A stretch of DNA of 31,472 nucleotides from a virus: positions 1 to 31,472 of the IMG/VR virus record IMGVR_UViG_3300027746_000066; one strand, written 5' to 3'. Below the pieces are notes generated by a model. The model was not told where the DNA came from and did no database searches. It worked only from the letters and a program-made list of their open reading frames with translations. Positions 1-31,472 of this stretch are shown one piece after another; the first letter of the stretch is position 1, and each line of letters opens with the position of its first letter. Position numbers and translations under genes: made by a program.

Positions 1-652
1 CGAACACGTAATCCGACGTCGCAGCAGCAGCGATGCCAGCCGTGACGTTGGTCGTGAACGTGACCACGCCAGTCGCACGATTGACGGCCGAAACCGTCAG
101 CGTGCCAGTCCGGATGGCGCCCGAGGTTCCGTCAGTCGTCGCGAAGTTGACAACCTGCTGGACCTCGAAATAGCGCACGTCGCGCACGTTGGTCAGCGTG
201 ATGGTGTTAGTCGAAATCGCGCTGACCTGGCCAATCGCACCACCGCTGTTGCGGAAGACGTTGTGGGTCAACCTGCGGCCAACCTGGCGCATGATTCCAT
301 CCATCTGCGACTTCACGCCACGGACGAACGAACCACGGTCATTCTTCGACTTGTCAATCGCCCTGCCCGTGATGGTCGCCACACCATACTGATCGACCGT
401 GTCGAGCTTGAAAGCGCTGTACTTTGAGCCGCTCGAGTTCGTCCGAGCAGTCGCGAAAGCAGCCGAGGTACCCTGCGGGTCGCTCCACAGGATAGGGCAC
501 TTGATGGTGTCGCCGTACGCCTCGTCGGTGCTCTTCGGCACCATCGCGAGGAAGGGCGACTTCGCGTAGAGGACGTCCTTCGGAACACCCGTGGGGTAAA
601 GCTCCTTGAGGACTGCAACCAAATCAGCGGAAATAGCTCCAAAAGCGGCCAT
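1..652 (-). CDS. Major capsid protein, 3' end cut by window edge
   Basis: This frame stays open from an ATG at 652 to the window edge and gives the first 217 residues of a protein starting MAAFGAISADLV. It is preceded by a good ribosome site (TAGGAG, 8 nt upstream). It lies directly after portal and scaffold genes, the classical place for the shell protein. The N-terminal part (LKELYP, then ILWSDPQG, then a stretch ending in FKLDTVDQYGVATITGRAID) resembles the coat proteins of several environmental podoviruses and siphoviruses with an HK97-like fold; this is family memory, not a search. The rest is beta-rich with many Thr/Val. The C-terminal third, usually another 100-150 residues, is missing because the window stops. 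A short minus-strand frame at 313-657 in another phase is only a shadow of this gene. Confidence 0.85.
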   Translation of the reverse strand, partial: MAAFGAISADLVAVLKELYPTGVPKDVLYAKSPFLAMVPKSTDEAYGDTIKCPILWSDPQGTSAAFATARTNSSGSKYSAFKLDTVDQYGVATITGRAIDKSKNDRGSFVRGVKSQMDGIMRQVGRRLTHNVFRNSGGAIGQVSAISTNTITLTNVRDVRYFEVQQVVNFATTDGTSGAIRTGTLTVSAVNRATGVVTFTTNVTAGIAAAATSDYVF

Positions 653-667
653 GACAAAGACTCCTAA

Positions 668-1570
668 TCAGCGGGACATTGCATCGATTGCGCGTCGGAT
701 TCGCTCTTTTTCCTGCTGCTCACGCTCTACCGCGTTTCGCGGCGTAGAGGGCGTGGCGAGCTTGGAACGCTCCGACGATGATGCGTTAGTGAGGCGCCGA
801 GGACCATCCCCGGTGCTGCGTTGTCCCGCTGAGTCTCTGGGACGCTTGCCGCTTGTAGTCTTATCGGCAACAGCATTGTTCGACTCCGCAGGTGCAGAGT
901 CAATAGCAGGCTTGATGCGCCCATATCGGCGCTCCGTCTGCTGGCGTAGGTAGGACTCAAACGCTTGGACGGCCTGCAAATAGGTCATCTGCGGGTTTTG
1001 CTCGACCATCGCTTTGACGGTCTCATGGACGAATGCAGGGTCATCCTGCAACTCGCCAGCAACCAACGGCGCAGCGCTCGAGGGGTCCTGCGCCACGCTC
1101 GCGAACGTCGATAGACGTTCATCCCATGCCGACCTAGTAGCGGCTTCCTGCGCCTGCTTCTCACGCTCCGAAAGCTGCGCCTTTAGCTCTCCAAGCTCGC
1201 GCTTGACCTCCTCTGCAGGGTCAACGCGCCCACCCGTGAGCTTCCATCTGGTCAAGTCATCGTAGCTAATCCCGTGCGCCTCTAGCAGCGCTTCGCGCGC
1301 CTTCCAGTCGCCAGCCTTGGCCTTCGCCTGGAGCTCCCTGTCAGCGGCAACGGAGCGCAGCGTCTCCTCCGCCTCGCGAGCCTTCGCCTCGGCAGCCTTG
1401 GCTTGCGAGCGTGTCCGCTGCTCTGTGGCCCGAATCCTTGCGAGCAACTTCGCGCTTACGCGCTCCTCCTCCGCTGCCTCGGCAGCAGGCTCGACGGCTG
1501 CGGCAGCCTCGGCCGGAGCCTGCTCCATCGTCGTCGCTTCGGTCGGTGCGCTGTCAATCTCTGCGCTCAT
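668..1570 (-). CDS. Scaffolding-like protein
   Basis: This 300-residue protein is highly charged. It has an Ala/Glu-rich N-terminus (residues 10-38), a probable coiled coil at about 40-80 and 118-145 (repeated AEAKAREAEE and KRELGELKAQ type heptads), a polar disordered stretch at about 225-275, and a basic amphipathic C-terminal helix (EKERIRRAIDAMSR). Phage scaffolding proteins organise coat subunits during procapsid assembly and look like this: helical, soluble, with a C-terminal coat-binding helix. The position between portal and coat genes is the usual one. Its ATG overlaps the portal stop as ATGA, which indicates translational coupling. The assignment rests on position and composition, not on a sequence signature. 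A capsid protease is less likely because no catalytic motif is visible. Confidence 0.72.
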   Translation of the reverse strand: MSAEIDSAPTEATTMEQAPAEAAAAVEPAAEAAEEERVSAKLLARIRATEQRTRSQAKAAEAKAREAEETLRSVAADRELQAKAKAGDWKAREALLEAHGISYDDLTRWKLTGGRVDPAEEVKRELGELKAQLSEREKQAQEAATRSAWDERLSTFASVAQDPSSAAPLVAGELQDDPAFVHETVKAMVEQNPQMTYLQAVQAFESYLRQQTERRYGRIKPAIDSAPAESNNAVADKTTSGKRPRDSAGQRSTGDGPRRLTNASSSERSKLATPSTPRNAVEREQQEKERIRRAIDAMSR

Positions 1571-3399
1571 GCTGTCATCATCTCCGGTCCAGCAGGCGCG
1601 CCGGGAATCGGCGCAGCCTCTGGTACAGTCTCAGCGGCTGGCGGACGCATCATGTCAGCAGCCAGCATCAGGTATTGCCGGAGCGCCTCTAGCCGCTCCT
1701 CTGGAGCGCCTGCGGTCCTCTCCTGCAGGTACGTTGCCTGACCTAGCTGGAGAATCGCCCGGAGGTCGTCCAGAGCCTCTGGGACCGGCGCAGGCATGCC
1801 GTCAAGAATGCTCGCAATCTGGGAGCGCGCTGCGTCCTGGCCAGCCAGTAGCCTGCCTCGGCTCTCGTCCAGGTCCGGGATGTCGAGAAGCTCGAGGGCC
1901 TGCTCCCTAGGAATCATGCCCGTTGCGATCAACTCTTGGACTTTTTCGACGCGTCCCGAGGGCTGAGAAGGCAGCAGCGCGGCCGGGTAGCATTGCAGGA
2001 AATACGCGTCGTCCTCCAGCGAAACGGACGACCAATCGATGCGCTCCTTGGTGCTCCGGCCGGGTACATCGACCGAGAAACCGTCAAGCTCGCGAGCTTC
2101 ATCGAGGCAGAGCCTGACAACGTCAAGGAACCACTCTTCGCGCCTCTTGCCTTGAAGTAGGAATCTCTCGCTACCGATGTCGGAATACTCTCGGATACTG
2201 GCTCCGCTATTGAGCCCAGCAGGCTTGCGAGCGCTGGAATCAAGCGCAGAGACGCCGACCTCTTCGAATGCCTGCGCTCTCAGCGTCATCAAGTGCGAAT
2301 ACACGTCCGGAGGCATCGTGGGAGGCGCGTGGACCTTGATGGGGTCGCCAGGATGCGAGCTAACGAGGACGGCAGCGACCTCGTTTGTGATGTGCGTCTT
2401 GGGGATGCCCGAGGTCTCGTCGAGCACGACGATAGGGCGCCCCAATAGGTGGTGCGCGCGCTGGATGCGCATCAACAGCTTGTTGATTTCGAGTTGGATG
2501 CCGGTCAATCGCTCCGAGATGCCGATGCCCCAGAACCCGACGACGGGGTCAACGTAGCGACGGAAAGCGAACGGGAATCGGTCACGCTCCCACGGTTCGT
2601 CGAAGAGCGTTGCACCCTGGACGGCGATAACGTGGCGACCGTCCTGTGCGCTCTGGCTGCTGCGCAGATGCCACGCCTCCCAGACCTCGACTTGGTCCGA
2701 TAGCGTGTCTCGTCCGGTAAGCTCCCTGGAGGGCTCCGGAGCGCGCTCGATTGCTCGACGCCGCTCCGCTGCCTCCTCGGAGTCTCCTGCACCGTAGAGT
2801 TCCGCAAGGACGCCACGGTCGATGAACTTGCGTCGGATTAGCTGGCGCGGTTCTCCGTACATCGCCTCGACGTCATCGACCAAGATTTCCCACGGATAGA
2901 CGCGCTCCGAACGGATTCGGCCGGTCTCTGCATCGGAGTAGACGTGGAGACATCCAGTCCCGAAGATTGCCGCGTCACGCTCGATGGTGGGAGCGATGCG
3001 GTAGGCGTTCGACTGATGCAGGCAGCCTTTGCCAAACTTGTTGAGCTTTTCTGCCTTTCGGCGCACATCGTAGTCGGCGCCGCTGGTAAGAAACATCGGC
3101 GCAGGAGTGCTCCGCACCATCTTGGCGACGTATGTATCGCTGCAAGCCTGGACCACGTTCCAGGCCACGCGGAGGTCAGTCGGCAGGACTCGAGAGTAGG
3201 ACCCGGGGAAAAGTCCGAAATACTCGGCGCCTCCGTAGAGGCGCAGATGGCGCCGGTCCATCTCATGACGGCTGCGGGAGCGCTCAGCGAGAAACGCAGC
3301 GACTCCCACCAACGCATGATGCGACTTGCCGGGGTCCTGCAACCACCAGCGACGGTCAGAGACACGACCGCCTGCAAATTGACGCAAATCGACGGCCAT
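1567..3399 (-). CDS. Portal protein
   Basis: This 610-residue protein sits immediately downstream of the large terminase and a 64-aa ORF, and just before scaffold and coat. It has the look of podovirus portals: an aromatic-rich N-terminal region (LRLYGG, then NVVQACSDTYVAKM), a wing/stem region (ERDAAIFGTGCLHVYSD, VYPWEILVDD), a long central segment (FPFAFRRYVDPVVGFWGIGI followed by LTGIQLEINKLLMRIQ, typical of the clip/stem helix), and a Pro-rich C-terminal tail. Portals form the dodecameric ring through which DNA is packaged and ejected. The start at 3399 follows the previous stop by a few nucleotides. The stop overlaps the scaffold ATG. No truncation is visible. Confidence 0.88.
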   Translation of the reverse strand: MAVDLRQFAGGRVSDRRWWLQDPGKSHHALVGVAAFLAERSRSRHEMDRRHLRLYGGAEYFGLFPGSYSRVLPTDLRVAWNVVQACSDTYVAKMVRSTPAPMFLTSGADYDVRRKAEKLNKFGKGCLHQSNAYRIAPTIERDAAIFGTGCLHVYSDAETGRIRSERVYPWEILVDDVEAMYGEPRQLIRRKFIDRGVLAELYGAGDSEEAAERRRAIERAPEPSRELTGRDTLSDQVEVWEAWHLRSSQSAQDGRHVIAVQGATLFDEPWERDRFPFAFRRYVDPVVGFWGIGISERLTGIQLEINKLLMRIQRAHHLLGRPIVVLDETSGIPKTHITNEVAAVLVSSHPGDPIKVHAPPTMPPDVYSHLMTLRAQAFEEVGVSALDSSARKPAGLNSGASIREYSDIGSERFLLQGKRREEWFLDVVRLCLDEARELDGFSVDVPGRSTKERIDWSSVSLEDDAYFLQCYPAALLPSQPSGRVEKVQELIATGMIPREQALELLDIPDLDESRGRLLAGQDAARSQIASILDGMPAPVPEALDDLRAILQLGQATYLQERTAGAPEERLEALRQYLMLAADMMRPPAAETVPEAAPIPGAPAGPEMMTA

Positions 3400-3403
3400 C
3401 TAA

Positions 3404-3598
3404 TCACCCGCTCGCTGCAAAAAGTAGAGATTCTTCGTCGTCGCGTGCGCGGGTCTGGCGCTCTTCAAGCGACACCGGCCGGTCAGTCTCAACAGCGCGC
3501 GTGGGCGGTCCAGCCCATTGGACCTCGACATCGCCGACGCGGACTCGGACGGCTCCCGATGCGCGGAGATGCTCGATAAGCGATGCAAGCTCGCTCAC
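3404..3598 (-). CDS. Small protein between terminase and portal
   Basis: A 64-residue protein starts at a GTG that overlaps the terminase stop (sequence TGGTGA), with a GGAGAGGA ribosome site just upstream inside the terminase gene. The open frame extends further upstream, but only as a shadow of the terminase. The protein has an N-terminal helix (SELASLIEHLRASG), a short beta hairpin (VRVRVGDVEVQW), and a charged tail rich in Arg, Asp and Glu. Phages with this gene order often carry a protein of this size and shape here; its function is not known. Coupling on both sides suggests it is made together with terminase and portal, possibly as a head or packaging accessory. I do not recognise a family with certainty. 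Confidence 0.7.
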   Translation of the reverse strand: MSELASLIEHLRASGAVRVRVGDVEVQWAGPPTRAVETDRPVSLEERQTRARDDEESLLFAASG

Positions 3599-5028
3599 CA
3601 ATCCTCTCCCGGTGCCGAGTCCTGCTTCCGGCTCCACGCCTGACGTTCTCTCTCTCGCCATTCTCTCGCCTGCTGTGCTGAATGCTCTGGAGTGCCTGCG
3701 GCCGGGAGTGTCGCTGGGGTCTGGCTCGCATAGGAGCGCGCCATTCTCCAGCCGTACAATAGCGCGTCGGAGATATGGTCCGCTAGTCCCGGTGCCGCAT
3801 CGGTCCCGGCAGGGTTCCATAGAAGGTTATCCAACTCGCTGATTAGCTCTCGGCAGGAGTCCGCACGGAGTTTGATGCGACCGTCCCGAAAGGCTCCGTT
3901 GAGGAGCTTCCGATAGCCTAGCTTGTCTCGCTTCTCTGCTGCCCTGGCTGCGATTCCATAGCGCGCTCGCATCTCGTTTCCGTAGCCACGACCAAGCGCG
4001 CCTTCGTCAAGGATGGTTCCATCCCAGACGCAGCCGGATTCCCGGTAGCGAGCCTCGGTGGCTTTGATGCGCTCTGCCAAGCTCGACGGCGTTAGCCCCG
4101 CCTCTTTCCAGGCTTCCGAGATATAGGTGACCTCGTCGTGCGGATGCCACAACACCACGACGAATCCAGACGTGGGCTCACGCTCCGATGCGCCAAGGTC
4201 AACCGCGAGGATAACGCGCCAATCGTCACGCTCCGGGATGGCGCTGACGGCGTTGCGCTCTGCCTCGTAGCGATAGATGCGTCCAGCCTCATCCTGCAGC
4301 CAGAGACCGCGCTCGAGTTGGTCCCGCGTCGTGTCGTCGAGCAGGGATAGCGCGCGCCGGTATTCGGCACGGTCAAGGTGAGGATTGTCGTCAATCTTGG
4401 CTGGGATGAACGGCCTAGAGGTGTCCGGAGGCTCAATGAACCTCGATTTGACCCATGAGTGGCCTACGCCTCCCGGGTTGGTCGCTGCGCGCATCCCGAG
4501 CGGCACCGAAACGCCAGCCACGCGCCGGATTCGGCCGAGGAGGTAACGATACGGTCGTTCCTCCCATTGCGTGAGTTCATCGACTCCGATGCGATGCAGT
4601 TCGCTTCCCTGGTATCGAAATACGTCTGCGGGAGACTCGCAATAGCCGAATGAGAGCGTTGCCCCGCTGGGAAACGTCCAGCGCTTTTCCCGGTCATTCC
4701 AGCTTGCCCCGGTGCCGCTCCACCACGACCTAGCGCGGTCCATCAGCGCTCCGGGCAACGAAAGGTCCGTGTACGTCCTGCGCAGCAGCAGGCCAGCGTA
4801 TCCAGGCACGTCGAAGAAGCGCGCATGGTCCATCAGCAGCGCATCGGACTTGCCGCCACCGGCTGCGCCTCCATAGAGCGCCTCGAAAGCCTCGGAGGCG
4901 AGGAACGCTAGCTGACGCTCCGTGGGGAGATGCGGGCACCACCTGGCGAGGCTGGAGAGACCGCGCCGGTCCAACTCCATCCGGACCACGCGCTGCAGGA
5001 TGGCGCGCTCGAGGCTCACAGATGCCAA
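3595..5028 (-). CDS. terL: Terminase large subunit (packaging ATPase and nuclease)
   Basis: This 477-residue protein is the DNA packaging motor. The N-terminal ATPase domain shows a Walker A loop GGAAGGGKS (residues 53-61), a Walker B segment RIGVDELTQW with D150 and catalytic E151, and a coupling motif TNPGG (183-187). The C-terminal RNase H-like nuclease domain shows AVDLG (D277), ILDEG (D341, E342) and DHISDALLYG (D417, D421), the acidic cluster that cuts the concatemer. Length is normal for the family. It overlaps the upstream GNAT-like gene by 13 nt and the next small gene by 4 nt. The start at 5028 is an upstream choice; the conserved part begins near residue 30. All key residues appear intact. 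Confidence 0.95.
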   Translation of the reverse strand: MASVSLERAILQRVVRMELDRRGLSSLARWCPHLPTERQLAFLASEAFEALYGGAAGGGKSDALLMDHARFFDVPGYAGLLLRRTYTDLSLPGALMDRARSWWSGTGASWNDREKRWTFPSGATLSFGYCESPADVFRYQGSELHRIGVDELTQWEERPYRYLLGRIRRVAGVSVPLGMRAATNPGGVGHSWVKSRFIEPPDTSRPFIPAKIDDNPHLDRAEYRRALSLLDDTTRDQLERGLWLQDEAGRIYRYEAERNAVSAIPERDDWRVILAVDLGASEREPTSGFVVVLWHPHDEVTYISEAWKEAGLTPSSLAERIKATEARYRESGCVWDGTILDEGALGRGYGNEMRARYGIAARAAEKRDKLGYRKLLNGAFRDGRIKLRADSCRELISELDNLLWNPAGTDAAPGLADHISDALLYGWRMARSYASQTPATLPAAGTPEHSAQQAREWRERERQAWSRKQDSAPGEDW

Positions 5029-5438
5029 ATCGAGCAGGGGTTGAAGCGGAGAGTCCGACTATCCTCCATCGACATCCAACGGTCTGTCCGATGAGAATAG
5101 GTCTCCATTTGGCCATCCCGGTCCGCTGCGTCGAGCAGAGCGGCCATGAGTCCGCTTGAACGCCGGAGCTGCGTCACGTAGCAGTAATGGAGCGTCGGAC
5201 CTCGCCAGCAGACCCAGCCGAGAAGGTGGTCGCGGTCATCAGGCTCGCACGCTACCAGCGTCGATGATGACGCTAGGATGCGCTCCACGCGTCGGAACAT
5301 TGGCTGCCTGTAGTGCGAGACCTTGACGCCTCGCACGTCCCTGGAGCCCCTGTAGTAGCTCTCCACCCATGAGTGAGCGACGAGTCCGGTATCGCTAGGC
5401 TCCGCAGCGCGGATTAGGCACGGCCAAGGCAGCGTCAT
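5016..5438 (-). CDS. GNAT-like acetyltransferase-fold protein in the packaging operon
   Basis: This 140-residue protein begins with LIRAAEPSDTGLVAHSWVESYYRG, which resembles the opening strand and helix of GNAT N-acetyltransferases. It continues with a core strand (STLVACEPDDRDHLLGWVCWRGPTLHYCYVTQLRRSSGLMAALLDAA). In classical GNATs the VTQLRRSSGLMAALL region would be the acetyl-CoA loop (R/QxxGxG/A); here it reads RRSSGLMAAL, a plausible but relaxed version. Similar proteins lie beside terminase genes in other podoviruses, without a known substrate (family memory). It overlaps the small terminase stop by 4 nt and the large terminase by 13 nt. It may modify a virion or host protein, or use the fold structurally; the sequence does not decide. 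Confidence 0.65.
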   Translation of the reverse strand: MTLPWPCLIRAAEPSDTGLVAHSWVESYYRGSRDVRGVKVSHYRQPMFRRVERILASSSTLVACEPDDRDHLLGWVCWRGPTLHYCYVTQLRRSSGLMAALLDAADRDGQMETYSHRTDRWMSMEDSRTLRFNPCSIWHL

Positions 5439-5935
5439 CGGCCACCGTCCAGCAGCGCTCGAGCCGCTGCCGACAACTCCGTATCGGTCATCCTATCGAC
5501 GGCATCGACGGCAGCGAGTTGGACGGGACCGCCTCCGGGTCCTGAGATTTCCTTGCGCTCCTTCGGAGGCGCCCACCTCGCCGGGATTCGACGTTCCAGC
5601 GCCCATGCCTGCGCCTTCCAGTCGTCCGCTTCCATGATGCGCCCAACCGCCTGCGCCTCCCACGATGCCCTGGCGTCATCGATGCGCTGCCTCAGCGCCT
5701 CGTCTGCGCCCATCGCATCGTAAAGAGAGCGCCTGGGAATCGCGAGCTTGGCACAAGCCGCAACGATTGGGATGCCCAACTCCAGCATGGCCACCAAGGC
5801 GCCGATTCGCTCATCATTCCGCCACTCTGCGCGCGCGCGACTGTGCGCCACGAGGTCAATGGAAACAACATCCCTCACAGCACCCTGGACAACTTCCGGG
5901 ACGCTCTCAGCCGAGACCGGCCTCTTCTTGCGCAT
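5435..5935 (-). CDS. terS: Terminase small subunit-like DNA-binding protein
   Basis: This 166-residue protein carries a helix-turn-helix at about residues 53-75 (GIPIVAACAKLAIPRRSLYDAM), followed by a helical segment (DEALRQRIDDARASWEAQAVGRIMEADDWKAQAWALERRIPARWAPP). HTH plus a helix ending in W-x-LERR-x-P-x-R-W is common in small terminases and their relatives, which recognise the packaging site and hand DNA to the large subunit. The gene lies two positions upstream of terL in the same operon, which supports the role. The tail is Gly/Pro-rich and then helical. Its start overlaps the end of the small CxxC ORF by 29 nt. A generic phage HTH regulator is the alternative. Confidence 0.78.
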   Translation of the reverse strand: MRKKRPVSAESVPEVVQGAVRDVVSIDLVAHSRARAEWRNDERIGALVAMLELGIPIVAACAKLAIPRRSLYDAMGADEALRQRIDDARASWEAQAVGRIMEADDWKAQAWALERRIPARWAPPKERKEISGPGGGPVQLAAVDAVDRMTDTELSAAARALLDGGR

Positions 5936-6056
5936 CTCGTCTCCTGAGCTGGCAGGGCACGCACGTCCCCGCGTCTAGCGCTCGCTCGCATTCTAGCGCT
6001 CCGCATCGGCGGCAGCGCTCCCGCTCATGTTGGCACCGAATAGCACAACAGAGCAA
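5907..6056 (-). CDS. Small CxxC zinc-ribbon-like protein (TTG start)
   Basis: A 49-residue frame starts at TTG 6056, seven bases after a clear GGAGAGA ribosome site. It contains C15xxC18 (CRRC) and C32xxC35 (CVPC), spaced as in a zinc ribbon, with extra Cys at positions 3, 4, 8 and 23 and many Arg residues. Proteins of this kind bind zinc and often nucleic acid. It overlaps the preceding ORF by 32 nt and the small terminase by 29 nt, consistent with the compact packing of this operon. The longer ATG version of the same frame (to 6269) runs through the neighbouring ORF and is unlikely. Function is unknown. Confidence 0.5.
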   Translation of the reverse strand: MLCCAIRCQHERERCRRCGALECERALDAGTCVPCQLRRRDAQEEAGLG

Positions 6057-6366
6057 CCCAGAATCTCTCCGGATTGGCGGCAAGCTCTCCCGGATGCCAA
6101 CCGGAGCTTCGAGCCTCTGCTGAGTGCGCCCACCTCGTCGCAAGCGCGGCGGCAATGCAATCCGCTCTGCCGTCCCCCAGGCCCCGGCAGGCCATCCGCT
6201 CGCACCATGCTCCGAGCCGTCCCCAGCCATGCCAATCGCCCTCCTCCAGCAGCCCGTGGGGCGCTCCATCGACCTCGTCCACCGCTACCCGACACCACTC
6301 CCTCACAAGCTCTGGCATGGAGAGTGCTACGCGTGCGCGCGCTCTCTTATTCTTATTCTCTATCAT
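6025..6366 (-). CDS. Hypothetical protein, first ORF of the packaging operon
   Basis: This 113-residue protein is Trp- and Cys-rich (VREWCRVAVDEVDG, GWGRLGAWCERMACRG, ALATRWAHS, ERFWVALLCYS). It starts either at ATG 6366, which gives a Lys/Arg-rich leader, or at ATG 6318 (MPELVREW). AGAGG lies nine bases before 6366, and 6318 has no ribosome site, so I favour 6366. I do not recognise the family. It opens the leftward terminase operon. Two other minus-strand frames overlap it (5907-6269 and 5993-6298), but this one has the more protein-like composition. Confidence 0.5.
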   Translation of the reverse strand: MIENKNKRARARVALSMPELVREWCRVAVDEVDGAPHGLLEEGDWHGWGRLGAWCERMACRGLGDGRADCIAAALATRWAHSAEARSSGWHPGELAANPERFWVALLCYSVPT

Positions 6367-6547
6367 CTATTCTAGCCTCTATCCTAGCCTCTACTCTAGC
6401 CTCTAAGCGTCTTTCTATTTTGGTTGTTAGGGTTTCCTCTAAGTTCAGCATCATATTGGAGAAAACCCGTAAATAAGATGCTGCACTTAGAGAAAACCCA
6501 TAACTAAATACTAAAAACCGCTTAGAGGCTAGCTTAGAAGCTCTCAT
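6353..6547 (-). CDS. Doubtful 64-residue ORF over the A+T-rich repeats
   Basis: An open frame of 64 codons runs across the large inverted repeat. Its N-terminal half is hydrophobic and aromatic (FLVFSYGFSLSAASYLRVF). Its C-terminal half is a charged helix (NLEETLTTKIERR, followed by three copies of the four-residue unit EAR plus L, V or I) that comes from the 12-bp tandem repeats. A repeat period of exactly four codons would suit a coding sequence. Against it: there is no ribosome site, codons are A+T-rich and unlike every neighbour, and the DNA itself forms a large palindrome. I list it so that it is not lost, but the region more likely acts as DNA. Confidence 0.25.
   Translation of the reverse strand: MRASKLASKRFLVFSYGFSLSAASYLRVFSNMMLNLEETLTTKIERRLEARVEARIEARIDDRE
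6371..6406. repeat. Three 12-bp tandem repeats
   Basis: Three adjacent copies of TCTAGCCTCTAT-type units differ only at the first and last base (6371-6382, 6383-6394, 6395-6406). The last copy is part of the left arm of the large inverted repeat. Short A+T-containing iterons next to a helicase gene can be initiator-binding sites, but no initiator gene was recognised. Confidence 0.85.
6396..6532. repeat. Large imperfect inverted repeat, candidate origin or control element
   Basis: The left arm is 6396-6454 and the right arm 6475-6532, with a 20-nt spacer. The outer 14 bases (CTAGCCTCTAAGCG) are perfectly inverted. The inner 25 bases (around CTCTAAGTnCAGCAT) match at 22 positions. The middle part is A+T-rich and diverged. 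The whole stretch is strikingly A+T-rich within a G+C-rich genome. It lies in the gap between the helicase operon and the packaging operon, both leftward. Possible roles are a replication origin, a structured leader of the late transcript, or a packaging recognition site just upstream of the terminase genes. I see no convincing -10/-35 pair in it. Confidence 0.8.
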
Positions 6548-6558
6548 AGGAGCTTCTA
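6535..6558. other. Perfect 9-bp stem-loop
   Basis: TAGAAGCTC and GAGCTTCTA flank a six-base loop (TCATAG). It follows the right arm of the large inverted repeat by two bases. No T-run follows on either strand, so a classical terminator is not supported; a protein-binding or structural role is possible. Confidence 0.6.
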
Positions 6559-6822
6559 CGGAGAAGCGCGGGCGCGCGCGCGAGGGTCGTCTTGGTCGCT
6601 GGCTGGTTGCACCGTCCGGCAGCGTGGCCGATTGGAGCGCCTAGGATGGCGCTAGAAGCGCTCCCAGCCGTCAAGACGGCCGCAGGTAGCACCCAGGCTG
6701 CTAGCGAGGCTTCTGGGGGATTCTAGGGGCTGCTCGAGTTATCCAGCCGGAGGGGCTGGAGTATTATGCGCGCGCTTATGCCCGGTTAACGCGCGCGCAA
6801 ACCGTATGCGCGCGCATACGCG
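6559..6822. other. Non-coding gap with clustered dyads
   Basis: No convincing gene was found here. Dyad elements are GGAGCGC (6634-6640) with GCGCTCC (6658-6664), GCCGTC-AA-GACGGC (6667-6680), TCCAGCC-GGAGG-GGCTGGA (6742-6760), and runs of alternating G and C at about 6567-6582, 6768-6775 and 6791-6798 that could adopt left-handed DNA. Together with the large inverted repeat just to the left, this marks the gap as a regulatory or replication region rather than decayed coding sequence. No tRNA-like fold is evident. Confidence 0.55.
6803..6820. repeat. Perfect 18-bp palindrome just after the helicase stop
   Basis: CGTATGCGCGCGCATACG is a perfect palindrome two bases beyond the helicase stop codon. 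It could be a dimeric protein site or part of a transcript end. A hairpin would have little loop and no T-run, so intrinsic termination is uncertain. Confidence 0.65.
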
Positions 6823-8121
6823 CTACCAGCCGCCCTTGGCCTTCTTCGGGGCTGGTCCGCCCTGTTCTTGAAGCAATCCATAGCCATCTCGGCGCATCCA
6901 GAATCGTCGCCCAGCGCTGGCGCGCTTGACCTTGGCGACCTTGCCAAAAACGCAGCCGTATCGAGGGTCCGACTCCTCGTCAGTCTCTCGCCAGAGCAAG
7001 ACGATAGCCTGCGCGGAGTTCTCTATGTCTCCGGATTCTTTGAGGTCACCGTCCCCTGGTTCCTGGTATTTGCCGCCTTCGCTGGCGCGCCTGAGTTGGC
7101 TGGCGAGCACCAGCGTTGCGCCAAGTTGTGCTGCGGCAGCCATGAGGGTCGCGAGGCTATCGTTGACTTTTTCACGCGTTGAGCTTCCCACGTCCCGGTG
7201 TCTGATGGCCTGGAGGTAGTCCACGAGGAGCACCTTGCAGCCACGCACTCGGACCATGTAGGCCATCCGCGACACCACGCCCTCGATGCTGCGGGACCTG
7301 ATTTTTGCGAATGAAATCGGGAGGTTGGCCTCTCGGTCAATGCCTGCTGAGATGGGCGTAGAGTGCTCCGCTCGGAGTCCGGTTGACCACATTGCCGAGG
7401 TGTCTACGCCGGAGATTGCGGCCAAGCCCTTAGAGCCGAAATCTTCGGCGCCGTCCTCGATGCTGATGATGCCGACCGGAGTCCCGGAGCGCGCCAGCGA
7501 CATCGCCCACGTCCAGAGAAGCGTGGATTTGCCGACGTTTGTGGCTGCGCCGAGTACCACTAGGTCACCCGGTCCAGCCCGGAAAACATCGTCGAGGCTA
7601 GGTGTGCCGAGGCGCACGAATCGCTTGGTTTTGCTGGCTTCGGAGAGTGCTGAAACCGACTCCGTCAAAAGCTCTCGGAACGTCAACACCGGGTCCTCGG
7701 AGACGTCCTCGGAGAACGCCACCGCGGCCAGCGCTGAGCGCGCCTCGAGCAGAGACCCGCGTTCCGCAAGCGCTGCAGCCTGGAGGCTAGCGTCCCTGAG
7801 CGTCCTGGCCTGCGAGAGTTCTCGGAGCCGTCGAGCGCAGGCGTGTGGGTCTAGCTCCAGCGTAGACTCAAGCTGGAGCAGCCGGTCTTCGCCGACCTGC
7901 AATAGCCTGCCCTGGCGGTCCAGCTCTAGGCGCAGCGCTGACGGCGTGACCTCCTCGCGTCGAGCGCGAATGGCCACTAGTGCGCCGAGCAGCGCTTGGT
8001 GTGCTGGGCTGGTGAGGTCCCCGTGGGTGACTGGAGCCTGCTCCAGCGCTTCGGCGCGATGTAGGACGCTGGCTAGGTAACGAAGCTCAAGCGCGGGGTC
8101 AGCGCACGTCAGAGCCGCCAC
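6823..8121 (-). CDS. DnaB-family replicative helicase
   Basis: This 432-residue RecA-fold helicase has an N-terminal helical domain (about residues 8-100), a linker, and an ATPase core. Motifs are Walker A GAATNVGKST (191-200), catalytic E222 in IISIED, Walker B VLLVDYLQ (D301), SQLRR (341-345) and the DnaB-type KESGDIENSAQAIVLLWR (361-378). It unwinds DNA ahead of the replication fork on the lagging-strand template. The C-terminus is short and Lys/Pro-rich (PAPKKAKGGW). It is the last gene of a leftward operon behind a Cro/CI-like regulator and overlaps the 70-aa ORF by 13 nt. No primase domain is attached. All core motifs appear intact, so it should be active, probably with host DnaG and polymerase III. 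Confidence 0.92.
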   Translation of the reverse strand: MAALTCADPALELRYLASVLHRAEALEQAPVTHGDLTSPAHQALLGALVAIRARREEVTPSALRLELDRQGRLLQVGEDRLLQLESTLELDPHACARRLRELSQARTLRDASLQAAALAERGSLLEARSALAAVAFSEDVSEDPVLTFRELLTESVSALSEASKTKRFVRLGTPSLDDVFRAGPGDLVVLGAATNVGKSTLLWTWAMSLARSGTPVGIISIEDGAEDFGSKGLAAISGVDTSAMWSTGLRAEHSTPISAGIDREANLPISFAKIRSRSIEGVVSRMAYMVRVRGCKVLLVDYLQAIRHRDVGSSTREKVNDSLATLMAAAAQLGATLVLASQLRRASEGGKYQEPGDGDLKESGDIENSAQAIVLLWRETDEESDPRYGCVFGKVAKVKRASAGRRFWMRRDGYGLLQEQGGPAPKKAKGGW

Positions 8122-8321
8122 AGAGCCTCCGCATACTGAGCGGTCGTCATCTCGCCACGGAGAAGCCGCTGCATCGCCTCGGCAGCCGCTGCGGTCTGCT
8201 CTGGAGTCAGGCTAGGCCGCTGGCCTAGCTCGACGCATGGCAGCGCACGCTGGCGCTGCGCAGCCCTGGCTGCCTTGCCGCTATTGGCTAGGTATACCCA
8301 TCTCGCCCATCCGCTACTCAT
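8109..8321 (-). CDS. Small basic protein upstream of helicase
   Basis: This 70-residue protein has a basic N-terminal half (GKAARAAQRQR) and a helical acidic C-terminal half (TPEQTAAAAEAMQRLLRGEMTTAQYAEALWRL). Its ATG overlaps the stop of the 35-aa ORF (TATGA), and its end overlaps the helicase start by 13 nt, so the three are translationally coupled. The position just before a DnaB-type helicase would fit a helicase partner or loader, but it is far smaller than known loaders and has no ATPase motif. Function is unknown. Confidence 0.6.
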   Translation of the reverse strand: MSSGWARWVYLANSGKAARAAQRQRALPCVELGQRPSLTPEQTAAAAEAMQRLLRGEMTTAQYAEALWRL

Positions 8322-8425
8322 ACGCCCAGCCTCTCTGCGCCCTCTAGACGCGTCTCCAGTCGAGCCAGCAGCACCGCGGCTCGACGGGCCGCGCGCCCAG
8401 CGAGTCGGACTAGCGCGAGGGTCAT
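8318..8425 (-). CDS. 35-residue Arg/Ala/Leu protein
   Basis: A 35-codon frame begins at ATG 8425, which overlaps the stop of the HTH gene as ATGA, and ends in a TGA that overlaps the next ATG. GGGGGAG lies six bases before its start. The product (MTLALVRLAGRAARRAAVL and on) is predicted as one basic amphipathic helix ending in an acidic segment. The tight coupling on both sides is the main evidence that it is translated; nothing indicates its function. Confidence 0.55.
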   Translation of the reverse strand: MTLALVRLAGRAARRAAVLLARLETRLEGAERLGV

Positions 8426-8637
8426 CGGCGCTCCCCCGGCGTCAGCCGCAGCACGTCGGCAACGGAGAGCCCGGTAGCCCTCGAGATGGCGCGCGCGACG
8501 CGCATTCCGGGGATTTCTCCGGGGGTAGCGGCTGCATACGTCGCCAGCGTCGGGCGGCTAATACCTGCCGCTCTAATGACGCGTTCCGATGCTCCGAGCC
8601 CCTCTACCTGTAGCCACCTCGCCAGCTTGTTAGCCAT
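8422..8637 (-). CDS. Cro/CI-like helix-turn-helix regulator
   Basis: This 71-residue protein has the pattern of small phage regulators: ERVIRAAGISRPTLATYAAATPGEIPGMRVARAISRATGLSVADVLRL holds the paired helices of an XRE/Cro-type HTH (about residues 18-64). The start is ATG 8637, preceded by GGGAGGATGGAGC. The open frame extends upstream across the control region, but that part is arginine-rich noise. It lacks the dimerisation/cleavage domain of lambda-like CI, so it is more Cro-like. It lies at the head of the leftward early operon, with an operator-like palindrome 70-90 bp upstream, so it probably represses its own and the divergent promoter. No integrase is present in the window. Confidence 0.78.
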   Translation of the reverse strand: MANKLARWLQVEGLGASERVIRAAGISRPTLATYAAATPGEIPGMRVARAISRATGLSVADVLRLTPGERR

Positions 8638-8706
8638 GCCTGCTCCATCCTCCCGCGCACAGATGCGCCCGATGCCAATACCAGCGCGGGGCTTGCGAGG
8701 CAAGAA

Positions 8707-8735
8707 ACCATGCGAAAAATGTTTTTCGATGCCAA
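8707..8735 (-). promoter_or_regulatory. Leftward early promoter candidate
   Basis: On the minus strand TTGGCA (8735-8730) and CATGGT (8712-8707) are separated by 17 bases. The -35 is good and the -10 weak (three of six). The operator-like palindrome fills the spacer, so a bound regulator would block this promoter. Confidence 0.45.
8713..8728. promoter_or_regulatory. Operator-like palindrome
   Basis: CGAAAAA-TG-TTTTTCG is a 16-bp dyad with 7-bp arms. The half-site TGCGAAAAA recurs in direct orientation at 8711 and 8736, suggesting a second, weaker site toward the rightward promoter. The location between divergent early operons, next to an HTH gene, makes it the likely binding site of that regulator. 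Confidence 0.6.
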
Positions 8736-8748
8736 TGCGAAAAAAAAC

Positions 8749-8777
8749 TTGCACGATTCCGGCACGTCCTGCATGCT
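8749..8777 (+). promoter_or_regulatory. Rightward early promoter candidate
   Basis: TTGCAC (8749-8754) and CATGCT (8772-8777) are spaced by 17 bases, about 50 bp before the first rightward gene. The -35 is good and the -10 weak. It would drive the plus-strand operon. Confidence 0.45.
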
Positions 8778-8826
8778 CCTCGAGTGGTCGCCGATGACGG
8801 TGACCGAGAGAAAGGGACGAACGACG

Positions 8827-9108
8827 ATGACCTACCAGACCTACTACTCCGCGGCCTCGCAATCGCTGGAGGCCGACGTAGCGGACGCGCTGATTGCGCT
8901 TGATTGCGCCGAGATTGACCGCCTCGAGACGCACGACGTCGTCGCCGCCCAGGCGGCCGACGGCACGCTCGACTGCGAGTGGTCGGACCGCGACATCGCG
9001 ACGATGCTGCGCGACGCCGGCACGTCCGACACGGACGCAGCCATCGCCAAGGTGCGCCGAATCTACGTCCGGAGGATGGTTTGCGAGTTCTCGGAGGTGG
9101 CGTCATGA
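8827..9108 (+). CDS. Acidic hypothetical protein, first gene of the rightward operon
   Basis: This 93-residue protein starts at MTYQTYYSAASQSLEADV. The frame runs further upstream, but through the promoter and operator region, so ATG 8827 is preferred; AAGGGA lies about ten bases before it, and ATG 8794 is an alternative. The product is acidic and probably helical (ADALIALDCAEIDRLETHDVV, then DIATMLRDAGTSDTDAAIAKVRRIYVRRM). As first gene of the early operon it could be a host-takeover or regulatory protein. I do not recognise a family. Its stop overlaps the next start as ATGA. Confidence 0.65.
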   Translation: MTYQTYYSAASQSLEADVADALIALDCAEIDRLETHDVVAAQAADGTLDCEWSDRDIATMLRDAGTSDTDAAIAKVRRIYVRRMVCEFSEVAS

Positions 9109-9443
9109 GCCGCTTTGCAATGCGCATCGTCCGGGGCTGCCGAGCCCTTGGCTACGGAGTGACGTCGCACGCCACGCGTGACGGAGGAATCGTGGAGCCA
9201 GTCAGGCAGCACGTCAGGCTCACCCCGCGCACGCTGCTGGAGCTACGCGATAGCGAGGTCCGAGCGGTAGGTGGCAGCCCCAGCGGTGGCGGTGGCTGCC
9301 GCTACCGGGAGGCGGTCTACGTCGGAGCGTCCCGCGTCGCCTTCGGAGATGGCGAGGATATGTCCTCGCTGCTCTGGGACCTCGCATCGCTCCGGGACGG
9401 AGACGTTGATTCCATCACCGTCACTTGCGAGGAGGCATCATGA
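9105..9443 (+). CDS. Hypothetical early protein
   Basis: This 112-residue protein starts at an ATG overlapping the previous stop (ATGA), with GGAGGTGG just upstream. It has a basic N-terminus, a Gly/Ser-rich loop (GGSPSGGGGCRYRE) and an acidic C-terminus (DGDVDSITVTCEEAS). Alternating polar and hydrophobic stretches suggest a small alpha/beta domain. I do not recognise a family or any catalytic motif. Confidence 0.65.
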   Translation: MSRFAMRIVRGCRALGYGVTSHATRDGGIVEPVRQHVRLTPRTLLELRDSEVRAVGGSPSGGGGCRYREAVYVGASRVAFGDGEDMSSLLWDLASLRDGDVDSITVTCEEAS

Positions 9444-9610
9444 GGCGCCGTCACACGCCTTGGGAGCCCTCAGCAGCCCCGCCAACGCGCCGGAATAGAC
9501 GCGTGCGGCCTGCGCCCATGCTGCGCCCAGGAATGGTCCTAGAGGCTCTGGCGTGGCTCGCCACGGCTGCGCTGGCTGTGGTGTGCTCGATGCTGTGGAT
9601 GTTGATGTAG
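9440..9610 (+). CDS. Small single-pass membrane protein
   Basis: This 56-residue protein starts at an ATG in a 4-nt overlap and follows GGAGG. The N-terminal 33 residues are Arg/Pro-rich and polar (MRRRHTPWEPSAAPPTRR). The C-terminal 22 are a clear membrane helix (LEALAWLATAALAVVCSMLW). By the positive-inside rule, the N-terminus would face the cytoplasm. Early small membrane proteins of phages often act in host takeover or superinfection control; a holin is less likely because a holin candidate sits in the lysis cassette. Confidence 0.6.
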   Translation: MRRRHTPWEPSAAPPTRRNRRVRPAPMLRPGMVLEALAWLATAALAVVCSMLWMLM

Positions 9611-9616
9611 GGGACG

Positions 9617-9886
9617 ATGATGGAACACGATAAGAAGGCGCGTGAGGCGGCAGCCGCAGATGCAAAGGCGTATGCGGAGGCGTATGCGGAAGAGTACGCA
9701 AAAACGTATGCGCTAGCCATTGCGGACGCGTATGGGGAGGCGCGTTCAACGGCGCGTGCGGCAGCGCGCGCGGATGCGCGCTCGCGTGCGTATGCGGCTG
9801 TAAGTGTGTCGCGTACGCAGTATGCGGAATCGCATGGGGCGTATGATGCTGCGCGTGCGGCAGCGCGCGCCGGGAAGCTTACATGA
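9617..9886 (+). CDS. Ala/Tyr/Arg repeat-helix protein
   Basis: This 89-residue protein is almost entirely Ala, Tyr, Arg, Glu, Asp and Lys. Residues 14-40 repeat a four-residue unit (AYAE, AYAE, EYAK, TYAL, then AIAD, AYGE), which puts Tyr on one stripe of a long helix. A second half is Ala/Arg-rich with two copies of ARAAARA, encoded by an exact 20-bp direct repeat. Codons in the repeats are mainly GCG and TAT, giving the period-12 DNA pattern. The start may be ATG 9617 or 9620. The product is probably a single long helix or coiled coil; charged Arg/Lys and Tyr would suit nucleic acid or membrane contact. No known family comes to mind. Confidence 0.6.
   Translation: MMEHDKKAREAAAADAKAYAEAYAEEYAKTYALAIADAYGEARSTARAAARADARSRAYAAVSVSRTQYAESHGAYDAARAAARAGKLT
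9752..9870 (+). repeat. Exact 20-bp direct repeat within the Ala/Tyr gene
   Basis: GCGCGTGCGGCAGCGCGCGC occurs at 9752-9771 and 9851-9870, 99 bp apart and in the same frame (ARAAARA). Recombination between the copies would delete 33 codons without a frameshift. Confidence 0.85.
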
Positions 9887-10065
9887 CCGCCGACGACGAC
9901 AACCTGTGCCCCGCCTGCGATGGCTCCGGCGGCAGCGGATATCCCTGCGAATGCGCTAGCTGCGGAGGTACCGGGATGGCCGGTTCTTGGACGCATGACG
10001 AGCCCGATGACGACGACTTGGACGTGTCCGACTGGGGCGACACGGACGCGGAGGTGCGCTGGTGA
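9883..10065 (+). CDS. Small DnaJ-type zinc-finger protein
   Basis: This 60-residue protein carries two CxxCxGxG motifs, CPACDGSG (9-16) and CASCGGTG (24-31), as in the DnaJ cysteine-rich domain, joined by GGSGYPCE. The C-terminal half is strongly acidic (DEPDDDDLDVSDWGDTDAEV). Two motifs make one zinc site; the J domain and other DnaJ parts are absent. Stand-alone mini fingers like this are frequent in phage early regions, usually without known function. The start overlaps the previous stop as ATGA and the end overlaps the exonuclease start as GGTGA. A role as a small nucleic-acid or protein-binding adaptor is inference. Confidence 0.7.
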   Translation: MTADDDNLCPACDGSGGSGYPCECASCGGTGMAGSWTHDEPDDDDLDVSDWGDTDAEVRW

Positions 10066-10769
10066 CGCGTGCCGCCTGGCTAGCGCGTCGAGCGCACGCC
10101 TGGGGCTGCTCAGAGCTTCCCGCGCTCTGGTTGGCTGCGGACCCGTCGCTGGAGGCTCCGGCCTATCTCAGGCAGCGCATCGGACAGCCTCGTGGCCACA
10201 AAAGGATGCGCTTCGTTTTGGAGAAAGCAGGAGTCATCGAGTCGCGTCCCGCTGGAGGCGCTGCGGCTCGAGGTACCGAGCGGGAGCGTGAACTCTTGGA
10301 GCAGTACGTCGAGCAACTTCGGCGCGGAATCGCGCGCGGTATTGACCCGGAGAGCGTGCGTCACGCCGACTCAATGCCGTCCGAGATGCTGCCGATTATC
10401 GACAGACACCAACCGCGACTGGCTTGCACGCCTGACGCGTGGGGACGTGACAGCCTCGGCATCCTGCATGCTCTGGAGCTAAAATGCAGCGTTACGGAGC
10501 GCGCTGCGTTGCCCTGGTATTGGGCGTTGCAGGTGCAAGGCGAAATGGCGTGCCTAGGAGCGGACGGGGGATACCTCATCTGCGGGGAATACTGGGCAGC
10601 GCATCATGGCCAAGACGGGCCTATCCGGGTTTGGGAGGTGGAGCGAGACGAGACGACTATCAGGCGCGCGCGGCAACTGTGTGCAGACTTTTGGGAAACG
10701 GTTGAGCTTATAAGGGAGACAAAAGACGATGAATCATTCGCTAGCACTAGTTCCGACCTCGGTTCCTGA
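10062..10769 (+). CDS. YqaJ-type exonuclease (recombination)
   Basis: This 235-residue nuclease starts at GTG 10062 in a 4-nt overlap. It has the lambda-exonuclease/YqaJ pattern: an early acidic motif GTEREREL (E73, E75), CTPDAWG (D125), ELKCS (E139, K141) and a conserved QVQGEMACLGADGGYLICGEYWA segment (Q157, E161). These residues bind the metal and hold the 5' end as the enzyme chews one strand to leave a 3' tail. The RecT-family gene directly downstream, overlapping by 41 nt, is the expected partner. Length is normal. The C-terminal part is a charged helix. All catalytic positions are present. Confidence 0.86.
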   Translation: MTRAAWLARRAHAWGCSELPALWLAADPSLEAPAYLRQRIGQPRGHKRMRFVLEKAGVIESRPAGGAAARGTERERELLEQYVEQLRRGIARGIDPESVRHADSMPSEMLPIIDRHQPRLACTPDAWGRDSLGILHALELKCSVTERAALPWYWALQVQGEMACLGADGGYLICGEYWAAHHGQDGPIRVWEVERDETTIRRARQLCADFWETVELIRETKDDESFASTSSDLGS

Positions 10770-11481
10770 AGTTTTCAGGCTCGCGGAATCGCTTGCAACC
10801 AGCAAGGGCTTCGTTCCGGCGCAGTACATCAACCAGCCGAACGCGATTGCGGCGTGCATCTTGACGGGTGCGGAGCTTGGTATGGGGCCGATGGAATCGC
10901 TCCGGGAAATCCATGTTGTGCAGGGCCGACCAACGCTCTCCGCTGGCGCCATGCTCGCGAGGGCCATCCGTGCCGGAGTACGCGTCGAATGGGTCTGCTC
11001 GACGTCCACGGAGGCCACGCTGCGTCTGAGTCGCGACGGCTCCAGCTATGAACAACGCTGGGACATCGACATGGCCAAGCGGGCTGGATTGACCGGCAAA
11101 ACCGGACCATGGCAGACGTACCCTGACGCCATGTTGCGGAGCCGGTGCATCAGCGCAGCCGTGCGCGCTTTTTGCCCCGATGCAATTGGCGGTGGAGGGC
11201 TCTACGCGCCAGAGGAAGCGGAGTCTATTCCTCAGCGAGTCGAGGTGGTCTCGGCGCCTAGCGCGACAGCCATCCCAGCAGAGTCCACGATGATTCCGCG
11301 GAGCCTTGGAGACTGCAGGACCGAAGCGCAACTTCGAGGATGGATTGGCGAGAACGCTAGCGCGCTCGAGGCTCTAACCGGAGCCAAGCGCGGTGCCGCT
11401 CTCGAGCGTCTGCAGTCGGCGTGCGCCGATATTCAGTTGGATGCGGGGCCGATTCTCGGTCTTGCTGGTTTGGCAGAGTGA
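10729..11481 (+). CDS. RecT-family single-strand annealing protein
   Basis: This 250-residue protein opens with PEVFRLAESLATSKGFVPAQY and continues ILTGAELGMGPMESLREIHVVQGRPTLSAGAMLARAIRAG, a signature of RecT-like phage annealing proteins. It then has MAKRAGLTGKTGPWQTYPDAMLRSRCISAAVRAFCPD, the conserved GK-GPW-YP-ML-R-R block. Such proteins coat the 3' tail made by the exonuclease and anneal it to complementary DNA. The C-terminal third is variable (SIPQRVEVV onward) and may contact the exonuclease or SSB. Linkage to a YqaJ-type nuclease and an SSB-tip protein supports a compact recombination or concatemer-forming system. Confidence 0.84.
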   Translation: MNHSLALVPTSVPEVFRLAESLATSKGFVPAQYINQPNAIAACILTGAELGMGPMESLREIHVVQGRPTLSAGAMLARAIRAGVRVEWVCSTSTEATLRLSRDGSSYEQRWDIDMAKRAGLTGKTGPWQTYPDAMLRSRCISAAVRAFCPDAIGGGGLYAPEEAESIPQRVEVVSAPSATAIPAESTMIPRSLGDCRTEAQLRGWIGENASALEALTGAKRGAALERLQSACADIQLDAGPILGLAGLAE

Positions 11482-11498
11482 CTGGAGAGGAATAGAAC

Positions 11499-11798
11499 AT
11501 GGCAGATAAGCCCCGAATCAAGGTCAGTCTCAAGCACAAGGACGGCGGCGAAAGCATTAGCATTTTCGCCGCTTGGGATAAGGACGATGGCAAGCTCAGC
11601 GCGACGCTCGATAAGCGTGTGGCGCAGCTTGCAATCAAGATGGAAGACGGCACCGTCGTTAGGGTGACCCGCGACGACGCGGGGAAGCCCTCGCATTGGA
11701 TCAACATTTACGACGATGGACCCACGGGCAGCCGTCCTGCGCAGCGCAGTAGCTACTCTGCTCCGCGTCGTGGCAACGACGACGACCTTCCGTTTTGA
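11499..11798 (+). CDS. SSB-like small protein with DDDLPF tip
   Basis: This 99-residue protein ends in RRGNDDDLPF, the acidic tip of bacterial single-strand DNA-binding proteins (E. coli SSB ends in DDDIPF), which recruits repair and replication partners. Before it lies a short disordered Ser/Arg/Pro linker (GSRPAQRSSYSAPRRG). The body (IKVSLKHKDGGESISIFAAWDKDDGKLSATLDKRVAQLAIKMEDGTVVRV) is beta-rich and about 70 residues, smaller than the usual OB domain of about 110. It sits between the RecT and nuclease genes. It is best read as a minimal SSB-type protein or a decoy that mimics the SSB tip; I cannot confirm the OB fold by eye. Confidence 0.7.
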   Translation: MADKPRIKVSLKHKDGGESISIFAAWDKDDGKLSATLDKRVAQLAIKMEDGTVVRVTRDDAGKPSHWINIYDDGPTGSRPAQRSSYSAPRRGNDDDLPF

Positions 11799-12142
11799 TG
11801 GCCATCAGCGGTAAGGGGCGCCGAGATAAGGGCGCAGCGTTTGAGCGAGAAGTCGCTGAGATGCTGCGCCCGGTGTGGCCAGCAGCGCGCCGGAATCTCA
11901 GTCAAACGAGGACGGCAAAGGTGGAAGGCGGGGACGTTCAAAACACCCACCCGTTCCATATCGAGTGCAAGCGTGGAGCGGCAACCATTCAAAGCGCGAT
12001 GCGTCAAGCGATGCGAGATTGCGCCGAGTCGTGCGCCCCGGTGGTCGTGTCGCGTCAGGACCGAGGGGACACGTTGGTGACCATGCTGGCCTCCGATTGG
12101 ATGTCACTAGTAGCCGCTGCCTATGGGCAGCGCGAGGGCTGA
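11798..12142 (+). CDS. PD-(D/E)XK nuclease, Holliday-junction resolvase-like
   Basis: This 114-residue protein (ATG 11798 overlapping the previous stop by one base; TTG 11795 also possible) has the order KGAAFEREVAEML (E16/E18), GGDV (D46), FHIECKRG (E56, K58) and PVVVSRQDRG. This is the pattern of archaeal-type Hjc and VRR-NUC resolvases, which cut four-way junctions or flaps. The size fits small resolvases. Located after exonuclease, annealing and SSB-type genes, it probably resolves recombination intermediates or branches before packaging. RusA-type folds do not match. Confidence 0.75.
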   Translation: MAISGKGRRDKGAAFEREVAEMLRPVWPAARRNLSQTRTAKVEGGDVQNTHPFHIECKRGAATIQSAMRQAMRDCAESCAPVVVSRQDRGDTLVTMLASDWMSLVAAAYGQREG

Positions 12143-12356
12143 GCTAGTAGTGTCGCTGGCGCTGCGTCGGGGTGGAGATTTCATCTCGGCGCAGCGCATA
12201 GCGGCAGCGTGCAACGACAAGAGAGAGGCTACCAGGGTGCGCAAGTTTGCCGCCCATCAGGCCATCGTCTACGCCCATCACCGATTGGACACGGATATGC
12301 AAACGGAGTTGGAGTTGGTCCGACTCTTAGAGACTAGGAGACACGCTGATGGATAG
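12123..12356 (+). CDS. Hypothetical protein with possible HTH
   Basis: This 77-residue protein has a segment LRRGGDFISAQRIAAACNDKREATRVRKFAAHQ that could fold as a helix-turn-helix, followed by a helical tail (QTELELVRLLETRRHADG). It overlaps the nuclease by 20 nt from ATG 12123, without a visible ribosome site; GTG 12150 is an alternative. It overlaps the next gene by 8 nt. No family is recognised. Confidence 0.5.
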   Translation: MGSARAELVVSLALRRGGDFISAQRIAAACNDKREATRVRKFAAHQAIVYAHHRLDTDMQTELELVRLLETRRHADG

Positions 12357-12762
12357 TTTCGAGCGCATGTGGAACGAGATTGCCAGCCTGAAAACTCGAC
12401 TACTGCTGGCAGAGGGCAGGCTTGGAGAGTGTCAAATCGAGCGCGATGAGGCGCAGCGCGCGGCACGCCGAAGCACTCCGATGGTGGATGACATTCACGT
12501 CCGATTCTCCATGCGCCAGCGCATGGAGGCAGAGCGAGAGCTTGCGGAGACATACGCGCTTCTCAACGAAACCAGGGCAACGATGCACGCCGCGCACCGG
12601 GCACTCGCTGGCGCTCTAGCGTGGGCATCGGCAGGCGTGGCGCCTCCGGACAGCAGCGCCATCTTGCGCGCCTCGGAGGCTGTGACGGCATCCGTTGACA
12701 CGGCCGACCAACGCTACGCAGCGCACGTTGCTAGGGGGTCCAATGGCGATTCTGGAGCGTGA
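12349..12762 (+). CDS. Coiled-coil early protein
   Basis: This 137-residue protein is mainly helical. It has heptad-like segments at about 5-40 (MWNEIASLKTRLLLAEGRLGECQIERDEAQRAARR) and 50-90 (RFSMRQRMEAERELAETYALLNETRATMHAAHRALAGALAWA), then a looser C-terminus rich in Ala and Ser. It overlaps its upstream neighbour by 8 nt and the next gene by 20 nt. It probably makes dimers or binds a partner through its coiled coil. The function is unknown. Confidence 0.6.
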   Translation: MDSFERMWNEIASLKTRLLLAEGRLGECQIERDEAQRAARRSTPMVDDIHVRFSMRQRMEAERELAETYALLNETRATMHAAHRALAGALAWASAGVAPPDSSAILRASEAVTASVDTADQRYAAHVARGSNGDSGA

Positions 12763-12976
12763 CCAAGTCCGCTATCTTCTGATGACACTCGAGGGCGAAA
12801 TGAAGCGCCTAGCAAGGCTGGCAGACGCAGCGGACGCGGAGGCATCGGCGCAGCCAGACGAGGAGAGACGGCAGGCCATCTGGGCGCAGGGTGCGCGGTA
12901 TCGGCAACATCTACGCATGGCGAGGACAACGCATGCAGCCATCAAAGCGGCCGGAAGGTGGCGAGATGCGGAATAG
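12743..12976 (+). CDS. Helical early protein
   Basis: This 77-residue protein starts at MAILERDQVRYLLMTLEGEM, with TAGGGGG six bases upstream. The longer open frame is a shadow of the preceding gene. The product is helical and charged (KRLARLADAADAEASAQPDEERRQAIWAQGARYRQHLRMARTTHAAIKAAG). It has no motif. Its end overlaps the following HTH gene by 11 nt. Confidence 0.55.
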   Translation: MAILERDQVRYLLMTLEGEMKRLARLADAADAEASAQPDEERRQAIWAQGARYRQHLRMARTTHAAIKAAGRWRDAE

Positions 12977-13316
12977 GCCACGGACCACAGAGGAAGCGCT
13001 CCGGGACGTCGAGATAATGCTCGATTTGATGCGCGCACTACATGCCAAGGGATGGCCGTTCTACGAGATGCGCAGGCGGTTTTCGCCTTTGTACGTACCG
13101 CGGAGCGGGGCTATCGAGGGAGCACGTAGGATGCTCTCGGAGACAGAGGCCGGAGTGATTGCTCCATACTCTCCAGCTCCAACGAATGCGCAGATTGCTC
13201 GTGCATGCGGGCTATCCATAAAGACGGTACAAATGGCTATGAGTGGACGCAGACGAGTCTCCGAAGCGTCCATGGCGACGGTGGTTGCGACATATCGGAG
13301 GCTCGCCAATGCATAG
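12966..13316 (+). CDS. HTH DNA-binding protein
   Basis: This 116-residue protein has an N-terminal helical part (RTTEEALRDVEIMLDLMRALHAKGWPFYEMRRRFSPLYVP) and a C-terminal helix-turn-helix of XRE/LacI style (NAQIARACGLSIKTVQMAMSGRRRVSEASMATVVATYRRL, about residues 75-113). The start ATG 12966 follows GGAAGGTGG. It may be a mid-operon regulator of the early-to-late switch; it is not related in sequence to the 71-aa regulator at 8422-8637. The DNA site is not known. Confidence 0.65.
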   Translation: MRNRPRTTEEALRDVEIMLDLMRALHAKGWPFYEMRRRFSPLYVPRSGAIEGARRMLSETEAGVIAPYSPAPTNAQIARACGLSIKTVQMAMSGRRRVSEASMATVVATYRRLANA

Positions 13317-13345
13317 CCCGTGCGGCTCTATGCCAAGAGGTCATT

Positions 13346-13708
13346 GTGAACCAGCGTGATATCTACGTCATGATGGACGTCTACGCCGAGCGCGACCGGC
13401 AGCGCTCACTAGGCTACCTCGACGCCCACGATTACTGGGACGGCACGGGGCAGCATCTCGACAAAGCGCTCCCGCTGCCGTCCGCTGCGTCAGTGCGCGC
13501 GCGCGCCGAGGCTGCATTCGCGGTGCCGTGGGCGCTGGTGCTGCTCGAGGAAGTTCTTGAAGCGCTCGAGGAGCACGATGAGGAGAGGCTCCGAGAGGAG
13601 CTAATCCAAGTCGCGGCTGTGGCGGTTCGATGGGCGGGTGCGATTGATGACAGAATGGCTGCGGAGACAGATTACGATGAGCGCACCAAGAGGTCTTGGA
13701 GGCCATGA
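13346..13708 (+). CDS. MazG-like nucleotide pyrophosphohydrolase
   Basis: This 120-residue protein starts at GTG 13346, five bases after AGAGG. The longer frame is partly a shadow of the HTH gene. The core PWALVLLEEVLEALEEHDEERLREELIQVAAVAVRWAGAID matches the all-alpha NTP pyrophosphatase family, with the first metal motif EExxE (E68, E69, E72). The second motif is usually ExxD and here reads E85-L-I-Q88, so one metal ligand may be changed. The enzymes hydrolyse NTPs or dNTPs to monophosphates and shape nucleotide pools. The N-terminal 55 residues (YAERDRQRSLGYLDAHDYWDGTGQHLDKALPLP) are an extra segment. Activity is uncertain because of the Q. Confidence 0.65.
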   Translation: MNQRDIYVMMDVYAERDRQRSLGYLDAHDYWDGTGQHLDKALPLPSAASVRARAEAAFAVPWALVLLEEVLEALEEHDEERLREELIQVAAVAVRWAGAIDDRMAAETDYDERTKRSWRP

Positions 13709-13908
13709 GCATCAAGCGAACGCTTGTGGAGGTCATCGACTCCGACCATTGCTCAGCGTTGAGAGTGCCAACAAGCGCACGCTTTGGGACGGTCTCAATA
13801 GAGCTAGAGCTATGGGAGGTCGAGCCGGTGGACGGCAGAGTCAGAGCGAGGCTGGAGCTAGACGCATCGCACGCCCACGCGCTAGCCAATGCGGGAGAGT
13901 TACATTAA
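13705..13908 (+). CDS. Small hypothetical protein
   Basis: This 67-residue protein starts at an ATG overlapping the previous stop as ATGA; TTGGAGG lies close upstream. It has beta-strand-like stretches (TLVEVIDSDHCSALRVP, FGTVSIELELWEVEPVDGRVRARLELD) and a short helical tail. It resembles many small phage early proteins but no family is recognised. Confidence 0.55.
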   Translation: MSIKRTLVEVIDSDHCSALRVPTSARFGTVSIELELWEVEPVDGRVRARLELDASHAHALANAGELH

Positions 13909-13978
13909 GCGTCTTCATGCCGCCGAAAAAGAGAACAAAAGGCTCAGGGAGGCTCTGGAACGCATTTATCCATCATAA
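13889..13978 (+). CDS. 29-residue coiled-coil peptide
   Basis: ATG 13889 opens a 29-codon frame whose product (MRESYIKRLHAAEKENKRLR and on, ending in YPS) is a classical short amphipathic helix with Leu/Ile spacing. It overlaps the previous gene by 20 nt. No ribosome site is seen. A competing frame from ATG 13918 (27 codons, basic) ends in an ATGA overlap with the next gene; only one of them is likely used. The composition favours the coiled-coil frame. Confidence 0.4.
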   Translation: MRESYIKRLHAAEKENKRLREALERIYPS

Positions 13979-13996
13979 TAAGCGAGGAGACAGCGA

Positions 13997-14197
13997 ATGA
14001 CCGATAACAATGAACTTCTAGAGGCGGCAACAGAGCTTGTACTCACCCTCCGTTCGTGGGGCCTACACCACACCGGGATGCTGCTGACGAGAGACGCAGA
14101 CACCGGAAAGCCTGTAGGCGGATGGGCCGGGGAGCGTTTGGAAGCAGAGGTGCTCCGGTTGCGCGCAGCAAATGAAAGCTTGCAAGCGAATAAGTAA
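13997..14197 (+). CDS. Last gene of the rightward operon, hypothetical
   Basis: This 66-residue protein has a strong GAGGAG ribosome site. It contains two helices (NNELLEAATELVLTLRSWGLHHTG and GERLEAEVLRLRAANESLQANK), the second heptad-like. It ends just before the convergent hairpin. The function is unknown. Confidence 0.6.
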   Translation: MTDNNELLEAATELVLTLRSWGLHHTGMLLTRDADTGKPVGGWAGERLEAEVLRLRAANESLQANK

Positions 14198-14199
14198 TG

Positions 14200-14227
14200 G
14201 CTAACAGCAGTAATCGCTGCTGCTAGC
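14200..14227. terminator. Hairpin between convergent operons
   Basis: GCTA-A-CAGCAG and CTGCTG-C-TAGC pair with one mismatch around the loop TAATCG. It spans three bases after the rightward stop and covers the stop codon of the leftward gene at 14223. Being symmetric it could end both transcripts, but no T-run follows on either side. Confidence 0.45.
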
Positions 14228-14417
14228 GCTCGCGAAACTTGAGGCTAGCCTCTAGCTCAGCGTGGGCACGTCGAGCCGATGTCAGCAACTCTCCGGAGAG
14301 GACCTCGCGTACACGCGCCGGGTCCTCTCCGCGTGATGCCTCCTCGGCTGCGCGGATGACCTCGATGAGCGCGCCAACCACGTCGAGCGCTGTACGCGCA
14401 ATCTCAGTCGGCGTCAT
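14223..14417 (-). CDS. Small helical protein at the end of the late operon
   Basis: This 64-residue protein starts at MTPTEIARTALDVVGALIEVIRAAEEA, inside the end of the lipoprotein gene (14-nt overlap). The longer frame is Arg/Trp/Cys noise. Helices (1-28 and about 36-60) with a charged linker give no motif. Similar-sized proteins near lysis genes of phages have no known role. It is the final gene of the leftward late unit. Confidence 0.55.
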   Translation of the reverse strand: MTPTEIARTALDVVGALIEVIRAAEEASRGEDPARVREVLSGELLTSARRAHAELEASLKFRER

Positions 14418-14841
14418 GGCACGTCCCCGCATAGCTCGACAGGGCGCCCAGGGCGCCCGATAGCGGCCCGAGGCTAACGCCGACTGCCGCCAGCGCCTGC
14501 GCGAGCCTGGAGAGCGTCTGCAGGCCACACGGAGCCGCTGCCATGAAGCTCCGACCGGAGTCGGTCCACGCATCGACGAGAGACTCCAGCGACAGCAGCG
14601 CCAGCAGCGCAGCGCGCTCCGCGCTCTCGGCGGCATCCCACGGCCGCATGGTCGCATCGTACTCCGCGCGCGTCTGGGAGCTCCCCAGCGCCTCGCTAGA
14701 GGCTTCTGCGTAGCGTGGCGCTAGTATCTCGTCTGTCTCCCGTAGTGCTACGGCAGCGACCGCCAGCGAGTGCCGTGCGGTCTGCTGCGCTGAGACGCAG
14801 CCGGAGGCCAGCAGCGCGAGCGTTAGCGCAGCGGTCCTCAC
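14404..14841 (-). CDS. Lipoprotein, outer-membrane spanin candidate
   Basis: This 145-residue protein starts at GTG 14841, overlapping the stop of the i-spanin candidate (GTGA). The N-terminus (MRTAALTLALLASGC) is a lipoprotein signal with the lipobox LASGC, so Cys15 would carry the lipid and anchor the protein in the outer membrane. Spanin pairs consist of a membrane-anchored coiled-coil protein and such a lipoprotein, and they join inner and outer membrane during the last lysis step. At 145 residues it is longer than most o-spanins, and its helical Ala/Leu/Ser body is unusual. The alternative is a lipoprotein acting in superinfection exclusion. Confidence 0.65.
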   Translation of the reverse strand: MRTAALTLALLASGCVSAQQTARHSLAVAAVALRETDEILAPRYAEASSEALGSSQTRAEYDATMRPWDAAESAERAALLALLSLESLVDAWTDSGRSFMAAAPCGLQTLSRLAQALAAVGVSLGPLSGALGALSSYAGTCHDAD

Positions 14842-15116
14842 AGCGGACCCGGAGAGATGGAGCGTGCCCGAAGCACATCGATGTCAGCGCGGAGTTCACG
14901 GTAGCGCCGTTCACAATCTGCGTTTTGGCGCTCACACTCTTCGTGGCGCTCTTCGCTACGCGTCAACCGGCGCTCCATTGACTCGATGGTCTTGGCGGCT
15001 GTCTGGGCGTGTTGAAGCTCCGCAAGCTGCTTCCCTTTCCATCCGCCCACAATCGATGCGACCACGCCGGAAGAGGCAACACTCCCAACGGCAATAAGTG
15101 TGTCTGTCCAGGCCAC
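14838..15116 (-). CDS. Membrane coiled-coil protein, inner-membrane spanin candidate
   Basis: A GTG at 15116 with GGGAG eight bases upstream opens a 92-residue protein. The N-terminus (WTDTLIAVGSVASSGVVASIVGGW) is a membrane segment, followed by a long charged coiled coil (GKQLAELQHAQTAAKTIESMERRLTRSEERHEE to about residue 82) with Cys61 and Cys68. This is the i-spanin layout. The longer open frame upstream is a shadow of the hydrolase gene. It is directly followed, with overlap, by the lipoprotein candidate, the usual gene order. Confidence 0.65.
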   Translation of the reverse strand: MAWTDTLIAVGSVASSGVVASIVGGWKGKQLAELQHAQTAAKTIESMERRLTRSEERHEECERQNADCERRYRELRADIDVLRARSISPGPL

Positions 15117-15121
15117 GGCTA

Positions 15122-15685
15122 CTACTCCCGAGATGCGATGATGGATGGGCGCAAATAGAACTGATTGCGCGTCCTTCCGCAGTCTACGGGGACGAGTCCG
15201 ATTCGGGTAGCCCTTGCAGCGTCCATAGAGCCTCCCCAATCGTGCGGAGGCTCGACGCATGATGATGCGACGTCGCCAGCCACTAGCGAGCGTGCATAGG
15301 CCAGCAGCGCAAGCCATTGCGCCCGATAGCCGCTCCAGGCGGGATGCGCTGCCGCGCGCGCCGAGCCGTCGCGCTGGACGACGTAGCGCACTCGAGGCCA
15401 GCCCGCAGGCTCTGCGCCGTCCTCGCGTAGCGCAGCCATCCACGGTCGCGACGTCTGCCCCCGGAGCGCTCTGCCGCTGTAGGCGTAGGCGTAGGCACGG
15501 AGCGTCATGCCGTGGCGCTCAGCGCCACCGCGCAAGACTGCATGGATGGCGGCGCAATCCTCCAGCGCATCCCATCCGGCCTCGTGGGCACAGACACGCG
15601 CCAGAACGAGCGCATCGGAGTCCCTGCGCTGAGCGGACGCTGTGGAGGACGCCAGCAGTAGCACGACCAATAGATAGCGATTCAT
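15122..15685 (-). CDS. Exported cell-wall hydrolase candidate
   Basis: This 187-residue protein has a cleavable signal peptide (MNRYLLVVLLLASSTASA, cleavage after residue 18). The region LVLARVCAHEAGWDALEDCAAIHAVLRGGAERHG has a catalytic-type Glu35 in HEAG and resembles the opening of SleB/transglycosylase-like hydrolases; four or five Cys residues (32, 44 and toward the C-terminus) could form disulfides in the periplasm. The rest is Tyr/Trp/Arg-rich. It lies between the amidase and the spanin genes, so a lysis role is likely. It would reach the periplasm by the host Sec system, unlike the amidase. Confidence 0.6.
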   Translation of the reverse strand: MNRYLLVVLLLASSTASAQRRDSDALVLARVCAHEAGWDALEDCAAIHAVLRGGAERHGMTLRAYAYAYSGRALRGQTSRPWMAALREDGAEPAGWPRVRYVVQRDGSARAAAHPAWSGYRAQWLALLAYARSLVAGDVASSCVEPPHDWGGSMDAARATRIGLVPVDCGRTRNQFYLRPSIIASRE

Positions 15686-15705
15686 GCCGCTATCTAGCAG
15701 CGCGC

Positions 15706-16356
15706 TCAGTACGAGGCGAATGCGTCAGGGTCCCAGATGGTTGGGATGGCCTTTCCATCTCCGACAATCTCCCGAACGCGTGTCTTAAGGCCGAGTGTCG
15801 GAACGCCAAATCCGAGCACGACGTCACGCCAGATTTCAAAGCCTGGGTCGCTTGGCTTCTGACCGTTTGATTGCCGATGAGCGTATACCCACTCGATGGG
15901 CATGCCCATCGCACGTCCCTCCTCGACGAGCCTGCGCAGCGCTGCGCATGCAGTCTCCACCGCTAGCGCATCAAGCGGCGTAGGAGGCTGCTTCCCCCAG
16001 ACTGGACCGCCTGGACGGCCCGGATAAACGCCCTCGATTTCGAGCCCTAGCGTGCGGCCGTTGAGTTCGTTGCCGTGATAAAGGTACCAATCAAGCGGGG
16101 CTGGCAATGCAACCACGCCATCCCGAAACGCTACCGCATGAGCAGGAATCCCTAGCGCTCGACGGTAGGCTTTTTCGCGGTCTGCACTAGGACCAAAAAC
16201 GCATGCAGTTTGATGGACGGTGATGCCCGTAACGTCGATGGCTCTACGCTTGTGCGTCTTGCCGTCTCGGCCGTGCCTTGACTGCGGCTTAGGTGGTGTC
16301 CCCTTGGCTGGAAACGGGTCAACCTGCTCCGCACAAAGGTCGAGAAACCGCGTCAA
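15706..16356 (-). CDS. N-acetylmuramoyl-L-alanine amidase (endolysin)
   Basis: This 216-residue protein starts at TTG 16356, overlapping the holin stop (TTGA). It shows the amidase_2 (PGRP/T7-lysozyme) pattern: GITVHQTA (H48), HGN (H94), GLEIEG, and AHRQSNGQKPSDPG (H160, D170). H48, H160 and D170 would bind zinc. It cleaves the bond between MurNAc and L-Ala of the stem peptide. No signal peptide is present, so it needs a holin to escape the cytoplasm. The first 40 residues are a Lys/Arg/Pro-rich extension. Its location next to the holin candidate and the spanins defines a lysis cassette. Confidence 0.87.
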   Translation of the reverse strand: MTRFLDLCAEQVDPFPAKGTPPKPQSRHGRDGKTHKRRAIDVTGITVHQTACVFGPSADREKAYRRALGIPAHAVAFRDGVVALPAPLDWYLYHGNELNGRTLGLEIEGVYPGRPGGPVWGKQPPTPLDALAVETACAALRRLVEEGRAMGMPIEWVYAHRQSNGQKPSDPGFEIWRDVVLGFGVPTLGLKTRVREIVGDGKAIPTIWDPDAFASY

Positions 16357-16517
16357 GAATCAACTCTGCTAGCAGGCGAGCGCAGGATACCTGCAGAGGC
16401 TGTGATGAGTGCTGCAATGGGCGCACGGAGGTCCTCCGGAGCGAACAGACAGACCGCAGCAACCGCAACGACTAGAGCAACCATCACAGCCGCCTGGGGC
16501 CAGTCCAACTTAGGCAA
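16353..16517 (-). CDS. Holin candidate (TTG start, hidden from ATG search)
   Basis: A 54-residue frame starts at TTG 16517, six bases after a perfect AGGAGG. It has two hydrophobic segments, AAVMVALVVAVAAVCLF (9-25) and IAALITASAGIL (34-45), separated by a charged turn (APEDLRAP), and a short polar tail (RSPASRVDS). Size, topology and position directly before the amidase fit a small two-helix holin, which opens the inner membrane at lysis. It overlaps the amidase start by 4 nt and the upstream gene by 8 nt. The first helix is the stronger membrane segment. Confidence 0.68.
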   Translation of the reverse strand: MPKLDWPQAAVMVALVVAVAAVCLFAPEDLRAPIAALITASAGILRSPASRVDS

Positions 16518-16704
16518 GGCATACCTCCTCAAAGGTCATCTCGGAGCCAGAGGACAAGAAACACGCGAGGCTAATCGCCTGCGCCAGAGGCATAGTTAGA
16601 GCCTCCTCGACATCGTCGCAGAGGTAAGCGGTCCCGTCCTGACGGGCAGCCTCTAGCCATGCGCGCTCACCATCGAGCGTGGCTGCTAGACGGTAGCGTT
16701 TCAC
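16510..16704 (-). CDS. Small protein before the holin
   Basis: This 64-residue protein probably starts at GTG 16704, which overlaps the previous stop as GTGA and gives MKRYRLAATLDGERAWLEAARQDG. A TTG at 16740 would add 12 residues. It has a beta-strand start, a mixed middle (GTAYLCDDVEEALTMPLAQAISLACFL) and an acidic end. It is not a membrane protein. The function is unknown; its place suggests late expression. Confidence 0.55.
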   Translation of the reverse strand: MKRYRLAATLDGERAWLEAARQDGTAYLCDDVEEALTMPLAQAISLACFLSSGSEMTFEEVCLA

Positions 16705-17078
16705 CTGGAAAATCCGCTCAGATACTCCACCGGAGAGCAAGGAAAATGCGTCACTAGCAGGTCCCGCACTAGCTCACAAAGCCCGGTGGTCTGCGTCTCA
16801 ATGCTACCTCCATTGAGGAACGTCGGAGAGGCCACGACGTACTCTAGCGCCTCGGTCCCGTCTCCTGCATCGGTGGCGACGACGTCGAGCACGACCGCAT
16901 AAATAGCCATCGCATTAGAGCGCATCTGCTGACCCGCTGGCGAGTCGAGGAGCGCGACCACGTCATCCTTTGGAGCATCTAGAGACGTCAACGCAATGTG
17001 GCGAAGATACTCGTCCCCGGGCTGATAGCCCGATGGAGTCTCTAGGTAGACGACGCGGAACGCGCTTACAGATGACAT
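16701..17078 (-). CDS. Late hypothetical protein downstream of the tailspike
   Basis: This 125-residue protein follows the tailspike gene with a good ribosome site (GAGGTTCC). It is mixed alpha/beta, starting with SSVSAFRVVYLETPSGYQPGDEYLRHIALTSLD, with a middle DVVALLDSPAGQQMRSNAMAIYAVVLDVVATDAGDGTEALEYVVASPTFLNGG. The globular composition suits a virion component or spike chaperone. I do not recognise a family. Confidence 0.6.
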   Translation of the reverse strand: MSSVSAFRVVYLETPSGYQPGDEYLRHIALTSLDAPKDDVVALLDSPAGQQMRSNAMAIYAVVLDVVATDAGDGTEALEYVVASPTFLNGGSIETQTTGLCELVRDLLVTHFPCSPVEYLSGFSR

Positions 17079-17084
17079 GGAACC

Positions 17085-18941
17085 TCAGTAGTGATTGAAG
17101 CGGCTGCGGAGGTACGCCTCTACCTGCGCGGACTCGCTTGCCGTCAGGACTCGAGAGTAACAGAGGAATTCTGCCCACGTTCCGCTGGTCCAAGTGGCTG
17201 TATCGGACATCAGACGCAGCGTGCCAGAGGCAAGCGCGCCGGGGTCGTTGGCGGTACCGCTCGATAGCGCCACAGATGCACCGTTGGCCCATAGCAGGTG
17301 GGTCGCATGCGTCCCTCCGTACTGCGCCCTAATAGTGATTGGTGAGGCAGTCACACCCCAATTGGTGGCGTTGGTTTTGTAGGATGCTGTGAGCAGGTTA
17401 TTCCGTACAAACAGAGCGTCCACGCGGTGTCCGCAGTAGTCGATATCGTTTCCGACCGCGGCCTGCCGTCTCCAGAATGGCCGATAGCCAGCAGCCCCAG
17501 CAGAGCGGCAGACCTGAAAAATCGTGTGGTTGGAGTAGTTGACGCCGGTCGCTGACACGGTGTCGTCCGTGCCGTCGAACGACAGGGATGGACGTCCTCC
17601 GTACGCAGCATCGGACGCGGTGTAAGCGGGTCGTGCGGAGCCGCTCGAGGTCGCATTGATGGCGCTGGCGCTCTGGTCGGTCAGAGCGTCCACCACGCCA
17701 CCCGTCACGGTCGCTGCGTCGCTCCGGTACCAGAGCAGCAGCGAGGGAACCAGCAGCGGGTCAAATGTCGCTGATGAACCCAACAGCGGGTTGGTGGCGT
17801 AGTAGTGCGCGGACAGACATCCGACCAAAGCGGAGGTGGAACTGCAGTTTGTCCAGCCTGCGCCGATAGGCGTTGAGCGTGTGTTGTTGCGCGCGTAGAA
17901 CGTCCCGGGACTGCCGGTAGGACGCAACACCGAGGGCACCGATTCGGTGTTTTTGTCAACTGCGAATAGACCAATTTCGGTCGATGTCGAAGCACCCTGG
18001 GTGTTTCCGTCGAGGATAAGCGACGAGAAAAACGAGAGCGGGTCTAGCCCCTCGATAGCGTCGTTTACGATGCGACAGATGCCACCGTTTGCCCAAGTCG
18101 AGATTGTGTTATTGGTTAGATAGAACTCCAGCGCATTAGCCACCGGGACAGGAGATGCGCCGGGAGGAGTGACAGACAGAATCCAGTAGAAGTGGGACAG
18201 CGACACGGCCGCATTGAGCGTGATTGTGCTGTCCCTGACTACCAACGTCCCGCTGTGGCCAGAGTAGAACCCGCCAACCAGATTCTTGGCTTGGTAGACG
18301 CAGGTAACGCGCCCGTTTTCGGCCGTTGAGTGAAAATTGTTGCTGGCTAGGATGCACGTCCCAGCAGAGCCATAGTTGACAACCGGATACACAGCTTGTC
18401 CCGGAGTGGTCGTGTTGCATTTGAACGTACAACCGTTGATGACCCACCCGTTTCCGGCGATGTAAAGCGCGGTGTATGGGTACGTCACAGTCAGTCCAGA
18501 CATGCGAAGTCCGGTTGAACCGTTAGGGACGGACGCGGTTTGCGTTAGAGCGGTAATGCACGAAGCGAACGACGCGGGACCGTTGGTGTTTTCGACTTCA
18601 AAATCATGCAGGTAGACGTTAGAAACGCCTGCGCTGATAGTCAGCGTCGTTCCGAACGAGGTGGAAGAGAGCTTCTTTGCAGACGTCGAGAAGATTTCGA
18701 TTGACTTATCGACGGTCACCACGTCGCTGATGTTGATATCAAGTCGAATCCGGTCACCAGCGGCAGACGCAGCGAGAGCGGCCGTGATTGTGGAGTACGT
18801 CGTCCCGTCAACAACTCTCAACGTGCCTGTGAACGTGGGGGCAACTGGCACGCTAGGAGTAACCGGAAACGCGCCACCTCCGGAGCCCGAGACGAATCGG
18901 GCTCCGTTGCGACGTGTCATCGAGACAATGCGCCCTCTCAT
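17085..18941 (-). CDS. Tailspike: beta-helix plus LamG-like domain
   Basis: This 618-residue protein starts at ATG 18941, overlapping the previous stop (ATGA); TTG 18959 is an alternative start. After a short Gly/Pro N-terminus, residues 40-375 show repeating short strands (GTTYSTITAALAASAAGDRIRLD, VSNVYLHDFEVENTNGP, NGWVINGCTFKCN, STITLNAAVS, NALEFYLTNNTIS) typical of a right-handed parallel beta-helix of pectin-lyase type. About residue 393 to the end is a concanavalin-type LamG-like domain (PSLLLWYRSDAATVTGGVVDALTDQS, RPSLSFDGTDDTV, LLWANGASVALSSG, AEFLCYSRVLTASE). Such spikes bind and often cleave surface polysaccharide. No catalytic pair can be assigned by eye. Confidence 0.78.
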   Translation of the reverse strand: MRGRIVSMTRRNGARFVSGSGGGAFPVTPSVPVAPTFTGTLRVVDGTTYSTITAALAASAAGDRIRLDINISDVVTVDKSIEIFSTSAKKLSSTSFGTTLTISAGVSNVYLHDFEVENTNGPASFASCITALTQTASVPNGSTGLRMSGLTVTYPYTALYIAGNGWVINGCTFKCNTTTPGQAVYPVVNYGSAGTCILASNNFHSTAENGRVTCVYQAKNLVGGFYSGHSGTLVVRDSTITLNAAVSLSHFYWILSVTPPGASPVPVANALEFYLTNNTISTWANGGICRIVNDAIEGLDPLSFFSSLILDGNTQGASTSTEIGLFAVDKNTESVPSVLRPTGSPGTFYARNNTRSTPIGAGWTNCSSTSALVGCLSAHYYATNPLLGSSATFDPLLVPSLLLWYRSDAATVTGGVVDALTDQSASAINATSSGSARPAYTASDAAYGGRPSLSFDGTDDTVSATGVNYSNHTIFQVCRSAGAAGYRPFWRRQAAVGNDIDYCGHRVDALFVRNNLLTASYKTNATNWGVTASPITIRAQYGGTHATHLLWANGASVALSSGTANDPGALASGTLRLMSDTATWTSGTWAEFLCYSRVLTASESAQVEAYLRSRFNHY

Positions 18942-19336
18942 GCCCGGTGGACCTTGCAATCCACCGTTCCGGTGTGGCTGCGGACGAGCAGGAAAACCTT
19001 GCCAGTAACGGTGCTGCCGGTGCCGGAGTTGCTGCTAATCGGCACCGAGACTTGCTTGGGCACGCTTGTGCCGATGAGCCCCGGAACGCCAGCGTTAGCC
19101 GATGCAGCCGACGTGACTCCGGTGATGGTCGGGTCAATCGTGGCGCTGGCGGACTCGGCAAATAGGTACCAGCCAAATCCGTTGTGCGTGACGATTTCGA
19201 TAAGCTGTCCTTGCCACGCGCTGACATCAAACGCGGTCGCGGTGGTCCCAACGTTCGTTACCGACAAGCCACCGAAACCGGCGCCACGGATAGTGTTGAC
19301 TGCCCCATCGGAAACCGCTGCATTCTGTAGAGCCAT
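18938..19336 (-). CDS. Small virion or spike-associated protein
   Basis: This 132-residue protein follows a strong GGAGGTGAT ribosome site. It is Gly/Ser/Thr/Val-rich and beta in character (GFGGLSVTNVGTTATAFDVSAWQGQLIEIVTHNGFGWYLFAESASATIDP), with the look of a small jelly-roll or decoration protein. It is coupled to the tailspike. It could join the spike to the tail or decorate the virion; this is inference. Confidence 0.65.
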   Translation of the reverse strand: MALQNAAVSDGAVNTIRGAGFGGLSVTNVGTTATAFDVSAWQGQLIEIVTHNGFGWYLFAESASATIDPTITGVTSAASANAGVPGLIGTSVPKQVSVPISSNSGTGSTVTGKVFLLVRSHTGTVDCKVHRA

Positions 19337-19342
19337 GAATCA

Positions 19343-22102
19343 TCACCTCCGCGCTTCGATGCGCTCTGTACCTGTAGCGAGTTGCGAGGCCACGCGCGGT
19401 GCTGGCTGCGTCCTTTGCGGACTAGGCTGCTCCGTTGTCTGCTGATATGTGGCCTGCAGGGTAGCAAGCGTGGCCGGGTCTAGCGAGGGGTCGCTAGTAA
19501 TCCCGAGCAGGATTCCGAGTCGGATTCGGTCCTGATAAGAGAGCGGAGCCGCTGCGTCCACGATTTGCCGAGTAGCCTCCTCGACAATGCGAGCGTGGAG
19601 CGCGGGATAGACCGCCCGGAGCGTCTCTACCTCCTCCCGGCTAATGTCCCCTCGGCGCAGCGAGTCGAGCACGGTCAACGGGTCATCGACCACATCTGCT
19701 CGACGCATCCAGGCGCGCATCTGCTCCGGCGAGGGCTGCGGCTGCGTCCGTGCGCCGAATAGCTGCCCCTGGAGGCGCCTGCCTTGCGGCAGGGTCTCCG
19801 CTAGATGCTGCTGGCCCCTAGCGGCTGCAGCGTGGACCTCGGCAGCCACGCTGGGAGCTACGCGCTCGAGGTCACGCGTAGAGACCGCCAAACGCTCCGA
19901 TGTCCCGGCAGGGTCCGCTAGGTCGCGCTCGATGCGCCTGGACCGCGCTAGGTAGCGCTTGCGAGAGTCCTCGGTACGAGCGGCAGCAGCAGCGGCAGGG
20001 ATGGCCCTAGCGGTCGTCCTAACTCCCGCTCCAACGGCCTCGGAGCCGCTACGGAGGAACCTGCGGATGGACCCGGAAATGTCCGTGTTCGTTCGCGCCG
20101 TAGCACGCTCGACGCTGCCGAGCAGAGTCGCCACGCGGCCCGGGTTAGAGATGGCGCTCAGACCCGCTGCGGCGGCCCCTAGCGGCCCGAATGCGCCTAC
20201 CCCGCCACCGAGCACGGCCGAGGTGGTAGCAGCGCTCCCAAGAACGCCAGCGAGCCCGGAGCCGCTACTGCCTGAGACCGCTTGCCAGTCGGCGAGGATT
20301 CCAGCGCGGCGCGCGGTGGTTTCGTAGGCCGAACGCAACGATGCGATGTCCCGCCGGAGCGTGGAGAGCTTGGCGACGTTGGCCGGACTCATGGCGTAGT
20401 TGCTGCCGATGGAGTCCGTCAACCTTGTCGTGCCGGTAAGCCAGTCGCGGAAAATCTGTTCTTGGCTTTCGTTGGCTGCCCTTCCGATTTGGCCAAGAAA
20501 CGAACTCACTCCTCCGGAGTTAGCAGCGCGCAAGCGGTCGAAACCGTCGCCCTCGCCATCCCGGGTGAAGCGTCGAGAAAAGTCGCCATCCCACGTCAAA
20601 AACCCGTTCCAGGCCGCATTGGTTTCCGTCTGGATTCCGCGCAACCCCTCACCCCACACCGACTCATCTTCAAGCGGCCTGCGGATGCTCTCGTAGAGGT
20701 TGTCAACAATCTCCCGCGCACCACGCTCCCTAACCGCTTGTCGAGCGCGTCCAACTTGGCGCTTTAGGACGTCGGTAGCCCCAAAGATTTCGGTCGCCCT
20801 GCGCGCATCGCTCATCGCCTCATCGGCAAGCGCTGATGCGATTCGAGCTTGCGCAGCCTCTGACGCGAACTCCATCCGACGCGCTGCAGCGCCAGCGACC
20901 CCGAACGTATTGGGGTCCGTCCTGATGTCGTTTGCCATCGCGCGAACACGCTCGATAGCCTCGTTCGCTACACGGAGTTGGTCCGGAGCGGTGTCGGTGC
21001 GAATCACGCGCTCGACGTCGTCAAGCTTGCGCGCGCCGATGGCCTCATCAAGCACGCCGTCAAGGTTCCTAAAGACGTTGTCCAGGTTCGATTGAATCTG
21101 GCGAGACCCAACTTCAAACGTAGCGTCCGGTCCTTCTTGGACGATGCGTCGAGCCTCGCGAGCCTCTGGTGTAAGTCTGGTGAATTGCCCCACCGAGTCA
21201 GGGTCTGCGCCGCGCGCGAACGCCGCCGCGCGCGTGTAGGCGTCTGCTGCTAGCTCAGCGACACCGGGAGCAGCATCGCGCCCAAGTCGCTGCCGTAGCG
21301 ACCTCGAGAGTTGCTCGACGCTAGCTGTAGCCGCGCGCGCTCCGGCGCCACCGATAGCGAGCCCGCCACCGAGCAGAGCACCAAGCGAACCGCCCTCGAG
21401 TCCAGCCGTCCCGATGCGAGCGAGGATGCTCTCAGCGGTTAGCGCTGGAGGCTCCCGGAGCGTCTGCTCTGAGAGGATGCCCCCAGCCTCGTAGGCTGCG
21501 GACTCGATAGCGCCCTCTGTCGCCAGCGCAGCAGCCCCAGCGCCGACCCTAGCGAGCGCGCCAGCGCCCTCTCCAGCGATGCGCCGACCTACGGCAGCCC
21601 CGGCAGCCTCGGAGACGCCTAGCAGCGCCCTAGCAGGCGCCGTGACGGCACGCGTGGCGTTGAGCGCGGTACGGGCCGCAAGCCCTGCCCTAGCGGCCCT
21701 GGCGGCTAGCCCGACCTCGCCAGCACCGTACAGCATCGACCCGGCCACACCGAGTGCCTCGCCACCGAGAGCAGCGGTTGGGTTGGCCTCGCGGTAGGCG
21801 CGCTCCGACTCTCCCAGCCCGAGCAGACCGGCCGCTCCGCTGGAGAGCCCGACCGTAGCCCCTCGGAGTGCTCCGAGACCGGCTGCAATGTACGGGCTGC
21901 TGCCGTACTCCGCGGAGAGTTCGCGCGCGCGCTGCAACTCCGGCGTATCGAGACCGACGACCGCGTCAGGGTTCGCGCTCATGAACGCCTGCGCGTTCTC
22001 GGCCGAGTCGAAATCGGCCAACCTGCCGTCCCGGAGGACGACGGTAGCCGCTACCGCTGGAGGCGGTGGCGCCGCTGCTGCGACCGCGTCTTCCGGGTCC
22101 AT
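19343..22102 (-). CDS. Large internal virion (DNA-ejection) protein
   Basis: This 919-residue protein is the largest of three consecutive Ala-rich structural genes. After a Pro/Ala-rich start it has a hydrophobic Gly/Ala region (about residues 70-270, e.g. IAAGLGALRGATVGLSSGAAGLLGLG, EGGSLGALLGGGLAIGGAGARAA) that could insert into membrane. Long charged helices follow (about 300-560), another Gly/Ala segment (STSAVLGGGVGAFGPLGAAAAGLSA), and a helical C-terminus. P22-like (gp7, gp20, gp16) and T7-like phages (gp14, gp15, gp16) eject three proteins that form a channel through the cell envelope, and size and order fit that model. No lytic domain is seen. Confidence 0.68.
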   Translation of the reverse strand: MDPEDAVAAAAPPPPAVAATVVLRDGRLADFDSAENAQAFMSANPDAVVGLDTPELQRARELSAEYGSSPYIAAGLGALRGATVGLSSGAAGLLGLGESERAYREANPTAALGGEALGVAGSMLYGAGEVGLAARAARAGLAARTALNATRAVTAPARALLGVSEAAGAAVGRRIAGEGAGALARVGAGAAALATEGAIESAAYEAGGILSEQTLREPPALTAESILARIGTAGLEGGSLGALLGGGLAIGGAGARAATASVEQLSRSLRQRLGRDAAPGVAELAADAYTRAAAFARGADPDSVGQFTRLTPEAREARRIVQEGPDATFEVGSRQIQSNLDNVFRNLDGVLDEAIGARKLDDVERVIRTDTAPDQLRVANEAIERVRAMANDIRTDPNTFGVAGAAARRMEFASEAAQARIASALADEAMSDARRATEIFGATDVLKRQVGRARQAVRERGAREIVDNLYESIRRPLEDESVWGEGLRGIQTETNAAWNGFLTWDGDFSRRFTRDGEGDGFDRLRAANSGGVSSFLGQIGRAANESQEQIFRDWLTGTTRLTDSIGSNYAMSPANVAKLSTLRRDIASLRSAYETTARRAGILADWQAVSGSSGSGLAGVLGSAATTSAVLGGGVGAFGPLGAAAAGLSAISNPGRVATLLGSVERATARTNTDISGSIRRFLRSGSEAVGAGVRTTARAIPAAAAAARTEDSRKRYLARSRRIERDLADPAGTSERLAVSTRDLERVAPSVAAEVHAAAARGQQHLAETLPQGRRLQGQLFGARTQPQPSPEQMRAWMRRADVVDDPLTVLDSLRRGDISREEVETLRAVYPALHARIVEEATRQIVDAAAPLSYQDRIRLGILLGITSDPSLDPATLATLQATYQQTTEQPSPQRTQPAPRVASQLATGTERIEARR

Positions 22103-24177
22103 CAGCGGACTCCCATCATACCGGGCGCGCGGCTAGTGGCAGCGCGTTCCGTGGGAGACTGGCCAGACGGCGCACGCATGAGCCTGGATTCAATATCGCG
22201 CCGAAGAGCGCTGATTCCTTGTCGGAGTTCCTCGTCTCGTCCCGTAGCTCCCAAAATCTGACGGAAACTTTCCCGCTCTCCCTCGGTCACAGCAGCCCCC
22301 GACCTTGTCCGTGCGAGCAAGTCAACGGCATTTTCAATGGCGTTTCGGATTTGCCTGCCTCGGTCCGAAAGACCAGACATCGGTAGGCTTCCTGTAGCGC
22401 CAATCCCGGGGATATCATCGCCAGCCGGAGGCAAAAGAGCCTCTAGCCTGTCAAGCGCACCAGAGAGCGCGGACACGTTCGCGCTTTGTTGGTCGTCCTG
22501 TCCTGCTGCGAACTGGCCAACTTCCGGCAGCATTGATACCGGCAACCCTACCGATGCAGCGGCAGCCTCTCTGGTGGCTCCAGATAGCAACATGCGATTG
22601 ACGACATCCATGCGCGCGGTGGTTAGCTGCGGTGGCTCCTCAGAGCCTGCACCTTCGGCAAACCGACCACCAGCCAAAGCTCCAGCGACTCCCATCGGGA
22701 TGCCGCTCGCCTCGGAGGCGATGCGCACGCGCTCACCAAGCGGGAGACGCGTGTCGAGGCTATCAAACGTGGCATTGTAGAATCTGGCCTGTGGTGCCGT
22801 CGTTGGGCGCGCGCGACCGGGACCGCCCTGGAGCCGTCGAGCCGTTCCGATGTTGGCAAGCTCGACGCGCTGAGCGCGCGCCTCGAGCAGCCTGCGCTGG
22901 AGTTGCGCCTCTGCCTCCTGCGCTTGCGCCTGCGCAGCCGCTGCCGCGCTCTCGTCGCGGAACTGCTGGACCATCTGCTCGCCACGCAATTGCGCCGCCT
23001 GATTGTCGAGGCCAGCGGTAACGCGCTGAGCCTGCGCAGCGGCAGCGGCTAGCATTGCAGACCTAGCAGCCGACTCCGCTGCATTCTGGTCGCTGAACTC
23101 CTGACGCATCATGCCGAGCACGGAGCGCTGCGCCTCGGCAGCCGTCCCGGCCGTCTGGATGTCCGTTCGCTGCGCTGCGATGTCACGGTCGATGTTCCTC
23201 TGAACGATGGCAAGAGCGGTGTTTTCGCCACCTCCGGAGAGCGCAGCGCCAGCGGCTCCAAGCCCGATTGCGATGGCGGCCGACACTCCACCGGCAGCGC
23301 TACGCAGCAGCCGTGCGGGGTCTTCTCGCATCGCTCCCAGAGCATCCACGGAGCGCTGGTAGCGCTGCTGCGCATCGGCCATTGCGGAGCGTCTGTCCTG
23401 CTCGATTTCGAGCGCTCTGGATGCGCTGGCGTCGATGGCATCGCGCTCTGCCTCGGCAGCGGCAGCGGCTGCGTTGGCACGCTGAGCCAGTAGGTCTGCC
23501 TCGCGACCGATAAGCGCCTCGCGCCGGTCCATTGACCGGCTGCCTGGAGTGCCTCCAGCAAGCTCCTCGATGAGCCCTGGGGCGTATCCCTGCGGGACCA
23601 TCAGCGAGTCAAGCGAGGGCTGCGGAGCGCGGATGCGCATCGGCTGCCCCGAGGGCTGCTGCTGCGCTGCTGGAGCTCCCAGCGGGGCAACGGGAGCCGG
23701 AGCCGTCATCTGCTGGAACTGCGCAGGCGTCGGAGTCGGCTGCGCGAACGCCTGCGACATGTTGGCGATATCGTACGGGGTCGGCGTACCGACAAAGCGC
23801 GGAGGAGCCGGAGGCTGCGCAGGCCGCGGTCCCGCAAACGCTGGCATCATCTGGGTAAGCGCGTACTGACGCCGGATTTCGTCCGGCGTCTGCGTCGGAG
23901 GAGCAGCGGGAGGCGTAGCAGGCCGCGACATCGGCTCATCGCTAGGCAGCGACATCGGCCCCGGTGCAGGCGTCGGAGGCGGAGGAGGCAACGCCGGAGC
24001 GTCTAGCGCTTGGCCCTGCGCACTACGCTCGACAAGCGCTCGCGCTGCAATCTGGCGAGCGTAGGGCGATTGGCGCAAATCAACGGAAACGCGAGACCCA
24101 TCAGGAGTCTGGAAATATCCGATGTCGCCCTCTTGGCGCAAGAAATCGGCAGGCTGCAGGTTCTCGTCGGGGAACAT
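22102..24177 (-). CDS. Middle internal virion (DNA-ejection) protein
   Basis: This 691-residue protein starts at ATG 24177, overlapping the previous stop by one base (TGATG). The first 200 residues are Pro/Ala/Gln-rich and disordered. A long charged helix follows (about 210-290, e.g. REALIGREADLLAQRANAAAAAAEAERDAIDASASRALEIEQDRRS). Next come a short Gly/Ala hydrophobic stretch (AAGGVSAAIAIGLGAAGAALSGGG) and another Ala/Gln coiled region, then a mixed C-terminal domain. The layout fits a helical DNA-ejection protein. The next gene downstream overlaps by one base, so the three are coupled. Confidence 0.65.
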   Translation of the reverse strand: MFPDENLQPADFLRQEGDIGYFQTPDGSRVSVDLRQSPYARQIAARALVERSAQGQALDAPALPPPPPTPAPGPMSLPSDEPMSRPATPPAAPPTQTPDEIRRQYALTQMMPAFAGPRPAQPPAPPRFVGTPTPYDIANMSQAFAQPTPTPAQFQQMTAPAPVAPLGAPAAQQQPSGQPMRIRAPQPSLDSLMVPQGYAPGLIEELAGGTPGSRSMDRREALIGREADLLAQRANAAAAAAEAERDAIDASASRALEIEQDRRSAMADAQQRYQRSVDALGAMREDPARLLRSAAGGVSAAIAIGLGAAGAALSGGGENTALAIVQRNIDRDIAAQRTDIQTAGTAAEAQRSVLGMMRQEFSDQNAAESAARSAMLAAAAAQAQRVTAGLDNQAAQLRGEQMVQQFRDESAAAAAQAQAQEAEAQLQRRLLEARAQRVELANIGTARRLQGGPGRARPTTAPQARFYNATFDSLDTRLPLGERVRIASEASGIPMGVAGALAGGRFAEGAGSEEPPQLTTARMDVVNRMLLSGATREAAAASVGLPVSMLPEVGQFAAGQDDQQSANVSALSGALDRLEALLPPAGDDIPGIGATGSLPMSGLSDRGRQIRNAIENAVDLLARTRSGAAVTEGERESFRQILGATGRDEELRQGISALRRDIESRLMRAPSGQSPTERAATSRAPGMMGVR

Positions 24178-24836
24178 CAGTAGCCTCCGCGCTGAGCGGC
24201 CCACGGGTCAATAAGCTCTGAACCCATGCGACCACCGATGGCGCCGGGAGGACGCCTAGCGGCAGCAGTTGCGGCCATGCGCTGCGCCCTCCTAGCATCG
24301 ATGGTCTCCTGTGCCTGCTCTGCCGACATCCCGGCCAGAGGCGTAGACGGCTGCGCGGTCTGCGTCTGCGCCCTCGGAGTCTGTCCCGGCTGCATCTGCT
24401 GCATAAGTCCGGCGATACCGGCCCCGGCCTGCTGGCCTCCGATGGCCTGACCGGCTGCGGTGGCGAGTCCTGCAGCGGGAGCGAATGCGGGCATGATGGT
24501 CCCGAGAATCTGGCCACCGGCAGACAGCAGCGAGCCGCCTAGGCGCTGCTGCGCCGTCCGTTCCTGCTCCTGAATAGCGCGCTCCCTCTCCTGCTCAACC
24601 TGCGTTGCCCTCGAGACCGCTGCCGCCTGCTGAGCCAGGAAAGGCTCGCGAGCGGCCGAGGCTGCGCGGGTAGCTCGACGCGTGGCGAGGAGCGGATTGA
24701 CGGTGCCAGACGCTGCGCCCATCAGCGCGGTAGAGCGCGCCTCGGAGGCTGCCTGCTGCGCTGCTCGACTGTAGGGCTGGGCCTGCTCTAGGACTCGCTG
24801 CCGAGCCTGCATGGTGCGGTCGTATGCGTTCGCCAT
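24177..24836 (-). CDS. Small internal virion (DNA-ejection) protein
   Basis: This 219-residue protein has an AGAGGTG ribosome site. It is Ala/Gln/Arg-rich with charged helices (YDRTMQARQRVLEQAQPYSRAAQQAASEARS, then VEQERERAIQEQERTAQQR) and a Gly/Ala membrane-like segment (GGSLLSAGGQILGTIMPAFAPAAGLATAAGQAIGGQQAGAGIAGLM). It resembles T7 gp14 and P22 gp7 in size and composition rather than in sequence. Being the first of three ejection genes after the nozzle gene, it could form the outer channel ring. Confidence 0.65.
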   Translation of the reverse strand: MANAYDRTMQARQRVLEQAQPYSRAAQQAASEARSTALMGAASGTVNPLLATRRATRAASAAREPFLAQQAAAVSRATQVEQERERAIQEQERTAQQRLGGSLLSAGGQILGTIMPAFAPAAGLATAAGQAIGGQQAGAGIAGLMQQMQPGQTPRAQTQTAQPSTPLAGMSAEQAQETIDARRAQRMAATAAARRPPGAIGGRMGSELIDPWAAQRGGY

Positions 24837-24840
24837 TTCT

Positions 24841-27800
24841 TCACCTCTTAGCAGCCGCGACCAACTGTTTGAAGCCCCCGCGCTTGATTCCGGCCTCTAG
24901 CTGGATGGCGACCCATTCAAAGCCTCTGCCGGTGTCCGATGCGCCTTCAGGCTGCGTAACTGTAGCGCGCTCCGTGATTCGAAGTCTGAATGATTCGATC
25001 TTCTGCTCACTTGGAGCGATGCGAACTTGCAGCCTTTGGCCACGGGTTGCGAAGCTGGTTAGCTCCGTCGCGGTCCATTGCCGCGACTCCTTCCAGTCGT
25101 CTTCGTAGTTATATCCGATTTCGACCTTGAGCCATCCGGTGTACCAGCGCCCGATAAGCAGGATGCGCCACAAGCGCATGAATCCCTGGAGCCCTCCGGG
25201 ACGAATCCAAGCGGTGGTCAATACGCTGTTGGCGGTGTCGGATGCCGTCCACGTCCCCGGAGTCTCGATGTACGGCAATCCGTTAGCGCCAAAGCGCGCA
25301 AAGTCGCCATTCCACACCGTGGCGCACGACGTTGGAAACGTGGAGTAAGAGTGCCAAACGTTGTGCTTGTAGTTCCAAACGACGGCTGTGGAAGTGCCAA
25401 GCGAATAGCCGGTAGAATCGAGCGTCCATCGAACCTCGGTCTCGGCTGCTACCAGCGTTCCAGAGGTAACGACTAGCCCGCTTGTCGAGTCGAGCACACG
25501 CTCTCCGATGGGCGTTAGCGCAAGCCCTCGGTCTAGCAGCATGATTCCGCGCGCGGAGTTGAAGCACACGCCGAACGGGCCTTCGACAACGCTTGCGGGA
25601 GAGTCGGCGCCGACGTCTGATGAGATGAGTCGAGCAGGCTGCAGCGATGATTGCGAGCCATCGGCAAGGCCCGGGTCACCGAAGAGAACGAAGATGCGGT
25701 CTTGCTTGAAAATCACGACCTTGTCATCTAGCGAAGCAACCGCCACGCACGGGCCTCCATCGGCCGGGATAGTGGTGACGAGGTCGGTTGAGAACTCCGG
25801 AGCGATGCCAGCGACAAGCGGCTTTGATGGCCAAACCTGAAAGCGGTTCTCCGCGCTTAGCGCCCACAACCTGGACTGAGTCGAGCACAGGTCCAGCAGC
25901 GCAGGCGCGCGGGACGGCTCTAGCTCTCCGGTGACCCCGTAGTACAGCGGCAAACCCAGCGTTTCGATGGGCGCAGGAGTCGAGAACCCGTCACCGTCAT
26001 GCGTCCACACCGAGTGCGAAACCAGCGTATCGAAACCCGCTGCATCCCAACAAATGGCGATATAATCGGTGCGGCTGTTTAGTTGCTTCGGCTCACACGT
26101 CCCGAGCAGATACAAGATGGATGTATCGAACGGATTTCCGGCGTAGACCTCGACCTCTAGAAGCGTCGTGCGGTCTCCGTTCAGCGCGTTGAAACGTGGC
26201 TTTTCGAGGAAGATGCGAGGCGGGTAGTACGGAGCGCCAGCCGATACCACGCCACCAAACTCATTCCCTGCGTCTGAATCCTGTTCAACAACCACGTCCG
26301 CGCTAGGAGGCGAGCGGTGCTTGTTCCCTTGCGCGTCAGTCCAGACGTATACCAGGACATAGCGCATCGTCTTTGGCGCTAGAGGGTTTGATGGATTCTT
26401 ATATCCAAAGGGCCAGACCGTCCCACCATGGCTAAGCGACGTGTCGGCACCCTGCATCACCCCGCCAGCGAGTGGCATCGGTGGCGTTAGCTCCGCGTGT
26501 TGCTGGGAGTCGAGGCACGTCACTCCGCAGCCGCTGGCCGTCAGGCTAATGCCGTTTGCAGTCGCTGACGTAAGCGTCCCTGGGACGATGTAGCTAGACC
26601 GGACCGCGTCAATCTGGAGCTTGTAAATCCCGTCCGTCGATGCGGAGCGAATGCCGGTGGCTACCGGGACCACGTTCCACGCTTCACGGCCGACGAACGG
26701 AGAGCTTGACAGATGCCGGAGGCTATAGACCGGCACCGGCGTTGAGAAGGTTTCATCGTAATGATAAACAGCGTCAGTCAAGCACGCTGCGCGGTGGCCA
26801 AGCCGCAACTCCGAGAGCGCGTTGGTGGCCGGGAACATTGCGCCAACTGTTGCCCCTGGGGCAGACGAGCGAAGCCCGGTGATGGTCTCGGAGGTCGTCC
26901 CAGCGCATAGGCAGACGCATTCCTCGACTCCGGTTGCTGAGTAGAGGTAGGCGGCCTTGGCAATAGGTTCATAGTTGTGCGTGCCCTCTGACGTCTTGAC
27001 ATAAGAGCTACTGATTCGGACCACGTCATAGTCCGAAAAAAGGACCATGCGACCATCTTGCTGCTCGACGGCGACGGTCACGGCCTCGGAGTCGGTTCCG
27101 GTGGGCGTGTGCAGGCTGGAGAGCGTCGGAGCCGCTGAGTAGTCAGCGGGCATCCTCGCGAGCTTGCCGGTGTAGAGAAACCCAGGCGAGAACAGCCCCG
27201 GCATTACAAGCGAACTTAGCGGCGCGTTGTAGGTGATGCTCCGAGCGTAAAACCCGGTCGCGGTCTGCGTAGCGACCACGGTGCCTGTGGGACCGATATC
27301 GTTGATGATGGTGTTTCCATTGTTTGGAAAGCACACCGTGAAGTTGCCTGCCGTTGCAGAATCGCAAACGTCGTGCATGACGCTGCCGATAATGCTGGGA
27401 TGGCTGTAACTCCCAACAGAGACCGGCGCCGGGAACGTGTAAGACCCGGCCGAAAGCTGATAAATAGAGCAATAAACCCCGGTGTTTGCTCGATTCGTCC
27501 CAACAATAGCGATGCGCCTGGGAACTCCTCCGGACGGGTCGAACGCGATGATACGAGGCCAATAGTCTAGATTGGTCGAAACCAACTTCTTCGGGCCTGC
27601 AATGGTCGCCAGCGTCTCAGCGTCAAAGAACGCGTAAAACAAACACGACGCCTCGTCATCGTACCAGACCGAACAAACCAGCGACCCAGCCACAGCGACA
27701 TCACAGAATCGAAGTGAGTTGTTTGTACGTACCAGCGAGTCAACAAGCACCTTCGATACGCGTGGCGCAAGTTCGTTAGTCTTGCGCCAATTGCTCCGGG

Positions 27801-28077
27801 TCTCGTCTAGCTGATAGGTGCCCTCGGCATGATGCATCGCCAGAGACCCACCCTGGTCGATGACGCAAACCGGAGGCGTGCCGGTAGCGGTAGGCAGTCC
27901 CGACGTAGCGCCTAGCTGCGCCCCGTTGCGCTTGCCGATGCTCCCATCCTTGGCAACGCGGGTGTTGTCGCTGCCGAGGAGGCTAGGTGCATCGACCAAA
28001 AACGGTTCGTTATGTTGGTCGAGACCGCCACCGATGCGGACCTCTAGCGTCTGCTTCTGGAGCCCTTCGTAACCCAT
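24841..28077 (-). CDS. Tail nozzle-like protein (T7 gp12 / P22 gp10 type)
   Basis: This 1078-residue protein follows an AGGAG ribosome site. It consists of repeating beta blades over most of its length (e.g. GSLVCSVWYDDEASCLFYAFFD, GRMVLFSDYDVVRISSS, SLDDKVVIFKQDRIFVLFGDPG, FGVCFNSARGIMLLDRGLALTPIG) and ends with FEWVAIQLEAGIKRGGFK. These features match nozzle proteins that extend the portal-adaptor channel and carry a beta-propeller. It lies upstream of the ejection genes and downstream of the head-tail adaptor. The size is on the large side for T7-like nozzles. Cys is unusually frequent for a virion protein. Confidence 0.65.
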   Translation of the reverse strand: MGYEGLQKQTLEVRIGGGLDQHNEPFLVDAPSLLGSDNTRVAKDGSIGKRNGAQLGATSGLPTATGTPPVCVIDQGGSLAMHHAEGTYQLDETRSNWRKTNELAPRVSKVLVDSLVRTNNSLRFCDVAVAGSLVCSVWYDDEASCLFYAFFDAETLATIAGPKKLVSTNLDYWPRIIAFDPSGGVPRRIAIVGTNRANTGVYCSIYQLSAGSYTFPAPVSVGSYSHPSIIGSVMHDVCDSATAGNFTVCFPNNGNTIINDIGPTGTVVATQTATGFYARSITYNAPLSSLVMPGLFSPGFLYTGKLARMPADYSAAPTLSSLHTPTGTDSEAVTVAVEQQDGRMVLFSDYDVVRISSSYVKTSEGTHNYEPIAKAAYLYSATGVEECVCLCAGTTSETITGLRSSAPGATVGAMFPATNALSELRLGHRAACLTDAVYHYDETFSTPVPVYSLRHLSSSPFVGREAWNVVPVATGIRSASTDGIYKLQIDAVRSSYIVPGTLTSATANGISLTASGCGVTCLDSQQHAELTPPMPLAGGVMQGADTSLSHGGTVWPFGYKNPSNPLAPKTMRYVLVYVWTDAQGNKHRSPPSADVVVEQDSDAGNEFGGVVSAGAPYYPPRIFLEKPRFNALNGDRTTLLEVEVYAGNPFDTSILYLLGTCEPKQLNSRTDYIAICWDAAGFDTLVSHSVWTHDGDGFSTPAPIETLGLPLYYGVTGELEPSRAPALLDLCSTQSRLWALSAENRFQVWPSKPLVAGIAPEFSTDLVTTIPADGGPCVAVASLDDKVVIFKQDRIFVLFGDPGLADGSQSSLQPARLISSDVGADSPASVVEGPFGVCFNSARGIMLLDRGLALTPIGERVLDSTSGLVVTSGTLVAAETEVRWTLDSTGYSLGTSTAVVWNYKHNVWHSYSTFPTSCATVWNGDFARFGANGLPYIETPGTWTASDTANSVLTTAWIRPGGLQGFMRLWRILLIGRWYTGWLKVEIGYNYEDDWKESRQWTATELTSFATRGQRLQVRIAPSEQKIESFRLRITERATVTQPEGASDTGRGFEWVAIQLEAGIKRGGFKQLVAAAKR

Positions 28078-28085
28078 CAGAACTC

Positions 28086-29177
28086 CTACGCAGCGAGATA
28101 GAGACCGCGAACAAACGTGGAGCTTCCAACGCTTGGCGCAAGCAACTGGACATCATACCAACCAGCAGCCAGGAACACAGGTGCAGACAACGGAACGTCA
28201 CGGAACGCAGCGGCGCCAAACGACGTCGAGAAACTCGCCACAGCAGAGCCACCCACCGGGACGATGTCGAGTTGCACCGAGTACGCTCCGTTGGCTCCAA
28301 GGTAGGCTCTGGAGGCCACCGAGATAGAGCGTGCGGCAGGCAGATAGAACGAGCCGACCGTCTGCACGTAGCCGTAGCTCGTGGATGCGCTGAGAATCAT
28401 CCGGACCGGAGCAGAGTCGGAGGTCGCGGCGACGTAGTCCCAGACCGCTTGACGCGTCGCGAGGTCCGTCGAGCGCTGAGCGATGCGGATGGCTGCCGCT
28501 ACCGCGCTCGAGGCGCCTGCCGAGGACCCAACCACGCCAATCGTCCCGAATCCAATCCCGGAAGCTGCCGCGGAGGAGCTCCCAGCGGCCGAGCCGACCG
28601 CCGAGGCAGTAGCGAAAGACGACCCCACAGCAGCAGCCGTCGAGGTCCCGCCAGCCGAGGCCACCGCAGCCGAGATGGTGATGGCTGCGCCCACAGCCGC
28701 AGCCGTTGACGCGCCTGCGCTGAGCGCCTCTGAGGCAGCCGTGGCGGCCGAGAAAGCGCTAACCGTGGCGGCGCCAGCGCTCGACGCGTCGGAGCTTGCT
28801 GTAGCGGCTCCAGAGCCCGCTACGGAGGCCACGCCATTGGCAGACGCCACGCCAGAAACGGTGGTCCCGGCGGTCGCGCCAACCGCGCTAGCAGTCGAGG
28901 TGCCAGCGCTCGACGCTACGGCAGCGGCTACGGCCGCGCCGGTACCCGATGCGGTGGCGACTCCGGCGGCGCTGGCGACTCCTGCAGCGGTGGCGGTAGC
29001 GGTGGCTGCAGCGGTAGCGGCTCCAGCGCTCGACGCCACCGCAGCGGCGCCGAGATAGACGCTCAGCGCTACCGGCTTCGATGCGCTGCCGGTGCCGGTC
29101 CCCGCTAGACTGCGGACCGGCCGTACACGTCCAACGCTCCGCTTCCGGACAATGGGATATCTGCGGAGATATCCCAT
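28086..29177 (-). CDS. Ala/Gly/Ser-rich fibre-like protein
   Basis: This 363-residue protein has a basic N-terminus (MGYLRRYPIVRKRSVGR). A long low-complexity shaft (about 40-235) is made almost only of Ala, Ser, Gly, Thr and Val with degenerate units of about 20 residues marked by SAG (e.g. SSAGAATVSAFSAATAASEA, LSAGASTAAAVGAA). A C-terminal beta domain follows (APVRMILSASTSYGYVQTVGSFYLPAARS, VQLDIVPVGG, AGWYDVQLLAP). This is the plan of a fibre with a compact tip. It lies between nozzle and decoration-like genes. No ribosome site is evident, and the start codon lies in a perfect hairpin. The opposite strand stays open for 191 codons opposite the shaft; that is a by-product of repeated GCN codons. 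Confidence 0.68.
   Translation of the reverse strand: MGYLRRYPIVRKRSVGRVRPVRSLAGTGTGSASKPVALSVYLGAAAVASSAGAATAAATATATAAGVASAAGVATASGTGAAVAAAVASSAGTSTASAVGATAGTTVSGVASANGVASVAGSGAATASSDASSAGAATVSAFSAATAASEALSAGASTAAAVGAAITISAAVASAGGTSTAAAVGSSFATASAVGSAAGSSSAAASGIGFGTIGVVGSSAGASSAVAAAIRIAQRSTDLATRQAVWDYVAATSDSAPVRMILSASTSYGYVQTVGSFYLPAARSISVASRAYLGANGAYSVQLDIVPVGGSAVASFSTSFGAAAFRDVPLSAPVFLAAGWYDVQLLAPSVGSSTFVRGLYLAA
28774..29036. repeat. 14-bp repeats in the fibre shaft
   Basis: CCAGCGCTCGACGC occurs at 28774, 28903 and 29023, spaced 129 and 120 bp, always in the same frame (reads ASSAG on the coding strand). The spacing equals about two shaft units, so unequal recombination could change shaft length in frame. 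Confidence 0.8.
29152..29177 (-). promoter_or_regulatory. Perfect 11-bp hairpin over the fibre start codon
   Basis: ATGGGATATCT and AGATATCCCAT pair perfectly around a four-base loop. On the mRNA the AUG is the first three bases of the stem, so the structure would hide the start. Both strands read MGYLRRYPI here. It could limit translation or couple it to ribosomes coming from the upstream gene, which stops four bases earlier. Confidence 0.65.
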
Positions 29178-29181
29178 AGGC

Positions 29182-29994
29182 TTAGCCGCTAACCACGGTC
29201 GCCATCACCTCAGGGACGCCGCTCGACGTCGAATCGGCCTCGATGACGAGGAAAAGCGCAGACGTGTCGAAAAGCACCGGCAATCCAGTTGCGTCGAACG
29301 CGTCCAGCCCTCCGTCATTGGCAATCTTCGCGCGGTTTGACCACAGCCGTCGAGCCACGACCACGTTTAGATTTCCCGTCGCCGCAGCCGTTCCGCCAAC
29401 GATGACCGATTCGATTTTCTGCACGCCGGAGTCGCCAGCCTGGAGAGGCATCGGCACCATACGCCGGGTCGTAAATGCGCTCAGCGATGCGCTGGCTCCG
29501 GTGCTGCGTCCGGTGGTGCCTCCCTGGTTGGTATAGGTCACCGCGACAGTCACCGCAGAGGCAGCGACTACGGTGTTGATTTCGAGGAAAAGCTCTGTAT
29601 TGGTGAAGTCCGTTCCACCGGGCATCCTGCCGGAGTAAGACGGCTGAGCGGTAAGCGTCGTTGTCCCGGTAGGCGTCAGAGCGTAGCTCCCAGCGTGAAA
29701 AACGCGGTCGTATAGCGTGATGCGACCAGCCACCGAGGAGCCGAAATCAACCGCCTGGAGGTAGCCAGTAGCGCTACCACCAAACGCGTTGATGAGAGGA
29801 AATCCGGAGTCTGCATCGGTCGGCACTAGCCCGTTGGCTGTGTTGCCAATCGTAAGCGAGCCAGCGCCGGGGTATCCAGCGAGGTCAAGCGTAGTAAATG
29901 GCAGACCAGCGATGGTAGTCGCGCTTGCCGTCTTGATGATTCGGACTTGCTGCTTTGACGCAGCGATGAGCCCGTCCAGCGTAGTGATTGCCAC
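29182..29994 (-). CDS. Structural (decoration-like) protein
   Basis: This 270-residue protein starts at GTG 29994 with GGAGG seven bases upstream, just after the preceding stop. The first residues MAITTLDGLIAASKQQVRIIKTASATTIAGLPFTTLDLAGYPGAG resemble a widespread phage virion family that usually begins with xxLDGLIAA (family memory). The body is beta-rich with many Thr/Gly/Ser (GRITLYDRVFHAGSYALTPTGTTTLTAQPS, NTELFLEINTVVAASAVTVAVTYTNQGG). It probably decorates the head or forms part of the tail; position after the adaptor does not decide. Confidence 0.72.
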   Translation of the reverse strand: MAITTLDGLIAASKQQVRIIKTASATTIAGLPFTTLDLAGYPGAGSLTIGNTANGLVPTDADSGFPLINAFGGSATGYLQAVDFGSSVAGRITLYDRVFHAGSYALTPTGTTTLTAQPSYSGRMPGGTDFTNTELFLEINTVVAASAVTVAVTYTNQGGTTGRSTGASASLSAFTTRRMVPMPLQAGDSGVQKIESVIVGGTAAATGNLNVVVARRLWSNRAKIANDGGLDAFDATGLPVLFDTSALFLVIEADSTSSGVPEVMATVVSG

Positions 29995-29996
29995 GC

Positions 29997-30434
29997 TCAA
30001 TCCTCCGTGACGGAGCTTGCGGTGGTGAGTCGGCAGGTCACGCCAGAGGCCACCGCGATATTTGGCGTTACTGCGCCCTTGTAGAGAAGCTTCCCGGTTC
30101 CGGTAGAGGCGGTCCCGATTCCAAAATGAGTAATCGTGTTTGTGCCACCGGTACATGCAGCAAAGTCAATGTTAGCGGCAGGAGACACGGAGTTGGCCGT
30201 GACTGTCCACGCTGCTCCAGACCTAGCTACAGCAATCCGAGCGTAGCTAGTAAATGTCGCCTCGGAGGTAGTCTGGTCGCCAGCTTCTCCGGGGTCCGCC
30301 GTGTGCAAAGAGACGTAAAACGACCCGACTGTGGTAGAGCCACGGAGACCCGTAGCGTCTCCAATCAAGCTTGCGTTGGTGTTGTTGAACAACAGCAAAA
30401 GTAGGTCATTTTCCCACGTATTGGTCTTCGACAT
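29997..30434 (-). CDS. Structural protein of the WENDLL family
   Basis: This 145-residue protein begins MSKTNTWENDLLLLLFNNTNASLIGDATGLRGS and continues FYVSLHTADPGEAGDQTTSEATFTSYARIAVARSGAAWTVTANSVSPAANIDFAACTGG. These motifs (NTWENDLL, LHTADPGEAG, YARIAVAR) are common to a small phage virion protein family found near head and tail genes (family memory). Start ATG 30434 follows GGAG. It could be a decoration or tail-associated protein. Confidence 0.75.
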   Translation of the reverse strand: MSKTNTWENDLLLLLFNNTNASLIGDATGLRGSTTVGSFYVSLHTADPGEAGDQTTSEATFTSYARIAVARSGAAWTVTANSVSPAANIDFAACTGGTNTITHFGIGTASTGTGKLLYKGAVTPNIAVASGVTCRLTTASSVTED

Positions 30435-30458
30435 AGCGGCTCCAGATTCCTCTACAGA

Positions 30459-30683
30459 CTACGGCCCAAGCCCGCTAGATGCTAGACGGGCTGCAATCCT
30501 ATCAAGCGCTTCCTGCAGCGTTTTAGGCGGTCCTGCGGCAGGGTCCCAACTAGCAGCGGACCCCGGCGAATAGCCCTCGACATCTGTAGCGAGTCGCTGC
30601 AACTGCCGCTGGACGCTGCCCCATTGATGCTGTGAGGCCGCGTCCTGCGCTGCAGGCTGCTCGAGTTGATAGCGGCGAGTCAC
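30459..30683 (-). CDS. Small hypothetical protein after the adaptor
   Basis: This 74-residue protein starts at GTG 30683, overlapping the adaptor stop as GTGA; ATG 30707 gives eight more residues. It is Gln/Ala-rich and polar, with one helical segment at the end (KTLQEALDRIAARLASS). Function is unknown; it may help join head and tail. Confidence 0.55.
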   Translation of the reverse strand: MTRRYQLEQPAAQDAASQHQWGSVQRQLQRLATDVEGYSPGSAASWDPAAGPPKTLQEALDRIAARLASSGLGP

Positions 30684-31366
30684 TCCCAGAGTCCCCACGG
30701 TGCCCATCGAGCGCGCTCGACGTCCTGCACGCGGTCTGTGTCCGCAAGGTCTTTGCTTGCAGCCTGCTCTAGGATTTCGCGTCGGATGGTCTCGCGTTCA
30801 GCAGCGAAGACGCTAGCGTCGCCCTCTTCCTTGGTGATGCACTTGATGACGGCATCCAAGACGACGAACTCCTCCCAGCCGTTGCGGCCGTCGAACTTGT
30901 CGCTTCCAAGCGTCATCTCAGGAGAGGCCGGGATGTACCAGACATCGACGCTATAAACGCCATCGGGGACCGGGAGAAACGAAATTTGGTCCGAGGCCAT
31001 TAGCCGGTAATACACAGGCCGTGCGCTAGTCCAGCCCCTGACAGGGTCCAGCAACGCAGCGCGCTCCCTGGTGCTCCATCGGCGCAGGTCCGAACGCCTG
31101 CCGCTGATGTCGGTAATGGGCGGGATGCTGGCCAGTCGCCAGAACGTAGCGGGCATGGAGTAGGACTCCGTGCCTGCGACCGTCGTTAGAGTCGTCTTGA
31201 CTGCGTAATCACCTTCGCAACGCTGGGAAATCTCTCCGTAGAGGCGCGCGGTGCTCTGGTTGAGCATGCGCGTAATTTCGGCGTCGGTGATGTGCGTAGA
31301 GTTCTCGATGTCGGCCCGCTGGCGCACCTCTAGAATCAACTCCGTCAAGGTGCGCTGGCGTGCCAT
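30680..31366 (-). CDS. Head-tail adaptor (gp4/gp11-like)
   Basis: This 228-residue protein begins LTELILEVRQRADIENSTHITDAEITRMLNQSTARLYGEISQRCEGDYAVKTTLTTVAGTESYSMPATFWRLASI and continues YYRLMASDQISFLPVPDGVYSVDVWYIP and NGWEEFVVLDAVIKCITKEEGD. This pattern, RADxENSxxIxDxEIxxxLNQSxxxLY and later GWEEFVVLDAxIKCxxKEE, is typical of phage adaptors that sit on the portal (P22 gp4 and T7 gp11 type). The start ATG 31366 follows a partial gene by three bases. It is complete. Confidence 0.85.
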   Translation of the reverse strand: MARQRTLTELILEVRQRADIENSTHITDAEITRMLNQSTARLYGEISQRCEGDYAVKTTLTTVAGTESYSMPATFWRLASIPPITDISGRRSDLRRWSTRERAALLDPVRGWTSARPVYYRLMASDQISFLPVPDGVYSVDVWYIPASPEMTLGSDKFDGRNGWEEFVVLDAVIKCITKEEGDASVFAAERETIRREILEQAASKDLADTDRVQDVERARWAPWGLWE

Positions 31367-31369
31367 TGG

Positions 31370-31472
31370 TCAGTCCTCTTCCTCGTGCATTGAATAGCAC
31401 GCGGAGAACGCAGCCTGTAGTGCCTCAGCCACCGCAGACTTATTGCCGCTCTTGACGGCGTCAATCAACTCA
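31370..31472 (-). CDS. Partial small gene upstream of the adaptor
   Basis: The last 33 residues of a protein (ELIDAVKSGNKSAVAEALQA and on, ending EEED) run into the right edge of the window. It is helical with an acidic end. Small proteins of this type usually lie between the major capsid gene and the adaptor in related phages. The 5' part is missing, so the family is uncertain. Confidence 0.6.
   Translation of the reverse strand, partial: ELIDAVKSGNKSAVAEALQAAFSACYSMHEEED

Follow-up and report, generated by a model that had tools for sequence, protein, structure and literature searches.

We identified a DNA element that looks cis-acting, an A+T-rich island built around a giant imperfect palindrome, at the head of the packaging genes in an IMG/VR phage record of 31,472 bp, analysed over its whole length and referred to here as the window. 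The reading we favour, to which we assign a probability of roughly 0.35, is that the island is a candidate packaging-linked cis site recognised by TerS. The DnaB-like replicative helicase gene (6823-8121) is separated by a gap of 457 bp from a small ORF (6025-6366, starting at position 6366 or at 6318). Then come a terS-like gene (5435-5935), another small gene (5016-5438), terL for the terminase large subunit (3595-5028) and the portal/adaptor and capsid genes; the helicase, small ORF, terS-like gene and terL lie on the minus strand. The terS-like gene and the adjacent small gene are 27% alike, and each resembles small terminase subunits, or proteins whose genes precede terL in other phages. 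We compared the window with two relatives at a DNA identity of about 80-82%, L003 and the 34.8-kb contig G001 (loci L009, L159 and L004), a circular relative which closes via a 99-bp end repeat. The window itself is not closed, as a relative carries ~1.1 kb more between the window ends, including the remainder of the capsid gene.

The A+T-rich island in a G+C-rich genome reported in an earlier note on this DNA is readily recovered (37% vs 63% G+C), being the lowest-G+C 150 bp of the window at 0.373 against a mean of 0.628 (sd 0.053), with the next lowest at 0.46. The palindrome is likewise real and is larger than first described, with a core hairpin of 137 nt (6396-6532) formed by 51 complementary, nested pairs around a centre of 14 unpaired nt. 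The perfect 14-bp arms, CTAGCCTCTAAGCG (6396-6409) and CGCTTAGAGGCTAG (6519-6532), had been assigned to a 58-bp palindrome; they belong instead to the outer pair of the 137-nt hairpin, within which an inner imperfect palindrome (CTCTAAGTTCAGCATC / GATGCTGCACTTAGAG, 6437-6492) carries one mismatch. The palindrome is the sole inverted self-match within the window and scores 99.7 bits, compared with at most 34 bits in 200 mononucleotide shuffles, and its fold z reaches -12.7 for the minus and -12.0 for the plus strand, with 0/200 shuffles as stable. Adjoining it is the 9-bp stem-loop TAGAAGCTC-TCATAG-GAGCTTCTA (6535-6558), as previously noted, where a local palindrome is also found in L009 and, with different letters, in L003. 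N15 telRL, a protelomerase telomere site, is also a large palindrome in a phage genome, but the centre of the island is not a perfect palindrome and the protelomerase family gave no match among the genes tested; on these grounds a protelomerase telomere was rejected.

Two sets of short repeats fall within the island. Three tandem 12-bp repeats around CTAGCCTCTA (6371-6406, plus strand, copies at 6372, 6384 and 6396) had been described as iterons, and although all three are present in the window each of both relatives has a single copy, which rules them out as conserved iterons. The 13-mer GGGTTTYCTCYAA has three exact matches in the window, all of them within the island, with two copies in one orientation and one inverted. 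These are the inverted copy GGGTTTCCTCTAA (6430-6442, plus strand), GGGTTTTCTCCAA (6456-6468, minus strand) and GGGTTTTCTCTAA (6487-6499, minus strand), the last of which has degenerate counterparts at 3084/3146 in L003 and 12528/12590 in L009; such degenerate copies occupy corresponding positions in the relatives, their number alone in L009 being no more than chance. On the helicase side of the island a (CG)n tract (6568-6582), with a partner tract at 6330-6342, is conserved in all three genomes.

Comparison with the related phages, proposed in the earlier note, showed an A+T-rich, fold-back island kept at the same position in both L003 and L009 (40% G+C in the relatives). The outer 10-bp arms are identical in all three genomes, CTAGCCTCTAAG on one side and TAGAGGCTAG on the other; a further TAGAGGCTAG copy at 14.24 kb, in the window and a relative, was not counted as it appears within a conserved coding tail (AELEASL, read by eye). 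Between the arms the palindrome interior (6424-6510) is hypervariable and close to unalignable with the relatives, central 30-column bins showing 30-43% identity between the window and L003 or L009 vs about 90% between L003 and L009, and yet the whole still folds back there (core hairpin fold z -8.7/-6.9 in L003 and -4.7/-4.7 in L009). Because the interior alone is strongly structured in the window and weakly in the relatives, arms and interior have to be judged together. The interior of the window aligns with those of the relatives weakly and about equally in either orientation, as expected of a diverged palindrome, and an inversion of the interior was therefore rejected; the weak similarity in both orientations points to a shared, fast-changing palindrome. 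These interiors were too diverged to align for RNA covariation analysis, and RNAalifold on the three close genomes gave no useful signal.

The surroundings of the palindrome behave very differently from its interior. A noncoding flank (6521-6755) is about 90-91% identical to G001, rising to 98% in the 60-bp bin 6541-6600, and ranks second among all 240-bp bins for identity to G001, though noncoding. In the small ORF on the other side of the island 25% of third positions have changed vs 45% in the helicase (window vs L003), indicating that constraint at the DNA level reaches into this ORF, which on its substitution pattern is probably coding with an extra DNA-level constraint. No family match was found for the small ORF and its structure model is unreliable (pLDDT 52), with a hint that the first 16 residues are unstructured. 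The 64-residue frame, whose translation the earlier note named as evidence against an origin, is not conserved in the relatives, and its translation was rejected; the island thus holds up as a noncoding, A+T-rich palindromic element of cis-acting appearance, conserved in position where the frame is not.

Conservation of this kind bears on whether the palindrome has a selected role at all. It could instead be a relic of fold-back or MITE-like type, sitting in an A+T-rich spacer that tolerates it and maintained as a palindrome through template-switch (quasi-palindrome) correction, as might be suggested by a right arm which differs between L003 and L009 while the left arm is the same, with pairs partly lost, by the varying number of tandem repeats and by the patchy occurrence of giant palindromes among related phages. 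We regard a relic as improbable however, given that few parts of the genome are as conserved as the flanks and that the position of the island and its outer 10-bp arms are invariant in three genomes. Homologous palindromes in two other contigs, L117 and L122, show 6 compensatory pair changes vs 4 uncompensated, which again argues against a relic, as does the lack of a second copy in the window or in phage or plasmid records. On the last of these results a MITE or other insertion element was also rejected.

The hairpin could alternatively act as RNA, the minus-strand transcript serving the late (packaging) operon as a structured leader or junction RNA in which a hairpin of more than 40 bp would be cut by RNase III, or would control read-through or translation of the small ORF, following the logic of the lambda N leader. 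RNase III hairpins occur in phage leaders, as in the lambda N leader and at the T7 early mRNA sites, and the island resembles them in that, on the coding strand, an ORF is preceded by a long double-stranded stem. The hairpin is found on the late-gene strand in all three genomes (fold z -4.7 to -12.7) and abuts the start of the conserved small ORF, and in the relatives the outer stem contains the sole AGAGG Shine-Dalgarno-like stretch that precedes the upstream ATG. In the window, however, owing to the third repeat one Shine-Dalgarno-like copy remains outside the core hairpin, and the start codon of the small ORF is uncertain. Mispairs show no strand bias (G-T 2/2/3 vs A-C 0/3/2 in the three genomes), such that G-U pairs on the late-gene strand are not in excess over A-C mispairs (7 vs 5), and the plus strand folds about equally well. 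The stem is also very long in comparison with the known leader hairpins, the transcript is putative, and the orientation of genes around comparable palindromes varies in other phages. A search of Rfam 15 at gathering thresholds returned no known RNA family matching the hairpin, no promoter consensus was found, and the hairpin is not followed by a T run, for which reason an intrinsic terminator was rejected (the only match to a stem with a T run lies at 6054-6076). Beyond its position, these results on mispairs, strand folding, promoter, terminator and Rfam give no positive support for an RNA role, and we consider a leader RNA rather unlikely.

The earlier note had proposed a candidate replication origin next to the helicase operon. 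On this reading the adjacent DnaB-like helicase, together with a putative initiator or loader, would act at an A+T-rich unwinding region with iterons and a palindrome. The A+T-rich character and the conserved position of this lowest-G+C island have stood up, and the 13-mer present three times, in the window only in the island, and the neighbouring helicase gene agree with such a role. Lambda ori is an iteron plus A+T-rich replication origin. Phage satellites such as PLE use a noncoding region with iterons and inverted repeats as their origin (PMC7145576). Like these the island is A+T-rich and noncoding with repeated 13-mers and inverted repeats; unlike these its 12-bp repeats are not conserved, and the search of Pfam and PHROGs found no recognisable initiator gene, as the earlier note had remarked, families outside these collections being missed by such a search. 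DnaA boxes are absent from the island. The cumulative GC-skew minimum, suggested as a check, falls not at the island but 2.2-2.6 kb from it at a divergent operator-like region, lying at 9.07 kb in the window and, for the circular relative, at a point corresponding to about 8.7 kb of the window. This is weak evidence since skew follows gene orientation in these genomes. The tie to the helicase is also loose, as a C5-cytosine methylase gene (L009:11128-12288), absent from the window, separates the helicase from the conserved island block in G001. Comparable palindromes moreover lie before terS in phages where the window helicase was not detected, and one of these (in L133) has no skew minimum. 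An origin at the island is accordingly weakened, possible but not favoured, and we consider it unlikely. The divergent intergenic stretch at 8700-8750 carries conserved GCGAAAAA...TTTTTCG...GCGAAAAA operator-like repeats, coincides with the GC-skew minimum and adjoins a gene for a small HTH-like protein (about 8422-8640, weak Pfam hit); it is likely an early operator/promoter region and provides an alternative origin candidate.

The island is linked to the terS side rather than to the helicase, since the methylase insertion in G001 parts it from the helicase and leaves it on the terS side, and it lies 0.4-0.6 kb upstream of terS in the window, L003 and L009. Two further features of this neighbourhood vary between the genomes. 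Three GCGCGCGC-centred repeats directly downstream of the helicase (6768-6820) occur in variant form in L003 and are lost in L009, where the methylase gene is inserted, and in L009 terS is separated from the next gene by a second methylase-like gene (13602-14453, with a DPPY motif read by eye) which is absent from the window.

Of 35 genes compared between the window and G001, only one is less conserved than that of TerS, whose overall identity is 58-59% compared with 95% for TerL, 95% for the portal, 96% for the capsid and 94% for the helicase. Its divergence is concentrated in the N-terminal half, the N-terminal 119 aa being 50% and the C-terminal 46 aa 83% identical to L003, while the TerS proteins of L003 and L009 are 96% identical, the same split as that of the palindrome interior. 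The conserved small ORF (about 86%) and outer arms separate TerS from the interior, making a single contiguous swap unlikely. Such co-divergence of the TerS N-terminal half and the palindrome interior is what would be expected of a TerS recognition site, although it represents one contrast (n=1) and other loci, including putative tail and early genes, also diverge. Under the packaging interpretation the island would be a DNA-level cis site heading the packaging module. Repeated or palindromic sequence in it, including the three GGGTTTYCTCYAA copies, would be bound by the DNA-binding half of TerS, and the conserved flanks would assist in assembling a terminase complex from which packaging begins, giving the island a pac or cosB-like function. 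We infer binding by TerS and a packaging start at the island from these patterns, together with the DNA-level constraint through the small ORF and the lack of strand asymmetry in the mispairs. On the other hand, fast evolution of TerS may have other causes, and pac lies inside terS in some headful phages, which could explain the variation in TerS without the island. Packaging initiation sites of the pac/cosB type are known near terS in SPP1, P1, P22-like phages and lambda. The island shares with them its location close to and upstream of terS, its repeated and inverted motifs, conservation at the DNA level and, in the one contrast available, co-divergence with the DNA-binding half of TerS; its near-continuous 137-nt palindrome with fast-turning arms is unusual for pac or cos.

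Comparable palindromes were identified in a wider group of contigs with related TerL proteins. Within 4 kb of terL, self-inverted matches of at least 60 bits occurred upstream in 7/46 loci (a count that includes the window) and downstream in 0, a difference that is suggestive but not clean as the upstream side of terL holds more noncoding DNA. In controls, 42 contigs from an exact 16-mer scan of viral contigs whose matches were taken as chance, the maximum was 72 bits. Three of the contigs (L133, L112 and L145) contain giant A+T-rich palindromes unrelated in sequence 540-860 bp before a terS, with fold z of -6.8, -5.4 and -21.7 respectively. All three share the TerS family phrog_6299, the window TerS belonging to phrog_4102, and the window helicase had no match in their contigs in a search run with no positive control. 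The L145 palindrome (1571-1759) is 189 bp long and A+T-rich, with -99 kcal/mol at 25% G+C, and lies 538 bp before terS. Across the TerL group giant palindromes have a patchy distribution, and they were not found in most isolate phages checked, and our literature search on giant palindromes upstream of terS found nothing matching. A broader and more doubtful proposal is that giant A+T-rich palindromes of iterated motifs may form a class of terminase recognition sites, their sequence turning over quickly along with the TerS DNA-binding half but their palindromy and flanks being retained, and recurring upstream of terS in unrelated phages. In most environmental phages the sites at which packaging and replication start have yet to be located, and sequence similarity is of little help in finding them. 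If a giant A+T-rich palindrome ahead of terS does mark where packaging begins and changes together with TerS, its shape could serve to locate such sites in metagenomic genomes, and the co-evolution of TerS and its site, which keeps packaging specific, would be open to direct study. The homologous giant palindromes of L117 (2193-2382) and L122 (2181-2400) consist of CTYAACAA units and differ in place from that of the window; they occupy a long gap separating two convergent genes, on the downstream side of a phrog_6077 gene.
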